From Pseudomonas kermanshahensis (GTDB lineage: Bacteria; Pseudomonadota; Gammaproteobacteria; Pseudomonadales; Pseudomonadaceae), in assembly GCF_014269205.2 (NCBI RefSeq), contig NZ_JABWRY020000002.1, forward strand, positions 27,501 to 91,500: a stretch of 64,000 nt of DNA, in the 5' to 3' direction. Shown in pieces: positions 1 through 64,000 of the stretch. Every line of letters starts with the position of its first letter. Position 1 is the stretch's first letter. The translations under genes were made by a program, and so were the position numbers. Under the pieces are notes generated by a model, which was not told where the DNA came from, ran no database searches, and saw only the letters and a program-made list of their open reading frames with translations.

Positions 1-458
1 GTGATCATCGAGCCCGGGTCGGAGCCGTGGTTAGGCTCGGTCAGACCAAAGCAGCCGATCCACTCACCCGTGGCGAGCTTGGGCAGGTACTTCTGCTTCT
101 GCGCCTCAGTGCCGAATTCGTTGATCGGTACCATCACCAGGGAAGACTGCACACTCATCATCGAGCGATAGCCAGAGTCGATCCGCTCGACCTCGCGAGC
201 GATCAGCCCGTAACACACATAATTAAGACCGCTGCCGCCATACTGCTCGGGGATGGTGGCACCCAGCAAACCGATTTCACCCATCTCGCGGAAGATCGCC
301 GGGTCGGTCTGCTCATGGCGGAAGGCTTCGAGCACGCGCGGCGCCAGCTTGTCCTGGGCGAACTGATAAGCGCTGTCACGCACCATGCGCTCTTCTTCAG
401 TGAGCTGCTGATCGAGCAGCAGCGGATCGATCCAGTTGAAGCTTGCTTTACCGGCCAT
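1..458 (-). CDS. gcdH: Glutaryl-CoA dehydrogenase, N-terminal part (runs off the left edge)
   Basis: FAD-dependent oxidative decarboxylation of glutaryl-CoA to crotonyl-CoA in the lysine/glutarate degradation route, cytoplasmic. The reverse strand reads from an ATG at 458 preceded by a GAGGA ribosome site and stays open to base 1 (152 codons). The visible part is the acyl-CoA dehydrogenase N-terminal helical domain: it contains [17 protein letters not shown] near the start, the [13 protein letters not shown] segment, and ends in [16 protein letters not shown], the substrate/FAD-binding stretch of this family. Divergent from the LysR gene at 621, the usual gcdR partner. The C-terminal catalytic part lies outside the window, so the specific name rests on context and the N-terminal match. 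Confidence 0.9.
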
Positions 459-550
459 GAGCGAAATCCTCGAAAAGAGAGAGCAAATTCTTGTGCCCTT
501 GAGCCTAGGCCTGATCGGCCGTCGGGACAAACGAGGATTGCGCACGGATT

Positions 551-567
551 AGTGATAATTTGTCACT
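551..567. promoter_or_regulatory. LysR-type operator between gcdH and gcdR
   Basis: Inverted repeat AGTGA-TAATTTG-TCACT with perfect 5-bp arms. It contains the LysR-family T-N11-A core (T553 to A565). It sits in the 162-bp divergent promoter region, about 54 bp before the gcdR start, where an LTTR controlling itself and its divergent target would bind. Binding by GcdR is inferred. Confidence 0.55.
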
Positions 568-620
568 TCGTAAATCAGCAAAACGCCACATTGACAGCCT
601 TACAAGTGAGGTTGACGTAC

Positions 621-1523
621 ATGCGCCGCAAGATCCCCAGCACTGCCGCCCTGGTCTGTTTCGAGGCGGCGGCGCGTAACGAGAGCTTCACCAAGGCCGC
701 GCAAGAACTCGCGCTGACCCAGGGCGCCGTTTGTCGGCAGATCGGCGGCCTGGAGGCCTTCCTTAATGTGGAACTGTTTCGCCGCTCAAGGCGCGGGGTG
801 AAGCTGACCGAGGCTGGCCTTTCCTACAGCCGCCAGGTTGCCGCGCAGCTGGATGCGGTAGAGCGCGATACCTTGTCGGTCATGCGCCAGCAGGGCGCCA
901 ATGTGATCGAACTGGCCGTGGTACCCACCTTCGGCACCCAATGGCTGCTCCCCAGGCTCAAGGACTTCCAGCAGCGCCACCCCGACGTCACCGTCAACCT
1001 GACCAACCGCACCCGGCCATTTCTGTTTGCCGACACAGCCTTTGATGCAGCCATCTATTTCGGCGATGCCGACTGGTCCGGCACCCAGTCGCATAGGCTG
1101 ATGGGCGAGAACCCTGTCCCCGTTTGCAGCCCGGCGTTGCTGGACGGGCAGGGCATGCTAGACGCCCGCCGCATTGCGCAACTGCCCTTGCTGCAGCAGA
1201 CCACGCGCCCCTATGCCTGGCGGCAATGGTTCGGCGGCCTGGGCATGAACGTGGAGCGCGACATGACAGGCCCACGCTATGAACTATTCTCGATGCTCGC
1301 GCAGGCGGCGATGCACGAAATGGGGATCGCGCTGATCCCCCCCTTTCTAATCCAGCGGGAGTTGCAGGAGGGTAGGTTGGTGGTCGCTAACAGGCATGCC
1401 CTGAGCAGTGACAAGGCCTACTATCTGATGATTCCCGAGCGCAAAGTGGAGTCTGCCTCGCTACGGGCTTTCCGCGACTGGCTGGTAGCACAAGCGCAGG
1501 CTTACACCACCGCCTCTGCCTAG
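621..1523 (+). CDS. gcdR: LysR-family regulator of glutarate catabolism
   Basis: 300-residue LysR-type regulator (LTTR). Residues 5-64 form the winged helix-turn-helix (STAALVCFEAAARNESFTKA, then a QGAVCRQI recognition helix); residues from about 90 form the effector-binding domain (VVPTFGTQWLLPRL, typical of the GcvA-like subgroup). The frame is open far upstream of the start, but the homologous N-terminus begins at the ATG at 621, so that start is preferred. Divergent from gcdH, so its likely role is control of glutaryl-CoA dehydrogenase. The effector (glutarate or glutaryl-CoA) is inferred from the neighbour. Confidence 0.88.
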   Translation: MRRKIPSTAALVCFEAAARNESFTKAAQELALTQGAVCRQIGGLEAFLNVELFRRSRRGVKLTEAGLSYSRQVAAQLDAVERDTLSVMRQQGANVIELAVVPTFGTQWLLPRLKDFQQRHPDVTVNLTNRTRPFLFADTAFDAAIYFGDADWSGTQSHRLMGENPVPVCSPALLDGQGMLDARRIAQLPLLQQTTRPYAWRQWFGGLGMNVERDMTGPRYELFSMLAQAAMHEMGIALIPPFLIQRELQEGRLVVANRHALSSDKAYYLMIPERKVESASLRAFRDWLVAQAQAYTTASA

Positions 1524-1610
1524 TCGCAGCCAATCAACCTGACTTCGTAGTCAATTATTTTAAACACCTACAGATATATGTATTTGTCGCATATTCGAAA
1601 ACTGTTACGC

Positions 1611-1707
1611 AAGCCTGAAAATCCCGTTTAACCCTGCTGACTGCGCGGCTTTCAGGCTTAAATTGCGACATTGAGCGAACCGTAAGCGAAATACCGCAAT
1701 TTTTTTT
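1611..1707 (+). other. Two adjacent hairpins ending in a T8 run (terminator or candidate small RNA 3' end)
   Basis: The 428-bp gap between gcdR and pntAA holds a perfect 10-bp stem AAGCCTGAAA (1611-1620) / TTTCAGGCTT (1650-1659). A second stem AAATTGCG (1660-1667) / CGCAATTT (1695-1702) follows directly and runs into eight T residues (1700-1707). This can end gcdR transcription or be the 3' part of an independent small RNA. The rest of the gap (1708-1951) shows an imperfect palindrome around AGTTTTAACT (1792-1801) and the pntAA ribosome site, with no convincing ORF. Confidence 0.4.
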
Positions 1708-1951
1708 AGTTTTATCTCCTAATCTCCCAATGGCCCATGGTTGACGGGCTGCAACCGAAGGCTTGCGACATACGGTCACAGGGTGACTTGTAGTTTTAAC
1801 TTCGTTTCGCTCCAGAACCGGTTGAAGCCCCTTGGGTTCATCTGCAAAATGCCTGGCCCGCCTAGGATTCGGCGGGTTGGACCGCACCAGCGCACCAGCC
1901 GAAGTACGCTGGCTTCAACAAAGACAAAAGGTCACCGCAGGAGACATAGTC

Positions 1952-3073
1952 GTGCACATTGGTGTTCCTCTCGAGACGCAGACGGGTGAGACAAGGGTCG
2001 CCGCGACCCCTGAAACCATCAAAAAACTGGTTGCCCAGGGCCATCAGGTCACCGTCCAACGGGGGGCAGGGCTAAACGCCAGCATTCCGGACAGTGCCTA
2101 TGAGGCTGTGGGTGCCTCCCTGGGTACCGCCGCCGATGCCTACGGCGCGCAACTGGTACTTAAAGTAGTCGCGCCCAGCGACCAGGAGATGGCGCTGATC
2201 AACAGCGGCAGCCTGCTGGTGGGCATGCTCAACCCGTTCAACAGTGAACTGATTGGCAAGATGGCCGAGCGCGGTATCACCGCCTTCGCCCTCGAAGCAG
2301 CGCCGCGTACCTCGCGGGCACAAAGCCTCGATGTGCTGTCGTCCCAGGCCAACATCGCCGGTTACAAGGCGGTGCTGCTGGCAGCGCACTACTACCCTCG
2401 CTTCATGCCCATGCTGATGACGGCCGCCGGTACCGTGAAGGCTGCCCGCGTGCTGATCCTCGGTGCAGGCGTTGCAGGCCTGCAGGCCATTGCTACCGCC
2501 AAGCGCATGGGTGCCGTGATAGAGGCGTCGGATGTACGCCCCGCCGTCAAAGAGCAGATCGAATCGCTGGGCGCCAAGTTCATCGACGTGCCTTACGAAA
2601 CCGATGAGGAACGTGAGTGCGCCGAGGGTGTTGGTGGCTATGCGCGGCCGATGCCGGCCAGCTGGATGCAGCGCCAGGCCCAGGCCGTACACGAACGCGC
2701 CAAGCAGGCCGACATCGTCATCACCACCGCACTGATCCCTGGCCGCAAGGCGCCGACCCTGCTCAGCGCCGAAACCGTCGCGCAGATGAAGCCTGGGTCG
2801 GTGGTCATCGACCTGGCCGCCGCCCAAGGCGGTAACTGCCCACTGACCGTCGCCGACCAGGTGGTGCAGGAAAACGGCGTAACCATCGTCGGCCCGACCA
2901 ACCTGCCTGCCCAGGTGGGGGCCGATGCATCGGCGCTGTACGCACGCAACCTGCTGGACTTCATGAAGCTGTTGTTCGACAAGGACAACGCGCTGGTCAT
3001 CAACCTCGAAGACGACATCGTCGCGGCCTGCCTCATGTGCCGCGATGGCCAAGTCGTCCGCAAGAACGGCTAA
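1952..3073 (+). CDS. pntAA: NAD(P) transhydrogenase subunit alpha part 1 (NAD-binding)
   Basis: Domain I of the proton-translocating transhydrogenase, which couples hydride transfer from NADH to NADP+ with proton entry. The start is taken as GTG at 1952 (VHIGVPLETQTGETRVAATP) because it follows GCAGGAGA at the right distance and gives 373 residues, the usual length; upstream codons in frame do not look coding. The dinucleotide-binding glycine motif LILGAGVAGLQAIATAKRMG is near residue 170. First of three tightly spaced genes (12 bp then 2 bp apart). Pseudomonads split the E. coli-type PntA into this soluble piece and the small membrane piece that follows. Confidence 0.95.
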   Translation: MHIGVPLETQTGETRVAATPETIKKLVAQGHQVTVQRGAGLNASIPDSAYEAVGASLGTAADAYGAQLVLKVVAPSDQEMALINSGSLLVGMLNPFNSELIGKMAERGITAFALEAAPRTSRAQSLDVLSSQANIAGYKAVLLAAHYYPRFMPMLMTAAGTVKAARVLILGAGVAGLQAIATAKRMGAVIEASDVRPAVKEQIESLGAKFIDVPYETDEERECAEGVGGYARPMPASWMQRQAQAVHERAKQADIVITTALIPGRKAPTLLSAETVAQMKPGSVVIDLAAAQGGNCPLTVADQVVQENGVTIVGPTNLPAQVGADASALYARNLLDFMKLLFDKDNALVINLEDDIVAACLMCRDGQVVRKNG

Positions 3074-3085
3074 GGAGCACGACAA

Positions 3086-3400
3086 ATGGAAGACATGCTG
3101 ATTTCCCATGGCATCTACAACCTGATCATTTTCGTGCTGGCCATCTATGTGGGCTACCACGTGGTGTGGAACGTCACCCCGGCGCTGCACACGCCGCTGA
3201 TGGCGGTCACCAACGCCATCTCGGCCATCGTCATCGTCGGTGCCATGCTGGCGGCGGCGCTGACCGTAACGCCCGCCGGCAAGCTGATGGGCACGCTGGC
3301 CGTGGCCTTGGCGGCGGTCAACGTGTTCGGTGGCTTCCTGGTCACCCGTCGCATGCTTGAGATGTTCAAGAAGAAAGCCAAGAACGAGGCGAAGAAGTAA
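3086..3400 (+). CDS. pntAB: NAD(P) transhydrogenase subunit alpha part 2 (membrane)
   Basis: 104-residue inner-membrane protein that supplies the alpha-side helices of the transhydrogenase proton channel. About three or four hydrophobic segments are visible (YNLIIFVLAIYVGYHVVW, AISAIVIVGAMLAAALTV, LAVALAAVNVFGGFLV) and a lysine-rich cytoplasmic end (MFKKKAKNEAKK). AAGGAGCAC lies just upstream of its ATG. It follows pntAA by 12 bp and precedes pntB by 2 bp, which indicates one transcript and stoichiometric translation. Confidence 0.95.
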   Translation: MEDMLISHGIYNLIIFVLAIYVGYHVVWNVTPALHTPLMAVTNAISAIVIVGAMLAAALTVTPAGKLMGTLAVALAAVNVFGGFLVTRRMLEMFKKKAKNEAKK

Positions 3401-3402
3401 GC

Positions 3403-4839
3403 ATGAGCATGAATCTGGTAACGCTTCTCTACCTGGTCGCCTCGATCTGCTTCATCCAGGCGCTCAAGGGCCTTTCGCACCCGACCACGTCACGCCGCGG
3501 CAACCTGTTCGGCATGATCGGCATGGGCTTGGCAATCGTCACCACGGTTGGCCTCATTTATAAGCTGGGCGCAGAACTGGCAACGGCCGGTATCGGCTAC
3601 GTGATCGTCGGCCTGCTGGTCGGTGGTACCGCCGGTTCGATCATGGCCAAGCGGGTCGAGATGACCAAGATGCCGGAACTGGTCGCCTTCATGCACAGCA
3701 TGATCGGCCTGGCCGCGGTGTTCATCGCCATTGCCGCCGTGCTGGAGCCGCAGTCGATGGGCATCGTCGCCAGCATCAGCGACCCGATCCCGACGGGTAA
3801 CCGCCTGGAACTGTTCCTCGGCGCGGCAATTGGTGCCATCACCTTCTCCGGTTCCGTGATCGCCTTCGGCAAGCTGTCGGGCAAGTACAAGTTTCGCCTG
3901 TTCCAAGGCGCACCGGTACAGTTCGCCGGCCAGCACAAGCTGAACCTGATCCTGGGCCTGACCACCATCGCCCTGGGCCTGCTGTTCACCTTCACCGGCC
4001 ACTACAGTGCCTTTACCCTGATGCTGGTTCTGGCCTTCATCATGGGCGTGCTGATCATTATTCCGATCGGTGGCGCGGACATGCCGGTGGTGGTGTCGAT
4101 GCTCAACAGCTATTCGGGCTGGGCAGCAGCGGGTATCGGCTTCTCGCTGAACAACTCGATGCTGATCATCGCAGGCTCGCTGGTCGGCTCCAGCGGTGCC
4201 ATCCTCTCGTACATCATGTGCAAGGCGATGAACCGTTCGTTCTTCAATGTCATCCTCGGCGGCTTCGGCGGCGCGACCGATGCCGGTGGCCCCGCAGGCA
4301 CCCAGGAAGCTCGCCCGGTAAAATCGGGTTCGGCCGACGACGCTACCTTCCTGCTCAGCAATGCCGACACGGTAATCATCGTGCCGGGTTACGGCCTGGC
4401 AGTCGCCCGTGCCCAGCACGCGCTGAAGGAGCTGACCGAGAAGCTGACCCACAACGGTGTGACCGTGAAGTATGCGATCCACCCGGTGGCAGGCCGCATG
4501 CCGGGGCACATGAACGTGTTGCTGGCCGAAGCCGAAGTGCCGTACGACCAGGTGTTCGAGATGGACGACATCAACGCCGAATTCGGCCAGGCCGACGTGG
4601 TACTGGTGTTGGGCGCCAACGATGTGGTCAACCCGGCAGCGAAAAACGATCCCAAGTCGCCGATTGCCGGCATGCCGATCCTGGAAGCGTTCAAGGCCAA
4701 GACCATCATCGTCAACAAGCGCTCCATGGCCAGCGGCTATGCAGGCCTGGACAACGAACTGTTCTACCTGGACAAGACCATGATGGTATTCGGTGATGCC
4801 AAGAAGGTAATCGAGGATATGGTCAAAGCCGTGGAGTAA
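3403..4839 (+). CDS. pntB: NAD(P) transhydrogenase subunit beta
   Basis: 478 residues, the normal size. The N-terminal two thirds are transmembrane helices of the proton channel (domain II). The C-terminal part from about residue 300 is the NADP-binding domain III, with VIIVPGYGLAVARAQHAL (glycine-rich NADP loop), HPVAGRMPGHMNVLLAEA and the KRSMASGYAGLDNELF segment typical of PntB. It completes the pntAA-AB-B operon and is followed by a factor-independent terminator. Role: NADPH supply and balancing against NADH. Confidence 0.96.
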   Translation: MSMNLVTLLYLVASICFIQALKGLSHPTTSRRGNLFGMIGMGLAIVTTVGLIYKLGAELATAGIGYVIVGLLVGGTAGSIMAKRVEMTKMPELVAFMHSMIGLAAVFIAIAAVLEPQSMGIVASISDPIPTGNRLELFLGAAIGAITFSGSVIAFGKLSGKYKFRLFQGAPVQFAGQHKLNLILGLTTIALGLLFTFTGHYSAFTLMLVLAFIMGVLIIIPIGGADMPVVVSMLNSYSGWAAAGIGFSLNNSMLIIAGSLVGSSGAILSYIMCKAMNRSFFNVILGGFGGATDAGGPAGTQEARPVKSGSADDATFLLSNADTVIIVPGYGLAVARAQHALKELTEKLTHNGVTVKYAIHPVAGRMPGHMNVLLAEAEVPYDQVFEMDDINAEFGQADVVLVLGANDVVNPAAKNDPKSPIAGMPILEAFKAKTIIVNKRSMASGYAGLDNELFYLDKTMMVFGDAKKVIEDMVKAVE

Positions 4840-4870
4840 CCCACTGGCTGCAAACCGTGCGCTATATAAG

Positions 4871-4900
4871 AAGCCCCGCCGAGAAATCTGCGGGGCTTTT
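4871..4900 (+). terminator. Rho-independent terminator of the pnt operon
   Basis: Stem AGCCCCGC (4872-4879) / GCGGGGCT (4890-4897) with a 10-nt loop, followed by TTT. It begins 32 bp after the pntB stop codon. Confidence 0.85.
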
Positions 4901-5026
4901 ACATTTGCCTGATCCAGATCAACGGCTCTACTTCCGGGCTTCTCATACGACCATGGTCGTGGGACGGCAACCGGCGAAATCTCTAGACTGCGCTCCAGTA
5001 GCTTCAGTAGCCTGAGATAACAATCC

Positions 5027-6520
5027 ATGTACCGTGATCGTATCCGCTTGTCCTCCCTGCACAGCAAGGTAATGAGTGCGGCTGATGCCGCTGGTCTGAT
5101 CGAGGACGGCATGACCGTCGGCATGAGCGGCTTCACCCGCGCCGGCGAAGCCAAGGCCGTACCCCATGCCCTGGCCGAACGTGCCAAGCAGTCGCCGCTG
5201 AAAATCAGCCTGATGACCGGCGCCAGCCTGGGCAATGACCTGGACAAGCAGCTGACCGAGGCCGGCGTGCTGGCTCGCCGCATGCCCTTCCAGGTCGACA
5301 GCACCCTGCGCAAGGCCATCAACGACGGCCAGGTGATGTTCATCGACCAGCACCTGTCGGAAACCGTCGAGCAATTGCGCAACCAGCAGCTCAAGCTGCC
5401 GGACATCGCCGTCATCGAAGCCGTGGCCATCACCGAACAAGGCCATATCGTGCCGACCACCTCGGTAGGCAACTCGGCCAGCTTCGCGATCTTCGCCAAG
5501 CAAGTGATCGTCGAGATCAACCTGTCGCACAACGCCAACCTCGAAGGCCTGCACGACATCTATATCCCGACCTACCGCCCAACCCGCACACCGATCCCGC
5601 TGGTCAAGGTCGATGATCGCATCGGCAGCACCGCCATCCCGATCGACCCGGCCAAGATCGTCGGTATCGTCATCAGCGACCAGCCGGACTCGCCATCCAC
5701 TGTATTGCCGCCGGACGACGAAACCCAGGGCATCGCCGACCACCTGATCAACTTCCTCAAGAAGGAAGTCGACGCTGGCCGCATGACCAACAAGCTCGGC
5801 CCACTGCAGGCCGGTATCGGCAGCATCGCCAACGCGGTGATGTGCGGCTTGATCGATTCGCCGTTCGAAGACCTGACTATGTACTCCGAAGTACTGCAGG
5901 ATTCGACCTTCGACCTGATCGACGCCGGCAAGCTGAGCTTCGCCTCCGGCAGCTCAATCACCCTGTCGACCCGCCGCAATGCCGATGTGTTCGGTAACCT
6001 GGAGCGCTACAAGGACAAGCTGGTGCTGCGCCCACAGGAGATCTCCAACCACCCAGAGGTGGTCCGTCGCCTGGGCATCATTGGTATCAACACCGCGCTG
6101 GAGTTCGATATCTACGGCAACGTCAACTCCACCCACGTGTGCGGCACGCGGATGATGAACGGCATCGGTGGTTCTGGCGATTTCGCCCGTAACGCGCACC
6201 TGGCCGTGTTCGTCACCAAGTCGATTGCCAAGGGTGGCGCGATTTCCAGCGTGGTGCCGATGGTCAGCCACGTCGACCACACCGAGCACGACGTCGACAT
6301 CCTGGTCACTGAGCAGGGGCTTGCAGACTTGCGCGGCCTTGCGCCACGCGAGCGTGCCCGGGCAATCATCGACAACTGTGTGCACCCGGATTACCGCGCA
6401 GCGCTGAACGACTACTTCGATCGCGCCTGCCAGCGCGGCGGCCATACGCCGCACATTCTGCGCGAAGCATTGAGCTGGCACGAAAACCTGGAAGAGACCG
6501 GGCGCATGCTCGCCAGCTGA
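5027..6520 (+). CDS. Acetyl-CoA hydrolase/transferase family: succinyl-CoA:acetate-type CoA-transferase
   Basis: 497 residues, matching the SCACT/AarC/YgfH subgroup that moves CoA between succinyl-CoA, acetate or propionate. Seen: N-terminal DGMTVGMSGFTRAGEAKAVP, the central VGNSASFAIFAKQVIVEIN segment, MYSEVLQDSTFDLIDAGKL holding the conserved glutamate that carries the CoA thioester in this family, and a C-terminal half with VVPMVSHVDHTEHDVDILVTEQGLADLRGL. Alone in its transcription unit, 187 bp after pntB and beyond that operon's terminator. The exact acyl donor and acceptor cannot be read from sequence. Annotation as acetyl-CoA hydrolase is common, but transferase is more likely. Confidence 0.85.
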   Translation: MYRDRIRLSSLHSKVMSAADAAGLIEDGMTVGMSGFTRAGEAKAVPHALAERAKQSPLKISLMTGASLGNDLDKQLTEAGVLARRMPFQVDSTLRKAINDGQVMFIDQHLSETVEQLRNQQLKLPDIAVIEAVAITEQGHIVPTTSVGNSASFAIFAKQVIVEINLSHNANLEGLHDIYIPTYRPTRTPIPLVKVDDRIGSTAIPIDPAKIVGIVISDQPDSPSTVLPPDDETQGIADHLINFLKKEVDAGRMTNKLGPLQAGIGSIANAVMCGLIDSPFEDLTMYSEVLQDSTFDLIDAGKLSFASGSSITLSTRRNADVFGNLERYKDKLVLRPQEISNHPEVVRRLGIIGINTALEFDIYGNVNSTHVCGTRMMNGIGGSGDFARNAHLAVFVTKSIAKGGAISSVVPMVSHVDHTEHDVDILVTEQGLADLRGLAPRERARAIIDNCVHPDYRAALNDYFDRACQRGGHTPHILREALSWHENLEETGRMLAS

Positions 6521-6678
6521 TACCCACACGCCTGTAGTTACACCGCTCCAAACAAGCCGCCTTCAGCGGGAACAGCGCGCGATTCGTCGTCAGCGCCGTG
6601 CCGGTTGAAGACGGTTTGCCGGCGATACGGCCGGTACAGTCAAAGCCCTCGCTCGATAACGTCTAAGCAAGCTACAAA

Positions 6679-6850
6679 ACTGTACTACTGTACTGGTATT
6701 TTTAGCTGACCCTCTGCTGACCACCTCTCCCTACCGAGCATTTTGCACCATATAAGTGCAGACCAGTACAGTTGCGCCTATTTCGAGTGCAACAGTAGGA
6801 TTACACAGTTAACTGAACCATCGTAATGCCGCAGAACTGTATCTACTGTT
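6679..6850. promoter_or_regulatory. Cluster of ACTGTACT-type repeats upstream of the DUF1127 gene
   Basis: The 406-bp gap 6521-6926 has no gene but several copies of one word: tandem ACTGTACT at 6679-6686 and 6687-6694 (extended TACTGTACTGGTA, 6686-6698), the inverted copy CCAGTACAGT at 6763-6772, a perfect palindrome CAGTTAACTG at 6806-6815 and a degenerate pair ACTGTATCTACTGTT at 6836-6850. An inverted copy of the 13-mer recurs at 7281-7293. Repeated, oppositely oriented short words of this composition suit a dimeric regulator; CTGTAC-type sites are known for MocR/GntR-family regulators, so that family is a guess. Confidence 0.5.
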
Positions 6851-6926
6851 ATGGACAAGAGAGGAGGATCATTGGCATCAGTTAAATCACTACCTAATCC
6901 CGCCATAAGCGGAAGGATGAAACATC

Positions 6927-7142
6927 ATGGAACGTACACTCAGTTCCGGTCTGGTTTTTGAAAGCAACGCCCAACAATCCAACGCTTCGATGCCTCTGCG
7001 CGCCCTGTCCACCCTGCTGTTGTGGCAGCGTCGCATGGCCAGCCGCCGTCAACTGGCTCGCCTGGACTCCCGCCTGCTGGCCGACGCCGGTATCAGCGAG
7101 TCGCAGCGTTACGAAGAGCTGAGCAAGCCTTTCTGGCGCTAA
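6927..7142 (+). CDS. DUF1127 (YjiS-like) small protein
   Basis: 71 residues. The C-terminal half carries the DUF1127 arginine-rich signature: LLLWQRRMASRRQLARLDSRLLADAGIS followed by a short tail. The N-terminal 25 residues are low-complexity and not conserved. GGAAGGATG lies 5' of the ATG. Short DUF1127 proteins of this kind have been linked to RNA turnover and phosphate or carbon metabolism in alphaproteobacteria; in pseudomonads the role is unknown. Single-gene unit with a long, repeat-filled promoter region and its own terminator, which suggests tightly controlled and probably strong expression. Confidence 0.85.
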   Translation: MERTLSSGLVFESNAQQSNASMPLRALSTLLLWQRRMASRRQLARLDSRLLADAGISESQRYEELSKPFWR

Positions 7143-7182
7143 GCTCCGGCTTGCCGGCTATGCCCGGCACCGCGAATTCCTA

Positions 7183-7215
7183 AACCCGTTGCAGGTGACT
7201 GCAGCGGGTTTTTTG
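7183..7215 (+). terminator. Terminator of the DUF1127 gene
   Basis: Stem AACCCG..GCAG (7183-7194) / CTGC..CGGGTT (7199-7210) with a GTGA loop and a small internal loop, followed by TTTTGTTTGT. Confidence 0.85.
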
Positions 7216-7250
7216 TTTGTACCCTACGTGCCAGAGCGGCTCTCAGCCAT

Positions 7251-7295
7251 ACAGGTACAGTTTCTTATAAAGCAAAAACATACCAGTACAGTACT
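7251..7295. promoter_or_regulatory. GGTACAGT/CCAGTACAGTACT repeats upstream of the DUF2388 cluster
   Basis: ACAGGTACAGTTT (7251-7263) and TACCAGTACAGTACT (7281-7295). The latter contains the exact reverse complement (7281-7293) of the 13-mer in front of the DUF1127 gene. The region 145-190 bp before the first DUF2388 start is therefore likely bound by the same factor. A small hairpin TCTGGT-AGAA-ACCAGA (7355-7370) lies between these sites and the gene. Confidence 0.5.
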
Positions 7296-7437
7296 AGGAA
7301 GGGCTGTTGATTAACATCCAGAAACATCGACGCGTGATACGCTTGGCTTAACAGTCTGGTAGAAACCAGATGTTGAAAAGTACCGAGACGCGCAGTGCGA
7401 GCGTCCGATTAGCAGAATCCCCTAGGAGTCCACGATC

Positions 7438-7755
7438 ATGTCCCTTAAACACCTGATTGGCGCCGCCCTGATGCTGAGCTTGGCCGGCACCGCCAGCGCC
7501 ACCAGCTTCGTCGTCACCACTGACGCAGTCGTGGGCGCTGTCGCTGCATCCACCGACGCCACCTCCGACGTATCGTCGTCGTTCCGCGACGACAAGATCG
7601 TCCAAGCCGCCCGTGACGATGCCGCCAGCTTCGTTGGCAGCCAAGGCGACATTCGCGGCGCCAAGCTGGAAAGCGCCTTCCTGCACATTCGCGCACAAAT
7701 GCCGACCCTGCAGGCTACCGACGCACAGCTGGCACAGGCCATCCTGGCCATCTGA
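7438..7755 (+). CDS. DUF2388 family secreted protein, first of three tandem paralogues
   Basis: 105 residues. Clear Sec signal peptide (MSLKHLIGAALMLSLAGTASA, cleavage near residue 21), so periplasmic or secreted. The mature part is about 84 residues with no cysteine. Shared family pattern near the C-terminus: K(I/V/L)V-x3-A-(R/H)DDAA(S/A)FV, G-D-I-R-G-A-x-L-E-x-A-F and a closing LA-x-AILA. AGGAGTCC ribosome site upstream. Function unknown; the family is mainly known from Pseudomonas, where tandem copies are typical. First gene after the shared repeat sites, in one apparent transcript with the next three genes. Confidence 0.85.
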   Translation: MSLKHLIGAALMLSLAGTASATSFVVTTDAVVGAVAASTDATSDVSSSFRDDKIVQAARDDAASFVGSQGDIRGAKLESAFLHIRAQMPTLQATDAQLAQAILAI

Positions 7756-7839
7756 CCTGCACTGAGCCCTGCGGCTGTACGGGTGCTCGCCCACAGCCGC
7801 AGGTGTCTTCACCCCCTCGTTCCCAGCCGTCAGAAGCCC

Positions 7840-8145
7840 ATGCGTTATCTGTTGCCGTTGTTGTTAGTCGCCGTTGGCATCCCCCTGAGCATGGCACCTG
7901 CCCATGCGTTGGACACCACCACGCAAAGCCTGGTCATCACAGGCTATGTCACCAGCCAAGTCACCACCGCGCCGTTCGACCGCAAACTGGTCAGTCAGGC
8001 CCGTGACGATGCTGCGGCATTCGTCGCCAGCGATGGCCTGATCCTCGGTGCGCGCCTGGAAGCGGCCTTCACCTCGCTGCGCCAGCACGGTGCCGCACAG
8101 GCTGTCGGCGACCTGGAACTGGCGCAGGCAATTCTCGTCCAATGA
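7840..8145 (+). CDS. DUF2388 family secreted protein, second paralogue
   Basis: 101 residues from the ATG at 7840 (MRYLLPLLLVAVGIPLSMAP...), chosen because it starts a proper signal peptide ending at AHA (about residue 22); upstream in-frame codons are not signal-like. The mature part has the same RDDAAAFVASDG and GARLEAAFTSLR blocks, but a diverged tail (LAQAILVQ) and a replaced segment where the first paralogue has DIRGAK. 84 bp after the first copy and 36 bp before the third. Function unknown. Confidence 0.82.
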   Translation: MRYLLPLLLVAVGIPLSMAPAHALDTTTQSLVITGYVTSQVTTAPFDRKLVSQARDDAAAFVASDGLILGARLEAAFTSLRQHGAAQAVGDLELAQAILVQ

Positions 8146-8181
8146 CTACACCTGACTCCCTGTATTTTCCGGAGATGCTCC

Positions 8182-8502
8182 ATGCGTAAACCGCTGATTG
8201 CCGCTACCCTCGGCATGCTGCTGCTGGCCGACCTGGCCCAGGCACAGACGCTGGTGGCCACCAGCAACATCATCGTGCGTGCCTTTGGCCGTTCGATCGA
8301 TTTCACGTCCGACACCACCACCTCGATCCGTGACTCCAAAGTCGTGCGTGAAGCGCACGACGATGCCGCCAGCTTCGTCGCCAGCAACGGTGATATCCGT
8401 GGCGCCCAGCTTGAAGCTGCGTTCAATACCCTGCGCGAGCGCCTGCCTGAAGCGCGAGGCGCCAGCGACCAAGTGCTGGCTGAAGCCATTCTCGCGCTGT
8501 GA
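8182..8502 (+). CDS. DUF2388 family secreted protein, third paralogue
   Basis: 106 residues with a signal peptide (MRKPLIAATLGMLLLADLAQA, cleavage near residue 21). The mature sequence contains HDDAASFVASNGDIRGAQLEAAF, close to the first paralogue. A GGAG site precedes the ATG by about 8 bases. Its stop codon overlaps the GTG start of the next gene (GTGA), so the large HExxH/DUF4105 protein is translationally coupled to it. This coupling is the best clue that the small and large proteins work in one process. Confidence 0.85.
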   Translation: MRKPLIAATLGMLLLADLAQAQTLVATSNIIVRAFGRSIDFTSDTTTSIRDSKVVREAHDDAASFVASNGDIRGAQLEAAFNTLRERLPEARGASDQVLAEAILAL

Positions 8503-10454
8503 ACCAGGTGCGTGCCTGGCTGCTCGGCTGCGCCCTGACGCTGCTCGGCACACCCGCCCTGGCCGACCTGCAGCTTGAGCTGCAGGCTTCCGGCCTCGAC
8601 CCTCAACAACGCCAAGCCAGCCAGGCACTGCTCGACGAAGCACTGAGCAAGCTGCCGCCGCGCTTCAAGCAGCAACTGGACCGGCGTGTGCAGGTCAGCT
8701 GGACTGCGCGCATGCCGGCCGACGCGTACGGCCAGGCGTCGCTGGTTTCTACCCTGGAGCTCAACAGCCGCCTGCTGCCCGGGCTGGTTGATGGCAGCGC
8801 CGCCCGCGAACGCACCCACCGCCCACACGGCACCGTGCGCGAAGAGCTGCTGGCGACTGTCCTGCATGAACTGACCCATATTTACGACCGGGCCCGGTTG
8901 TGGCCGGCCACCGAGCGCTCGCTGATCGCCCGTTGCAAGCGCCAGCAAGGCACCGTGGGCAAAATCGGCTTGCCAGAGGCGTGCCGCGGCCAGGCCGAAC
9001 GGCGCTTCACCTTGAGCGATGACCCACGCCTGCTCGACCTTGCTGGCTGGCAGCAATATGTCGGCCGCCGCGGTGAGCGCGAGCAGCACAACGGCCAGTT
9101 CGTGCGCAGCCCAGACACCTATGAGCTGAGCAGCCCCAAGGAATTCATCGCGGTCAACATGGAGTACTTCCTCCTCGACCCGAGCTATGCTTGCCGGCGC
9201 CCCGCCTTGAACCAGTACCTGCGCGACCACTTCGGCTGGGCACCCGCACAAGAGAGCTGCGCCAAGGGCTTGCCATTCCTCAACGCGGGCAGCGACTTCG
9301 CTCGCCAGCCACTGGGCGAAATCGACCCCGAACGCGTTTATGAAGTCGACTACCTGCTGGCCGAGGCCAATCAGAACTGGGTCAGCCGCTGGGGCCACAG
9401 CATGCTGCGCCTGGTCATCTGCAAACCTGGGCGACCGCGCGGCCCGGATTGCCGCCTAGACCTCGACCAGCACCTGGTGCTGTCGTACCGCGCCTTCGTC
9501 AACGATGTGCAGTTGTCCAGCTGGGACGGCCTGGTCGGTGCTTATCCGTCGCGGCTGTTCGTGTTGCCGTTGGGCCAGGTCATCGACGAGTACACCAAGA
9601 CCGAGCTGCGCAGCCTGGCGTCGATCCCCCTCAAGCTCGACCGCCAGGAAGTCGAGAACCTGGTGCGCCAGGCGGCGGAAATGCACTGGAGCTACGACGG
9701 CAATTACTACTTCCTGTCCAACAATTGCGCGGTCGAATCGCTGAAACTGCTGCGCAGTGGCACCGCCAACCCGCGCCTGAACGACCTCGACAGCATCATG
9801 CCCAACGGCCTGCTGGAAGTGCTCAAAGGGCGGGGCATTGCCGATACCAGTGTGCTCGATGACCCCCGCGAAGCCCTGCGCCTGGGTTACCGCTTCGACT
9901 CCTACCGTGACCGCTACCAGGCCATGTTCGACGTGCTGAAAAAACAGCTGCCGATCAAGCAGGACAAGGTCGAGGACTGGCTGGCCCTGGATGCCGAACA
10001 GCGCCGCGGCTGGTTCGCCCAGGCCGACCTGCGCACCAGCGCTGCCTTGCTGCTGCTCGAGCAGGCGAGCCTACGCCGCCAGCTGTTGCTGGCCCAGGAC
10101 GAGGTCAAGCAGCGCTACCTGAACGCGGCGGCGCTGAAGGATGGCAGTATCGACAAAGCCAACCAGACGCTGCAGCAGATGCTCGCCAACAGCGGCTTCC
10201 TCAGCCGCCCGGCAGAACTGCTGGACGCCAAAGGCTATGGTCTACCGCAGCCCGATGAGCGCAAGCACCTGGAGAAAGTCAGCAGCGAGCGGCAGGCCCA
10301 GTTGCTGCGCCTGAGCACCGACCTGGACAAAGAGGTGAGGGCGCTGCTGGACCCCTCGCGGGCCAAGGAGATTGCCGCGATCGAGACCAACGTGAAGCAG
10401 GTGGGTGAGCATCTGCGAACGCTGCACAAGGCCGCAGGCGGGTTGCAGTTGTAG
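8499..10454 (+). CDS. Secreted two-domain putative hydrolase: HExxH metallopeptidase-like region plus DUF4105
   Basis: 651 residues. Starts with GTG at 8499, overlapping the previous stop; a second GTG at 8508 is possible. A signal peptide (AWLLGCALTLLGTPALA) predicts export. Residues about 110-190 hold LLATVLHELTHIYDRARLW, a zincin-type HExxH motif, and a downstream SPKEFIAVNMEYFLLDP with the glutamate expected of such folds. Residues about 280-430 form DUF4105, which has a papain/NlpC-P60-like layout: WVSRWGHSMLRLVIC and YFLSNNCAVESLKLL supply candidate His and Cys. The last 150 residues are helical and coiled. Substrate unknown; peptidoglycan or envelope peptides are reasonable guesses. 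Confidence 0.8.
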   Translation: MNQVRAWLLGCALTLLGTPALADLQLELQASGLDPQQRQASQALLDEALSKLPPRFKQQLDRRVQVSWTARMPADAYGQASLVSTLELNSRLLPGLVDGSAARERTHRPHGTVREELLATVLHELTHIYDRARLWPATERSLIARCKRQQGTVGKIGLPEACRGQAERRFTLSDDPRLLDLAGWQQYVGRRGEREQHNGQFVRSPDTYELSSPKEFIAVNMEYFLLDPSYACRRPALNQYLRDHFGWAPAQESCAKGLPFLNAGSDFARQPLGEIDPERVYEVDYLLAEANQNWVSRWGHSMLRLVICKPGRPRGPDCRLDLDQHLVLSYRAFVNDVQLSSWDGLVGAYPSRLFVLPLGQVIDEYTKTELRSLASIPLKLDRQEVENLVRQAAEMHWSYDGNYYFLSNNCAVESLKLLRSGTANPRLNDLDSIMPNGLLEVLKGRGIADTSVLDDPREALRLGYRFDSYRDRYQAMFDVLKKQLPIKQDKVEDWLALDAEQRRGWFAQADLRTSAALLLLEQASLRRQLLLAQDEVKQRYLNAAALKDGSIDKANQTLQQMLANSGFLSRPAELLDAKGYGLPQPDERKHLEKVSSERQAQLLRLSTDLDKEVRALLDPSRAKEIAAIETNVKQVGEHLRTLHKAAGGLQL

Positions 10455-10472
10455 TCGTGACAGCACCAGACT

Positions 10473-10494
10473 CTTCGCGGGCTTGCCCGCGAAG
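10473..10494. repeat. Single REP-type hairpin
   Basis: CTTCGCGGGC-TT-GCCCGCGAAG, a perfect 10-bp stem between the converging DUF4105 and GFA genes. Core of the type A REP described at 13418. Confidence 0.8.
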
Positions 10495-10516
10495 GCCATG
10501 TGACCAAACAGATGAC

Positions 10517-10921
10517 CTACAAGCTTTCCCCAACCTCCCCAGGCAAATCCTCATCCAGGTGCAACCAGGGCAACCGGCTACCCGTCCAGATATGCCGGTT
10601 GGCCCGCACCCGCTCCGGGTGATCCAGCGTCGCCACCGTCACGTCGATGCTGTCCGGGCTGTGCGAAGTGACCAATGCCACATGCGCCCCACACTGCCCA
10701 CAAAAATACCGGCTGCAACTGGCCGGCGCCACATAGCAGCGCGGCTCGCCCGCCAACCACTGGAATGCGGAACGCGGCACCGTCAGCCAAGTCACCACCA
10801 ACCCGCCACTGACGCGCCGACAGATCGAACAATGGCAGTGGGCGACATCCGTCAGCGCCCCCTCCAGCCGATACCGCAAGCCACCACAGTGGCAGCCACC
10901 TTCGGTCACATTCTGCATCAC
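10517..10921 (-). CDS. GFA (glutathione-dependent formaldehyde-activating enzyme)-fold protein
   Basis: 134 residues, the usual size of the GFA/CENP-V zinc domain. Zinc-binding cysteines are visible in three blocks: GGCHCGGLRYRLEG, AHCHCSICRRVSGG and YFCGQCGAHVA. Many members are not formaldehyde-activating enzymes, so only the fold is assigned. Single gene, convergent with the DUF4105 gene, in its own unit. Confidence 0.85.
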   Translation of the reverse strand: MMQNVTEGGCHCGGLRYRLEGALTDVAHCHCSICRRVSGGLVVTWLTVPRSAFQWLAGEPRCYVAPASCSRYFCGQCGAHVALVTSHSPDSIDVTVATLDHPERVRANRHIWTGSRLPWLHLDEDLPGEVGESL

Positions 10922-11045
10922 CTACCTCCCGTCGCCTTTGTCACAGCGAAAGCTGGCTGAAAGCTTGCCCTCTTAGGATAGCGCCCACTACCGGCACAAG
11001 ACCGGTCAGCCAGGGCACCCGGAATCTTCCGCGCCCGGCCCAATC

Positions 11046-11056
11046 AACAACAACAA
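11046..11056 (+). promoter_or_regulatory. AACAACAACAA: Hfq/Crc-type A-rich motif before the citrate transporter
   Basis: AACAACAACAA matches the AAnAAnAA motif bound by Hfq together with Crc in pseudomonad catabolite repression. It lies about 130 bases before the transporter start, within the 264-bp gap 10922-11185. It would act only if the transcript begins upstream of it. The rest of the gap shows no gene. Confidence 0.4.
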
Positions 11057-11185
11057 TGGTGATTCTGATGTATTCCTGTGCCCGCCTTCATGTCGTCCCC
11101 CTCCGCATGCTCCCTGCACAGCGCCTGACGCGCTGATCCGCCCGAATCGACTGTCCTTTCGCCGCGCCACGCCTGGAGTATTGCC

Positions 11186-12493
11186 ATGCTGACCTTCCTC
11201 GGCTTTGCCATGGTCATCACCTTCATGTACCTGATCATGACCAAGCGCCTGTCGGCCTTGATCGCGCTGATTCTGGTACCGATCCTGTTCGCCCTGTTCG
11301 GCGGTTTCTCCGCCAAGATCGGCCCCATGATGCTCGAGGGCATCAGCAAGCTCGCGCCAACCGGCGTGATGTTGATGTTCGCCATCCTCTACTTTGCCCT
11401 GATGATCGACTCCGGTCTGTTCGACCCGGCCGTGCGCAAGATCCTCAAGCTGGTCAAAGGCGACCCGCTGAAAGTCTCGGTCGGCACCGCCGTGCTGGCC
11501 CTGGTGGTCTCGCTCGACGGTGACGGCGCCACCACCTACATGATCTGCTGCGCCGCCATGCTGCCCATGTACAGCCGCTTGGGCATGAGCCCGCGGATCA
11601 TGGCCGGCCTGATCATCCTGGCCGGCGGGGTGATGAACATGACCCCCTGGGGTGGCCCGACCGCACGCGCCGCCAGCGCACTGCACGTGGACCCGTCGGA
11701 CATTTTCGTGCCCATGATCCCAGCCATGCTGTTCGGCGTACTGGCGATCCTGGCCATTGCCTATATGTACGGCAAGCGTGAACGTGCCCGCCTGGGCGAA
11801 TTGCACCTGCCGACCGACGACATCGACCACAGCGAAATCACCGTGTCGCAGTTCCCGGAGGCGCGCCGGCCAAAACTGTTGTACTTCAACGGTGCCCTGA
11901 CGGCAGCCCTGATGGTTGCCCTGATCGCAGGCGTGCTGCCACTGCCGGTGCTGTTCATGATCGCCTTCAGCATCGCCATGATCGTCAACTACCCCTGCCT
12001 GCAGCAGCAAAAAGACCGCATTGCCGCACACGCCGGCAGCGTTCTGGCGGTAACCGGGCTAATCTTCGCCGCCGGTATCTTCACCGGCATCCTGTCCGGC
12101 ACCGGCATGGTCGATGCCATGTCCAAGAGCCTGCTGGCGGTCATCCCCGAGGCCCTGGGCCCGTACCTGGCGGTAATCACCGCGATCGTGAGCATGCCGT
12201 TCACGTTCTTCATGTCCAACGACGCCTTCTACTACGGCGTGTTGCCGGTACTTGCCGAGGCAGCCAGCCACTACGGCATCAGCCCGGTCGAGATGGCCCG
12301 CGCGTCGATCGTCGGCCAGCCGGTACATCTGCTCAGCCCCTTGGTACCCTCCACCTACCTGCTGGTGGCCCTGGCCGGCATCGAGTTCGGTGACCACCAG
12401 CGCTTCACCCTGAAGTGGGCAGTTCTGGTGTGCCTGTGCATAATGCTCGCCGCGCTGCTGATGGGGATTTTCCCGCTGTTCAGTAGTCTTTAA
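11186..12493 (+). CDS. CitMHS-family citrate transporter
   Basis: 435-residue inner-membrane protein with about 11-12 hydrophobic segments. Family features: the N-terminal MLTFLGFAMVITFMYLIMTKRLSAL, VSLDGDGATTYMICCAAMLPM, GGVMNMTPWGGPTARAA, and FFMSNDAFYYGVLPVLAE near the C-terminus. CitM/CitH proteins import citrate as a metal complex (Mg or Ca) with protons. The TGGAG site lies 8 bases before the ATG. Single gene; an upstream AACAACAACAA motif suggests catabolite repression. Metal preference cannot be read. Confidence 0.9.
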   Translation: MLTFLGFAMVITFMYLIMTKRLSALIALILVPILFALFGGFSAKIGPMMLEGISKLAPTGVMLMFAILYFALMIDSGLFDPAVRKILKLVKGDPLKVSVGTAVLALVVSLDGDGATTYMICCAAMLPMYSRLGMSPRIMAGLIILAGGVMNMTPWGGPTARAASALHVDPSDIFVPMIPAMLFGVLAILAIAYMYGKRERARLGELHLPTDDIDHSEITVSQFPEARRPKLLYFNGALTAALMVALIAGVLPLPVLFMIAFSIAMIVNYPCLQQQKDRIAAHAGSVLAVTGLIFAAGIFTGILSGTGMVDAMSKSLLAVIPEALGPYLAVITAIVSMPFTFFMSNDAFYYGVLPVLAEAASHYGISPVEMARASIVGQPVHLLSPLVPSTYLLVALAGIEFGDHQRFTLKWAVLVCLCIMLAALLMGIFPLFSSL

Positions 12494-12514
12494 TAAACAC
12501 GTATTAGCCCTCCC

Positions 12515-12543
12515 GCGATGCGCCCCAAATTGGGGCGCATCGC
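12515..12543 (+). terminator. Long perfect hairpin after the citrate transporter
   Basis: GCGATGCGCCCCAA-A-TTGGGGCGCATCGC: 14-bp perfect arms, 22 bp after the stop, followed by CTTTACC (weak T run). It ends 23 bp before the TerC ATG, so it must act as terminator and insulator between the two genes. Confidence 0.75.
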
Positions 12544-12566
12544 CTTTACCGTTCGAAGGAATACAC

Positions 12567-13337
12567 ATGGAATGGCTGACCAGCCCGGAAATCTGGGTTG
12601 CCTTTTTCACCCTCACCGCGCTTGAGATCGTTCTCGGGATCGACAACATAATCATGATCTCGATCCTGGTCAGCCGCATGCCCAAGCACATGCAGCCACG
12701 TACCCGGATCTTCGGCCTGGCCCTGGCCATGGTCACGCGTATCATGCTGTTGCTGTCGATCACCTGGGTCATGCGCCTGACCGCCGACCTGTTCGTGGTC
12801 TTCGGCCAAGGCATCTCCGGCCGCGACCTGATCCTGTTCTTCGGCGGCCTGTTCCTGTTGTGGAAGAGCTCCCAGGAGATCTACCACGGCCTGGAAGGCG
12901 AAGACGAAAGCTCGGACGAACCGAAAGGCGCGGGCGGCAAGTTCTTCTACACCATCATCCAGATCGCCATCATCGACATCGTGTTCTCGCTGGACTCGGT
13001 GATCACCGCTGTGGGCATGGTCTCCCATGTGCCGGTAATGATCGCCGCCATCGTCGTCGCCGTGCTGGTGATGATGCTGTGCGCCGGTGCCATCAGTAAC
13101 TTCATCGACAAGCACCCTTCGCTGAAGATGCTCGCGCTGTCGTTCCTGATCGTGGTCGGTACCGTGCTGATCGCCGAATCGTTCGACGTGCATGTGCCAA
13201 AAGGCTACGTCTACTTCGCCATGGCGTTCTCGCTAGCGGTCGAAGCGATCAACATCCGTATGCGCACCGCCCTGTCGCGCAAAGATGGCAAAGAGCATGA
13301 TCCGGTGAAACTGCGCAAGGACATTCCGGGTCAATAA
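12567..13337 (+). CDS. TerC-family integral membrane protein
   Basis: 256 residues, about seven membrane segments. Two family blocks with acidic residues inside helices are visible: LTALEIVLGIDNIIMISILV and IAIIDIVFSLDSVITAVGMV (the paired D-containing motifs of TerC). Members are linked to metal export at the Sec translocon (manganese) or tellurite resistance. This short TerC without CBS domains fits the YgdQ/YoaE-like group. GAAGGA lies 6 bases before the ATG. Single gene, with its own terminator. Specific ion unknown. Confidence 0.88.
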   Translation: MEWLTSPEIWVAFFTLTALEIVLGIDNIIMISILVSRMPKHMQPRTRIFGLALAMVTRIMLLLSITWVMRLTADLFVVFGQGISGRDLILFFGGLFLLWKSSQEIYHGLEGEDESSDEPKGAGGKFFYTIIQIAIIDIVFSLDSVITAVGMVSHVPVMIAAIVVAVLVMMLCAGAISNFIDKHPSLKMLALSFLIVVGTVLIAESFDVHVPKGYVYFAMAFSLAVEAINIRMRTALSRKDGKEHDPVKLRKDIPGQ

Positions 13338-13359
13338 ACCCAGGAAGCGCGTTTCAAGC

Positions 13360-13383
13360 AAGGGCCCTTCGGGGCCCTTTTTC
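13360..13383 (+). terminator. Rho-independent terminator of the TerC gene
   Basis: AAGGGCCC-TTCG-GGGCCCTTTTTC: stem with a stable UUCG-type loop and T run, 22 bp after the stop. Confidence 0.92.
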
Positions 13384-13417
13384 GTGTCTGCCCGGCGGGT
13401 ATGCAGTTTTTTGTGCC

Positions 13418-13493
13418 GGCCTCTTCGCGGGTAAACCCGCGCCCACAGGCCGCCAACGATCCCTGTGGGAGCGGGTTTACCCGCGAAGAGGCC
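13418..13493. repeat. Head-to-head REP pair, type A
   Basis: Two 32-base arms (13418-13449 and 13462-13493), inverted with a single mismatch. Each arm holds its own small hairpin (GCGGGTAAACCCGC) next to CTTCGCGGG. This is the pseudomonad extragenic REP family. It fills the otherwise empty 324-bp gap 13338-13661 after the TerC terminator; the remainder shows only the start region of the next gene. Confidence 0.88.
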
Positions 13494-13661
13494 AGCAGGG
13501 CAATCATTCATGACCGGTTGTTTCAAATCGCTGACAGCCATGCGAAGCTGGCAAGCGCTGCACAAAACAACTAAAGCTTTGAGTGGGCACTGAAATTTTC
13601 AAAAAACGCCCACGCTCCACTTATTGGCCCACATGGGCCATTGGCAACAGGGGGCTTCGCC

Positions 13662-15320
13662 ATGCTGACCCTGCTCAACCTGCTCTCGGCCGTGACGCTA
13701 TTGGTCTGGGGCACACACATCGTGCGTACCGGCATCCTCCGGGTTTTCGGCTCTGACCTGCGCCGCATCATCAGCCAGAACATGAACAAACGCCCCCTGG
13801 CGTTCATCGCCGGGATTCTGGTTACCGCCATGGTGCAGAGCAGCAACGCCACCGCGATGCTGGTCACATCCTTCGTCGGCCAAGGCCTGATGGCCATGAC
13901 ACCGGCCTTGGCGATCATGCTTGGCGCCGATGTCGGTACCGCGCTCATGGCCCGGGTGCTGACCTTCGACCTGTCGTGGCTGTCGCCCCTGCTGATCTTC
14001 CTAGGGGTGATCTTCTTCCTCTCGCGCAAACAAACCCGCGTCGGCCAGCTGGGGCGCGTAGGGATTGGCCTTGGCTTGATCATCCTGGCCCTGGAGCTGA
14101 TCGTGCAAGCCGCTGCGCCCATCACCCATGCCCAAGGGGTGAAAGTCCTGTTCGCGTCGTTGACCGGGGACATCTTGCTCGACGCCTTGGTCGGCGCGCT
14201 GTTCGCGATGATCTCCTATTCCAGCCTGGCGGCGGTGTTGCTCACCGCGACCCTGGCCGGCGCTGAAGTGATCAGCCTGCCGGTGGCCATCGGCCTGGTG
14301 GTGGGTGCCAACATCGGCAGCGGCTTGCTGGCCTTCATCAGCACCAGCATGCAGAACGCCGCCGGGCGGCGCGTCGCGCTGGGCAGCCTGCTGTACAAGC
14401 TGTTCGGCCTGTTGCTGATCATTCCGGTGCTGCACCCACTGGTGGAGTGGATGGACACCTTGAGCTTCAGCCCTCAGGAGCTAGTGATCGGGTTCCACCT
14501 GCTCTACAACACCCTGCGCTGCTTGCTCATGCTGCCAACCGTCAAACTCATGGGCCGGCTGTGCAACTTCTTACTGCCCGAGCGCGAAAACGGCAATGGC
14601 CAAGTACGCCCGCGCCACCTCGATGCCTCAGCGCTGGAAACGCCCAGCCTGGCACTGGCCAACGCCGCCCGCGAAACCCTGCGCCTGGGCGACATCGTCG
14701 ACAGCCTGCTCGAAGCCATGCTCGGGGCCCTGCGCGGCACGCAAACCGCCCTGCCACAGCAGGTGCGCGCCTTGGCCGAGGACGCCGAGGCCCTGTACAG
14801 CGCCATCAAACTGTACCTGGCGCAGATGACACGGGAGGACCTTAGCGAGCGCGATAACCGGCGCTGGGCCGAAATCATCGAGTTGGCGATCAACCTCAAG
14901 CTGGCCTGCGACCTGGTCGAACGCATGCTGCGCAAAGTCCAGCAGCAGAAAACCAGCCAGCGCCGCGCGTTTTCCCAGGTCGGCCTGGAGGAACTGACCG
15001 GCCTGCAGGAACAGTTGCTGTCGAATCTGCGCCTAGGCCTGTCCGTATTCCTCAGCGCCGATCCGGAAAGCGCGCAGCTGTTGCTGCGTGAAAAACGCCG
15101 GTTTCGTGCACAGGAACGGCGCCTTGCCCACGCCCATGTCAGCCGCCTGCAACGCAAGGTGGTGCAAAGTATCGAGACCAGTTCGCTACACTTGGAGCTG
15201 ATCGCTGACATGAAGCGGTTGAACTCTTTGTTCTGCAGCAGTGCCTATGTGGTACTCGGTGGCTCGGACACGGGCGGGCTAATGCTCGACAGCGTGCCGG
15301 ACGAAGCCCGCTTGCCGTGA
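13662..15320 (+). CDS. Na+/phosphate cotransporter (NptA/YjbB)-like protein with C-terminal PhoU-like helices
   Basis: 552 residues from the ATG at 13662, chosen because CAGGGGGC lies at ribosome-site distance; a TTG 21 bases upstream is less likely. The first 310 residues are membrane segments with the two inverted family repeats: TAMVQSSNATAMLVTSFVG with MLGADVGTALMA, and MISYSSLAAVLLTATLAG with VVGANIGSGLLA. The second repeat lacks the usual Gln. The last 230 residues are charged helices resembling PhoU-like domains (ETLRLGDIVDSLLEAMLGAL). Probable phosphate export or uptake. The next gene begins 30 bp downstream. Confidence 0.85.
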   Translation: MLTLLNLLSAVTLLVWGTHIVRTGILRVFGSDLRRIISQNMNKRPLAFIAGILVTAMVQSSNATAMLVTSFVGQGLMAMTPALAIMLGADVGTALMARVLTFDLSWLSPLLIFLGVIFFLSRKQTRVGQLGRVGIGLGLIILALELIVQAAAPITHAQGVKVLFASLTGDILLDALVGALFAMISYSSLAAVLLTATLAGAEVISLPVAIGLVVGANIGSGLLAFISTSMQNAAGRRVALGSLLYKLFGLLLIIPVLHPLVEWMDTLSFSPQELVIGFHLLYNTLRCLLMLPTVKLMGRLCNFLLPERENGNGQVRPRHLDASALETPSLALANAARETLRLGDIVDSLLEAMLGALRGTQTALPQQVRALAEDAEALYSAIKLYLAQMTREDLSERDNRRWAEIIELAINLKLACDLVERMLRKVQQQKTSQRRAFSQVGLEELTGLQEQLLSNLRLGLSVFLSADPESAQLLLREKRRFRAQERRLAHAHVSRLQRKVVQSIETSSLHLELIADMKRLNSLFCSSAYVVLGGSDTGGLMLDSVPDEARLP

Positions 15321-15350
15321 TTTCGCCAACCAGGAGATCCAAGCTCGCCC

Positions 15351-16757
15351 ATGCGTTGCCTGATGTTCGTTTGCCTACTGATCTGCAGCCTGCCCACGCT
15401 CGCCCTCGACCGCTCGCGGGTTGAAGGCTACCTGCTGCCCAACGGCCTGCAGGTCATCCTCAAGAACGGCTATGAACGCGACCACGTGGCCATCCGCCTG
15501 GTGGTGGGGGTCGGCCTGGATGACTTCAGTTGCGAGCAGAAAGAGCTGCCGCACTTGCTCGAGCACTTGCTGTTCAGCGGCATCGACGAAACGGGCGAGG
15601 GCGGCCTGGAAGAGCGCCTGCAAGCCCTGGGCGGCGAGTGGAATGCCTACACCAGCAGCGCCGATACCACCTTCGTGGTCGAAGCGCCGGCGCGCAACCA
15701 GCGTAAAGTCCTCGACTTGCTGCTGGCGATAATCCGCGACACCCCGATCGACGCCAAGGCCCTGGCCACGGCGAAAAGGATCATCGAGCGCGAAGATGGC
15801 GGCCACTATGGCCACCTGCAGCGCTGGCTCGACCGCCAGGACATCGGCCACCCCGCCAGTGACCAGTTGGCCACCGAGCTGGGCCTCAAGTGCGCCGAGC
15901 GCTCGAACATCGACGACATGACCCTGGAACAGGTGCAGGCCCTGCGCGACCGCTGGTACGCGGCCAACAACATGACCCTGATCCTGGTCGGTGGCCTCGA
16001 CCGCCTGCTGCCGGCCTACCTGGAGCGGACTTTTGGCGAGCTGCCTGCCACCGAACCGGAAGAGCGCCGCAACCTCGAGAGCATCAGCCAGCAGGCCGAC
16101 CAACGCCGCGACCTGACCCGCGGCTGGCTGGGCGACAGCGTCAAGTTGCACTGGCTGTTCATCGAGCCGGTGCTGGACAACGACCACCAGCCGACCCTCG
16201 ACCTGCTGTCACGCTACCTGGACTGGGCACTGTACGACCAGTTGCGCCTGCGCAATGGGCTGTCCTACGGCCCATCGGTGCAGCGCGAAAGCTTCGGCGA
16301 CAGTGGCATGCTCAGCCTTAACGCCGACCTGGAACGCGACGACATCGACAAGGCGGTCAAGGTGATGCAGGGCTTGTTCGACCACCTGCGCAAGGAAGGC
16401 CTCGACCCGGACACCTTTGCCCGTATCAAGGACGCCAGCGTTGCCCGGGAAAGCTGGAGTACCCAAGGCAACAGCGCCTTGGCCGACTATTACTGGGGCG
16501 CGTTGAACGACTACACCGACGGCCGCTTTGCCAACCCTGCGCGCAAGTTGCGCCAGGTCAGCCTGGCACAGGCCAATGAGGCACTGAAGGAATTGCTCAA
16601 GGACCCGGGTTACCTGCGCATCGAGAAACCGCTGCTGGGTTACGACGAGCTGTACGGGCTGCTCGCCCTGCTGCTGGGGCTGTTCCTGGCGGCAGGGTTG
16701 CTGCGTTGGCGCCGGCACACCCCGCAACCACCGAGCGGTGCTACACGGCAGAAGTGA
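15351..16757 (+). CDS. Membrane-anchored M16 family zinc peptidase (half-size)
   Basis: 468 residues: signal peptide (MRCLMFVCLLICSLPTLA), one M16 active domain with the inverted zinc motif in ELPHLLEHLLFSG (HxxEH), a second M16C domain, and a C-terminal hydrophobic segment (LYGLLALLLGLFLAAGLL) followed by RWRRH, which should anchor it in the inner membrane with the peptidase in the periplasm. The tail anchor is unusual for M16 proteins. It follows the phosphate transporter-like gene by 30 bp and may be co-transcribed. Substrate unknown. Confidence 0.82.
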   Translation: MRCLMFVCLLICSLPTLALDRSRVEGYLLPNGLQVILKNGYERDHVAIRLVVGVGLDDFSCEQKELPHLLEHLLFSGIDETGEGGLEERLQALGGEWNAYTSSADTTFVVEAPARNQRKVLDLLLAIIRDTPIDAKALATAKRIIEREDGGHYGHLQRWLDRQDIGHPASDQLATELGLKCAERSNIDDMTLEQVQALRDRWYAANNMTLILVGGLDRLLPAYLERTFGELPATEPEERRNLESISQQADQRRDLTRGWLGDSVKLHWLFIEPVLDNDHQPTLDLLSRYLDWALYDQLRLRNGLSYGPSVQRESFGDSGMLSLNADLERDDIDKAVKVMQGLFDHLRKEGLDPDTFARIKDASVARESWSTQGNSALADYYWGALNDYTDGRFANPARKLRQVSLAQANEALKELLKDPGYLRIEKPLLGYDELYGLLALLLGLFLAAGLLRWRRHTPQPPSGATRQK

Positions 16758-16781
16758 TTCGGCGGTATCCTTTAGCCAGTA

Positions 16782-16858
16782 CCGGCCTGTTCGCGGGCCC
16801 GCTCCCACAACGGTAGACATTGCCCCTGTGGGCGCGGGCTTGCCCGCGAAGCGGCCGG
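16782..16858. repeat. REP pair, type A
   Basis: CCGGCCTGTTCGCGGG... (16782-16809) and its inverted partner ...CCCGCGAAGCGGCCGG (16827-16858). The left copy has a shortened loop (GCGGGCCCGC). It ends 32 bp before the next start. Confidence 0.85.
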
Positions 16859-16890
16859 CACAGCCACCCTATCTCTCCTGTTGTAGACCC

Positions 16891-17913
16891 ATGCCCCCAA
16901 TTCCCCGCTTCGTCCAGCGCGTCATCGAACTGCTTAAACGCTACCCCGGCATCATTGCGCTTGGGGGTTTCCTCTCTGGCATCGGCAGCTTCATCCTGGT
17001 CGACCGCCAGGCCGGCCTGGCCAGCTGGGTAGCCGTCCTGATGCTGGTCAGTTGGGTCTGGCTGATGCTGGAAAACACCCTTACCGGCCTGTTCGCCCGC
17101 ACCTTCAACCGCGAAATCCCGCAGCCCTTGCTGCGCTACGCGACGCAGATGATCCACCAGGAAACCCTGTTCTTCGTCCTGCCGTTCTTCTTCATCACCA
17201 CCACCTGGAACAGCGGCCAGCTGGTGTTTACCGGCTTGCTGGGCGCTGCCGGGCTGATTTCGATCGTCGACCCGCTGTACTACAAGTGGCTGGCCCCACG
17301 GCGCTGGCTGTTCCTCGCGCTGCACACCCTGACGTTGTTCGCAGCATTGCTGACCGCGCTGCCAATCATTTTGCACCTGACCACCGCCCAGAGCTTCAAG
17401 CTGGCGTTGATCATCGCCATGGCCCTGTCCTTCCCAAGCCTGGCCAGCAGCTTCCCGGTGAATACCTGGCGGCGCGGCGTGGCCCTGGTGCTGGTGACGC
17501 TGTCGGTCGGGGCCGGAGGCTGGTTGCTCCGCTCCTGGGTACCACCGGCGACGCTGTGGATGACCGAAGTGGCCGTCAGTACCGAAGTGCTCAACCGCCA
17601 GCCCGGCGAGTCGCTGGACGAGATCGCTGCCAGCCGCATCAAGAGCAGCGGGTTGTATGCGTACACCTCGATCAATGCACCACGAGGCCTGAACGAGCGG
17701 ATCTATCACGTGTGGCAAAAGGACGGCACGGAAGTCGACCGTATTGCCCTGGACATCCACGGTGGGCGCAAGGAAGGCTACCGCGCCTGGACCCACAAGC
17801 AGAACTTCCCGCCTAACCCGGTGGGCAAATGGCAGGTGAGGGTGCTGACCGAAGACGGGCAGGTGATTGGTGTGCTGCGCTTCAAGGTGGTCGACGACGC
17901 TGCGGCGAAGTGA
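16891..17913 (+). CDS. DUF5924 membrane protein with C-terminal DUF2914 domain
   Basis: 340 residues from the ATG at 16891; the in-frame sequence upstream is REP DNA and not coding. Residues 1-220 contain about seven hydrophobic segments (including IIALGGFLSGIGSFILV, LFFVLPFFFITTTW, LFLALHTLTLFAALLTALPIIL). Residues about 230-335 form a soluble beta-rich domain ending in KWQVRVLTEDGQVIGVLRFKV, the DUF2914 pattern, probably periplasmic. Function unknown. Confidence 0.75.
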   Translation: MPPIPRFVQRVIELLKRYPGIIALGGFLSGIGSFILVDRQAGLASWVAVLMLVSWVWLMLENTLTGLFARTFNREIPQPLLRYATQMIHQETLFFVLPFFFITTTWNSGQLVFTGLLGAAGLISIVDPLYYKWLAPRRWLFLALHTLTLFAALLTALPIILHLTTAQSFKLALIIAMALSFPSLASSFPVNTWRRGVALVLVTLSVGAGGWLLRSWVPPATLWMTEVAVSTEVLNRQPGESLDEIAASRIKSSGLYAYTSINAPRGLNERIYHVWQKDGTEVDRIALDIHGGRKEGYRAWTHKQNFPPNPVGKWQVRVLTEDGQVIGVLRFKVVDDAAAK

Positions 17914-17917
17914 TGGT

Positions 17918-17966
17918 TGGGGCTTGCCGGGGCGCTAAACCGCTGCGATGGGCCGCAAAGCGGCCC
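17918..17966. repeat. REP-related element, type C
   Basis: GGGCTTGCCGGGGCGC followed by GCGATGGGCCGCAAAGCGGCCCC, whose second part is a GGGCCGC-AAA-GCGGCCC hairpin (17950-17966). The same layout recurs at 47182-47222 and in modified form at 22969-23013. It may also act as terminator for the preceding gene, although no T run follows. Confidence 0.65.
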
Positions 17967-18056
17967 CCAGCGCCCACACTCAGCACATAATCAACAAACC
18001 AGCCCATGCCCTCTGCGCTATGATCAGCCCCTAAGCCTTAGCGCCGAGTCAGTTGC

Positions 18057-19193
18057 ATGGAGCCTATGACCACCCCCCCCAGCGCCACCCTGGACACCAA
18101 CCAGCACCCCGCCTGCCTGCGCATTACCGGTGATTGGACCCTGGCCCACTACGCCAGCCTCAAGCGCGAAAGCGACCAATTGCGCACGCAATGCAGCAGC
18201 GACACCGTTGCCGACCTCAGCCAACTGGGCCGCCTCGACACCGCCGGCGCCTCGCTGCTGGCCGAACTGCTCGGTTCCGAGCGCCTGTCCCATTGCACCG
18301 ACAGCCTGCCCGACGCCAGCCGCGCCCTGCTCAAGAACGTCTACTGCTCCGTCCAGGACTACTGCATCCCGGTCAAGGAAGCAGAACGCCCGGTGCTGCT
18401 GTTGCTGCTGGAGCGCATCGGCCGTGCCGTCAATACCCTTTGGCAAGACACCCGGCAATTGCTCGGCTTCGTCGGCCTGATTCTGGAAACCCTGCTGCGA
18501 AGGGCCTTCCAGCCGCACCGCTGGCGGCTTACCCCGGTGGTCGCTCACATTGAGCAGACCGGCCTGGACGCCGCCCCCATCGTGGCCTTGCTGACCTTCC
18601 TGGTAGGCGCGGTGGTGGCGTTTCTCGGCGCCACGGTGCTGGCTGCCTTTGGCGCGACCATCTTTACCGTCGACCTGGTGGCGTTCTCGTTTCTGCGTGA
18701 ATTCGCCGTGCTGTTGACCGCAATCCTCATGGCCGGCCGCACGGCCAGTGCCTTCACCGCGCAGATCGGCTCGATGAAGGCCAACGAAGAAATCGACGCC
18801 ATCCGCACCCTGGGCCTGAACCCGATGGAGTTGCTGGTCGTGCCCCGGGTGTTGGCCCTGCTGATCTCGTTGCCGCTGCTGACCTTCCTCGCGATGATCT
18901 GTGGCATCGTCGGCGGCGCGGTGGTCTGCGCGCTGTCGCTGGACATCTCACCGGCCATGTTCCTGTCGCTGCTGCAAACCGACATCGGTGTGCAGCACTT
19001 CCTCGTCGGCCTGGCCAAGGCGCCGTTTTTCGCCTTCCTGATCGCTGCCATCGGCTGCCTTGAAGGCTTCAAGGTCAGTGGCAGTGCAGAATCCGTAGGG
19101 GCACACACCACCTCGGCAGTGGTGCAGTCGATTTTCGTGGTCATCGTGCTGGACGCGGTGGCGGCACTGTTCTTCATGGAGATGGGCTGGTGA
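18057..19193 (+). CDS. MlaE-type lipid ABC transporter permease with N-terminal STAS domain
   Basis: 378 residues. Residues 1-95 form a STAS-like domain (CLRITGDWTLAHYASLK..., VADLSQLGRLDTAGASLLAELL). Residues 130-378 form the MlaE/YrbE permease: GLDAAPIVALLTFLVGAVVAFLG, AILMAGRTASAFTAQIGSMKANEEIDAIRTLGLNPMELLVVPR (the permease coupling motif), and SVGAHTTSAVVQSIFVVIVLDAVAALFF. Canonical Mla systems keep the STAS protein (MlaB) separate; here it is fused. First gene of a four-gene operon. A second ATG at 18066 is a possible start. Confidence 0.9.
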   Translation: MEPMTTPPSATLDTNQHPACLRITGDWTLAHYASLKRESDQLRTQCSSDTVADLSQLGRLDTAGASLLAELLGSERLSHCTDSLPDASRALLKNVYCSVQDYCIPVKEAERPVLLLLLERIGRAVNTLWQDTRQLLGFVGLILETLLRRAFQPHRWRLTPVVAHIEQTGLDAAPIVALLTFLVGAVVAFLGATVLAAFGATIFTVDLVAFSFLREFAVLLTAILMAGRTASAFTAQIGSMKANEEIDAIRTLGLNPMELLVVPRVLALLISLPLLTFLAMICGIVGGAVVCALSLDISPAMFLSLLQTDIGVQHFLVGLAKAPFFAFLIAAIGCLEGFKVSGSAESVGAHTTSAVVQSIFVVIVLDAVAALFFMEMGW

Positions 19194-19981
19194 GCGGGCG
19201 CGAAACAGTCATCGAGGCCCGGGGCATCTGTAACCGCTTCGGCAGCCAGAGCGTGCATGAAAACCTCGACCTGGACCTGTACCGGGGCGAGATCCTGGCC
19301 GTGGTCGGCGGCTCGGGTAGCGGCAAATCGGTGCTGCTGCGCAGCATCATTGGCCTGCGCCGGCCCAACGAAGGGCAGATCAAGGTATTCGGCCAAGACC
19401 TGGCCGAGCTGCGCGAAGAGCAGCGTTCGTTGGTCGAGCGGCGCTTCGGCGTGCTGTTCCAGAAGGGTGCGCTGTTCTCGTCGCTGACCATCACCGAAAA
19501 CGTCGCCTTGCCGCTGATCGAGCATGCTGGCTTGTCCCGCGCGGATGCCGAGCACCTGGCCGGGGTCAAGCTGGCCCTGGCCGGGCTGCCGATTTCGGCC
19601 GCCGACAAATACCCGGCCTCGCTGTCCGGCGGCATGATCAAGCGCGCGGCGCTGGCACGCGCCTTGGCCCTGGACCCGGACATCCTGTTCCTCGATGAAC
19701 CCACCGCGGGCCTCGACCCGATCGGCGCCGCCGCGTTCGACCAGTTGATCCTGACCCTGCGCGACGCACTGGGCCTCTCGGTGTTCCTCATCACCCACGA
19801 CCTGGACACCCTCTACACCATCACCGACCGCATCGCGGTGCTGTCGCAGAAGAAGGTGCTGGTGGCCGGCCCCCTGGCCGAGGTCGAGCAAGCCAACGAC
19901 CCCTGGATTCAAGAATACTTTCACGGCCCCCGCGGGCGTGCAGCCGAACAGGCCGCCGCCCGCCCGAGGCAGGAGCGCTGA
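19190..19981 (+). CDS. MlaF-type lipid ABC transporter ATPase
   Basis: 263 residues. Walker A GGSGSGKS (about residues 40-47), LSGGMIKRAALARAL as signature, Walker B DILFLDEPTAGLDP, and the switch region LITHDLDTLYT. This SGGM signature and the overall length are typical of MlaF. The GTG start overlaps the permease stop (GTGA), so translation is coupled. It powers lipid transfer across the periplasm together with the permease and the MCE protein. Confidence 0.93.
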   Translation: MSGRETVIEARGICNRFGSQSVHENLDLDLYRGEILAVVGGSGSGKSVLLRSIIGLRRPNEGQIKVFGQDLAELREEQRSLVERRFGVLFQKGALFSSLTITENVALPLIEHAGLSRADAEHLAGVKLALAGLPISAADKYPASLSGGMIKRAALARALALDPDILFLDEPTAGLDPIGAAAFDQLILTLRDALGLSVFLITHDLDTLYTITDRIAVLSQKKVLVAGPLAEVEQANDPWIQEYFHGPRGRAAEQAAARPRQER

Positions 19982-19984
19982 ACG

Positions 19985-20923
19985 ATGGAAACCCGAGCAC
20001 ATCATGTCCTCATTGGCCTGGTCACCGTCCTGGTGGTGGCCGGTGCCATGCTGTTCGGCCTGTGGCTGACCAAGTCCAGTGTCGACGATGCCTTCAAGGA
20101 TTACGAAGTGGTGTTCAACGAAGCCGTCTCGGGCCTGTCCCGGGGTAGCCCGGTGCAGTACAACGGCATCAAGGTCGGCGACGTGTCGACCCTGCGCCTC
20201 GACCCCAAAGACCCGCGCCGCGTGCTCGCCCGCGTACGGCTGAGCGGCGATACACCGGTCAAGGAAGACACCCAGGCCAAGCTGACCCTGGCCGGGGTCA
20301 CCGGCAACTCGTTCATCCAGCTCAGCGGCGGCACGCCCCACAGCCCGGAGCTCAAGGGCAAGGACGGCAAGTTGCCCGTGATCATCGCGTCGCCTTCGCC
20401 GATCTCACGCCTGCTCAACGACAGCAGCGACCTGGTGACCAACATCAACCTGCTGCTGCACAACGCCAACCAGATGTTCTCTGACGACAACATTGGCCAC
20501 CTCAGCAGCACCCTGGCCAACCTCGACAAGACCACCAGTGCCTTCGCCGGCCAGAACGGCGGCATTGCCCAGGCCATCGAACAACTGGTGCAGGTTGGCA
20601 AACAGGCAAGCGCCACCCTGGCCGAAACCCAGGCACTGATGCGCAACGCCAACGGCCTGCTCGGCAGCGAAGGCAAGCAAGCCATCGGCAATGCCGGGCA
20701 GGCCATGCAGTCGCTGGCCGACAGCACGGCAACCATCAACCAGTTGCTCAAGAACAACAGTGAGGCCATTGGCGACGGTGCCCAGGGCCTGAACCAGCTA
20801 ACCCCCGCAATCCGCGAGCTGCGCGAGACCCTCAACGCACTGAAGGGCATTTCCCGGCAACTGGAGGCCGACCCAAGCGGCTACCTGCTCGGCCGCGACA
20901 ACAACAAGGAGTTCCAGCCATGA
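19985..20923 (+). CDS. MlaD-like MCE domain protein
   Basis: 312 residues. One N-terminal membrane helix (LIGLVTVLVVAGAMLFGLWL), one MCE domain (about 38-118: YEVVFNEAVSGLSRGSPVQYNGIKVG, ...LAGVTGNSFIQLSGG), then about 170 residues of long helix rich in Asn, Gln and Ala. This tail is longer than in E. coli MlaD and resembles the needle-forming helices of PqiB/YebT-type proteins. It is the periplasmic lipid-binding ring of this transporter. It starts 3 bp after the ATPase gene. Confidence 0.9.
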   Translation: METRAHHVLIGLVTVLVVAGAMLFGLWLTKSSVDDAFKDYEVVFNEAVSGLSRGSPVQYNGIKVGDVSTLRLDPKDPRRVLARVRLSGDTPVKEDTQAKLTLAGVTGNSFIQLSGGTPHSPELKGKDGKLPVIIASPSPISRLLNDSSDLVTNINLLLHNANQMFSDDNIGHLSSTLANLDKTTSAFAGQNGGIAQAIEQLVQVGKQASATLAETQALMRNANGLLGSEGKQAIGNAGQAMQSLADSTATINQLLKNNSEAIGDGAQGLNQLTPAIRELRETLNALKGISRQLEADPSGYLLGRDNNKEFQP

Positions 20924-21543
20924 AACCTTCGCTGCGCCTTTTGGCCCTGGCGGCCGCGATGAGCCTGGCCAGTGCCTGCTCGATCCTGCCGCCAAGCGAA
21001 CCTGTGGACCTCTATCGCCTGCCCGTGAACCAGCCAAGCCGCGTTGCCACACCGCTGGACTGGTCGCTGCGGCTGAACAAACCGCTGGCCAGCGAAGTGC
21101 TGGCCGGCCCACGGATCACGGTGATTCCACAAGGGGACGTGGTCAGCAGCTACAAGGGCGCACGCTGGAGCGACGCTGTGCCGGTACTGTTACGCAACCG
21201 CCTGCTCGACGGGTTCCAGCGTGACGGCCAGGTGCAGCGCCTGAGCGCCGACGACAGCAACCTGCAGGCGGACTACGAGCTGGCCGGCGAACTGCAGGCG
21301 TTTCAAAGCGAGTACCGCCCGGACGGGGCAGTGGAGGTGGTGATTCGTTACGATGCGCGGCTGGTCCAGGGCCGTAGCCAGCGCATCCTGGCCAGCAAAC
21401 GGTTCGAAATCCGCCGGCCGTTGGCCGACAAGCAGGTCGCGGCTGTCGTCGCAGGCTTCGGTGCGGCCAGCGACCAGCTGGCAGGGCAGGTGGTGGCCTG
21501 GACAGTCGCCCAGGCCGCGCAGGCTCAGCCGAAGAACCAGTAG
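20920..21543 (+). CDS. ABC-type transport auxiliary lipoprotein (PqiC-like)
   Basis: 207 residues with a lipoprotein signal: LRLLALAAAMSLASAC (Cys near residue 21), then SILPPSEPVDLYRLP. The rest matches the ABC transport auxiliary family (AGPRITVIPQGDVVSSYKGARWSDAVPVLLRNRLLDGFQ). It presumably sits in the outer membrane and docks the MCE assembly, as PqiC does. ATGA overlap with the MCE gene. Its last 19 bases overlap the end of the convergent gene. Confidence 0.88.
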   Translation: MKPSLRLLALAAAMSLASACSILPPSEPVDLYRLPVNQPSRVATPLDWSLRLNKPLASEVLAGPRITVIPQGDVVSSYKGARWSDAVPVLLRNRLLDGFQRDGQVQRLSADDSNLQADYELAGELQAFQSEYRPDGAVEVVIRYDARLVQGRSQRILASKRFEIRRPLADKQVAAVVAGFGAASDQLAGQVVAWTVAQAAQAQPKNQ

Positions 21544-22754
21544 CAGACGAAGATCGCCGCGACCACCCCGGAGAACTCCGCCAGCAGTGCGCAACCGACC
21601 GCGTGGCGCACCCGCTGGATGCCCACCGCACCGAAGTACACCGCCAGCACATAGAACGTGGTCTCGGTACTGCCCTGGATGGTCGCTGCGACCAGCGCCG
21701 GGAAGCTGTCCACGCCTTGCGTCTGCATGGTCTCGATCAACATCGCCCGCGCGGCACTGCCGGAGAACGGCTTGACCAGCGCGGTGGGCAGGCCTTCGAC
21801 GAAGCGTGTATCCAGGCCCATCCAGTTCACCGCATGGCGAATGCCATCCAGCGCCAGCTCCAGGGCGCCCGAGGCGCGCAGCACACCCACCGCCACCAGC
21901 ATGGCCACAAGGTAAGGCAGCAGGTTCTTGGCCACATCGAAGCCTTCCTTGGCCCCTTCGACAAAGGCTTCGTATACCTTGACCCGCTTCAGCGCGCCGA
22001 TTACCAGAAACAGCATGATCACGCCAAACAGCGTGAGGTTGCCCAGGATCGACGACAGGCTCGACAGCGCGGCCGCCGACAACGTGCCGAGAAAGGCCAT
22101 GAAGCAGCCCAACAGCAGCGCACCGGGGATCAGATACGCCAGTACCACCGGGTCCCACAAACGCAGGCGCTGCATGACGGCCACCGACAGCAGGCCGACC
22201 AGGGTCGACACGCTGGTGGCCAGCAGGATCGGCAGGAACACCATCGTCGGGTCGGCCGCGCCTTGTTGCGCGCGGTACATGAAGATGGTCACCGGCAACA
22301 GGGTCAGCGACGAGGCATTAAGCACCAGGAACAGGATCTGCGCGTTGCTCGCGGTGGTGCTGCTGGGGTTCAGCTCCTGCAGCGCCCGCATGGCCTTCAG
22401 GCCGATCGGCGTGGCCGCGTTGTCCAGGCCCAGGCCATTGGCGGCAAAGTTCATGGTGATCAGGCCCAGGGCAGGGTGGCCCTTGGGTACCTCTGGCATC
22501 AGCCTGGCGAACAGCGGGCCAAGCACCTTGGCCAGCCATTCGACGATGCCGGCCTTCTCGGCGATTTTCAGAAAGCCCAGCCACAGGGTCAGGGTGCCGA
22601 ACAGCAGGACCATCACCTCCACCGACAGCTTGGCCATGGCAAAGATGCTCTCGACCATCGCCGCGAAGATGCCGGCGTTACCGCCGATCAGCCATTGGGC
22701 CAGGGCGGACACGGCCGCCACCAGGAAAAAGCCGAGCCAAAGGCCGTTGAGCAT
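21525..22754 (-). CDS. SpmA/SpmB-type nucleoside recognition (Gate) membrane protein
   Basis: 409 residues, about ten membrane segments, joining two Gate domains: the N-terminal half is SpmA-like (LSVEVMVLLFGTLTLWLGFLKIAEKAG, MNFAANGLGLDNAATPIGLKAM) and the C-terminal half SpmB-like (FVEGAKEGFDVAKNLLPYLVAML, PFSGSAARAMLIETMQTQGVDSFPALVAATIQGSTETTFYVLAVYFG). In Bacillus these affect spore core dehydration; in non-sporing proteobacteria the role is unknown. Single gene, tail-overlapping the MCE operon by 19 bp, so the two transcripts can interfere. Confidence 0.85.
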   Translation of the reverse strand: MLNGLWLGFFLVAAVSALAQWLIGGNAGIFAAMVESIFAMAKLSVEVMVLLFGTLTLWLGFLKIAEKAGIVEWLAKVLGPLFARLMPEVPKGHPALGLITMNFAANGLGLDNAATPIGLKAMRALQELNPSSTTASNAQILFLVLNASSLTLLPVTIFMYRAQQGAADPTMVFLPILLATSVSTLVGLLSVAVMQRLRLWDPVVLAYLIPGALLLGCFMAFLGTLSAAALSSLSSILGNLTLFGVIMLFLVIGALKRVKVYEAFVEGAKEGFDVAKNLLPYLVAMLVAVGVLRASGALELALDGIRHAVNWMGLDTRFVEGLPTALVKPFSGSAARAMLIETMQTQGVDSFPALVAATIQGSTETTFYVLAVYFGAVGIQRVRHAVGCALLAEFSGVVAAIFVCYWFFG

Positions 22755-22831
22755 CCGTGTATTCCCCCTGAAAAATGCCCGAATGATAGCGTATCGAGCT
22801 GTTCATTAGCGCCAAACGTAGCCCACCCCCC

Positions 22832-22926
22832 TGTAGGAGCAGCCTTGTGCTGCGAAGAGGCCGGGGCAGGCGCTGAGAACAGGACAGTTGTCACCGGCCT
22901 CTTCGCAGCACAAGGCTGCTCCCACA
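22832..22926. repeat. REP pair, type B
   Basis: TGTAGGAGCAGCCTTGTGCTGCGAAGAGGCCGG (22832-22864) and its inverted partner (22894-22926). It has the same flanks as type A but the stem is GCAGC/GCTGC. It lies in the 320-bp gap 22755-23074 between two reverse-strand genes, which also holds the element at 22969 and the gltP terminator. Confidence 0.88.
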
Positions 22927-22968
22927 GTGTCCGCACATGCCCTGTAAATAGGGGCATGACGCGGTCGG

Positions 22969-23013
22969 TGTAGGAGCGGCCTTGCGTCGCGAAAGGGGCG
23001 CAAAGCGCCCCCG
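22969..23013. repeat. REP-related element, type D
   Basis: TGTAGGAGCGGCCTTGCGTCGCGAAAG followed by the hairpin GGGGCGC-AAA-GCGCCCC. It shares the GTAGGAGC head with types A-C and the AAA-loop hairpin with type C. Confidence 0.6.
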
Positions 23014-23030
23014 GCAATCCCACAGGCAAC

Positions 23031-23058
23031 AAAAAGCCCCGACAAGTCGGGGCTTTTT
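23031..23058 (-). terminator. Bidirectional terminator after gltP
   Basis: AAAAAGCCCCGAC-AA-GTCGGGGCTTTTT, 13-bp perfect arms with A and T runs on both sides, 17 bp beyond the gltP stop. Confidence 0.92.
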
Positions 23059-23074
23059 GTTCAACGCTTTAGCT

Positions 23075-24403
23075 TCAGCGTTTGGCGGTCTGGCCAACCA
23101 CTGCAGCTTCCTGCTTGTCGGCCATCAGCGAGGCGTAGTACTGCTCGCCCTTGGCAGCGTCGTACATGCCTTCCCAACGTGCGATAACCAGCGCGGCCAG
23201 GGCATTGCCGACCACGTTCAGTGCGGTACGGGCCATGTCCATGATGCGGTCGACACCGGCGATGAAGGCCAGGCCTTCCAGCGGGATGCCTACGCTGCCC
23301 AGGGTCGCCAGCAGTACCACGAAGGATACGCCCGGTACACCGGCAATGCCTTTGGAGGTGACCATCAGGGTCAGGACCAGCAGCAGCTGCTGGCTCCACG
23401 ACAGGTCAATGCCATACAGCTGGGCAATGAAGATTGCCGCAATGCTCTGGTACAGGGTCGAACCATCGAGGTTGAACGAGTAGCCAGTCGGTACCACGAA
23501 CGAGCAGATCGACTTCGGCGCACCGTACTTCTCCATCTTCTCGATCACCCGTGGCAGCACGGTTTCGGAGCTGGAGGTGGAGTAGGCCAGGATCAGCTCA
23601 TCTTTCATGATGCGCATGATCTTGATCACCGAGAAGCCGAACACGCGCGCCACCAGGCCCAGCACCATGAAGGCGAAGAAGGCGATGGCGAAGTACACCA
23701 GCAACACCAGCTTGGCCAGCGGCAGCAGCGAGCTGAAGCCGAAGTTGGCGACGGTCACGGCGATCAGGGCAAATACGCCAATCGGGGCGTAGTTCATGAT
23801 CATGTGGGTGACCTTGAACATGGTCTCCGACACAGCCTGGAAGGTACGCACCAGCGGGTCGCGCAGTTCTGCCTGCAGGCTCGACAGGCCCAGGCCGAAC
23901 ATTACCGAGAAGAAGATGATCGGCAGCATTTCGCCACGCATCAGCGCTGCGAAGATGTTCGACGGGATCAGGTTCAGCAGGGTTTCGATGAACGCGTGCT
24001 CATGCTGCACTTCGGCCGCGGTGGCCTGGTACTTGGAGATGTCCACGGTACCCAGGGTGCTCATGTCGATGCCGGCGCCCGGGTGGAACAGGTTGGCCAA
24101 CACCAGACCGACGACGATGGCGATGGTGGTCACCACTTCGAAGTAGATGATGGTCTTGAGGCCGATGCTGCCCAGTTTCTTCGCGTCGCCAACTCCGGCG
24201 ATGCCCACGATCAGCGACGAAATCACGATCGGGACGACGATCATCTTGATCAGGCGAATGAAGATGTCACCAGCGGGCTGGAGGACGTTGCTGATCCACC
24301 ATGCCTTTTCCGCACTGAAATGATTCAGTAGCGCGCCGATTGCAACGCCCAGGACCAGACCGATAACGATCTGCCAGGCGAGGCTCAGTTTTGCCTTCTT
24401 CAT
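23075..24403 (-). CDS. gltP: Glutamate/aspartate:proton symporter
   Basis: 442 residues of the DAACS family. The start is ATG 24403 (MKKAKLSLAWQIVIGLVLG), which has AAGGGTAAAG upstream; an in-frame ATG 27 bases earlier is unlikely. Family motifs: the serine-rich loop AYSTSSSETVLPRV, SICSFVVPTGYSFNLDGSTLYQ, TSKGIAGVPGVSFVVL (second hairpin) and RIMDMARTALNVVGNALA (substrate-binding helix 8). Single gene with a bidirectional terminator. A sigma-54-like promoter and two TTCGG-N4-CCGAA type sites upstream suggest control by acidic amino acids and nitrogen or carbon status. Confidence 0.93.
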   Translation of the reverse strand: MKKAKLSLAWQIVIGLVLGVAIGALLNHFSAEKAWWISNVLQPAGDIFIRLIKMIVVPIVISSLIVGIAGVGDAKKLGSIGLKTIIYFEVVTTIAIVVGLVLANLFHPGAGIDMSTLGTVDISKYQATAAEVQHEHAFIETLLNLIPSNIFAALMRGEMLPIIFFSVMFGLGLSSLQAELRDPLVRTFQAVSETMFKVTHMIMNYAPIGVFALIAVTVANFGFSSLLPLAKLVLLVYFAIAFFAFMVLGLVARVFGFSVIKIMRIMKDELILAYSTSSSETVLPRVIEKMEKYGAPKSICSFVVPTGYSFNLDGSTLYQSIAAIFIAQLYGIDLSWSQQLLLVLTLMVTSKGIAGVPGVSFVVLLATLGSVGIPLEGLAFIAGVDRIMDMARTALNVVGNALAALVIARWEGMYDAAKGEQYYASLMADKQEAAVVGQTAKR

Positions 24404-24603
24404 GTCTTTACCCTTTGTTCTAGTGGTCATGGGCGTCGAACGAAAACGCGCGTAACAGAGCCGTTGGCAACGTCACGGTGAGCGAAAAAGCTTCCGTCCG
24501 GCGACCTCATGTAAGGACACCGCGAGCGAGCGACAGGGCGCTCGGGCCAGCGAAAAGGCGGCAACTATTGCGATGGGGAAGGGGGAAATCTAATGCCGGA
24601 AAC

Positions 24604-24617
24604 GCATACCCCATGCC
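24604..24617 (-). promoter_or_regulatory. Sigma-54-like promoter of gltP
   Basis: On the reverse strand TCGGCATGGGGTATGC carries GG (24617-24616) and GC (24605-24604) exactly 10 bases apart, in the surroundings GGCATG...ATGC, close to the TGGCACG-N4-TTGC consensus. Transcription would begin near 24592, leaving a leader of about 190 bases. Read by eye only. Confidence 0.45.
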
Positions 24618-24675
24618 GATACTGCATAACGGTTTGCGCTGAAAATGGCATGCCGCAAGTGCTTGATTTATAACG

Positions 24676-24689
24676 TTCGGAAACCCGAA
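24676..24689. promoter_or_regulatory. Perfect TTCGG-N4-CCGAA site upstream of gltP
   Basis: TTCGGAAACCCGAA, perfect 5-bp inverted repeat with a 4-base spacer, 59 bp upstream of the -24 element. It matches the motif remembered for AauR, the NtrC-type activator of acidic amino acid uptake in P. putida. Confidence 0.55.
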
Positions 24690-24752
24690 CAAGACCAAAG
24701 CGCCATTTTTGGGCCGATATGGCAGTGCATAGGGAGGGGGATGAATGGCTTG

Positions 24753-24766
24753 TTCGACAATCCGAA
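24753..24766. promoter_or_regulatory. Second TTCGG-N4-CCGAA-like site upstream of gltP
   Basis: TTCGACAATCCGAA differs by one base from the inverted repeat, 77 bp upstream of the first site. Paired sites at this distance are typical of enhancer-binding activators of sigma-54 promoters. Confidence 0.45.
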
Positions 24767-24906
24767 TGGCCGAAATGACACTTGCGGCAGCGGCATCGAA
24801 CGGAAAAAAATGTGATGTACGGTCGAGACAAAATGTGTCCCGAAGCGAAAAACACGCAAGAAGGGCCATTGGACGATGGCATTGATGAAATGGCTGATGG
24901 CTCCTC

Positions 24907-24958
24907 GGAAGTCAGGTCGGTGCGGTGTCCCCGATGACACCCCCGACCTGAGGCTTCC
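24907..24958. other. Strong nested hairpin of unknown function
   Basis: Outer arms GGAAG (24907-24911) / CTTCC (24954-24958), main arms TCAGGTCGG (24912-24920) / CCGACCTGA (24943-24951), inner arms GGTGTC (24924-24929) / GACACC (24936-24941) with a six-base loop. That is about 20 base pairs in 52 bases, with small bulges. No T run follows on either strand, so it is not a plain terminator. It lies in the 762-bp gap 24404-25165, for which no convincing ORF is seen. Confidence 0.6.
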
Positions 24959-25090
24959 GATTCCGCCTTTCCTGACCCGGCCCAATACTGGAGGCACTCC
25001 CTGTACCCCTAGGCCACTCCGATCTTGCAACAATCAGAACAGCCCGGCCCCATGGTCATGTGCTGCCCCTCCTCGGGGCGGCGCATCATA

Positions 25091-25120
25091 GAAGCCTGAA
25101 CTATAAAAAGGTTCAGCTTC
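25091..25120 (-). other. Imperfect hairpin downstream of the Ivy-like gene
   Basis: GAAG-C-CTGAAC (25091-25101) / GTTCAGCTTC (25111-25120) with one bulged base and an A/T-rich loop, 46 bp beyond the stop of the Ivy-like gene. It may slow or end transcription of that operon. There is no strong T run after the stem. Confidence 0.35.
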
Positions 25121-25165
25121 TATTACGTGACAGTGCGTTACCGTTCATCAGCGCTGGCTAAACGC

Positions 25166-25636
25166 TCAGTACCATTTCGGGTCACGCTTGAGTTGCTCGC
25201 GCAACATCGCCTTCATGCCGTCATCCGGCTTGCCAAGCCAGCGGTACTGCGCATGACGGGTAGGCGACTTATCGCTCGGCAAGCCTTCGGGTACCTCTAC
25301 GAGCATCCCGTAGGCATCGTCCTTGTCCCAACTGAACGCCACGATCAGGCGTTTGTAGGTGCAGTTGTCCGCCGTTTCGCACAGGGGGCCGACCAGGTAC
25401 TGGTCACCGTCCTCGGTGACTGCCGACATCTGCTCCTGGGCACTGCCGGTGAGGTTGACTACCCAATCGGGCAGCCGTTCCTCGCCCTTGATCGTGTCCT
25501 CCCACGCTTCCCGGTATTCAGGGTCCGAGCCGAGCAATTGGTCGACCCGGACCTGGCCGTCATTGGCCGCCATCGCCCCTGCACTGCCGCCCAGCAACAA
25601 GGCGGCAGCCAGGGCAGTGCAAAGCTTCCTGCTCAT
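25166..25636 (-). CDS. Ivy (inhibitor of vertebrate lysozyme)-family periplasmic protein
   Basis: 156 residues from the ATG at 25636, where a signal peptide starts (MSRKLCTALAAALLLGGSAGAMA). The mature protein matches the Ivy fold: VDQLLGSDPEYREAWEDTI, LPDWVVNLTGSAQEQMSAV, and CTYKRLIVAFSWDKDDAYGMLVEV. The E. coli inhibitory loop C-K-P-H-D-C is replaced by C-E-T-A-D-N-C, one residue longer and without the histidine. Lysozyme inhibition is therefore doubtful. It starts 2 bp after the DUF1328 gene, so the two are co-transcribed. It corresponds in position to the Ivy-like gene next to algB in other pseudomonads. Confidence 0.85.
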   Translation of the reverse strand: MSRKLCTALAAALLLGGSAGAMAANDGQVRVDQLLGSDPEYREAWEDTIKGEERLPDWVVNLTGSAQEQMSAVTEDGDQYLVGPLCETADNCTYKRLIVAFSWDKDDAYGMLVEVPEGLPSDKSPTRHAQYRWLGKPDDGMKAMLREQLKRDPKWY

Positions 25637-25638
25637 CG

Positions 25639-25836
<198 letters not shown>

Positions 25837-25855
25837 CTAGGCGTCCAGGACAGGC

Positions 25856-26146
25856 TCAGAACACCCAGCGATCCTGGGGTACGACAGTTTCTACGGTGGC
25901 CGACGAGGCATTGGCCTTAGGCGAAGGCAGCGGGTCAGCCGCCCTGACCAGGGTGCTGGCACGGGTTGCCTGAATCTGCGTCAACAGCGCGGTCTGCGCC
26001 GCCACTTGATCTGCCAGACGCGCGGTCTGCCAGCTGTAGTAGAAGAGGCCGGCGGCCAAGGTCATCAGCAGCGCCATGCCGAGAAACAGGAACTGGCGCA
26101 AAGGCAGTGCGGCGTTCTGCGAGCGGTTGACAGATTGGCGGTTCAT
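25856..26146 (-). CDS. Uncharacterised small single-pass membrane protein
   Basis: 96 residues: a short basic N-terminus (MNRQSVNRSQNAALPLRQ), one helix FLFLGMALLMTLAAGLFYYSW, a coil-forming stretch TARLADQVAAQTALLTQIQ and a Pro/Ser-rich end. GGAGGAG lies before the ATG; the reverse strand shows AACAACAATTA about 11 bases further upstream, an AAnAAnAA-like word that could attract Hfq/Crc. 55 bp upstream of the DUF1328 gene and likely in the same transcript. No family recognised. Confidence 0.7.
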   Translation of the reverse strand: MNRQSVNRSQNAALPLRQFLFLGMALLMTLAAGLFYYSWQTARLADQVAAQTALLTQIQATRASTLVRAADPLPSPKANASSATVETVVPQDRWVF

Positions 26147-26320
26147 GCCGGCTCCTCCTGCTGTAATTGTTGTTCAAACCTGAACAGGTAATTGCAGCCT
26201 GCATGCCAGCCTTTGAATTCAATAAAATTCCTTTAAAATCATATACTTAAGATAATCACGCATGGCACCGAAGGACGTATCCTGCACGATGCCGTCCCTG
26301 ACGTCGTGCGAATTGCACGA

Positions 26321-27142
26321 TCAGCCCTCGACCTTGGTCGCGACCTTGAGCAGGTCGGCGTCCACACCGCGCACGCCGATGATCTGCCGGGCGATCTCCA
26401 CGGCGATGGTTTTCTGCTCGCTGCTGACCACCTCTCCCGACAGCCGTACCAGGCCCTCTTGGCTGGCCACCTTGAGGTTCAGGCCATCGAGGTTGCGGCT
26501 GAAACGGAAGCTGTTCTGGATCTTGTCGACGATCCAGCTATCGCTGGGTTGCGGCCCGGTCGGGGCACCCACCGGGTTCTCGCGAGCCTTGGCCATGGCG
26601 GCGGTATCCAGGCTGACCAGGTTGTTGACCAGGTGCACGCCGTCGGTGGTTCGCGCCACCACCCCGGCCAGCTCCTTGGCCTCCGCGCTGTCGACCCTGC
26701 CGCGAAGCGTCACCACGCCATCGCTGCTTTGCACCTCGATAGGCGCTTTCTCGGTCGTGCGGCTCCACAGCAGCCGTGCCCTGATCACGGCAGCCAACGT
26801 TGCATCTTCCAGCCGCTGTGCATAAGCCCGCAGTTCCAGCGGGCGCTCCACCAGCTGGGCATTGACCTTCAACTGGTTGTCGACCTGTTCGATACCGCGG
26901 GTAGCCAGGGCGACATGCTCGGCCAACTGGCGCTCGACATCGTTCTCGACCTCACCGGTCAGCCGCGCCTGCTGGCCGTCCACCTCGACATCGATGCGAA
27001 ACGGGTTGAGCATCCTGTTGAGCGATAACGCGGTTTGCAGCGAGCCCTCCAGGCGGGCGTCCTGCACAGGGTCAGCGAATGCCGGGGTCAATACCGGCAG
27101 CAAGGTGGCCGCCAACACGGCCAGTCGTGGGGAAAAGGGCAT
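26321..27142 (-). CDS. Periplasmic BON-domain protein
   Basis: 273 residues from the ATG at 27142, where AAAGGAGCC lies upstream and a signal peptide starts (MPFSPRLAVLAATLLPVLTPAFA). Three BON repeats of about 65 residues are visible, with recurring IEVQSSDGVVTLRGRVDS and VASQEGLVRLSGEVVS patterns and a more divergent first copy (IDVEVDGQQARLTGEVEN). BON proteins bind membranes or phospholipid surfaces and help envelope stability (OsmY type). A hairpin TCGTGC/GCACGA (26304-26320) abuts the stop without a T run. Divergent from algB. Confidence 0.85.
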   Translation of the reverse strand: MPFSPRLAVLAATLLPVLTPAFADPVQDARLEGSLQTALSLNRMLNPFRIDVEVDGQQARLTGEVENDVERQLAEHVALATRGIEQVDNQLKVNAQLVERPLELRAYAQRLEDATLAAVIRARLLWSRTTEKAPIEVQSSDGVVTLRGRVDSAEAKELAGVVARTTDGVHLVNNLVSLDTAAMAKARENPVGAPTGPQPSDSWIVDKIQNSFRFSRNLDGLNLKVASQEGLVRLSGEVVSSEQKTIAVEIARQIIGVRGVDADLLKVATKVEG

Positions 27143-27351
27143 GGCTGTGGCTCCTTTGTTGGCAAAAACAGAAAATAGTCGCAACCAATGTGCCAGCGCG
27201 TAGCTCTAAGCAAATCATCGAGATATCGCGGTTTTCGGGCTTACTTTGGCCATTGGCTAGCATGCAAAGGACAGAATCCTTCAGAATTGACCATGCAACT
27301 TGCCCGATTTTTCCCACACTAATTGAAGATCTATCCTAAGGAGCGCAGGAA

Positions 27352-28698
27352 ATGGAATCAGCCCAGGACAACCAAGGCCGCATTCTGCTGGTGGATGACG
27401 AGTCCGCGATCCTGCGCACCTTCCGCTACTGCCTCGAAGACGAAGGCTATAGCGTGGCCACCGCCAACAGTGCCGCCCAAGCCGAAACCTTGTTGCAACG
27501 CCAGGTGTTCGACCTGTGCTTCCTCGACCTGCGCCTGGGCGAGGACAACGGCCTCGACGTGCTGGCGCAGATGCGCATCCAGGCCCCCTGGATGCGGGTG
27601 GTGATCGTGACCGCGCATTCGGCGATCGACACCGCGGTGGATGCCATCCAGGCAGGGGCGGCCGATTACCTGGTCAAGCCCTGCAGCCCAGACCAGCTGC
27701 GCCTGGCCACCGCCAAACAGCTGGAAGTGCGCCAACTGTCGGCACGCCTCGAAGCCCTTGAAGGCGAGGTGCGCAAACCCAAGGACGGCCTCGACTCGCA
27801 CAGCCCGGCCATGATGGTGGTGCTGGAAACGGCGCGCCAGGTTGCAACCACCGATGCCAACATCCTCATCCTGGGCGAGTCCGGCACCGGTAAGGGCGAG
27901 CTGGCCCGCGCCATTCATGGCTGGAGCAAGCGTGCGCGCAAAGCCTGCGTCACCATCAACTGCCCCTCGCTGAATGCCGAGCTCATGGAAAGCGAGCTGT
28001 TCGGCCATACCCGCGGCGCCTTCACCGGTGCCAGCGAGAGCACCCTTGGCCGGGTCAGCCAGGCCGACGGCGGCACGTTGTTCCTGGATGAAATCGGTGA
28101 TTTCCCACTGACCTTGCAGCCTAAGCTGCTGCGCTTTATCCAGGACAAGGAGTACGAGCGTGTGGGTGACCCGGTCACCCGACGCGCCGATGTGCGCATT
28201 CTGGCTGCCACCAACCTCAACCTCGAGGAGATGGTGCGCGAAAGCCGCTTCCGCGAAGACCTGCTGTACCGCCTGAACGTGATCACCTTGCACCTGCCGC
28301 CCCTGCGCGAGCGCAGCGAAGACATCCTGACCCTGGCCGATCGTTTTCTGGCCCGCTTCGTCAAGGAATACTCCCGGCCCGCCCGCGGCTTCAGCGACGA
28401 AGCCCGTGCAGCCCTGCTCAACTACCGCTGGCCTGGCAACATCCGTGAACTGCGCAACGTGGTCGAACGCGCCAGCATCATCTGCCCGCAGGAGCGCGTC
28501 GAGATCAGCCACCTGGGCATGGGCGAACAACCCGCCGGCAACGCACCTCGGGTTGGCGCAGCCTTGAGCCTGGATGAACTGGAACGCGCCCACATCGGTG
28601 CGGTGCTGGCTGCCAGCGATACCCTTGACCAGGCCGCCAAAACCCTGGGCATCGATGCCTCGACCCTGTATCGCAAACGTAAGCAGTACAACCTATGA
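27352..28698 (+). CDS. algB: NtrC-family response regulator AlgB
   Basis: 448 residues. Receiver domain with phosphoacceptor Asp59 (CFLDLRLGEDNGLD), AAA+ domain with Walker A GESGTGKG (175-182), the sigma-54 contact motif GAFTGA (222-227), DGGTLFLDEIGDFPLTLQPK, and a C-terminal Fis-type helix-turn-helix (LDQAAKTLGIDASTLYRKRKQ). Nearly identical in layout to P. aeruginosa AlgB, which activates algD together with AlgU and also acts in quorum and light responses. AAGGAGCGC ribosome site. Overlaps kinB by ATGA, so kinase and regulator are translated together. Confidence 0.96.
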   Translation: MESAQDNQGRILLVDDESAILRTFRYCLEDEGYSVATANSAAQAETLLQRQVFDLCFLDLRLGEDNGLDVLAQMRIQAPWMRVVIVTAHSAIDTAVDAIQAGAADYLVKPCSPDQLRLATAKQLEVRQLSARLEALEGEVRKPKDGLDSHSPAMMVVLETARQVATTDANILILGESGTGKGELARAIHGWSKRARKACVTINCPSLNAELMESELFGHTRGAFTGASESTLGRVSQADGGTLFLDEIGDFPLTLQPKLLRFIQDKEYERVGDPVTRRADVRILAATNLNLEEMVRESRFREDLLYRLNVITLHLPPLRERSEDILTLADRFLARFVKEYSRPARGFSDEARAALLNYRWPGNIRELRNVVERASIICPQERVEISHLGMGEQPAGNAPRVGAALSLDELERAHIGAVLAASDTLDQAAKTLGIDASTLYRKRKQYNL

Positions 28699-30473
28699 AG
28701 TGGCAGATGAAGCTGCGCACGCGGCTTTTCCTCAGCATTTCGGCGCTGGTCACGGTGGCCTTGCTCGGCCTGATGCTGGGCCTGGTGAGCGTGCTGCAGA
28801 TGGCCTCGGTGCAACAGCAGCTCGTGCGAGACACCACCCACGCCCTGGAAGTGGGGCTTAAATTGCGGCAGAACCTCGGCGAACAGCTGACCCTGATCCT
28901 CGACGAGGACACCGCGCCGCAAAGCCTGCAAGTGCTGCAAGACAACTTCCAGTCCCTGCTCAACCAAGGGCTTGAACAAGGCGGCGAACGCACCGGCTTC
29001 AGCAAGGCCAGCAGCAACTACCAGACCTTCCTCGAGGCCTACCGCGACAGCCCTGCACCGGCGCGCAGCATGGGTATGGACCAGCCCCTGGGGGCTGCCT
29101 TCAACCAAGTGCGCACCGACCTTATCGACGCCCACAAGCAAGCGCTGGATCACATTACCCGCAGCGAGGAACATACCCGCGATCGCGCCTTGATGGTCAG
29201 CGGCGTCCTTGGCCTGATGGGCTTGGTGATCCTCGTGCTGGGTTTCATCACGGCGCACAACATCGCGCGACGCTTCGGCCAACCGATCGAAGCCTTGGCC
29301 AAGGCGGCCGATCAATTGGGCAAGGGCGACTTCGACGTAACACTGCCAGTTACCCAGGCCATCGAGCTGAACCAACTGACCCGCCGCTTCGGGCTCATGG
29401 CCGACGCCTTGCGCAAGCACCAGGCAACCAACGTCGATGAACTGCTGGCCGGCCAGCAACGCCTGCAGGCCGTGCTCGACAGCATCGACGATGGCCTGCT
29501 GATCATTGACCGCCAAGGCCGCCTGGAACACCTCAACCCTGTGGCGCAGCGCCAGCTGGGCTGGAGCGACAGCCGCCTAGGCAACACCCTGGCCGAAGCC
29601 TTGCAACGCCCGGAGCTGGAGCAACAGCTACGCCAAGTGCTGCGCGGTGGTAGCCTTGATCGCCCACCCGACGACCTGAGCATCGACGTCGATGAAGAAA
29701 CCCGCCTGCTGACCTACAGCCTGACACCGGTCAGCCACCCCCAGGGGCCGATCCTGGGTGCGGTGATGGTGCTGCACGATGTCACCGAACAACGGGCCTT
29801 CGAGCGCGTACGCAGCGAGTTCGTGCTGCGTGCCTCGCACGAGCTGCGCACCCCGGTCACGGGCATGCACATGGCGTTCGGCCTGCTGCGCGAGCGGGTG
29901 AAGTTCCCGCCCGAGGCGCGCGAGTACGACCTGCTCGAGACCATCGGCGAGGAAATGCAGCGGCTGACCCAATTGATCAACGACTTGCTCAATTTCTCGC
30001 GCTACCAGAGCGGCCTGCAGAAGCTTGACCTCGCCCCCTGTGCCATCGATGAGCTGCTGGAGCGCGCGCAGCTGCGTTTTACCGAGCAGGCCGCGCACAA
30101 GCAGATCGAATTGATCAAGGAGCTGGAACTGCCGCTGCCACGTATTCAGGCCGACATCGCCCAGCTCGACCGGGTGTTGGACAACCTGCTGCACAACGCG
30201 GTCCGCCATACCCCCAGCGGTGGCCGTATACGGCTTCACGCCAGGCGGCATGCGGAGCGGGTGATCATCAGTGTCGAAGACAACGGCGAGGGTATCGCCT
30301 ATGGGCAGCAAGGGCGCATCTTCGAGCCGTTTGTGCAGGTAGGGCGCAAAAAAGGTGGCGCGGGTCTTGGCTTGGCGTTGTGCAAAGAAATCGTGCAACT
30401 GCACGGTGGCAGAATGGGCGTATTTTCCCGGCCGGGGCAGGGCACTCAGTTCTACATGGCATTGCCGGTCTGA
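28695..30473 (+). CDS. kinB: Sensor histidine kinase KinB
   Basis: 592 residues. Two membrane helices (about 9-30 and 165-187) flank a periplasmic sensor region, followed by HAMP (NIARRFGQPIEALAKAADQLGKGDFDV), a PAS-like region (LQAVLDSIDDGLLIIDRQGRLEHLNP), the H-box ASHELRTPVTGMHMAFGLL, the N-box LDNLLHNAVRHTP and G-boxes DNGEGIA and KGGAGLGLALCKEIV. It phosphorylates and dephosphorylates AlgB. The stop lies 15 bp from the end of the convergent EAL gene. Confidence 0.95.
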   Translation: MKWQMKLRTRLFLSISALVTVALLGLMLGLVSVLQMASVQQQLVRDTTHALEVGLKLRQNLGEQLTLILDEDTAPQSLQVLQDNFQSLLNQGLEQGGERTGFSKASSNYQTFLEAYRDSPAPARSMGMDQPLGAAFNQVRTDLIDAHKQALDHITRSEEHTRDRALMVSGVLGLMGLVILVLGFITAHNIARRFGQPIEALAKAADQLGKGDFDVTLPVTQAIELNQLTRRFGLMADALRKHQATNVDELLAGQQRLQAVLDSIDDGLLIIDRQGRLEHLNPVAQRQLGWSDSRLGNTLAEALQRPELEQQLRQVLRGGSLDRPPDDLSIDVDEETRLLTYSLTPVSHPQGPILGAVMVLHDVTEQRAFERVRSEFVLRASHELRTPVTGMHMAFGLLRERVKFPPEAREYDLLETIGEEMQRLTQLINDLLNFSRYQSGLQKLDLAPCAIDELLERAQLRFTEQAAHKQIELIKELELPLPRIQADIAQLDRVLDNLLHNAVRHTPSGGRIRLHARRHAERVIISVEDNGEGIAYGQQGRIFEPFVQVGRKKGGAGLGLALCKEIVQLHGGRMGVFSRPGQGTQFYMALPV

Positions 30474-30488
30474 CGACAGGGTTTGCCC

Positions 30489-32117
30489 TCAAGACTCATC
30501 GGTACCCCGCCGCGCCGGCACCGCCCGCCACCCGCGGGTCACCAGCTCGGCAAATTGACGGGCGTTCAACGGCCGGGCGAACAACCAGCCTTGGCCGTAA
30601 TTAACCCCTTCACTGTTGAGTAACACCGCCTGGTCTTCGCATTCGATGCCTTCGGCAATCACCCGCAGGTGCAGGTCGTGGGCCATGCGGATGATGTGCG
30701 GGGCCACACCACTGCTGGCGGCATCGTGCCCCAAGGCATCAATGAAGGCCTTGTCGATCTTCAGGCAGTCCACGGGCAGCGTCTGCAGGTAGGCGAGGCT
30801 GCAGTAACCCGTGCCAAAATCGTCGATCAACACTTGGTGGCCCACCGCACGCAGAGCCTGCAGGTTGTCGCGCGCCACCACCACGTCGATCAGGCCGCGT
30901 TCGGTCACCTCGAAGGCGATCTGGCTGGCCGCCACCCGGTGCAAGGCCAGCAGCCGCGCCGCCACCCGGCCAATGCGCGGGACCATCACATCACACGCCG
31001 CAAGGTTTACCGAGATGTACAGGTTGCGGTGCGAACGCAGCAACTGGCCCAACTGCTCAAGCACCCGCTGCAAGACAAAGTCAGTGATCTGGCGGATCTG
31101 CCCGGTATTTTCGGCCAACGGAATGAACAGGTCCGGGCTGGTCAAGGTGCCGTCCGGGCGGCGCCAGCGCACCAGGGCCTCGGCACCGACACAACGCCGT
31201 GTGTCGAGCTCGATGATCGGCTGGTAAAGCACCTGCAGTTCGCCCCGGCGCAGTGCGTTCTGCAGCTCCGAGCTCATCGAGCGGCGCTGCAGAATCAGCT
31301 GCAACACCAGCCAGCCAATGCAGCAGGCGGCCAGTACGCTGCCAGGGAACAGCAGCCAGAGCATGCCGTTCATGCGCAGGGGCAGGCTGGCGCGTGGCGC
31401 AATCAGCACCAATTGGTAATCCGGCGATTTGGTCGGCATGCGGTAGATGAGGCGGTCGCTCAATTCGAGCAGCGACTTGTGGCTGGCCGACCAGGCCGAG
31501 GGCGGTGGCCACACCTGCGGCGGGCCTAGTACCGGGATGGCCCGGGTACCGTTGTCCAGCACCACCACTAGGCTGCCACCGGGCGGCAGGTCGACAACAT
31601 CGGTCAGGTGCCCGCGCGACGTGGACACCACGAAATTGCCACGCCCCAGCATCAGGGCTGCCAGATTTTCGTCGGGTTCGATCGTGGTGTTCAACCAATA
31701 GCTGTAGGTCGGCCCCTTGATGTCGGGCGCGCGCAGTGGTTCGAAGGCCCGTTCATCCCCCCGGTTGGAGCAGGCGACATGGGCATCGACGTACGCGGCT
31801 TCATAAATGAAGCGCGAACTCAGGCCCACCTGCTGCAATGCCGCCAGCATCTCTGGGCTGCAGCCGCGCAAGGGCTGCGCCTGCAGGGTGTCGACCCCTT
31901 CACGAAGCTGGCCGAATACCTGCTCAAGGCGATCGAGAAAGCGCTCGCCCTGCGCATTCATCTGTTCACTCTCGCTTTGTTTCATCTGCTGCAGGGCAAT
32001 ACCGATGCTGGCGCTGAGCAACAGTGCGGCGCTGGCCAGTGCTGCCAGTGAGGCCAGCATCCAGGGACGGTAAAAAATTTGGCGCAGCGTGGCGATGAGG
32101 GCTGACATCAAGGGCAT
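30489..32117 (-). CDS. CSS-motif membrane cyclic-di-GMP phosphodiesterase (EAL)
   Basis: About 542 residues from ATG 32117; ATG 32108 is also possible. Two membrane helices (about 20-45 and 255-275) bound a periplasmic CSS-type sensor with two cysteines, in RGCSPEML and HVACSNRG. The EAL domain keeps all catalytic elements: GAEALVRW, SVNLAACDV, FEVTERGL, IDDFGTGYCSL, KIDKAFI, AEGIECEDQ and QGWLFARPL. In this family (PdeC type) oxidation of the two cysteines to a disulfide by DsbA holds the enzyme off. Single gene, convergent with kinB. Confidence 0.9.
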   Translation of the reverse strand: MPLMSALIATLRQIFYRPWMLASLAALASAALLLSASIGIALQQMKQSESEQMNAQGERFLDRLEQVFGQLREGVDTLQAQPLRGCSPEMLAALQQVGLSSRFIYEAAYVDAHVACSNRGDERAFEPLRAPDIKGPTYSYWLNTTIEPDENLAALMLGRGNFVVSTSRGHLTDVVDLPPGGSLVVVLDNGTRAIPVLGPPQVWPPPSAWSASHKSLLELSDRLIYRMPTKSPDYQLVLIAPRASLPLRMNGMLWLLFPGSVLAACCIGWLVLQLILQRRSMSSELQNALRRGELQVLYQPIIELDTRRCVGAEALVRWRRPDGTLTSPDLFIPLAENTGQIRQITDFVLQRVLEQLGQLLRSHRNLYISVNLAACDVMVPRIGRVAARLLALHRVAASQIAFEVTERGLIDVVVARDNLQALRAVGHQVLIDDFGTGYCSLAYLQTLPVDCLKIDKAFIDALGHDAASSGVAPHIIRMAHDLHLRVIAEGIECEDQAVLLNSEGVNYGQGWLFARPLNARQFAELVTRGWRAVPARRGTDES

Positions 32118-32215
32118 CCAGTTGATTACCAAGGTATAGCAACTGAATCGAGAATCATCCTCGCCGTTGGGCGATTAACGGGTCAAGGGCTGCTGCGCAG
32201 CCCATTCCCCCTGCA

Positions 32216-33004
32216 TCAACGCATGCGGTTGAGCACTTGCAGCATGGCGGCCGTCTGGGCATCGGGCATGCCATCGAAGCGTTGTGGGCGGAAGCGCATC
32301 TGGAACGCCGCGATCACATGCCGGGTGGCCACGTCGAGTTCACCGGTTTGCGCGATCGCATAGCCGAAACGCGCCAGCTCCTGCTGGTACCAGCTCACGC
32401 TCGGCGGGTTGACGCTGAAGAAGGCTTGTTGCCGCGCCACTGCGTTAGGCTCGGGCCAGATACCGATACCCGCGTCGGCCAGGCGCTTCCACGGGAACAA
32501 CGGGCCTGGGTCGAGCTTGCGCAACGGCGCGATATCGCTGTGGCCAACGATATGCCGGGGGTCGATGTTGTTGCGTTTGACGATGTCTTTGAGCAGCGCG
32601 ATCAAGGCCTGAATCTGGGCTTCGCTGTAGGGGTGCCAGACTCGGCCATTCGGCGTATCGGTGAACCCTGGGTTGACGATTTCGATACCGATCGAGGTCG
32701 AATTCAACCAGGTGCGCCCTTGCCATTGGCTGTCACCGGCGTGCCAGGCGCGGCGGCTTTCATCCACCAGCTGATAGACCGTGGCCGGGCCATCGCCGAT
32801 CAGGTAGTGGCTGCTGACCTCGCCATGGGTCAGTAGCGCCAATGAGCGCTCGAGCGAGGCATTGGTGTAGTGCAGGACGACAAACTGGATACGCTCGTCC
32901 TGGTTGGCCGAAGGGTGGCTGCGGTCGATGCGCAGGCCCGTCGAGCAACCTGCAACAGCAACCAGCAAGCAGGTGAGCAGTGTTTTTTTAACGGTGGAAA
33001 GCAC
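32216..33004 (-). CDS. ampDh2: N-acetylmuramoyl-L-alanine amidase, AmpDh2-like lipoprotein
   Basis: 262 residues. Lipoprotein signal with Cys20 (LTCLLVAVAGCSTG). The amidase_2 domain has zinc ligands in QFVVLHYTNAS, ESRRAWHAGDSQWQGRTWLN and VGHSDIAPLRKLDPGPLFPW. The C-terminal 60 residues are a peptidoglycan-binding domain (VSWYQQELARFGYAIAQTGELD...). It cleaves between MurNAc and L-Ala of peptidoglycan or muropeptides in the periplasm and can feed AmpC/AmpR signalling. Position after algB/kinB matches AmpDh2 of P. aeruginosa. Confidence 0.9.
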   Translation of the reverse strand: MLSTVKKTLLTCLLVAVAGCSTGLRIDRSHPSANQDERIQFVVLHYTNASLERSLALLTHGEVSSHYLIGDGPATVYQLVDESRRAWHAGDSQWQGRTWLNSTSIGIEIVNPGFTDTPNGRVWHPYSEAQIQALIALLKDIVKRNNIDPRHIVGHSDIAPLRKLDPGPLFPWKRLADAGIGIWPEPNAVARQQAFFSVNPPSVSWYQQELARFGYAIAQTGELDVATRHVIAAFQMRFRPQRFDGMPDAQTAAMLQVLNRMR

Positions 33005-33082
33005 GTCGGCGGCCTCAGCGTGTAAGCGCTACAGTATAACGTGCTCTGAATGGCCTGTGCTCGCCGTGAGTCAGTGCCGCCC

Positions 33083-35026
33083 TTACCCCTGCTCGACTCG
33101 GTTGCGCCCCAAGTCCTTGGCACGGTACAGCGCGGTGTCGGCGCGCTTGAGCACCTGGTCACCGCGCTCGCCGGAACGGAATGCACCCAAGCCAATGGAG
33201 GCGGTGATCACCACGCGCTCGCCTTTGAAATGGAACGGGCAGGCTTCGATGGTCGCACGCAGTAGCTCAGCCATCTGTGCGGCCGCGGCGGGTGAAGTCT
33301 GCGGGAACAACAGGACGAACTCCTCACCGCCAAAGCGGGCGATGAAGTCGCGCCCGCGCAGGCGCTTGCGCAGCTGGTCAGCGACGATCTTCAGCACCTT
33401 GTCACCCGCCAGGTGCCCGTAGTTGTCGTTGATGCGCTTGAAGTGGTCCAGGTCGAGAATCGCCATGGCCAAGTGGCCGCCGTTTTCCTGCCAGTCGAGC
33501 ATCTCGCGTTCCAGGTGCTCGCTCCAGGCTGCGCGATTAGGCAGGCCGGTCAGCGGGTCGAGCAAGGCCTTTTGCCGCTGCTCTTCAAGGTGCTCGCGAT
33601 AGCCAAGCGCCTCGTGCTCCATGTTCGCCACACGCTCGGACAGGCCCTGCAGGCGACCGGCAAGTTCCTGCTCGCGGCGATCACGCTCGTGCTTGTGCTC
33701 GTCCATGGTCACCAGCAAGCCCTCGAGCCGGTTTTCCAGGATGTGCTTGAGGCTGTCCACGTCGGCGGCGCCCTTCACACTGCTCTGCAGCCCATCAACC
33801 TGCTGGCGGAGCTGGGTGTCCAGCGCCTCGGCGGCGGTGCTGTTGTCGGCATGCCCGGCACTGGCTTCGTGCAGGTGGCTCTGGAAACCTTCCAGGCGCT
33901 CGTTGAGCTGTTGCAGGTAGGTCTCGAATTCGTGCTGGCCGCTGTCGGTAATCGCCAACATCAGCACCGCCAAGTCGTCGAGCACCGGGATCAGTTCGTA
34001 CCAGTTCAGCCCCCGCGCCACCCGCTCGCGCATTTCCAGGGCCTGGGCCTTGTGCCGCTCGGGCAGGCTGAGGTCGTCGAGCAAGCCGATCAGCGTCTGC
34101 TCGATATGGGCGGCCACTTGGCTGTAGGGCGGCTCTACCGCGTAGGGCAGGGCATAGGGGCCATCTTCACCGAACGTTTCTTCCAGCGTCTGCGGCGGTA
34201 CGGCCTCTGGCGTGGGTTGGCTGAGGGCTGGCTCTGGCGCTGGCGCCTCATCCGGCACAGGCTCGGGTGGCGGCGCGCTCGGCACGTCTGCGGTTTCGAT
34301 CAGTGCCGGCCCTTCCAGCTCCGCTACCAAGGCTGGCTCAGGCAGTGCTGGGGGTGCCAAGGGCAGCAGTGCGTCTACATCCTCGGGCTGCGGGTCTTCA
34401 GCAACGCGCTGAACGGGGGCGGCAACGGGCGGCGCCACGGCCTCAGCCATTGCCACAACAGGCGCCGCCGCCAGTGCAACCTCTGCTTCGTCGGGCTGCT
34501 CGCTGTCACGACCACCAAACAAGCGCTGCAGAAAGCCTGGCCGCTCTTCTTCAGGCTTGCCCAACGCATCCAGCGCGCGACCTTGCAGGCCGCTCAGCTC
34601 CCCCAGCAACGGGGGCAGCTCACGCGACTGGGCAACCCCGCCGTCGAGTTTTTTCGCCAGTTTTTTCAGCGGCCGCGAGATGTCGCTTGGCAGCGGCAAG
34701 CCTTGCAGCTGAGTGACCAGCGCCGTCAGCGCATCGCTGACCTGGTTCATGCGGGTTTCCCGGCGTTGCTCGGAATCCAGCACGGCTTTTTCCAGGCGCG
34801 GAATCAGCCCGGCAAGGCCTGCGTCCATGTTGTCGCTGCGGATGACCTCACGCATTTCCTTCATGCACTGGTCCACCACCTTGTCACTGCCTTCGGCAGC
34901 CAGGGTGCTGCGCACCAGCCCACGACGCAACAGGTCGAGACGCGCGTCCCAACGGCGTTCAAGCTTCTCTTGCTGCTCGATGCTCTTAAGGTATTTCTCT
35001 TTCCAGCGCTCAGCGTCGTCAGTCAT
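33083..35026 (-). CDS. dgcH: Diguanylate cyclase, DgcH-type
   Basis: About 647 residues from ATG 35026 (MTDDAERWKEKYLKSIEQQE). A TTG 27 bases upstream is possible, and neither start has a strong ribosome site. N-terminal 150 residues are coiled helices; 175-330 is a Pro/Ala/Glu-rich linker; 340-480 is helical; the C-terminal GGDEF domain has an intact active site RFGGEEFVLLF and an I-site RGRD five residues before it, so product inhibition is expected. No membrane segment, hence cytoplasmic. It begins 28 bp after the nuclease-fold gene. Location matches DgcH of P. aeruginosa. Confidence 0.85.
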   Translation of the reverse strand: MTDDAERWKEKYLKSIEQQEKLERRWDARLDLLRRGLVRSTLAAEGSDKVVDQCMKEMREVIRSDNMDAGLAGLIPRLEKAVLDSEQRRETRMNQVSDALTALVTQLQGLPLPSDISRPLKKLAKKLDGGVAQSRELPPLLGELSGLQGRALDALGKPEEERPGFLQRLFGGRDSEQPDEAEVALAAAPVVAMAEAVAPPVAAPVQRVAEDPQPEDVDALLPLAPPALPEPALVAELEGPALIETADVPSAPPPEPVPDEAPAPEPALSQPTPEAVPPQTLEETFGEDGPYALPYAVEPPYSQVAAHIEQTLIGLLDDLSLPERHKAQALEMRERVARGLNWYELIPVLDDLAVLMLAITDSGQHEFETYLQQLNERLEGFQSHLHEASAGHADNSTAAEALDTQLRQQVDGLQSSVKGAADVDSLKHILENRLEGLLVTMDEHKHERDRREQELAGRLQGLSERVANMEHEALGYREHLEEQRQKALLDPLTGLPNRAAWSEHLEREMLDWQENGGHLAMAILDLDHFKRINDNYGHLAGDKVLKIVADQLRKRLRGRDFIARFGGEEFVLLFPQTSPAAAAQMAELLRATIEACPFHFKGERVVITASIGLGAFRSGERGDQVLKRADTALYRAKDLGRNRVEQG

Positions 35027-35053
35027 GCCCGGGCCCGCAAACGGTGATGGCAA

Positions 35054-35908
35054 TTAGCTCAAAACCGGCAGCGTATCCACAGTCAATGCATCAGGCAATC
35101 GAATCTCGACGGCAACGGGAAGGTGATCGGAAATTGGCTGCGCCAACACCTCCACGCGCTCAAGGGTGAGGCTTGGGCTGAGCAGGATATGGTCCAGGCA
35201 ACGCTGCGGTCGCCAACTGGGGAAGGTGGCCTCGACTTGCGGGGCAACCAGGCCCAGGTCGCGCAGGGGGGAGTGCTCCAGCAGGTCGGTGGCATGGGTG
35301 TTCATGTCACCCATCAACACCTGATGGCGGTAGCCGCCAATCAGCTCGCGAATGTAGCCAAGCTGCAGGGCGCGGGTTTTGGCGCCGAGCGCCAGGTGCA
35401 TCATCACCACGATCAGCGCATCTTCACCCTCGCCGAAACGCACCAGAATGGCACCGCGACCGGCCGGGCCGGGCAGGGGGTGGTCTTCGAGGTGTTGCGG
35501 CTTGAGGCGGCTGAGCACGCCGTTGCTGTGCTGGGCGAAGCGCCCGAGGTTACGGTTGAGCTGCTGGTACCAGTAAGGGAAGGCGCCCAGTTGGGCCAGG
35601 TGTTCGACCTGGTTGATGTAGCCTGAACGCAGGCTGCCGCCATCGGCTTCCTGCAAGGCCACCAGGTCGAAGTCACTGAGCAGCTTGCCGATTTTTTGCA
35701 GGTTGCTGGCACGCCCGGTGTGCGGCAGCAGGTGCTGCCAGCTGCGGGTCAGGTAATGCCGGTAGCGCTCAGTGCTGATGCCAACCTGAATATTGAAACT
35801 GAGCAGCCGCAGGCGCCCATCCTCTGGCAGGCCAGGCGCCTGCAGGTGATGTTCGTTGACCTGCGGCTGGTGCAGGCCAATGCCACGCGTGCTTCGGAAG
35901 CGGGGCAT
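35054..35908 (-). CDS. Endonuclease/exonuclease/phosphatase (EEP) family protein
   Basis: 284 residues with the complete EEP catalytic set: RLLSFNIQVG (Asn), ALQEADGGS (Glu, metal), MMHLALGAKTRALQ (His), LMGDMNTHATD (Asp/Asn), RCLDHILLS and QPISDHLPVAVEI (Asp/His). The substrate of such proteins (DNA, phosphoinositide-like or other phosphodiester) cannot be read. It sits 11 bp after dsbA and directly before the diguanylate cyclase, so it belongs to the same transcript. No signal peptide seen. Confidence 0.82.
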   Translation of the reverse strand: MPRFRSTRGIGLHQPQVNEHHLQAPGLPEDGRLRLLSFNIQVGISTERYRHYLTRSWQHLLPHTGRASNLQKIGKLLSDFDLVALQEADGGSLRSGYINQVEHLAQLGAFPYWYQQLNRNLGRFAQHSNGVLSRLKPQHLEDHPLPGPAGRGAILVRFGEGEDALIVVMMHLALGAKTRALQLGYIRELIGGYRHQVLMGDMNTHATDLLEHSPLRDLGLVAPQVEATFPSWRPQRCLDHILLSPSLTLERVEVLAQPISDHLPVAVEIRLPDALTVDTLPVLS

Positions 35909-35919
35909 GGGTACGCCGC

Positions 35920-36552
35920 TTACTTAGCGGCGCGCTCCTTGGCGATCAGCTGGTCGGCAACATTCAGCACGCCCTCTGGCCCGCCTGCGGTGCCCAGGTC
36001 GAAGCGGTACTTGCCGTTGACGACCATGCTCGGTACGCCGGTGATTTCGTACTTCTTCGCCAGTTCCTTGGCCTGGTTGACCTGGCCTTTGATGGCGAAG
36101 GAGTTGAAGGTGGCGAGGAATTTGTCCTTGTCCACGCCTTGGGTGGCGAGGAAGTCGGCCATGTCCTGAGGGTCGGTCAGGCGCTTTTTCTGGTTCTGGA
36201 TGGCGTCGAAGACGGCGGCATGCACCTTGTGCTCGACGCCCATGGCTTCGAGGGTCAGGAACATCTGGCCGTGAGCGTCCCACGGGCCACCGAACATGGC
36301 CGGTACGCGCTTGAAGTTGACGTCTTTCGGCAGTTTTTCAGCCCACGGGTTGATTACCGGCTCGAAGTGGTAGCAGTGAGGGCAGCCGTACCAGAACAGC
36401 TCGACCACTTCGATCTTGCCAGGCACGGAAACTGGAACAGGGTTGCTCAGCTCGAGATATTCCTTGCCGGCAACAGGCTCGGCGGCCTGTACGGCGGTCA
36501 TACCGAATACGCTGGCGGCGACCAGCGCAGCGCTGAGAATCAGTTTACGCAT
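35920..36552 (-). CDS. dsbA: Periplasmic thiol:disulfide oxidase DsbA
   Basis: 210 residues. Signal peptide to about residue 23 (MRKLILSAALVAASVFGMTAVQA). The thioredoxin-fold active site CPHC is at residues 57-60 (ELFWYGCPHCYHFEP) and the cis-Pro loop at EITGVPSMVVNGKYRFD. It introduces disulfides into secreted proteins and is re-oxidised by DsbB. It follows the cytochrome c4 terminator and leads into the nuclease-fold and cyclase genes. Confidence 0.95.
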   Translation of the reverse strand: MRKLILSAALVAASVFGMTAVQAAEPVAGKEYLELSNPVPVSVPGKIEVVELFWYGCPHCYHFEPVINPWAEKLPKDVNFKRVPAMFGGPWDAHGQMFLTLEAMGVEHKVHAAVFDAIQNQKKRLTDPQDMADFLATQGVDKDKFLATFNSFAIKGQVNQAKELAKKYEITGVPSMVVNGKYRFDLGTAGGPEGVLNVADQLIAKERAAK

Positions 36553-36651
36553 GCTTTACTCCTGAGCATTCATGGGTCGCCTCGACGCGACCTGTGTTGA
36601 GACAGGCCGGGCCAGGCCCGAGTTCTGTAGTGTAACGGCTGCGGACGTAAA

Positions 36652-36674
36652 AAAGGGCGGTCCGGCCGCCCTTT
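36652..36674 (-). terminator. Terminator of the cytochrome c4 gene
   Basis: AAAGGGCGG (36652-36660) / CCGCCCTTT (36666-36674) with a TCCGG loop; on the reverse strand the stem is followed by TTTTTTAC. It separates cc4 from dsbA. Confidence 0.85.
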
Positions 36675-36718
36675 CATCTTTGGCTTACAACATTAACCGA
36701 ATGTTAATACGCCAGCCT

Positions 36719-36740
36719 CTTCGCGGGTTTGGCCGCGAAG
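36719..36740. repeat. Single REP core
   Basis: CTTCGCGG-GTTTGG-CCGCGAAG between dsbA and cytochrome c4. A separate palindrome AACATT-AACCG-AATGTT lies at 36689-36705. Confidence 0.65.
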
Positions 36741-36755
36741 CACTCGCCATTTACC

Positions 36756-37373
36756 TCAGTGCAGGCCCTGGATGTAGCTGGCCAACGCTTCGATATCGTG
36801 GTTGCTCAGCTTGCCCGCGATGGTACGCATGGTCATGGCATCGCCATCGTTGGTACGCACGCCTTCACGGAACTCGGTCAGTTGCTTGGTCACGTATTGC
36901 GAGTGCTGCCCGCCCAGGTGCGGGAAGCCCGCCAGGGCGATGCCTGCGCCGTTCGGTGAGTGGCAGCCGGTACAGGCGGGCATGCCTTTTTCCAGGTCGC
37001 CGCCATTGAACAAGGCGCGACCGCGTTCGACGAGCTTGGGGTCGGCCGCCCCGACGCTACCTTTTTGGCTAGCGAAGTACGCCGCGATATCGGCCAGGTC
37101 CTGGTCATTGAAGGCAGCCAGCATGCCGGTCATCTCCAGCACGGTGCGCTTGCCGGACTTGATATCGTGCAGTTGTTTTTCGAGGTAACGCTGGCCCTGG
37201 CCTGCCAGTTTCGGGAAGTTCGGTGCCAGGCTATTGCCGTCGGGGTTGTGGCAGGCACCACAGACGGCCGTCTTGGCCTGGCCGGCGGCGGCATCGCCTT
37301 TGATAGGTTCCGCAGCAATGGCCGCACCTGCGACACCCATGGTCAACAGCAGACTCACGACTAGTTTGTTCAT
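36756..37373 (-). CDS. cc4: Diheme cytochrome c4
   Basis: 205 residues. Signal peptide to about residue 21. Two c-type heme motifs: CGACH (38-42) and CTGCH (134-138), each in a domain of about 90 residues with a later Met ligand (MTGML, DAMTMRTIAGKL). Cytochrome c4 passes electrons to cbb3- and aa3-type oxidases in the periplasm. 31 bp after the upstream monoheme cytochrome gene and closed by its own terminator. Confidence 0.93.
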   Translation of the reverse strand: MNKLVVSLLLTMGVAGAAIAAEPIKGDAAAGQAKTAVCGACHNPDGNSLAPNFPKLAGQGQRYLEKQLHDIKSGKRTVLEMTGMLAAFNDQDLADIAAYFASQKGSVGAADPKLVERGRALFNGGDLEKGMPACTGCHSPNGAGIALAGFPHLGGQHSQYVTKQLTEFREGVRTNDGDAMTMRTIAGKLSNHDIEALASYIQGLH

Positions 37374-37404
37374 CAGCTAATCCAACACGGCTAAGGGTGA
37401 AATG

Positions 37405-37707
37405 TTATGTATCGGGACTGCCGCTCATCCAAAGGATGACCAAACGGTAGTCCTCGGCACTGCAGTCCATGCACAATCCACGCGGCGGCATAGCCTTGAA
37501 ACCCTGGGTCACATGCCTCACGAGTACATCCACACCTTGCGCCAGCCTTGGCTCCCATGCTGCCCGGTCACCCCGCTGGGGGGCCTGTGGCAACTGACCG
37601 GCGTGACAGGCCGCACACGTGCGGTTGTACAACACCTCGGGATCCTGTGTAGCCTGTGCGCTGAAAAACGGCAGGAACATACCGACAGCAAGCAGCCATT
37701 TCGCCAT
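37405..37707 (-). CDS. Monoheme class I cytochrome c (c5-like)
   Basis: 100 residues: signal peptide ([19 protein letters not shown]), heme motif CAACH (31-35), axial Met in KAMPPRG and an extra CMDC pair near residue 78 that fits the c5 disulfide. Probable periplasmic electron carrier, co-transcribed with cytochrome c4. Divergent from engB. Confidence 0.88.
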
Positions 37708-37908
37708 GCGGAACGACCTTCAGGGTTGGGGGCCGCGCTGCGTTCTGATGCGCGAGCTATTGTTCGACACCCCATGCTCGCTCTCCTTCGCTGGGAGAAT
37801 GAGCACACAAAAACTGGGGCATTATATACTTCCGCCATCCAAACGGAAACGACACCGCTTGCCAGGCTCGAGCCTTCAGAGTCAGGCAACACCCACATCG
37901 GATATCCC

Positions 37909-38541
37909 ATGCAAGTCAAGAACCCCATCCTCGGCCTCTGCCAGAAAGCCACATTCGCCCTCAGCGCAGCCAAGGTCGAACAATGCCCGGACGACCAGGG
38001 TTACGAGGTGGCTTTCGCCGGCCGTTCCAACGCCGGCAAATCCAGCGCCCTCAATACCCTGACTCATGCCAGCCTGGCGCGTACCTCGAAAACCCCGGGG
38101 CGCACCCAGCTGTTGAATTTCTTCAGTCTGGACGATGAACGGCGTTTGGTCGACCTGCCGGGCTACGGTTATGCAAAAGTACCGATTCCACTCAAGCAGC
38201 ACTGGCAGCGCCACCTGGAAGCCTACCTGGGCAGCCGTGAGTGCCTGCGCGGTGTGATCTTGATGATGGACGTGCGCCATCCGATGACCGACTTCGACAA
38301 GATGATGCTCGACTGGGCCAAGGCCAGCGGCATGCCGATGCACATCCTGCTGACCAAGGCCGACAAACTCACCCACGGCGCCGGCAAGAACACCTTGCTC
38401 AAGGTGCAGTCGGAGATCCGCAAGGGCTGGGGCGACGCAGTCACCATCCAGCTGTTCTCGGCACCGAAGCGCCTGGGGCTGGACGAAGCCTACCGCGTGC
38501 TGGCGGGCTGGATGGAGCTGGAAGACAAGCCCGTGGCCTGA
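37909..38541 (+). CDS. engB: Ribosome biogenesis GTPase EngB/YihA
   Basis: 210 residues from the ATG at 37909; the long open frame upstream is antisense to the cytochrome gene. GTPase motifs: GRSNAGKSS (38-46), [16 protein letters not shown] and LLTKADK. It assists assembly of the 50S subunit and is usually essential. Convergent with polA, as in most gammaproteobacteria, with a small RNA gene between them. Confidence 0.95.
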
Positions 38542-38559
38542 AAGCCTGGATAGACTCCA

Positions 38560-38651
38560 GTAGGAGCAGCCTTGTGCTGCGAAGAGGCCATGTCAGGCTG
38601 TAGATATCTGTTGCCCATATTGGCCCTTTCGCAGCACAAGGCTGCTCCTAC
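38560..38651. repeat. REP pair, type B
   Basis: GTAGGAGCAGCCTTGTGCTG... (38560-38590) and inverted partner (38621-38651). 18 bp after engB and about 40 bp from the end of the ErsA-like RNA. Confidence 0.85.
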
Positions 38652-38689
38652 AGTGGGGAGCAGCAGCGCCTGTCAGGCAAATCGCAGGC

Positions 38690-38819
38690 AAAAAAAACCC
38701 CGGACTTCGTATGGGGAGGGGGAAGTTCGGGGTCCAAGTCCGGACCGCTAGGGCGGGGTCCAGATATCTGCCAACACTTAACACAACATAGGAGCATCGA
38801 AGGGCTTCACCAGCCATTC
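38690..38819 (-). ncRNA. ersA: ErsA-type small RNA (Spot 42 position, between engB and polA)
   Basis: Reverse-strand transcript of about 130 nt. The 3' end is a clear terminator: CCCCGAACTTC (38731-38721) pairs with GAAGTCCGGGG (38708-38698), followed by eight T. The loop CCCCCTCCCCATAC is C-rich and would pair with ribosome binding sites. A second hairpin, GGACCCCGC-CCTA-GCGGTCC, lies just upstream (38761-38742). The 5' end near 38819 is inferred from the promoter. Location, length, C-rich loop and promoter type agree with ErsA of P. aeruginosa, an envelope stress sRNA; identity is inferred, not searched. The 427-bp gap 38542-38968 otherwise holds only the REP pair and the polA end. Confidence 0.75.
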
Positions 38820-38825
38820 AGTTAC

Positions 38826-38854
38826 TCTGAGTTCCGCTTCACCGGTTTAGTTCC
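38826..38854 (-). promoter_or_regulatory. Sigma-22 (AlgU)-like promoter of the ErsA RNA
   Basis: Reverse strand GGAACT (38854-38849; -35) and TCAGA (38830-38826; -10), with 17 bases between GAACTA and TCAGA. This fits the GAACTT-N16/17-TCtgA pattern of extracytoplasmic sigma factors of the RpoE/AlgU group. The predicted start about 7 bases on, near 38819, gives an RNA of the expected size. Confidence 0.6.
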
Positions 38855-38968
38855 GAAGCCCTGAAAACTATTTGCGATAGTTTCATGAAACTCCAGCACT
38901 AATGGCATCTAGCCATGCCAGGATCCGCGTCACCACGTCGCAGATCCTACACAGCTTTGCCGGCTCAA

Positions 38969-41722
38969 TCAGTGAGCTTCGTCCCAATTCGCGCCAATGC
39001 CTGCCTCCACCAGCAACGGTACATCCAGTTGAGCGGCACGGCTCATGTGCAGGCGAATTTCATCTTTTACCTGCTCGACCAGCTCCTCACGCACCTCCAG
39101 CACCAATTCATCGTGCACCTGGAGGATCACGCGGGCATCCAGGCCGCTCTCGGTCAGCCAGTTGTCCACATTGACCATCGCCCGCTTGATGATATCGGCA
39201 GCCGTACCCTGCATCGGTGCGTTGATCGCCGTCCGCTCAGCGCCTTTGCGCAGGGCCGGGTTCTTGGCGTTGATGTCTGGCAGGTACAGGCGACGGCCGA
39301 AGAGCGTTTCGACAAAGCCTTGCTCGGCAGCCTGGGCGCGGGTGCGCTCCATGTAGGCCAGCACGCCCGGGTAGCGGGCGAAGTAGCGGTCGATGTAGTC
39401 CTGGGACTGCTTGCGGTCAACGCCAATCTGCTTGGCTAGGCCAAAGGCGCTCATGCCGTAGATCAGGCCGAAGTTGATGGCCTTGGCGCTGCGGCGCTGG
39501 TCGGTGGTTACCGCCTCAAGCGGCACGCCGAACACTTCAGCTGCAGTGGCGCGGTGCACGTCGAGGTTGTTGCGGAAGGCATGCAGCAAACCTTCGTCCT
39601 TGGCCAGGTGAGCCATGATGCGCAGCTCGATCTGCGAATAGTCCGCCGCCAGCAGCTTGTAGCCAGGGCTGGCCACGAAGGCCTGGCGGATACGCCGCCC
39701 TTCGGCGGTGCGAATCGGGATGTTCTGCAGGTTCGGGTCGCTCGACGACAGGCGCCCGGTAGCCGCCACCGCCTGTTGGTAAGAGGTGTGAATGCGCCCG
39801 GTGCGTGGGTTGATCTGCCCTGGCAGCTTGTCGGTGTAGGTGCTCTTGAGCTTGCTCAAGCTGCGGTACTGCATCAGTACCTCAGGCAGCGGGTAGCCTT
39901 GCTCGGCCAGTTCGTCGAGTACCGCCTCGGCGGTAGACGGCTGGCCCTTGGCGGTCTTGCTCAGCACCGGCATGCCCAGTTTGTCGTAGAGGATCGCACC
40001 CAACTGCTTGGGCGAGCCCAGGTTGAATGTCTCGCCAGCCAGTTCGTAGGCGCGGCGCTCCAGTTCGGCCATCTTCACGCCCAGTTCGCCGCTCTGCACG
40101 TGCAGCAGCTCGGCATCCACCAGCGCACCCTGGCGCTCGATCTTGGCCAGCACCGGCACCAGCGGCATCTCGATGTCCATCAACACCGGCTGCACGCTTG
40201 GGGTTTTGGCCAGGCGCGCCTGCAGCGCCTGGTGCAGGCGCAGGGTGATGTCGGCGTCCTCGGCGGCGTACGGGCCGGCCTTGTCCAACGGGATCTGGTT
40301 GAAGGTCAGCTGTTTCGCGCCCTTGCCGGCAATCTGCTCGAAGGTGATGGTGGTGTGGTCGAGGTACTTCTGCGCCAGGCTGTCCATGTCGTGGCGGGTG
40401 GCCGTGGAGTCCAGCACATAGGACTCGAGCATGGTGTCATAGGCCACGCCGCGCATGTGGATAGCCGGGGCGCCATTGGCCAGGATGTTGATATCGTACT
40501 TGGCGTTTTGCCCGACCTTGGCTTTGGCCGGGTCTTCCAGCAGGGGTTTGAGCGCCAGCAGCACAGCCTCGCGGTCCAGCTGAACCGGCGCGCCTTCGTA
40601 GTCATGGGTCAGCGGCACATAGGCGGCTTCGAACGGCTCGACCGCGAACGACAGGCCGACCAGTTGCGCCTGCTGCGCGTCCAGGCCGGTGGTTTCGGTG
40701 TCAAACGCAAACAGCGGGGCCTGGCGCAGTTTGTCCAGCCAGGCGTCGAAACGGGCCTGGTCGAGGACCGTCTCGTACTTCGGTTCGGCCTTGGCCGCCG
40801 GCGCCGCTTCTTCAGGCACGGCCACGGTTGCCCCGGCCCTGGCAGCTTCACGCTGAACGTCGGCGACCCAGCTCTTGAACTCCATCTCGGTGTACAACGC
40901 CAGCAGCGCATCGCGGTCTGGCTCGCCGCAAACCAGCGCCTCGACTTCGATATCCAGCGGCACATCGATCTTGATGGTGGCCAGCTCATAGGACAGGAAC
41001 GCCGCCTCACGGTGTTCCTCAAGCTTGGCCGGCAAGGTCTTGGCGCCGCGGATGCTCAGGCCCGGGACCTTGTCGAGGTTGTCGTAGACATCACGCAGGC
41101 CGCCACCGATCCCGGTCAGCAGGCCGGCAGCGGTCTTCTCGCCCACACCCGGCACGCCCGGGATGTTGTCGACCTTGTCGCCCATCAGGGCCAGGAAATC
41201 GATGATGTGCTCGGGGCCAACGCCGAACTTTTCGTGCACGCCGGCAACATCCATCACGCTGCCGGTCATGGTGTTGACCAGGGTGACGTGACCGTCCACC
41301 AACTGCGCCATGTCCTTGTCACCCGTCGAAATGATCACCGGCCGGCCTTGCGCCGCGCTGCTGCGCGCCAGGGTGCCGATCACATCGTCGGCCTCCACGC
41401 CTTCGACGCACAACAAGGGGTAGCCCAAGGCCTTGACGCTGGCATGCAGGGGTTCGATCTGCACCCGCAGGTCATCGGGCATGCTCGGGCGGTTGGCCTT
41501 GTACTCGGCGAACATGGCATCGCGGAAGGTACCGCCCTTGGCGTCGAACACCACTGCAAACAGGCTGTCAGGGTATTGCTTGCGCAGGCTCTTGAGCATG
41601 TTCAGCACACCCTTGACCGCGCCGGTAGGCATGCCTTTGGAGGTGGTCAGCGGCGGCAATGCGTGGAAAGCGCGGTAGAGGTAGGAGGAACCGTCCACCA
41701 GGACGAGGGGCGCTTGGCTCAT
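38969..41722 (-). CDS. polA: DNA polymerase I
   Basis: 917 residues from ATG 41722 ([20 protein letters not shown]). Three domains: 5'-3' exonuclease (residues 1-290, [27 protein letters not shown]), 3'-5' proofreading exonuclease with intact acids ([24 protein letters not shown]), and family A polymerase ([51 protein letters not shown]). Used in repair and Okazaki fragment maturation. Divergent from the DUF2782 gene. Confidence 0.97.
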
Positions 41723-41796
41723 GAGCAGAATCAACCTTTTCGGCGGGTCCGGAGCTAGAATAGCCGGATCAATGACGACAAAGGGACAAGGTTATC

Positions 41797-42084
41797 ATGC
41801 GTACACTCAATCGCCTGTTACTGCTCGGTCTGTTGGCAACCATGCCAGTCGTCACCCTGGCGGCGGACGACGCCCCCTCGGCCGATCCCGAGGTGACCAT
41901 TCGCACGGAAGGCGATAAAACCATCCAGGAATACCGTCAGAACGGCTTCCTGTATGCGATCAAGATCACGCCAAAAAACGGCAAGCCTTATTTCCTGGTA
42001 CGCGCCGACGGCACTGATGCCAATTTCATTCGTTCCGACCAGCCGGACATGCTGATTCCGTCCTGGAAGATCTTCGAGTGGTAA
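41797..42084 (+). CDS. DUF2782 family periplasmic protein
   Basis: 95 residues with a signal peptide (MRTLNRLLLLGLLATMPVVTLA) and a compact basic/beta mature part: DPEVTIRTEGDKTIQEYRQNGFLYAIKITPKNGKPYFLV. It is found next to polA and thrB across pseudomonads. Function unknown. Followed by a strong hairpin (42112-42133), then thrB. Confidence 0.85.
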   Translation: MRTLNRLLLLGLLATMPVVTLAADDAPSADPEVTIRTEGDKTIQEYRQNGFLYAIKITPKNGKPYFLVRADGTDANFIRSDQPDMLIPSWKIFEW

Positions 42085-42111
42085 GCTGACGCGTATCGTT
42101 CACATTAACCT

Positions 42112-42139
42112 GGCACTTCCCGGCGGAAGTGCCCGTATG
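42112..42139 (+). terminator. Hairpin between the DUF2782 gene and thrB
   Basis: GGCACTTCC-CGGC-GGAAGTGCC (42112-42133), 9-bp perfect arms. The T run (ATTTTTC, 42143-42149) comes only after ten further bases, so it may act as partial terminator or attenuator before thrB, whose ATG is 19 bp downstream. Confidence 0.55.
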
Positions 42140-42152
42140 GGCATTTTTCATC

Positions 42153-43103
42153 ATGTCAGTTTTCACCCCCGTGACCCGGCCTGAGCTGGAAACCTTTCTG
42201 GCGCCGTACCAGCTGGGCCGTCTGCTCGACTTCCAGGGCATCGCCGCCGGTACCGAAAACAGCAACTTCTTCGTCAGCCTGGAACAGGGTGAGTTCGTCC
42301 TGACGCTGATCGAGCGCGGCCCGAGCGAAGACATGCCGTTCTTCATCGAGCTGCTCGACGTGCTGCATGACGCCGACATGCCCGTGCCGTACGCCCTGCG
42401 TGACCGTGATGGCAATGGCCTGCGCGAACTGTGTGGCAAGCCTGCGTTGCTGCAGCCGCGGCTGTCGGGCAAACACATCAAGGTGCCCAACAACCAGCAC
42501 TGCGCCCAGGTTGGCGAGTTGCTCGCGCACATCCACCTGGCTACCCGCAACCACGTCATCGAGCGCAAGACCGACCGTGGCCTGGACTGGATGCTGGCGT
42601 CTGGCGCCGAGCTGATGCCGCGCCTGAGTGCCGAACAGATTGCGCTGTTGCAGCCAGCGCTGGACGAAATCAATGCACACAAGGCGCAGATCCTGGCCTT
42701 GCCACGGGCCAACCTGCACGCCGACCTGTTCCGCGACAACGTGATGTTCGAAGGCACCCACCTGACCGGTGTGATCGACTTCTACAACGCCTGCTCGGGG
42801 CCGATGCTATATGACATCGCCATCACCGTGAACGACTGGTGTATCGATGAGCACGGGGCCCTCGATGTGCCACGCGCCCAGGCGCTGCTGGCGGCCTACG
42901 CGGCGCTGCGCCCGTTCACCGCCGCCGAGGCCGAGCTGTGGCCCCAGATGTTGCGGGTCGGGTGTGTGCGTTTCTGGCTGTCGCGCCTGATTGCGGCGGA
43001 ATCGTTTGCCGGGATGGATGTGATGATCCATGACCCGAGCGAGTTCGAGGTGCGCCTGGCGCAGCGCCAGCAGGTGGCATTACACCTGCCGTTCGCCCTC
43101 TGA
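42153..43103 (+). CDS. thrB: Homoserine kinase (aminoglycoside phosphotransferase fold)
   Basis: 316 residues from ATG 42153 (MSVFTPVTRPELETFLAPYQ). This is the APH-fold homoserine kinase of pseudomonads rather than the GHMP type of enterobacteria: ENSNFFVSLEQGEFVLTL (ATP-binding strand), LPRANLHADLFRDNVMFEG (catalytic HxDLxxxN) and GVIDFYNACSGPMLYDIAI (metal-binding Asp). It phosphorylates homoserine in threonine synthesis. No close ribosome site is evident besides a weak AT-rich leader. Confidence 0.9.
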   Translation: MSVFTPVTRPELETFLAPYQLGRLLDFQGIAAGTENSNFFVSLEQGEFVLTLIERGPSEDMPFFIELLDVLHDADMPVPYALRDRDGNGLRELCGKPALLQPRLSGKHIKVPNNQHCAQVGELLAHIHLATRNHVIERKTDRGLDWMLASGAELMPRLSAEQIALLQPALDEINAHKAQILALPRANLHADLFRDNVMFEGTHLTGVIDFYNACSGPMLYDIAITVNDWCIDEHGALDVPRAQALLAAYAALRPFTAAEAELWPQMLRVGCVRFWLSRLIAAESFAGMDVMIHDPSEFEVRLAQRQQVALHLPFAL

Positions 43104-43128
43104 ACGCACCAAGGGCGATGATGAACCT

Positions 43129-43222
43129 GTAGGAGCAGCCTTGCGCTGCGAAGAGGCCGGTAATAACAGCAAAGATTTTCTGTGTTTTTACCGGCCTCTT
43201 CGCAGCACAAGGCTGCTCCTAC
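43129..43222. repeat. REP pair, type B
   Basis: GTAGGAGCAGCCTTGCGCTGCG... (43129-43163) and inverted partner (43188-43222) with 35-base arms and one change (C for T in the loop of the left copy). It follows thrB and faces the end of znuA. Confidence 0.88.
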
Positions 43223-43276
43223 CAGGATCGCGCATGGCCGCAGGCCGGGCGCAACCCCGCCAAAAGGCCGCGCGCC

Positions 43277-44185
43277 TTAGAGCTGTTCCAGGCACCCCGC
43301 CAGGTCGCTACCCAGCTTCTCCAGCAGGCGCTCATAGCCCTCGGCATCTACCGGGTCCGTGCCACCCAAGGCATCCAGCTCGGCCAACCGCACCGGCAAC
43401 CCCGCCGTCAGCGTTTCCGCCAACCGCGGCCGCAGCGGGGGCTCGCTGAACACGCAGGTCTTGCCCACTTCCTGCAGGCGCTTGCGCATGGCGGCCACAT
43501 GCTGCGCGCCCGGCTGCACCTCGGAAGCCACACTGAATACCCCGGTGTGCTTCAGACCATAATTGGCCTCGAAGTAATCGAACGCCTCGTGGAACACGAA
43601 GTACGGCTTGTTGGCGATACCCGCCACCCGCGCCTTGATACGCCCATCCAGGGCATCCAGACGCTCGCCAAAGGCCTTCAGGTTGGCCTGGTAACGCGGG
43701 GCATTGGCCGGGTCGACCTCAGCCAGGTCCGCCGCCATCTTCGCTGCGATCACCCGGGCATTGACCGACGACAGCCACAGGTGCGCGTCAAGGCTGCCTG
43801 GGCGGTGATCGTGGTCATGGTCGTCGTGGTCGTCTTCATCATGCGAATGGCTGTCTTCACCAAAATGGCGCAACTGCATGCCAGTCAGCGACTGGACCGC
43901 AACGGTGGCCTTGTCCCGCCCTTTCAGCACGCGCGGCAGAAAGTTCTCCATGTCCGGCCCGATCCAGTACAGCAGGTCGGCATCCGCGACGCGCCGTACG
44001 TCGGAGGGGCGCAGGGCGTAATGGTGCGGCGAAGCGCCAGGCGGCAACAGCACATCCGGGCTGCCTACCCCGTCCTGAACGGCGGCGGCAATCTGCTGCA
44101 GCGGTTTGATACTGGTCAGCACACGCACGTCGGCCTGGGCTGAAAATGCGATGAAAGCGACAAAAAGGGCTAGGAATCGGGACAC
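43277..44185 (-). CDS. znuA: Zinc ABC transporter, periplasmic binding protein
   Basis: 302 residues from GTG 44185 (VSRFLALFVAFIAFSAQADVRVLTS); no ATG gives a complete signal peptide. Ligand blocks: PGASPHHYALRPSDVRRV, the His/Asp-rich loop SHSHDEDDHDDHDHDH (around residue 125, zinc scavenging), LDAHLWLSSVNA, and PYFVFHEAFDYFEANYGL. It captures zinc for ZnuBC. Divergent from zur-znuC-znuB with a 66-bp shared promoter. Confidence 0.93.
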   Translation of the reverse strand: MSRFLALFVAFIAFSAQADVRVLTSIKPLQQIAAAVQDGVGSPDVLLPPGASPHHYALRPSDVRRVADADLLYWIGPDMENFLPRVLKGRDKATVAVQSLTGMQLRHFGEDSHSHDEDDHDDHDHDHRPGSLDAHLWLSSVNARVIAAKMAADLAEVDPANAPRYQANLKAFGERLDALDGRIKARVAGIANKPYFVFHEAFDYFEANYGLKHTGVFSVASEVQPGAQHVAAMRKRLQEVGKTCVFSEPPLRPRLAETLTAGLPVRLAELDALGGTDPVDAEGYERLLEKLGSDLAGCLEQL

Positions 44186-44212
44186 GGTGAATACTCGGCT
44201 CGACAGAAACAG

Positions 44213-44225
44213 GTAACATAATAAC
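44213..44225. promoter_or_regulatory. Candidate Zur operator between znuA and zur
   Basis: GTAACATAATAAC, an imperfect AT-centred inverted repeat resembling the GTTATA..TATAAC core of gammaproteobacterial Zur boxes, midway in the 66-bp divergent region. Repression of both znuA and zur-znuCB by zinc-bound Zur is the expected outcome. Confidence 0.5.
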
Positions 44226-44251
44226 GTCTCCATCCAGAACCGTCGCTGCCC

Positions 44252-44737
44252 ATGTCCATCACGCCGCTGGCCAACCGCCCCCACGATCACTCCCATTGCG
44301 TACACAGCGCACTGGCCGAAGCCGATGCCTTGTGCACCCGCCAGGGGTTGCGCCTGACCGCACTGCGCCGCCGTGTGCTGGAGCTGGTCTGGCAAAGCCA
44401 CAAGCCGCTGGGGGCCTACGACATTCTCGCCGTGCTCAGCGAGCAGGACGGCCGCCGCGCCGCACCGCCTACCGTGTACCGCGCCTTGGATTTTCTCCTC
44501 GACAACGGCCTGGTGCACCGCATCGCCTCGCTCAACGCCTTCATCGGCTGCAGCCACCCAGAGCATGTGCACCAGGGCCAGTTCCTGATCTGCCGCACCT
44601 GCCATGTGGCCATCGAGCTGGAGCAGGACAGCATCAGCGACGCCATCATCAGCAGCGCCAAGGGCGTCGGCTTCAGCGTCGAAACCCAGACCGTGGAAGT
44701 GGTCGGCCTGTGCAGCAACTGCCGGAGCGCGGCATGA
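44252..44737 (+). CDS. zur: Zinc uptake regulator (Fur family)
   Basis: 161 residues. Winged helix part [30 protein letters not shown] and [20 protein letters not shown]; metal sites in [23 protein letters not shown] and the C-terminal GLCSNCRS, giving two CxxC pairs for structural zinc. N-terminal HDHSHCVH is an additional metal-rich segment. In P. aeruginosa the equivalent is Np20/Zur. It overlaps znuC by ATGA. Confidence 0.93.
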
Positions 44738-45507
44738 GCGACGCACTGATCCGCCTGGAGCAGGTCGGTGTGACCTTCGCCGGCGAGGCGGTGCTCGACA
44801 GCATCGACCTGTCAGTGGCACCGGGCCAGATCGTGACCCTGATCGGCCCCAACGGGGCAGGCAAGACCACCTTGGTTCGCGCCGTGCTGGGGCTGCTCAA
44901 GCCACACCGGGGCAAAGTCTGGCGCAAGCCGAAGCTGCGCATTGGCTACATGCCGCAAAAAATCCAGGTGGATGCCACGCTGCCGCTGTCGGTGCTGCGC
45001 TTTTTGCGCCTGGTACCCGGCGTAGACCGCGCAGCTGCCTTGTCGGCGCTGCAGGAAGTGGGGGCCGAGCAGGTCATCGACAATCCGATCCAGACCATTT
45101 CCGGCGGCGAGATGCAGCGCGTGCTGCTGGCCCGGGCGCTGCTGCGCGAGCCACAACTGCTGGTGCTCGATGAGCCGGTGCAAGGGGTCGACGTGGTCGG
45201 CCAGACCGAGCTGTACAACCTCATCACCCGCCTGCGCGACCGCCACGGTTGCGGTGTGCTGATGGTTTCCCACGACCTGCACCTGGTGATGAGCGCCACC
45301 GACCAGGTGGTCTGCCTCAACCGGCATGTGTGCTGCTCCGGCCACCCCGAGCAGGTCAGCAACGACCCGGCCTTCGTCGAGCTGTTCGGCCAGAACGCGC
45401 CAAGCCTGGCGATCTATCACCACCATCACGACCACAGCCACGACTTGCACGGCTCGGTGGTCGCCCCTGGCACCCATGTTCACGGAGAGCACTGCAAGCA
45501 TGGCTGA
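44734..45507 (+). CDS. znuC: Zinc ABC transporter, ATP-binding protein
   Basis: 257 residues. Walker [10 protein letters not shown], signature [16 protein letters not shown], Walker [14 protein letters not shown], switch MVSHDLHLV. The last 31 residues are His-rich (11 His, [14 protein letters not shown]... and [11 protein letters not shown]), a feature shared with other ZnuC proteins and possibly a zinc-sensing tail. The ATG overlaps the zur stop; the 3' end overlaps znuB by 8 bp. Confidence 0.94.
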
Positions 45508-46282
45508 TTTTCTTCTTTATGCCCTGCTTGCCGGTCTGTCCCTGGCGTTGGTGGCCGGCCCTCTGGGCTCTTTCGTGGTGTGGCGGCGCATGGCCTATTT
45601 CGGCGATACCCTGTCCCACGCCGCGCTGCTCGGGGTAGCCCTGGGGTTCGCCCTGGACGTCAGCCCGGCACTGGCGGTAACCGTGGGCTGCCTGCTGCTG
45701 GCAATCCTGTTGGTGACCTTGCAGCAACGCCAACCGCTGGCCTCCGACACCCTGCTTGGCATCCTCGCCCCCAGTACGCTTTCGCTGGGCCTGGTGGTGC
45801 TGAGCTTCATGCACGATGTGCGCATCGACCTGATGGCCTACCTGTTCGGTGACCTGCTGGCCATCAGCACCACCGACCTTGCCTGGATCCTCGGCGGCAG
45901 CGTGCTGGTATTGCTGCTGCTCGCCGCGCTGTGGCGGCCGTTGCTGGCCGTGACCGTGCATGAAGAATTAGCCATGGTCGAGGGCCTGCCAGTGGCGGGC
46001 CTGCGCCTGGCCTTGATGCTGTTGATTGCCGTGGTGATCGCCGTGGCAATGAAGATCGTCGGTGTGCTGTTGATTACCTCGCTGCTGATCATCCCCGCCG
46101 CCGCCGCGCAACGCCACGCCCGCTCGCCCGAGCAGATGGCCTTGGGCGCCAGCCTGCTGGGGGTGACGGCGGTGTGTGGCGGCCTGGCCATGTCCTGGTT
46201 CAAGGACACACCGGCCGGCCCTTCCATCGTGGTCTGCGCGGCAGTGCTATTCTTGCTGAGCCTGGCCCTGCCAAAACGCTGA
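45500..46282 (+). CDS. znuB: Zinc ABC transporter, permease
   Basis: 260 residues, about eight membrane helices. Family blocks: [56 protein letters not shown] and [15 protein letters not shown]. It forms the inner-membrane channel for zinc delivered by ZnuA. Last gene of the zur-znuCB operon, followed by a hairpin terminator. Confidence 0.94.
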
Positions 46283-46287
46283 AAACC

Positions 46288-46320
46288 GGGGTGCGCAACA
46301 GCGCACCCTGCAACCTTTTT
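46288..46320 (+). terminator. Terminator after znuB
   Basis: GGGTGCGC-AACA-GCGCACCC (46289-46308), then TGCAACCTTTTT. The T run is six bases away from the stem. Confidence 0.65.
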
Positions 46321-46409
46321 GCGGGTAAAAGGTCTGTAAGACTTGTTTTCGAGCGTGCGCACCTGGGTGTAGACTTGCTCGCTTTTTGCGCAAATAGAGA
46401 GTCGCAGGA

Positions 46410-47117
46410 ATGAAGCCGTTCGCCTCCCGTTATCTGCTTGTTGCCGCGTTTTCCCTGTTCCTGGCTGCCTGTTCCAGTGCCCCAGTCGAACAGGCCGATG
46501 CACCTGCCCAAGCCGATGCCTGGCAGCAGTTGCAACAGAACATCGCCAGTAATGAGCTGGCTACCGCCGAAGACCAGTTGGCTGCCTTGCAGGCCCAGTC
46601 ACCCGTTGACCCGCGCCTGGAGCAGTACCAGCGGCAGCTGGCCGAAGCGTACCTGCAGCGTAGCCAAATTGTCCTGCAGAAGGGCGACGTCAACGCTGCA
46701 GCCACCGCCTTGGCACGTGCCCGCGCGCTGATGCCCCAGGCCCCGGCGGTCACCGGTGGCGATGCCGTCAGCCAGGCCCGTAAGGCTGAGCTGGAAAAGG
46801 CCGAGGCTGCGCTGAAGGCGGCCGAGGCCAAGCCGCAGGCGCGAGTGATCGACCCGACTGCACCGAGCACCGTGATTGCGCTGAAGACCACGGACATTGC
46901 CGCCATGCGCCGCCAGCTCGATGAGATTGCTGCCGATGTGGTGAGTTATCAGTGCGACGTGGTGTTCCAAGTGCCGCGCACCGAGGATGCGCCTTGGTTG
47001 AAGACACTGCTGGAAAAGCGGGTGCACAAGATTGACAGCGGGTTCAAGCTAAAGCAAAAGCACGAAATTCAGCGCAAGCTGCCAGCCCAGGTGGTACTGG
47101 TCCCGCATCAGCGCTGA
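46410..47117 (+). CDS. Uncharacterised outer-membrane-type lipoprotein
   Basis: 235 residues. Lipoprotein signal with Cys near residue 21 (LLVAAFSLFLAACSSAP). Residues 35-150 are Ala/Gln-rich helices in a TPR-like arrangement (AWQQLQQNIASNELATAEDQL; QLAEAYLQRSQIVLQKGDVNAAATAL). Residues 185-235 are a small basic domain (VVSYQCDVVFQVPRTEDAPWLKTLLEKR). It sits behind the zinc operon but after a terminator. No recognised function. Confidence 0.75.
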   Translation: MKPFASRYLLVAAFSLFLAACSSAPVEQADAPAQADAWQQLQQNIASNELATAEDQLAALQAQSPVDPRLEQYQRQLAEAYLQRSQIVLQKGDVNAAATALARARALMPQAPAVTGGDAVSQARKAELEKAEAALKAAEAKPQARVIDPTAPSTVIALKTTDIAAMRRQLDEIAADVVSYQCDVVFQVPRTEDAPWLKTLLEKRVHKIDSGFKLKQKHEIQRKLPAQVVLVPHQR

Positions 47118-47120
47118 AAA

Positions 47121-47147
47121 GCTTCGCGGGGCAAGCCCGCTCCCACA
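47121..47147. repeat. Single REP, type A
   Basis: GCTTCGCGGGGCAAGCCCGCTCCCACA, unpaired copy 4 bp after the lipoprotein stop. Confidence 0.75.
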
Positions 47148-47181
47148 ATGCCACCACTGCCCTCGGGAACTGTGATGCACT

Positions 47182-47222
47182 TGTAGGAGCTGGCTTGCCG
47201 GCGATGGGCTGCAAAGCAGCCC
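47182..47222. repeat. REP-related element, type C
   Basis: TGTAGGAGCTGGCTTGCCGGCGA followed by hairpin GGGCTGC-AAA-GCAGCCC. It combines the REP head with a second hairpin and lies at the end of katE. Confidence 0.65.
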
Positions 47223-47225
47223 CCC

Positions 47226-49370
47226 TTAGGCCGGCACCGCCTCAGCCGCCGCCTCCCGCTCCCAAACCCGATGCCCCTCTACCGCTTTCACAAAGGCATC
47301 CACGGTTTTCTGGTCATCCCCCAGCAGCAAGCCCTTGTCCTCCTTGAGCCCCAAGCTGCCCAGCAATGCCTTGCCTTCCTTGGCCAACGCGATCGCCTTC
47401 AGGTGCTTGTAGCCTTCCAGCAAGAAGTGCTTGGCCAGCCCACTGGCGCCCAACGCCTCCAGCGACGCCTTGCCAGCCGGTACCAGAATGCCGTCGAACA
47501 TGATCGAAGGCATGCCCTCCATCGACGCATCCACCGGCAGTGGCTTGCCTTGGGCGGTGTTAACCGGCGCCGAACTTGGCCCCAGCACCAGAATGCGCGC
47601 ACTGTGCGCCTCCAGCGCCTTGACCAGCTGATCGACACTCGCCCCATCCACCCCATCGGCCACCAGTACGGCAATCTTGCGGCCTTTGATACCAACACTG
47701 CCTGGGTGATTCATCTGGCTCAAGGCCGGTGATTGCGCCAACTTGCTGCCTTTGACCTGCACCGTGCCAGCCTTGGGCGCAGGCAAGCCGAGGTTGGCTG
47801 CCACCGCTGCTGCCAGCTTCAGGTCGATGTTGGCCAGAATCTCGTTCACCTCACGCACGCGGATGTGCTCGCGCTCCACCTTGCCCAGCTCGAAGCTGTA
47901 GGCCTTGATGATGTGCTGCTGCTCATTGGGGCTCATGCTGTGGAAGAACAATCGCGCCTGCGAGAAGTGATCGCCGAACGACTCGCTGCGCTGGCGAATC
48001 TTGACCGCGTCGATGCGTTCCTGATAGCTCTCAAAGCCGCCATCCTGGGCCGCGGCAGGGGTTTCTTTCGGCCAGCCGCCGTCAATCGAGTTGGGTTCGT
48101 AGGACGCACGACCCTTGTGGATGGTCTGCCGGTGCAGCGCGTCACGCTGGTTGTTATGGTTCGGCGCGACCGGGCGGTTGATCGGGATCTCATGGAAGTT
48201 CGGCCCACCCAGCCGGCTCAGTTGCGTGTCGGTATAGGAGAACAACCGGCCTTGCAGCAGGGGGTCATTGGAAAAGTCGATGCCCGGCACGATATGCCCC
48301 GGGCAGAACGCGACCTGCTCGACTTCGGCAAAGAAATTGTCGGGGTTACGGTTGAGCACCATCTTGCCCAACGGTGTAACCGGCACCAGTTCTTCGGGGA
48401 TGATCTTGGTGGGGTCGAGCAGGTCGAACTCGAATTTGTGCTCATCGGCTTCCGGCACGATCTGTACGCCCAGCTCCCACTCAGGGTAGTCGCCGGTCTC
48501 GATGGCCTCACTCAGGTCGCGGCGGTGGAAGTCGGTGTCCTTGCCCGCAAGCTTTTGCGCTTCGTCCCACAGCACGGAGTGCACGCCTTGGCGCGGCTTC
48601 CAGTGGAACTTGACGAAGCTGGCCACGCCTTCGGCATTGATCAGGCGGAAGGTATGGATACCAAAGCCCTCCATCATCCGCAGGCTGCGCGGAATGGCGC
48701 GGTCAGACATGGCCCACATGACCATGTGCGCCGACTCGGGCACCAGTGAAACGAAGTCCCAGAACGTGTCGTGGGCCGAACCGCCGGTGGGCATCTCATT
48801 GTGCGGCTCGGGCTTCACCGCATGCACGAAGTCGGGGAACTTGATCGCATCCTGGATGAAGAACACCGGCATGTTGTTGCCAACCAGGTCGAAATTGCCT
48901 TCATCGGTATAGAACTTGACGGCAAAACCACGCACATCGCGCACCGTGTCACCCGACCCACGCGGGCCCTGCACGGTGGAAAAGCGCACGAAAACCGGGG
49001 TGATCTTCTCGGGGTCCTGCAGGAAACCGGCCTTGGTCAGCTCGGCGTGGTTGCCGTAGCTCTGGAAGTAACCATGGGCACCGGTGCCTCGGGCATGGAC
49101 GATGCGTTCAGGGATGCGCTCATGATCGAAGTGGGTGATCTTCTCGCGCATGATGAAGTCTTCGAGCAGCGAAGGCCCACGTGGCCCGGCCTTTAGGGTG
49201 TTCTGGTTGTCGGCGATCTTCACGCCTTGATTGGTGCGCAGGGCCTGGCCTGTGGCATCGCTGCGCACGCCTTCAAGGCTCTGCAGCTTGGTATTGGTAT
49301 TGGCATGATCAGGGCTGTTGACCCCGGCGGCCTGGCTTTCTTTGGGTGCATCAACTTTCTTGCTGGGCAT
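47226..49370 (-). CDS. katE: Large-subunit monofunctional catalase (HPII type)
   Basis: 714 residues. Heme catalase core: [15 protein letters not shown] (catalytic His), [47 protein letters not shown] (Asn), and [26 protein letters not shown] (heme Tyr). The last 150 residues are the flavodoxin/DJ-1-like domain of large-subunit catalases ([23 protein letters not shown]). It removes hydrogen peroxide, typically in stationary phase. AGGAAAG precedes the ATG. Divergent from metN with 226 bp between, in which no further gene is seen. Confidence 0.95.
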
Positions 49371-49596
49371 GGTCGGCTTTCCTCATCAGTCATCAGGCAT
49401 TGCCCGTGAGGGCTTGTTCTATTAGTGACTGGAGCGCGATTGGCTACGTTCAATAAGCTTTACCGGTTGTCGCGTTATGCCCGCCGGGTTGGTGCATTAC
49501 GAAATAAATGCTAAGAACAGCTATGGGAAAAGGCTAAAATGCACCACCCCAGCTAACCGCTGCCCCAAATTCCATGCGCCCCACAAGGTTCGCTAC

Positions 49597-50604
49597 GTGA
49601 TCGAGTTCCAACATGTGCACAAGACCTACCGCGTCGCCGGTAGGGAAATCCCCGCCCTCAACCCGACCAGCCTGACCATCGAAGATGGCCAGGTGTTCGG
49701 CCTGATCGGCCACTCCGGCGCTGGCAAAAGCACCCTGCTGCGCCTGATTAACCGCCTCGAAGAGCCTTCGGGCGGCAAGATCATTGTCGATGGCGAGGAC
49801 GTCACCGCGTTCAACGCCAACCAGCTGCGCGGCTTCCGGCAGCAGGTCGGGATGATTTTCCAACACTTCAACCTGCTGGCCTCCAAGACCGTGGCCGACA
49901 ACGTGGCCCTGCCATTGACCCTGGCCGGCGAGCTGTCGCGCAGCGACATCGACAAGCGCGTCACCGAGCTGCTGGCCCGCGTCGGCTTGCAAGACCACGC
50001 CAAGAAGTACCCCGCGCAGTTGTCGGGCGGCCAGAAGCAGCGCGTCGGCATCGCCCGCGCCCTGTCTACCAACCCGAAGATCCTGCTGTGCGACGAAGCC
50101 ACCAGCGCGCTTGACCCGCAGACCACTGCGTCGGTGCTGCAACTGCTGGCCGAGATCAACCGTGAGCTGAAGCTGACCATCGTCCTGATCACCCACGAAA
50201 TGGACGTGATCCGCCGTGTCTGCGACCGCGTGGCCGTGATGGACGCTGGGCAGATCGTCGAACAAGGGCCGGTGGCCGATGTGTTCCTGCACCCGCAGCA
50301 CGCGACTACCAAGCGTTTCGTCCAGGAGGACGAGCAGGTCGATGAAGGCGAGCAGCGTGATGACTTCGCCCACGTACCCGGCCGCATCGTACGCCTGACC
50401 TTCCAGGGCGAGGCCACCTACGCACCGCTGCTGGGCACCGTCGCCCGCGAGACGGGCGTTGACTACAGCATCCTGGCCGGGCGTATCGACCGCATCAAGG
50501 ATGTCCCCTATGGGCAGCTGACCCTGGCCGTCACCGGCGGCGACATGGAAGCGGCGTTCGACCGCTTCAAGGCAGCTGACGTACATATGGAGGTACTGCG
50601 TTGA
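49597..50604 (+). CDS. metN: Methionine ABC transporter, ATP-binding protein
   Basis: 335 residues from GTG 49597 ([21 protein letters not shown]) with AAGG upstream; upstream frame is non-coding. Walker [10 protein letters not shown], signature [15 protein letters not shown], Walker [14 protein letters not shown], switch LITHEMDVI. The C-terminal 90 residues are the NIL/C2 domain ([50 protein letters not shown]) through which internal methionine inhibits transport. Overlaps metI (TGATG). Confidence 0.95.
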
Positions 50605-51275
50605 TGGATGCCCTGAATTTCTTTGCCAACGTCGACTGGGCCGAAATCTGGCTGGCCACCATCGACACCATGATCATGCTGTTCGGCTCGCTGTTCTTCA
50701 CCGTGCTGCTGGGCCTGCCATTGGGCGTGCTGCTGTTCCTTTGTGGGCCGCGCCAGATGTTCGAGCAAAAAGGTGTGTACGCGCTGCTGTCGCTGGTCGT
50801 CAACATCCTGCGTTCGCTGCCGTTCATCATTTTGCTGATCGTGATGATCCCGATCACCGTGCTGATCACCGGCACCTCGCTGGGCGTCGCCGGCGCCATT
50901 CCGCCTCTGGTGGTCGGGGCCACGCCGTTCTTCGCACGCCTGGTCGAAACCGCCCTGCGTGAAGTGGACCGCGGCATCATCGAAGCCACCCAGTCGATGG
51001 GCGCCACAACGCGCCAGATCATCACCAGCGCGCTGCTGCCCGAAGCCCGTCCCGGCATCTTCGCGGCCATCACCGTGACCGCCATTACCCTGGTGTCGTA
51101 CACCGCCATGGCCGGTGTGGTCGGCGCCGGCGGCCTGGGCGACCTGGCCATCCGCTTTGGCTACCAGCGCTTCCAGACCGATGTCATGGTCGTGACCGTG
51201 GTGCTGTTGCTGGTACTGGTTCAAGTCCTGCAGAGCGTGGGCGACAAACTGGTCGTGCATTTTTCCCGTAAGTAA
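50604..51275 (+). CDS. metI: Methionine ABC transporter, permease
   Basis: 223 residues from ATG 50604, with GGAGG 11 bases upstream inside metN. Five or six membrane helices; coupling motif RLVETALREVDRGIIEATQSMGATTRQIITSALLPEARPGI, and SYTAMAGVVGAGGLGDLAIRFGYQRF near the end. Partner of MetN and MetQ. Confidence 0.95.
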   Translation: MDALNFFANVDWAEIWLATIDTMIMLFGSLFFTVLLGLPLGVLLFLCGPRQMFEQKGVYALLSLVVNILRSLPFIILLIVMIPITVLITGTSLGVAGAIPPLVVGATPFFARLVETALREVDRGIIEATQSMGATTRQIITSALLPEARPGIFAAITVTAITLVSYTAMAGVVGAGGLGDLAIRFGYQRFQTDVMVVTVVLLLVLVQVLQSVGDKLVVHFSRK

Positions 51276-51283
51276 CCCCAATG

Positions 51284-51323
51284 GGGTCGGCCTGGCCGAC
51301 CCGTTCGGGGGCCGTCGCGGCCC
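51284..51323 (+). other. Two consecutive hairpins between metI and metQ
   Basis: GGGTCGG-CCTGG-CCGACCC (51284-51302) then GGGCC-GTCGC-GGCCC (51309-51323), without a T run, in the 64-bp metI-metQ gap. They may protect or attenuate the mRNA so that MetQ is made in excess over MetNI. Confidence 0.5.
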
Positions 51324-51339
51324 TCACAAGGAGTGATCA

Positions 51340-52110
51340 ATGAAGAAGCTGCTTGCTGTTGCTGCCGCTGTCGCGGCCTTCTCGGCCCACGCCGATACCC
51401 TGACCGTCGCCGCCACCCCGGTGCCGCACGCCGAGATCCTCAACTTCGTCAAACCGCAGCTGGCGAAAGAAGGCGTGGAGCTGAAGGTCAAGGAGTTCAC
51501 CGACTACATCCAGCCAAACGTGCAGGTGGCCGAAAAGCGCCTGGACGCCAACTTCTTCCAGCACCAGCCGTACCTGGATGAGTTCAACAAGGCCAAGGGC
51601 ACCGACCTGGTCAGCGTGACCGGCGTGCACATCGAGCCGCTGGGCGTTTACTCGGCCAAGGTCAAGAAGCTCGACGAGCTGCCCTCCGGCGCTACCGTGG
51701 TCATCCCCAACGACGCCACCAACGGCGGCCGCGCGCTGCTGCTGCTAGACAAGGCCGGCGTGATCAAGCTCAAGGACAACAAGAACATCCTGTCGACCGT
51801 TAAGGATGTTGCACAAAACCCGAAAAACGTGAAGTTCCGTGAGCTGGAAGCGGCCACCATCCCGCGCGTGCTGACCCAGGTCGATGCGGCCCTGATCAAC
51901 ACCAACTATGCGCTGGAAGCCAAGCTGAACCCAGAGAAAGACGCGCTGGCCATCGAAGGCAGCGACTCGCCATACGTGAACATCCTGGTTGCCCGCCCGG
52001 ACAACAAAGACTCCGAAGACATGAAGAAACTGGCGGCCGCGCTGCACTCGCCAGAGGTGAAGCAGTTCATCAACGAGAAGTACAAGGGCGCTGTCGTACC
52101 GGCGTTCTGA
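51340..52110 (+). CDS. metQ: Methionine-binding periplasmic protein (NlpA family)
   Basis: 256 residues. Signal peptide MKKLLAVAAAVAAFSAHA; the expected lipobox Cys is absent, so it should be a free periplasmic protein, unlike the MetQ lipoprotein of E. coli. Core motifs: TVAATPVPHAEILNFVKPQL, NVQVAEKRLDANFFQHQPYLDEFN, IEPLGVYSAKVKKLDELPSGATVVIPND, and the Asn in ALINTNYALEAKL. AAGGAGTGATCA precedes the ATG. Confidence 0.94.
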   Translation: MKKLLAVAAAVAAFSAHADTLTVAATPVPHAEILNFVKPQLAKEGVELKVKEFTDYIQPNVQVAEKRLDANFFQHQPYLDEFNKAKGTDLVSVTGVHIEPLGVYSAKVKKLDELPSGATVVIPNDATNGGRALLLLDKAGVIKLKDNKNILSTVKDVAQNPKNVKFRELEAATIPRVLTQVDAALINTNYALEAKLNPEKDALAIEGSDSPYVNILVARPDNKDSEDMKKLAAALHSPEVKQFINEKYKGAVVPAF

Positions 52111-52131
52111 GCCTCTAGATCAGACTGGATT

Positions 52132-52217
52132 CTTCGCGGGGCAAGCCCGCTCCCACAGGTACATCGCTAGCCTCAGGCTTTGGGATGATGCTGTGGGAGC
52201 GGGCTTGCCCCGCGAAG
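52132..52217. repeat. REP pair, type A
   Basis: CTTCGCGGGGCAAGCCCGCT... (52132-52158) and perfect inverted partner (52191-52217), between the converging metQ and SCO genes. Confidence 0.9.
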
Positions 52218-52231
52218 CTTTTAAAGCCTGT

Positions 52232-52864
52232 TTAGTCCCGCTTGACCAGCCCCGGCAACTGCGCCACCAGCTTCTGGTTGTTGAACGGCGCACGAATGAA
52301 CCCGCGCTGACGCCCATCCGGCCCAACGATCGCCAGGTTGCCGCTGTGATCCACGGTATACCCCGGCTTACTGGTATCGGCCGGAATGAACGGAATGCTC
52401 AAGGCATTCGCCAGCTTCTGGGTGTCTTCGATCGACCCCGCCACCCCCACAAAATCTTTGTCGAAGTAGCCCAGGTACTGCTTGAGCTGGTTCGGCGTGT
52501 CGCGGTTCGGGTCCACGCTCACCAGCACCACCTGCAACCGGTCCACGGCTTCCTTGGGCAATTCGCTCTTCACCTGGCGCAACTGGGCCAGGGTGGTGGG
52601 GCAGATGTCTGGGCAATAGGTGTAGCCGAAGAACAGCAACGACCATTTCCCCTTGAGGTCATCCAGTTGCACGGGCTGGCCATCCTGGTTGGTCATGGTC
52701 ACGTCCGCCACCGTACGGCTCTGCGGCAAGAGGATGATGCCGGCGTCGATCAGCTCGGTGGGGTTCGGCTGATCGCGGCCATTGAGCACCTTGTTGACGG
52801 TCAGGCCCAGGATCAACGCGACCAGGGCGACGAGGATGAAGACGGTTTTCTGGGTTCGGGTCAT
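52232..52864 (-). CDS. SCO1/SenC-family copper chaperone
   Basis: 210 residues. N-terminal anchor (TVFILVALVALILGLTVNKVL); thioredoxin fold with copper ligands CPDIC (FFGYTYCPDICPTTLAQL) and the later His in GYTVDHSGNLAIVGPDGR. It delivers copper to the CuA site of subunit II. Last gene of the assembly cluster, overlapping cyoE by 4 bp. Confidence 0.93.
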   Translation of the reverse strand: MTRTQKTVFILVALVALILGLTVNKVLNGRDQPNPTELIDAGIILLPQSRTVADVTMTNQDGQPVQLDDLKGKWSLLFFGYTYCPDICPTTLAQLRQVKSELPKEAVDRLQVVLVSVDPNRDTPNQLKQYLGYFDKDFVGVAGSIEDTQKLANALSIPFIPADTSKPGYTVDHSGNLAIVGPDGRQRGFIRAPFNNQKLVAQLPGLVKRD

Positions 52865-53754
52865 AGGTTCAACAACAGGTAGTGGTCAATGAGCAACGCG
52901 ATGAACAGCGCGAACAAGTAGCCGATAGAGTACTTGAAGGTGCCAATCGCTGCGTGCGGCCGGCTGCCACGGTACAACACCCAGGCCCACTGCAGGAAGC
53001 GCAGGCCCAAGGCGAGGGCACAGGCAAGGTACAACGGGCCGCTCATGTGGATGGCATAGGGCAGCAGGCTCACCGCCAGCAAAATCAGGGTGTAGAGCAG
53101 GATATGCAACGTGGTGTAGCGCTCGCCATGGGTCACCGGCAGCATCGGGATATCGGCCTTGGCGTACTCCGCTTTGCGGTGGATGGCCAAGGCCCAGAAG
53201 TGCGGTGGGGTCCAGGCGAAGATAATCAGCACCAGCAACAGTGGCTCGGCACTGACATGGCCGCTGACCGCCACCCAGCCAAGCAGTGGCGGCGCCGCGC
53301 CGGCCAGGCCACCAATCACGACGTTCTGCGGCGTGGCACGCTTCAAGAAGCCGGTGTAAAGCACCGCATAGCCCAGCAACGACGCCAGGGTCAGCCAGGC
53401 GGTCAGGCTGTTGGTGAACACCAGCAACAGCGCCATGCCCAGCACCGCCAGTGCCAACGCAAAGGCCAGCGCCGGTAGCGGCGCGACCCGGCCTGTGGCC
53501 AACGGCCGTTTGTGGGTACGCGCCATCAAGGCGTCGATGCGCCGGTCTACCACGTGGTTGACCACCGCCGCGGCGCCCGCACACAGGCCAATGCCCAGGT
53601 TGCCGAACAGCAGCACGCTCCAGGCAACGCCTGCGCGGCTGGCGAGGAACATGCCTGCCAGGGAGGTGATCAACATCAGCACCACCACCTTGGGCTTGGT
53701 CAGCTCCAGATAATCGCGCCAACCTGCCCGTCGTACGCTTAGAAGCGTCGCCAC
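52861..53754 (-). CDS. cyoE: Protoheme IX farnesyltransferase (heme O synthase)
   Basis: 297 residues, about nine helices, start GTG 53754 with GAGGAACG upstream. UbiA-type motifs: LTKPKVVVLMLITSLAGMFLA, NHVVDRRIDALMARTHKRPLATGRV and AIHRKAEYAKADIPMLPVTHGE. It converts heme B to heme O. It overlaps ctaA by 16 bp and sco by 4 bp. Here it serves the cox cluster (CtaB role) rather than a cyo operon. Confidence 0.94.
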   Translation of the reverse strand: MATLLSVRRAGWRDYLELTKPKVVVLMLITSLAGMFLASRAGVAWSVLLFGNLGIGLCAGAAAVVNHVVDRRIDALMARTHKRPLATGRVAPLPALAFALALAVLGMALLLVFTNSLTAWLTLASLLGYAVLYTGFLKRATPQNVVIGGLAGAAPPLLGWVAVSGHVSAEPLLLVLIIFAWTPPHFWALAIHRKAEYAKADIPMLPVTHGERYTTLHILLYTLILLAVSLLPYAIHMSGPLYLACALALGLRFLQWAWVLYRGSRPHAAIGTFKYSIGYLFALFIALLIDHYLLLNL

Positions 53755-54812
53755 GAATCGTTCCTCATAGGGTGGGAGATATCCACGCCCACCACCGGCG
53801 TCAGGCGCCAGCCATGGCCGACGCGCACTTTGTCGACCACGCGGATGCGGTAATTGACCAGCACCATGCTCATCAACAGCATGGCCCCGCCTGCGTTGTG
53901 GGCCACTGCCACGCCAAGCGGCAGGTGGAACAGCACGTTGCTAATGCCCAGGCCGACCTGCACGGCCAAGGCCAGCAACACCAGCCGGGCCAGGCCAGAA
54001 AGGCCGCAGCGGTAAAGCTTGAAGCTCAGCATCAGCAGCACGGCACTGACCAGCAAGGCACCCAGCCGGTGGCTGATGTGGATGGCCGTGCGCGCATCGC
54101 TGTCCAGCTGCCCGCCCAAGTAGTTGGGGCCGACGTGCTGGGTCAGGTGAAAACCGTTGCTGAAGTCCGCTGCCGGCCACCATTGGCCGTGGCAGGTCGG
54201 CAAGTCGATACAGGCGACCGCCGCATAATTGGCGCTGACCCAGCCCCCCAGGGCGATCTGGCCGATCACCACCAACAGCGCCAGGGCCGCGATCCGGCGC
54301 AGGCTCAACGGCAGTTTTGGCAATGGCGCAAAGGCCCGGGATAGACGCAGAGACAGCAGAAACAGCAGGCTCAAGGTGGTGAACCCACCCAGCAGGTGCG
54401 CGGTGACCACTTGTGGCCACAGCTTGAGGGTTACTGTCCACATGCCAAACGCCGCCTGGGCCAACACCACCCCCAGCAACAGCACCGGCAAGCGGTAGGG
54501 CTGGCCATCACGTGCATGCCGGCGCACGGCCTGCAACGCCAGCCAGGCAATCACCAGCGCCAGGGTGCCGGCGAAGTAGCGATGGACCATCTCGGCCCAG
54601 CCCTTGGCGGCTTCCACCGGGTGCTCGGGGAAGTGCATTTCGGCATGGGCCAGCTGGGCGTCGGTCTTCGGCACACTGATAAAGCCATAGCAGCCGGGCC
54701 AATCGGGGCAGCCCAGGCCTGCATGGGTCAGGCGGGTATAGGCGCCCAGCAGCACGACCAGCAGTGCCAGCAGGGTGGCGAACACAGCGAGGCGGAATCC
54801 GGGTCTGGCCAT
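53739..54812 (-). CDS. ctaA: Heme A synthase
   Basis: 357 residues, eight helices in two four-helix halves. Visible: RLTHAGLGCPDWPGCYGF (the cysteine pair of the loop), WAEMVHRYFAGTLALVIAW, VTAHLLGGFTTLSLLFLL, and HISHRLGALLVSAVLLM with heme-ligand histidines. It oxidises heme O to heme A for the aa3 oxidase. The overlap with cyoE suggests coupled translation of sequential heme A pathway enzymes. Confidence 0.94.
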   Translation of the reverse strand: MARPGFRLAVFATLLALLVVLLGAYTRLTHAGLGCPDWPGCYGFISVPKTDAQLAHAEMHFPEHPVEAAKGWAEMVHRYFAGTLALVIAWLALQAVRRHARDGQPYRLPVLLLGVVLAQAAFGMWTVTLKLWPQVVTAHLLGGFTTLSLLFLLSLRLSRAFAPLPKLPLSLRRIAALALLVVIGQIALGGWVSANYAAVACIDLPTCHGQWWPAADFSNGFHLTQHVGPNYLGGQLDSDARTAIHISHRLGALLVSAVLLMLSFKLYRCGLSGLARLVLLALAVQVGLGISNVLFHLPLGVAVAHNAGGAMLLMSMVLVNYRIRVVDKVRVGHGWRLTPVVGVDISHPMRNDSWRRF

Positions 54813-54821
54813 GACAGGCTC

Positions 54822-55406
54822 CTAGCCGATGTTGGACAACTTGAGCAGGTGACGCAGGTCGTCCAGCACGTGCTTGCCATTGACCTTGGCGTCGTAACGC
54901 AACACCAGGTTGCCGTGCGGGTCGACGATCCACAGTTGCGGGCCAAGCTCACCGACCTTGTTCAGGTAGCGCTGGGCATCCAGCGGGTAGCGTTGCAACT
55001 GCGGGTACTCACGGCCGAGCAGCGCCTGGTAGTCAGCGCTCAACGGCTGCGCGGCAGCCAGCGCATGGCTGGCACGGCCGGCATCACGGCCCAGGCCAAC
55101 TTGTATCTGCCGGGCCAGGTACACCAAGCGCTGGCAATCTTCGGCGCAGGCCTCGGGCGTGCTGACCATCACTTGCCAGCGCGCGTCCTGGCCATCGATG
55201 CCGATATCGCTGCGGCTCTCGCCGTTGCCGATCATCGCGCCGTGGTAGCTGCGGCCGTCTGGCACCCAGAACTTGAGCTTGTACATGCTGGTGGCCAGGA
55301 TCATCGGGCCGAGCACTACCAGCAGAATCAGAATCAGCTGCAAACGCCCGCGGGTTCTGGGCTTGCTGCGTTCAGGCACGTCCAGTGGACGGGTGGCGGC
55401 GGCCAT
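54822..55406 (-). CDS. Uncharacterised membrane-anchored thioredoxin-fold-like protein of the cox assembly cluster
   Basis: 194 residues from ATG 55406, with AAAAAGGAGAACC upstream. N-terminal basic tail (ERSKPRTRGR), one helix LQLILILLVVLGPMILATSMY, then a periplasmic domain. STPEACAEDCQRLVYLARQIQVGLGRD contains CxxxC, the same spacing as SCO copper chaperones, and LWIVDPHGNLVLRYDA resembles the SCO C-terminal strand. It overlaps the SURF1 gene by 35 bp and precedes ctaA by 9 bp. An SCO-like redox or copper role in oxidase assembly is inferred. Confidence 0.7.
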   Translation of the reverse strand: MAAATRPLDVPERSKPRTRGRLQLILILLVVLGPMILATSMYKLKFWVPDGRSYHGAMIGNGESRSDIGIDGQDARWQVMVSTPEACAEDCQRLVYLARQIQVGLGRDAGRASHALAAAQPLSADYQALLGREYPQLQRYPLDAQRYLNKVGELGPQLWIVDPHGNLVLRYDAKVNGKHVLDDLRHLLKLSNIG

Positions 55407-56115
55407 GGTGGTTCTCCTTTTTGTTGTTGTGCCAGCCAAAGTAGAGGTAAAGCAGCACCAGCGCGGTGGCCAGGGCAAACCACTGCACCGCATAGCCCAG
55501 GTGCTTTTCCGGCCCCAGTGCGACGACCGGCCAAGCCAGGCGATAGCTGGCCGGCCCGGGCTCCAGGCGCAGCTCATGGGCGTAGCCTTCGCGGCCCAAT
55601 TGCTGCCACAGCTGGGCGGCATCGATGGCCGTCAGCAAGTGCGGCCATTGGCCGCCGGCGGGGTCCGGGTGCAGCTGGAAGGTGCTGCCCGGCGCTACAT
55701 ACACCGACGCGTCCACCGCCAGCGGCTGCGCCGGGGTGGCGAAGTGCACCGGCACGCGGCGGTCCGGCCACGGCAACCAGCCGCGGTTGACCAGCAACCA
55801 CAGCCCACTGGCCTGGTCATGGAAGGGCTGCAACAGCTCGACGCCGGCCTCGCCGTCGCGCATTCGGTTATCCAGCAGCAGGCTGTGTTCACCATCGAAA
55901 CGGCCGTACAGGTGCACACGGCGGTAGGCGGCATCGTCGCGTTGCTGCAACTGGGCAGTGGAGAGCGGCGTGTCGAGGCTGCGCTCGGCATAGGTCGCCA
56001 GCAGCGCGCGCTTTTCGTCGGCGCGGCCCAATTGCCAGCAGCCAAGCGCGATCAACCCCGGTAGCAGCGCAAGCACCACCAGGGTCGGGACCCAACCTGG
56101 GCGAAACGGCCTCAC
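55372..56115 (-). CDS. SURF1-family cytochrome oxidase assembly protein
   Basis: 247 residues from GTG 56115 (VRPFRPGWVPTLVVLALLPGLIALGCWQLGRADEK), preferred because GCGAGG lies upstream; GTG 56139 gives 255. Two terminal membrane helices (second: YAVQWFALATALVLLYLYF), with the SURF1 blocks GCWQLGRADEKRALL, VHLYGRFDGEHSLLLDNR, and LLVNRGWLP. It inserts heme A into subunit I. Part of the reverse-strand cox assembly genes; divergent from the DUF2909 gene. Confidence 0.92.
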   Translation of the reverse strand: MRPFRPGWVPTLVVLALLPGLIALGCWQLGRADEKRALLATYAERSLDTPLSTAQLQQRDDAAYRRVHLYGRFDGEHSLLLDNRMRDGEAGVELLQPFHDQASGLWLLVNRGWLPWPDRRVPVHFATPAQPLAVDASVYVAPGSTFQLHPDPAGGQWPHLLTAIDAAQLWQQLGREGYAHELRLEPGPASYRLAWPVVALGPEKHLGYAVQWFALATALVLLYLYFGWHNNKKENHHGRRHPSTGRA

Positions 56116-56166
56116 AGGCGCCTCGCTATACTTATCCACATCACCGCATCCCCCCGGAGAAGCGCC

Positions 56167-56370
56167 ATGCTCAAGGCCGCGATTGTCCTGATGCTGTTGG
56201 CCACGGTTGCCAGCCTGTTCAGTGGCCTGGTGTTCCTGGTCAAGGACGACGAAAACTCGACCCGCTTGCTGAAGGCACTGACCGTGCGCGTGACCCTGGC
56301 GGCCCTGACCATCGGCCTGGTGGCCTACGGCTTCATCAGTGGCCAGCTGGTGTCACACGCCCCCTTCTGA
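56167..56370 (+). CDS. DUF2909 twin-transmembrane protein
   Basis: 67 residues: AAIVLMLLATVASLFSGLVFLV, a charged KDDENSTRLLKALTVR link, then VTLAALTIGLVAYGFI. It is typically found between coxC and SURF1 genes, here on the opposite strand to both. GGAGAAGCGCC ribosome site. Possibly a small oxidase accessory subunit or assembly factor; function not known. Confidence 0.85.
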   Translation: MLKAAIVLMLLATVASLFSGLVFLVKDDENSTRLLKALTVRVTLAALTIGLVAYGFISGQLVSHAPF

Positions 56371-56402
56371 ACCTGTATCGCCTTGACTGGCCTGCACATG
56401 TG

Positions 56403-57290
56403 TCAAAGCACATACACAAAGATGAACAGCCCCACCCACACCACATCGACGAAGTGCCAGTACCAGCTGGCCGCCTCGAAGCCGAAGTGTTTGTCGGGGT
56501 TGAAGTGCCCGCGCAGGATGCGCACGAACATCACGATCAAGATGATCGTGCCCAGCGTCACGTGGGCGCCGTGGAAGCCGGTGAGCATGAAGAAGGTCGC
56601 GCCGTAGATCCCCGAGCCCAACGTCAGCCCCAGCTTGGTATAGGCCTCGTGGTACTCGTAGGCCTGCAGCGTGATGAAGCTGATGCCCAGCGCGATGGTC
56701 AGCGCCATCCACAGTTTCAGCGCACCCCGGTGGTCACGCCGCAAGGCATGGTGGGCAATGGTGATGGTCACACTGGAGCTCACCAGCAAAATGGTGTTGA
56801 TCAACGGCAAGTGCCAAGGGTCGATGACTTCCTTGGGCGGCGGGAACAGTTTCGGGTCAGGCGTGTGCAGCAGCGGCCAGGCAAACTCGAAGCTGGGCCA
56901 CAACATGTGCGCAACGCCTTTGGCCCCTTCACCGCCCAGCCAAGGCCCGGCCAGTACGCGGACGTAGAACAGCGCGCCAAAAAAGGCCAGGAAGAACATC
57001 ACCTCGGAAAAGATGAACCAGCTCATGCCCCAGCGGAACGAACGGTCCAGCTGCGGGCTGTACAGCCCGCCACGGCTTTCTTTCACCACCGCCCCGAACC
57101 AGCCGAACAGCATGTAGGCCAGGCACAGCGCGCCGACGAAGAAAATCAACGGCCCATGGGAGTCGGGGTGCCCGGCTTTCATGTCGTTGAACCAGGTGCC
57201 AAGGCCGAACACCGTGATGAACATGCCGACCGTCGCGATGATCGGCCACTTGCTCTGCGCCGGAACGTAGTAGTGCTCATGACTTGCCAT
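56403..57290 (-). CDS. coxC: Cytochrome c oxidase subunit III
   Basis: 295 residues from ATG 57290 (MASHEHYYVPAQSKWPIIATVGMF). Seven helices; RSFRWGMSWFIFSEVMFFLAFFGALFY carries the conserved glutamate, and AYEYHEAYTKLGLTLGSGIYGATFFMLTGFHGAHVTLG and ASWYWHFVDVVWVGLF close the protein. It belongs to the coxBA-ctaG-coxC series, 17 bp after ctaG. Confidence 0.95.
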   Translation of the reverse strand: MASHEHYYVPAQSKWPIIATVGMFITVFGLGTWFNDMKAGHPDSHGPLIFFVGALCLAYMLFGWFGAVVKESRGGLYSPQLDRSFRWGMSWFIFSEVMFFLAFFGALFYVRVLAGPWLGGEGAKGVAHMLWPSFEFAWPLLHTPDPKLFPPPKEVIDPWHLPLINTILLVSSSVTITIAHHALRRDHRGALKLWMALTIALGISFITLQAYEYHEAYTKLGLTLGSGIYGATFFMLTGFHGAHVTLGTIILIVMFVRILRGHFNPDKHFGFEAASWYWHFVDVVWVGLFIFVYVL

Positions 57291-57306
57291 TGCTGTTCTC
57301 CTTCCC

Positions 57307-57873
57307 TTAACGGGCGCCCTGAACGTCCTGGGCCGCAACATGCGCGACCGGCGGGTGGCGAGCGGTGATGTCGAACAAGGTGTAAGCCAGTGTCAGGTGC
57401 TTCACGCTGGCCGGCAGATCGCGGTCGACGATGAAGCGCACCGGCATCTCGATGCGTTCGCCGGGCTGCAGCACCTGCTGGGTAAAGCAGAAGCACTCGG
57501 TCTTGTGGAAGTACGCCGCGGCCTCGGCCGGGGTGATGCTGGGTATCGCCTGGGCGCTCATCGGCCGGTCGGTCGGGTTGCGCGCGACGAAGATCATCTG
57601 GTTGACCGCACCTGGGTTCACGTCGATCTGGTCGGCCGTGGAATAGAAATCCCAGACCATGTCGCTGGCGTTGGTCGACATGAACTGCACCCGTACCGAG
57701 CGCGACGGGTCGCTGACCTGGCTGCCTTCGTACTGGCCGCCGGTCTTGCCATTGATGCCAAAGGCCTTGCACATCACGTCGTAGATCGGCACCAGCGCGA
57801 AACCGAAGGCGAACATCACCACCGTCAGCATCAGCAGGCGCATGACCAGGCGTTTGAGCGACAGGCCGTTCAT
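57307..57873 (-). CDS. ctaG: Cytochrome c oxidase assembly protein CtaG (Cox11)
   Basis: 188 residues from ATG 57873. One membrane helix (LVMRLLMLTVVMFAFGFALVPIYDVMC, ending in a conserved Cys), then the beta-rich CtaG domain with the copper motif HKTECFCFTQQVLQPGE. It inserts copper B into subunit I. It begins 3 bases after the coxA stop. Confidence 0.94.
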   Translation of the reverse strand: MNGLSLKRLVMRLLMLTVVMFAFGFALVPIYDVMCKAFGINGKTGGQYEGSQVSDPSRSVRVQFMSTNASDMVWDFYSTADQIDVNPGAVNQMIFVARNPTDRPMSAQAIPSITPAEAAAYFHKTECFCFTQQVLQPGERIEMPVRFIVDRDLPASVKHLTLAYTLFDITARHPPVAHVAAQDVQGAR

Positions 57874-57875
57874 GG

Positions 57876-59465
57876 CTATTTCACGTCCGGTGGCGTCTGG
57901 AAGGTGTGGTAAGGCGCAGGCGAGGGGATCGACCACTCCAGGCCCTCGGCACCGTCCCAGGGTTTGGCCGGCGCCGGGGCGCCGCCGCGGATGCACTTGA
58001 TGACGATGAACAGGAAGAAGATCTGCGTGGCACCGAACATGAACGCGCCGATCGAGGAGACCATGTTGAAGTCGGCGAACTGCAGGTTGTAGTCCGGAAT
58101 ACGCCGCGGCATGCCCGCCAAGCCCACGAAGTGCATGGGGAAGAAGGCCATGTTCATGCCGACGAACGACAGCCAGAAGTGCAGCTTGCCGAGGGTTTCG
58201 TCATACATGTGGCCGGTCCATTTCGGCAGCCAGTAGTAGGCCGAGGCGAAGATGCCGAAGATCGCCCCAGGCACCAGCACGTAATGGAAGTGCGCGACCA
58301 CGAAGTACGTGTCGTGGTACTGGAAGTCGGCAGGCGCGATGGCCAGCATCAACCCGGAGAACCCGCCGATGGTGAACAGGATGACGAAGGCGATGGCGAA
58401 CAGCATCGGCGTCTCGAAGGTCAGCGACCCTTCCCACATGGTGCTGACCCAGTTGAACACCTTCACCCCGGTCGGCACGGCAATGAGCATGGTGGCGTAC
58501 ATGAAGAACAGCTCGCCCACCACCGGGATGCCGACCACGAACATGTGGTGCGCCCAGACGATGAACGACAGGAAGGCGATCGCCCCCGTGGCATAGACCA
58601 TCGAGGTGTAGCCGAACAGCGGCTTGCGCGAGAACGCCGGGATGATCGAGCTGACCGCGCCGAACGCCGGCAGGATCATGATGTACACCTCGGGGTGGCC
58701 GAAGAACCAGAACACGTGCTGGAACAGCACCGGGTCACCGCCACCCGCGGCGCTGAAGAAGCTGGTGCCGAAGTGGATGTCCATCAGCATCATGGTCACC
58801 ACACCAGCCAGCACCGGCATCACGGCAATCAGCAGGAACGCGGTGATCAGCCAGGTCCAGACGAACAGCGGCATTTTCATCAAGGTCATGCCGGGGGCGC
58901 GCAGGTTGAGGATGGTGGCAATGACGTTGATCGCGCCCATGATCGAGCTGATGCCCATCAGGTGGATGGCAAAGATGAAGAAGGTCACGCTGGCCGGGGC
59001 ATAGGTAGTCGACAGTGGCGCGTAGAAGGTCCAGCCGAAGTTCGGCCCGCCGCCGGGGCTGAACAAGGTCGAAACCAGCAGCAGGAAGGCCGCAGGCAAC
59101 AGCCAGAAGCTGAAGTTGTTCATCCGCGGCAGGGCCATGTCCGGCGCGCCAATCATCAGCGGGATCATCCAGTTGGCCAGGCCGACGAAGGCTGGCATCA
59201 CCGCACCGAACACCATGATCAGCCCGTGCATGGTGGTCATCTGATTGAAGAACGCTGGCTCAACGATCTGCAGCCCCGGCTGGAACAGCTCGGCGCGGAT
59301 CACCATGGCGAACGAGCCACCGAGCAGGAACATCATGAAGGCGAACCACAGGTACATCGTGCCGATGTCCTTGTGGTTGGTGGTCAGCACCCAGCGCATC
59401 AGGCCCTTGGCCGGGCCGTGGGCATGCTCATGGCCGTGGGCGTGGTCGTCGATCACTGCACTCAT
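57876..59465 (-). CDS. coxA: Cytochrome c oxidase subunit I
   Basis: 529 residues from ATG 59465 (MSAVIDDHAHGHEHAHGPAKG, a His-rich cytoplasmic head). Twelve helices with heme a and copper ligands: TMHGLIMVFGAVMPAFVG, FWFFGHPEVYIMILPAFG (Tyr-His crosslink), WAHHMFVVGIP (CuB His pair) and YFVVAHFHYVLVPGAIFG (heme a3/a His). It is the catalytic subunit of the aa3 oxidase. 43 bp after coxB. Confidence 0.97.
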   Translation of the reverse strand: MSAVIDDHAHGHEHAHGPAKGLMRWVLTTNHKDIGTMYLWFAFMMFLLGGSFAMVIRAELFQPGLQIVEPAFFNQMTTMHGLIMVFGAVMPAFVGLANWMIPLMIGAPDMALPRMNNFSFWLLPAAFLLLVSTLFSPGGGPNFGWTFYAPLSTTYAPASVTFFIFAIHLMGISSIMGAINVIATILNLRAPGMTLMKMPLFVWTWLITAFLLIAVMPVLAGVVTMMLMDIHFGTSFFSAAGGGDPVLFQHVFWFFGHPEVYIMILPAFGAVSSIIPAFSRKPLFGYTSMVYATGAIAFLSFIVWAHHMFVVGIPVVGELFFMYATMLIAVPTGVKVFNWVSTMWEGSLTFETPMLFAIAFVILFTIGGFSGLMLAIAPADFQYHDTYFVVAHFHYVLVPGAIFGIFASAYYWLPKWTGHMYDETLGKLHFWLSFVGMNMAFFPMHFVGLAGMPRRIPDYNLQFADFNMVSSIGAFMFGATQIFFLFIVIKCIRGGAPAPAKPWDGAEGLEWSIPSPAPYHTFQTPPDVK

Positions 59466-59508
59466 GTCCTGTCTCCTGCAATCCATTGATTGCCGCGAGT
59501 AACCCGGT

Positions 59509-60636
59509 TCATTGCGCTTCTGCCTGCTTGAGCGCCAGCACATCCTTCGGCGTGACCATGTCGCCCTTGTTGTTGCCCCAGGCGTTGCGCTCGTAAGTGA
59601 CCACGGCGGCAATGTCGACTTCCGAGAGCTGCTTGCCGAACGCGGCCATGGCCGTGCCGGGCTTGCCGTGGAAGACGATGCTCAGGTGGCCTTCCTTGGG
59701 CCCGGTGGCAATCTTCGAGCCCTTGAGGGCCGGGAACATCGGCGGCAGGCCCTGGCCTTCGGCCTGGTGACAGGCCACGCAGGTGGTGTGGTAGACCTTG
59801 TCGCCGCGCTCGACCAGCTCTTCGAGGGTCCACTCCTTGCTGGTCAGCTCCTTGAGTTTGGCCGCCTCGGCCTTGCGTTCGCCAAGCCAAGTGTCGTAAT
59901 CGGCCTTGGACTTGACCTCGACCACCACCGGCATGAAGCCGTGGTCCTTGCCGCACAGTTCGGTGCACTGGCCGCGGTAGATGCCGGGCTTCTCGATGCG
60001 CGTCCAGGCCTCGTTGACGAAGCCTGGGATGGCATCACGCTTGACCGCGAACGCCGGCACCCACCAGGAATGGATCACGTCGGCCGCAGTTACCAGAAAG
60101 CGCACTTTCGCACCCACCGGCAGCACCAGCGGCTGGTCGACTTCGAGCAGGTAGTGCTCGTCCTTGGGGGCCTTGTTGTGAATCTGATCGGCGGGGGTGG
60201 CCAGGTTGCTGAAGAACTCCACGTCCTGGCCCAGGTACTTGTAGTGCCACTTCCACTGGTAGCCGGTGACCTGGATGTCGATGTCCGACTCACTGGCGTC
60301 GTAGATGTCGATCAGGGTCTTGGTCGCGGGGATGGCCATGGCCACCAGGATCAGGAACGGCACCACGGTCCACATGATTTCGACCCAGGTGTGCTCGTGA
60401 AAATGCGCTGCCTGTTGGCCTGTGGAACGGCGGTGGACGACCATCGACCAGAACATCGCGCCGAACACCACGATGCCGATGATCACGCAGATCCAGAAGA
60501 TGGTCATGTGCAGGTCGAAGACGGCGTTGGAGACTTCCGTCGCCCCCGGGTGCATGTTGACGGTCCAGGCGGCGTTGGCCTGTCCGAAAACCGTCCACAA
60601 CAGGAGGCCCATCCAGACATGTGGATGTCGCATCAT
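59509..60636 (-). CDS. coxB: Cytochrome c oxidase subunit II with fused cytochrome c domain
   Basis: 375 residues from ATG 60636, with AGAAGGGGAACC upstream. Signal (MRHPHVWMGLLLWTVFGQANA), two helices, then the CuA domain (HSWWVPAFAVKRDAIPG, YRGQCTELCGKDHGFMPVVVEV with the Cys-x3-Cys-x3-His-x2-Met set) and, after residue 285, a cytochrome c domain with CVACHQAEGQG. The fusion makes this a caa3-type enzyme. First gene of the operon; a CTATACT element lies about 140 bp upstream. Confidence 0.95.
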   Translation of the reverse strand: MMRHPHVWMGLLLWTVFGQANAAWTVNMHPGATEVSNAVFDLHMTIFWICVIIGIVVFGAMFWSMVVHRRSTGQQAAHFHEHTWVEIMWTVVPFLILVAMAIPATKTLIDIYDASESDIDIQVTGYQWKWHYKYLGQDVEFFSNLATPADQIHNKAPKDEHYLLEVDQPLVLPVGAKVRFLVTAADVIHSWWVPAFAVKRDAIPGFVNEAWTRIEKPGIYRGQCTELCGKDHGFMPVVVEVKSKADYDTWLGERKAEAAKLKELTSKEWTLEELVERGDKVYHTTCVACHQAEGQGLPPMFPALKGSKIATGPKEGHLSIVFHGKPGTAMAAFGKQLSEVDIAAVVTYERNAWGNNKGDMVTPKDVLALKQAEAQ

Positions 60637-60775
60637 TGCGGGTTCCCCTTCTAATTCTTGTAGTCCCGAAGGCGTGGCCTGCGGCAAGAGGGAACGGCGG
60701 TCAAGACTGCCTGGCTTCGACGACCGAGCCCCTGCAAAAGCAGACGGGCCTCATCAACGAATCACGTTCAACGGG

Positions 60776-60782
60776 AGTATAG
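60776..60782 (-). promoter_or_regulatory. CTATACT: sigma-S-type -10 element before coxB
   Basis: The reverse strand reads TGTCTATACTCCCGTT; CTATACT is the extended -10 consensus of RpoS promoters. Transcription would start near 60768, giving about 130 bases of leader. It agrees with the known starvation/RpoS dependence of the aa3 oxidase in P. aeruginosa. Confidence 0.5.
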
Positions 60783-60881
60783 ACAGCGACCAATGGCACG
60801 CAATGCAGCCTGTGAAATGAACTTCACGAAATTGCCCAATGCCCTGAAAACCGCGCGCTTGATAGGATATGGCGCAATAGT

Positions 60882-60984
60882 GGCATACCGATATGCCAGA
60901 GCAAGCACACGTTTGCGCGGTTTATAACAAATACGTCTTAGGTATTCTGTATACCGAGCTAATTTAGTGTCTTCCGTTTGACAC
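60882..60984. promoter_or_regulatory. Three palindromes upstream of the 61005 gene
   Basis: GGCATA-CCGA-TATGCC (60882-60897), GGTAT-TCTGT-ATACC (60941-60955) and GTGTC-N8-GACAC (60967-60984), all perfect, within the 368-bp gap 60637-61004 that separates coxB from the divergent gene. No ORF is seen in the gap. Confidence 0.45.
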
Positions 60985-61004
60985 GTAATGTCCCTGGAGT
61001 TGTC

Positions 61005-61646
61005 ATGAACATCGCTGCTGTACGCGAGCAGATTAGCCAAGCCCATCAACACGAACTTGAAACCGGCCAACTGAAAGAACGTCTAGAGCTACAACTGCCG
61101 CACTTGCACCCCTCGATCCAGCTACCTGAGCAGGACGCCCAGGGTAGTTTGGCGCGTTTCGTCAGCGCCTACATTGACCAGGTTCCAGAGCTGCTGGAGG
61201 CTGCCCACGAAGTAGCCTGTGAAGCGGGGATCGAGTCGCAGATCAAACCGGTACTGAAAATTGCCGAAGCGTATTTCCAGCAGCCGCCCACGGTAATGCA
61301 AGGGCATGTCGGGCTGGATTGCCTGCTGGACGAGGCCTACCTGGCGCATCGCCTGGTGGAGGAGGTCAACGACCTGTACATCCGCCACTTTAAGCAGCCG
61401 TTGATTCCGTTCGACACCACGATGGCCAACCTGATTGCCCATCAGCTGATCGGCGAGACCTTCGCCAACCAGCTCGATGAAGTGGTACATCATTCGGTCG
61501 ACGAGATGCTCAATGACGAGAGCTTTGCGGTGGAATCGGTGGAGGCTTATCGCGAGAAACTGAGCAGCCCGGAAACCGGCAACGCCTGGAAGCGTTGGCC
61601 GTGCCTGTCGCGTCAGCTGGGTGTGGAGCTGGGCCAGCCTGCCTGA
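61005..61646 (+). CDS. Uncharacterised soluble helical protein
   Basis: 213 residues from ATG 61005, with CTGGAG upstream. No signal peptide, membrane helix or catalytic motif. Helix-rich, acidic, with two Glu/His-rich blocks: GHVGLDCLLDEAYLAHRLVEEVNDLYIRHF and LIAHQLIGETFANQLDEVVHHSVDEML. Spaced Glu and His residues could bind metal, but no known family was recognised. It lies next to the cox operon, divergent, in pseudomonads. A link to oxidase expression is possible only from position. Confidence 0.75.
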   Translation: MNIAAVREQISQAHQHELETGQLKERLELQLPHLHPSIQLPEQDAQGSLARFVSAYIDQVPELLEAAHEVACEAGIESQIKPVLKIAEAYFQQPPTVMQGHVGLDCLLDEAYLAHRLVEEVNDLYIRHFKQPLIPFDTTMANLIAHQLIGETFANQLDEVVHHSVDEMLNDESFAVESVEAYREKLSSPETGNAWKRWPCLSRQLGVELGQPA

Positions 61647-61656
61647 TACTCCTGTC

Positions 61657-61741
61657 CCGGCCTCTTCGCGGGGCAAGCCCGCTCCCACAAAGTGGATTGC
61701 ATACCCACGGTGGGAGCGGGCTTGCCCCGCGAAGAGGCCGG
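61657..61741. repeat. REP pair, type A (perfect)
   Basis: CCGGCCTCTTCGCGGGGCAA... (61657-61688) and its exact reverse complement (61710-61741), 32-base arms, separated by 21 bases. Between two converging genes. Confidence 0.93.
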
Positions 61742-61765
61742 CTCAGGCAACACAACAACTAAATA

Positions 61766-63292
61766 CTAAGCCCCAACCCCCGCCGTCGTCCGCAGCCGCC
61801 CCTCGATGCGCCGCTTCAAGCGCCGCTGCTCGATCAACAAGCGCGACCCATTGGCTGCATTGCTCCGGCCCCAGTCCTCAAGCAGTTCCAGGCACGAGTG
61901 GTCGATATAGCTGAGGTTACCCAACGGCACATGCAAGGTGGTCCCCGCCGGCACCGTGTCCAGCACCTGGGTCAACGCCGGCACCTTGAGGAAGGTCGCA
62001 GCGCCACTCAGGCGCAGTTCCATGTGCCCAGGCTTGCCCAGGCTCACCAGGTTGATTTTCAACCGCGCCGCCTTGAAGGCCAGCTTGAGCAAGGTCAAGG
62101 CAAAGCCCAGCAGTACGCCGGTCAGCAGGTCGGTGAAAATGATCGCCAAGGCCGTCGCCGCATAGGTGAACATCGGCATGCGGCCATACCGGCCCAACCC
62201 ACGAAACGCCTTGAAGTCCACTAGCTTGATGCCGGTAAACACCAGCACACCCGCCAAACTCGCCACCGGGATCTGCTGCAGCACACTGCTCAACACCACG
62301 ACAAACGCCAACAGCCACAAGCCATGGAAAATCGCCGAGGCTCGGGTCTGTGCGCCGGCCTGGACATTCGCCGAGCTGCGCACGATCACCCCGGTCATCG
62401 GCAGGGCGCCGAGCACACCGCACAGCATGTTGCCGATGCCTTGGGCGGACAGTTCGCGGTCGAAGTCCGAGCGCTGGCCGCTGTGCATACGGTCCACCGC
62501 GGCAGCCGACAACAGGGTCTCGGCACTGGCAATGAACGCCAGGGCGAATGCCGCCACCAGCAAGGTCGGGTCGGCCAGGTTCATCAGGTCATCCAGGCGG
62601 ATCCAGTCGATGGCCTCGGAAAGGTCTGCCGGCACCTGCACCCGGTTCACCGGCAGCGCCAGCCACAGGCTGATAGCGGTCATCGCTGCTACGCCCAGCA
62701 AGGCACCGGGCACGAACCGCAGCTGTTGCGGCCGCAAGCGCTCCCAGCCCCACATGATGGCGATGGTACCCAGCCCAAGTGCACCGGCTTGCCAGCCGGC
62801 CCCCGCGCTTTCCAATGGCAGGGCTGCGGCCAGGGTTGCCGGAAACGCCAGCAGGTTCTGCATGCCCGAAGGCTGCGGCGCCGTGTCGAACATCACATGC
62901 ACCTGCGACAGCACGATCAGCACACCAATACCCGCCAGCATGCCGTACACCACGGCCGGTGCCGTGACGCGGAACCAGCAGCCCAGGCGCAAGCGCCCCG
63001 CCAGCAATTGCAACAGCCCGGCCAGCAGCAGGATCGGCCCGAGCATGGCCACGCCGTGCTGGCGCACCAACTCGAACACCAGCACCGCCAAGCCGGCGGC
63101 AGGGCCACTGACCTGCAGCGGCGAGCCCGCCAGGAAGCCCACCACGACGCCACCGATGATACCGGTGATCAGGCCCTTGGCAGGCGGCATCCCCGAGGCG
63201 ATGGCGATGCCCATGCACAAGGGCAGGGCGACCAGAAATACCACCACCGACGCCAACAACTCTCGCGGCAAGGCCGCTTTCAACTGTGTCAT
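61766..63292 (-). CDS. SulP-family anion transporter with STAS domain
   Basis: 508 residues from ATG 63292 (MTQLKAALPRELLASVVVFLVALPLCMGIAIASGMPPAKGLITGIIGG). About 12-14 helices with the SulP inverted repeats (GSPLQVSGPAAGLAVLV; SAETLLSAAAVDRM), then a STAS domain from about residue 420 (HMELRLSGAATFLKVPALTQVLDTVPAGTTLHVPLGNLSYIDHSCLELLEDW). Next to a beta-carbonic anhydrase on the same strand, so bicarbonate rather than sulfate is the likely substrate. 198 bp after the carbonic anhydrase stop; that gap shows no gene. Confidence 0.85.
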   Translation of the reverse strand: MTQLKAALPRELLASVVVFLVALPLCMGIAIASGMPPAKGLITGIIGGVVVGFLAGSPLQVSGPAAGLAVLVFELVRQHGVAMLGPILLLAGLLQLLAGRLRLGCWFRVTAPAVVYGMLAGIGVLIVLSQVHVMFDTAPQPSGMQNLLAFPATLAAALPLESAGAGWQAGALGLGTIAIMWGWERLRPQQLRFVPGALLGVAAMTAISLWLALPVNRVQVPADLSEAIDWIRLDDLMNLADPTLLVAAFALAFIASAETLLSAAAVDRMHSGQRSDFDRELSAQGIGNMLCGVLGALPMTGVIVRSSANVQAGAQTRASAIFHGLWLLAFVVVLSSVLQQIPVASLAGVLVFTGIKLVDFKAFRGLGRYGRMPMFTYAATALAIIFTDLLTGVLLGFALTLLKLAFKAARLKINLVSLGKPGHMELRLSGAATFLKVPALTQVLDTVPAGTTLHVPLGNLSYIDHSCLELLEDWGRSNAANGSRLLIEQRRLKRRIEGRLRTTAGVGA

Positions 63293-63490
63293 GTTCACCG
63301 TGTTTCTCCATTTGTCTGTTGCACGGCCATTCCTCTGGCCGTGAGCACGTTGGCCCCTGAAAGACGCGCAGGCGCGGGCCGCCAGCGAGCATGCCGGCAA
63401 GGCAATCAGGGAATTCAAGGCAGCCGAAGGCCGCGCCACACCCCTACAGGGTGCAGCCGGCTATCAAGGTTCTAGCGGTGGAAGGGTCGC

Positions 63491-64000
63491 TTAGTAGCGG
63501 CCTCTCGGGGTAGCGCAGGGGATCGGCTCGCCCGCAGCCAGGGGCAGGAAGCTGTCGCTGGCAGCGTCATAGGCTTCGATCTTGCTGGTCTCGATGTCGT
63601 AGACCCAACCATGGATATACAACTCACCCGCCGCCAGGCGCGAGGCGACCGAGGGGTGAGTGCGCAGGTGATGCAGCTGGGCGATGACGTTTTCTTTGGT
63701 CAGCACCTGCATGGTCTCGTGCTCGCTGCCGCAGGAGCAGTTGTTCTCGACCACGGTGCGTGCCACTTCGGCATGGCGCAGCCAGGCGGAAACCGTCGGC
63801 ATCTTGGTCAGCGATTGCGGGTTGAGTACCGCACGCATCGCGCCGCAGTCCGAGTGGCCGCAGACGATGATGTGGTGTACACCCAGTGCCAGTACCGCGT
63901 ATTCGATGGCGCTGGAGACGCCGCCGTTCATCTGACCATACGGGGGCACCACGTTGCCGACGTTACGGGTCACGAACAGGTCGCCTGGCGAGCTTTGGGT
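63491..64000 (-). CDS. Beta-class carbonic anhydrase, C-terminal part (runs off the right edge)
   Basis: 170 codons present, N-terminus outside the window. TQSSPGDLFVTRNVGNVVPP and YAVLALGVHHIIVCGHSDCGAMRA give the zinc His and Cys (HSDCG) of the beta-CA fold; WLRHAEVARTV and LYIHGWVYDIETSKIEAYD are typical of the CynT/Can group. Interconverts CO2 and bicarbonate in the cytoplasm. Same strand and order as the SulP transporter downstream; together a probable bicarbonate uptake and hydration pair. Confidence 0.92.
   Translation of the reverse strand, partial: TQSSPGDLFVTRNVGNVVPPYGQMNGGVSSAIEYAVLALGVHHIIVCGHSDCGAMRAVLNPQSLTKMPTVSAWLRHAEVARTVVENNCSCGSEHETMQVLTKENVIAQLHHLRTHPSVASRLAAGELYIHGWVYDIETSKIEAYDAASDSFLPLAAGEPIPCATPRGRY

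Follow-up and report, generated by a model that had tools for sequence, protein, structure and literature searches.

Described relatives of the two enzyme domains

The closest described counterparts of the large protein considered here are the zincin MtfA and several enzymes of the permuted NlpC/P60 subgroup. MtfA (Mlc titration factor A) is a cytoplasmic protein, where it binds the repressor Mlc, and it uses the Glu residue of its (P)AECFAV segment as a zinc ligand. Lnb of Bacteroides N-acylates diacylated lipoproteins and possesses a membrane part besides its periplasmic domain.

According to excerpts of PMC12994826, the permuted NlpC/P60 members are lipid-specific: Bacteroides Lnb is a lipoprotein N-acyltransferase, its sister clade Tox-Act1 is a phospholipase, and TseH, for which an endopeptidase function had initially been suggested, was active as a lipase in one assay out of two. 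The DUF4105 clade is placed there mainly in Bacteroides and in some Firmicutes, so its function need not apply to a Pseudomonas protein. Excerpts of another paper offer for DUF4105 a guessed role with resistance transporters or in translocation (PMC10318531), and the Pseudomonas protein is not treated in the excerpts of either paper. In the open-licence literature, outside which most subscription papers lie, we found no functional study of DUF2388 or of DUF7844-Lnb_N proteins and no mention of TIGR02448, DUF7844, DUF7840, PF13387, PF25226 or PF09498, while in the accessible parts of the papers DUF2388 is mentioned in tables only.

Organization of the locus

The window, i.e. the whole 64,000-nucleotide stretch of Pseudomonas kermanshahensis DNA analyzed, contains three small ORFs and one ORF of 651 codons, all on the plus strand and located exactly as in the initial annotation. 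These are the genes coding for DUF2388 protein 1 (7438..7755, 105 aa), DUF2388 protein 2 (7840..8145, 101 aa from ATG, with a longer GTG reading from 7783 also present in the ORF list), DUF2388 protein 3 (8182..8502, 106 aa), and a DUF7844-Lnb_N two-domain protein with a helical C-terminus (8499..10454, 651 aa, GTG start). The overlap reported between the third small gene and the large one amounts to 4 nt (GTGA, 8499..8502), shared by the start codon GTG (8499) and the stop codon TGA (8500-8502). No clear Shine-Dalgarno sequence was seen by eye before this GTG, which together with the overlap fits termination-reinitiation coupling, and the third DUF2388 copy and the enzyme are probably made by coupled translation.

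Upstream of the locus there is a gene coding for succinyl-CoA:acetate CoA-transferase ScpC (5027-6520), and between it and the DUF2388 genes lies a DUF1127 gene (6927-7142; 71 aa, PF06568 33.1 bits versus a cut-off of 23.3). The latter is followed on its 3′ side by a terminator-like hairpin with a 13-pair stem and a T tail (7182..7211, plus strand), which is suggestive only of a unit starting at DUF2388 gene 1 and set apart from the DUF1127 gene, as three terminator-like sites were found in the scanned region versus 3.0 expected in shuffles. The sequence CCAGTACAGT occurs in three exact copies, at 6687-6696 (minus strand), 6763-6772 (plus strand) and 7283-7292 (plus strand), grouped in the intergenic regions 5′ of the DUF1127 gene and 5′ of DUF2388 gene 1. 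With no more than one mismatch, seven sites are present in the window versus 2.4 expected, and an exact copy is found in 9 of 241 loci; these copies are possibly sites of a regulator.

The two-domain protein

The AlphaFold2 model of the 651-aa protein has a mean pLDDT of 87.3 and a pTM of 0.85. Its N-terminal part is a DUF7844 domain (residues 25-253, 8571..9257, plus strand; PF25226, E 1.9e-117), in which the zincin motif proposed earlier for this protein was found as HELTH at residues 123-127 (8865..8879, plus strand). Glu215 (9141..9143, plus strand) is aligned with the Glu of the MtfA (P)AECFAV segment and is the candidate third zinc ligand. The HExxH motif of MtfA and peptidase family M90, with the downstream Glu of its E-x-F-A-V-like segment, is represented by H123, E124, H127 and E215, each conserved in 53 of 53 relatives and alignable to MtfA. 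In PDB, the profile built from the relatives matched MtfA in the chains 3dl1/3khi at E 3.7e-7 and in 9srw at E 4.9e-7, and PF06167 was detected at E<=0.1 in 40 of the 53 relatives (best 3.3e-8). The window protein itself scores 15.2 bits with PF06167, under the cut-off of 26.2, so the DUF7844 protein is related to PF06167 rather than a member of it. Judging by sequence, the DUF7844 domain is related to MtfA as a predicted gluzincin of the M90 type. The HExxH...Glu region is alignable between the two. Unlike MtfA, the window protein is fused to Lnb_N and predicted to be exported, and its signal-like N-terminus would speak against an MtfA-like cytoplasmic binding of Mlc.

The DUF4105 domain named in the initial annotation corresponds to Lnb_N, as PF13387 is now called in Pfam, at residues 272-432 (9312..9794, plus strand; E 2.8e-26, 92.6 bits versus a curated cut-off of 22.2). 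It is a permuted NlpC/P60 domain, in which the predicted catalytic His300 (9396..9398, plus strand) comes before the predicted nucleophile Cys410 (9726..9728, plus strand), both residues being conserved in 53 of 53 relatives. The best structural match of the domain is TseH, with a papain-like fold. The earlier designation "papain-like" holds for the fold; for relatives from this permuted subgroup, activity on lipids or acyl groups has been reported (excerpts of PMC12994826). The same fold, also noted in excerpts of PMC10318531, and the endopeptidase function originally proposed for TseH (PMC12994826, excerpts) could be taken to mean that Lnb_N is a peptidoglycan or protein peptidase with ordinary NlpC/P60 or papain activity, with the zincin maturing either Lnb_N or DUF2388; the permuted order of His and Cys, found in members described as lipid-specific, argues against this, and we consider it the least probable of the explanations discussed here.

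Like Bacteroides Lnb, the window protein contains an Lnb_N domain above the cut-off with His and Cys conserved, but it differs in having an extra zincin domain and a dedicated small partner. No transmembrane segment comparable to the Lnb membrane part was detected in it, as no 19-residue stretch exceeds 1.6 on the Kyte-Doolittle scale. TseH and Tox-Act1 are T6SS effectors, whereas the window enzyme was found in every one of the 99 sampled genomes of the genus, as a housekeeping gene would be, and the named neighbours of the locus (CoA-transferase, DUF1127, GFA) are not secretion-system genes.

The DUF2388 proteins

All three small proteins match PF09498 (DUF2388) with 93.8-106.9 bits versus a curated cut-off of 25 (E 5.3e-31, 6.4e-27 and 2.8e-30 for proteins 1, 2 and 3, respectively) and TIGR02448 with 101.6-132.1 bits versus a cut-off of 53.85 (E 7.2e-39 for protein 1). 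Their proposed paralogy is borne out by pairwise alignment scores 10-20 sd over shuffles and by the common core R/H-DDAA-S/A-FV ... GA-x-LE-x-AF, present as originally described. Protein 2 is the most divergent, with 37/101 identities to copy 1 and 44/98 to copy 3.

The four products of the locus have signal-like N-termini ending in AxA (as seen by eye), and none of them carries a lipobox. There is no Cys in the three window DUF2388 proteins, and only 3 of 156 DUF2388 cores contain one, so with Cys nearly always absent and no lipobox DUF2388 is not an ordinary lipoprotein substrate. Lys53 is nearly invariant: 86 of 87 aligned copies have Lys at this position, and Arg takes its place in at least loci L181 and L182. 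The model of protein 3 consists of short helices from about residue 51, in a block with pLDDT 81-91, the remainder having values of 51-60, and no fold match was found with this partly poor model as the query.

Conservation of the gene pair

The genome samples used (genus, class, Xanthomonas family and phylum) overlap, and the counts given below are not phylogenetically independent. Within the window's genus, all 99 genomes contain both DUF2388 and DUF7844, with one DUF7844 gene above the cut-off per genome (in two pieces in G076), extra matches below the cut-off in G024 and G068, and enzyme frames of only 396 and 400 codons in G034 and G080. At the class level (n=229), DUF2388 is present in four genomes and DUF7844 in five above the cut-off plus two below it. 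The fifth genome, G109, has a divergent DUF7844-Lnb_N protein (L026) with no DUF2388 match; it consists of 190 contigs and comes from another gamma-proteobacterial family, and the contig holds only 811 bases upstream of the gene.

The Xanthomonas family, which NCBI lists as Lysobacteraceae, was represented by 99 genomes, of which 37 possess DUF2388 and 38 possess DUF7844, with 37 in common (Fisher p 1.8e-26, a value that ignores relatedness); the single genome with DUF7844 alone, G355, is 87% complete and consists of about 520 contigs. DUF2388 lies directly upstream of DUF7844 on the same strand in 37 of these 37 genomes. In the phylum sample (n=398) the 23 genomes with DUF2388 and the 23 with DUF7844 above the cut-off are identical sets, and matches below the cut-off occur in six and eight genomes, respectively.

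When loci were read directly, DUF2388 was immediately upstream of the enzyme gene in 51 of 52 anonymous loci, and the script found the same in 79 of the 80 named loci, which represent the best 80 of 567 relatives. In the 80th, from Pseudoxanthomonas suwonensis (L179, 5863-7643), the DUF2388 frame ends at 5863 and the enzyme gene from 6001 is apparently broken by a frameshift or an assembly error. Taking the first in-frame ATG, GTG or TTG as the start, 39 of 51 anonymous loci and 52 of 79 named ones keep the 4-nt overlap, with some genomes shared by the two sets. Within 23 sampled loci (18 and 5 from the two families), the only listed ORF clusters common to both families are the enzyme and its antisense shadow, clusters of fewer than five loci and ORFs shorter than 100 aa being left out of the list.

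The genome-wide comparison of DUF2388 with DUF4105 genes proposed in the initial annotation thus gave the same genomes, adjacent genes and DUF2388 in the first position, and the suggested union of DUF2388 and the large protein in one functional unit gains strong support from it. Since two bacterial families have kept the pair, the observation is not due to chance, and DUF2388 and DUF7844-Lnb_N are very likely linked in function, acting together in the envelope. The description of the family as Pseudomonas-centred is right for Pseudomonas but too narrow, given the 37 of 99 Xanthomonas-family genomes. It is very unlikely that the genes merely share an operon as co-transcribed envelope-stress or starvation genes with separate jobs and no direct contact, because the pair is kept across the two families while the flanking genes differ; a CbrB ChIP peak listed at PP0153 (excerpts of PMC6296734), a weak lead, would favour such an arrangement, PP0153 being by a guess the counterpart of this locus.

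A second Lnb_N protein and DUF3015

The other Lnb_N protein of the genome has the domain order DUF7843-Lnb_N-DUF7840 (C1:332417-334775; L006/L030), and a gene for a small exported DUF3015 protein is located directly 5′ of its gene. Out of 158 class genomes, DUF3015 was found in 28 and DUF7840 in 34, with 28 in common, leaving six of the 34 without a DUF3015 match. Of 36 DUF3015 matches, counted as HMM hits of which some are pieces of one gene, 33 have a same-strand DUF7840 no more than 3.5 kb away and three have none within that distance. Three of the 33 were flagged as downstream by the script, including G210:101405, for which the script took the first neighbour although another DUF7840, at 103082, is closer and follows the usual order. 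DUF3015 also appears in Leptospira, in a table row among down-regulated iron-related genes (excerpts of PMC13066512), its only mention found in the open-licence literature, so the family reaches beyond the gamma-proteobacteria.

Both Lnb_N genes have a gene for a small exported protein immediately on their 5′ side, but the accessory domains differ and the DUF2388 and DUF3015 profiles have no detectable similarity (hhalign E 0.39). From these two cases in one genome, small exported partners may generally accompany Lnb_N enzymes here. The parallel could indicate that Lnb_N enzymes of this kind need a small exported helper, and the order of a small gene followed with an overlap by the enzyme gene would also agree with DUF2388 acting as a folding chaperone or a delivery factor, either for the enzyme or for the lipid or protein on which the enzyme acts. 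We find this unlikely, considering the dissimilarity of the two small families, the existence of unlinked DUF2388 copies and the lack of a fold match for the partly poor DUF2388 model.

Proposed role of the DUF2388 proteins

In the genus sample (n=99) the number of DUF2388 matches per genome varies from 2 to 9 with a median of 5, whereas each of 37 Xanthomonas-family genomes has one. The P. kermanshahensis genome contains five copies, two of them unlinked to the locus and adjoining genes that by eye are gcvP-like and glcD-like. Small proteins in varying number around a single enzyme would be expected of an enzyme with clients and less of a dedicated inhibitor, and this asymmetry makes a client or substrate role, ranked ahead of a regulatory one, our best guess. 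Four roles were initially suggested for the small proteins (substrate, activator, inhibitor or chaperone) with no preference among them, and the substrate role is the one singled out here.

We therefore tentatively propose, as a reading slightly more doubtful than probable, that the four genes make up a single unit of the envelope, in which DUF2388 proteins are exported clients processed and/or modified by the two-domain enzyme. The large protein would be exported and work as an enzyme in the periplasm through two catalytic domains, the zinc domain acting as an MtfA-like peptidase (gluzincin), and the permuted NlpC/P60 domain most likely forming an acyl-enzyme on Cys410 and moving or hydrolysing acyl groups, as the characterized relatives do; this chemistry we infer on good grounds. 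The DUF2388 proteins, encoded just upstream and presumably on the same transcript, would be its dedicated small clients, touched directly by the enzyme, and Pseudomonas would have multiplied the substrate to 2-9 copies round a single enzyme. The "envelope maturation system" of the initial annotation is plausible in the light of the signal-like N-termini and conserved cysteines.

The 1:1 ratio in the Xanthomonas family suits a subunit or an inhibitor as well as a substrate. DUF2388 might accordingly be a stoichiometric regulatory subunit, an activator or a periplasmic inhibitor restraining both active sites until the enzyme is required, with extra copies tuning the enzyme by condition. Besides the single copy in that family, the likely coupled translation with the last DUF2388 copy, the unlinked copies in other contexts and, as a weak lead, the approximately 5-fold increase of PP_3743, a P. 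putida DUF2388 gene, in an alr mutant (excerpts of PMC6034422) are consistent with it. Two to nine matches per enzyme in the genus would be an unusual ratio if DUF2388 were a dedicated subunit or inhibitor, and we regard this possibility as a rather doubtful one.

Mean-field coupling analysis of 114 DUF2388-enzyme pairs gave scattered residue pairs. Mutual information between the partners was higher than in every one of 60 within-clade shuffles. Shared ancestry would by itself give the same result, and the excess is no proof of contact since unrelated proteins of the same genomes would exceed the shuffles too.

A more specific form of the client reading is a lipobox-independent lipidation or maturation, in which the zincin would trim DUF2388 and the Cys-His domain would acylate it from a phospholipid, the acyl acceptor being the new N-terminus or Lys53, which would anchor the protein in the envelope without a lipoprotein Cys. 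We judge it improbable; if true, the cell would have a second pathway of this kind in the DUF3015 - DUF7840/Lnb_N pair.

Both families are present in 99 of 99 sampled genomes of the genus, yet no functional study of them was found in the open-licence literature. Considering DUF2388 and the enzyme as one unit, in which a zincin of the MtfA type is fused to an Lnb-type domain, would give these orphan families a place in an envelope pathway that can be tested, and it suggests that gamma-proteobacterial Lnb_N enzymes come with dedicated small exported partners.
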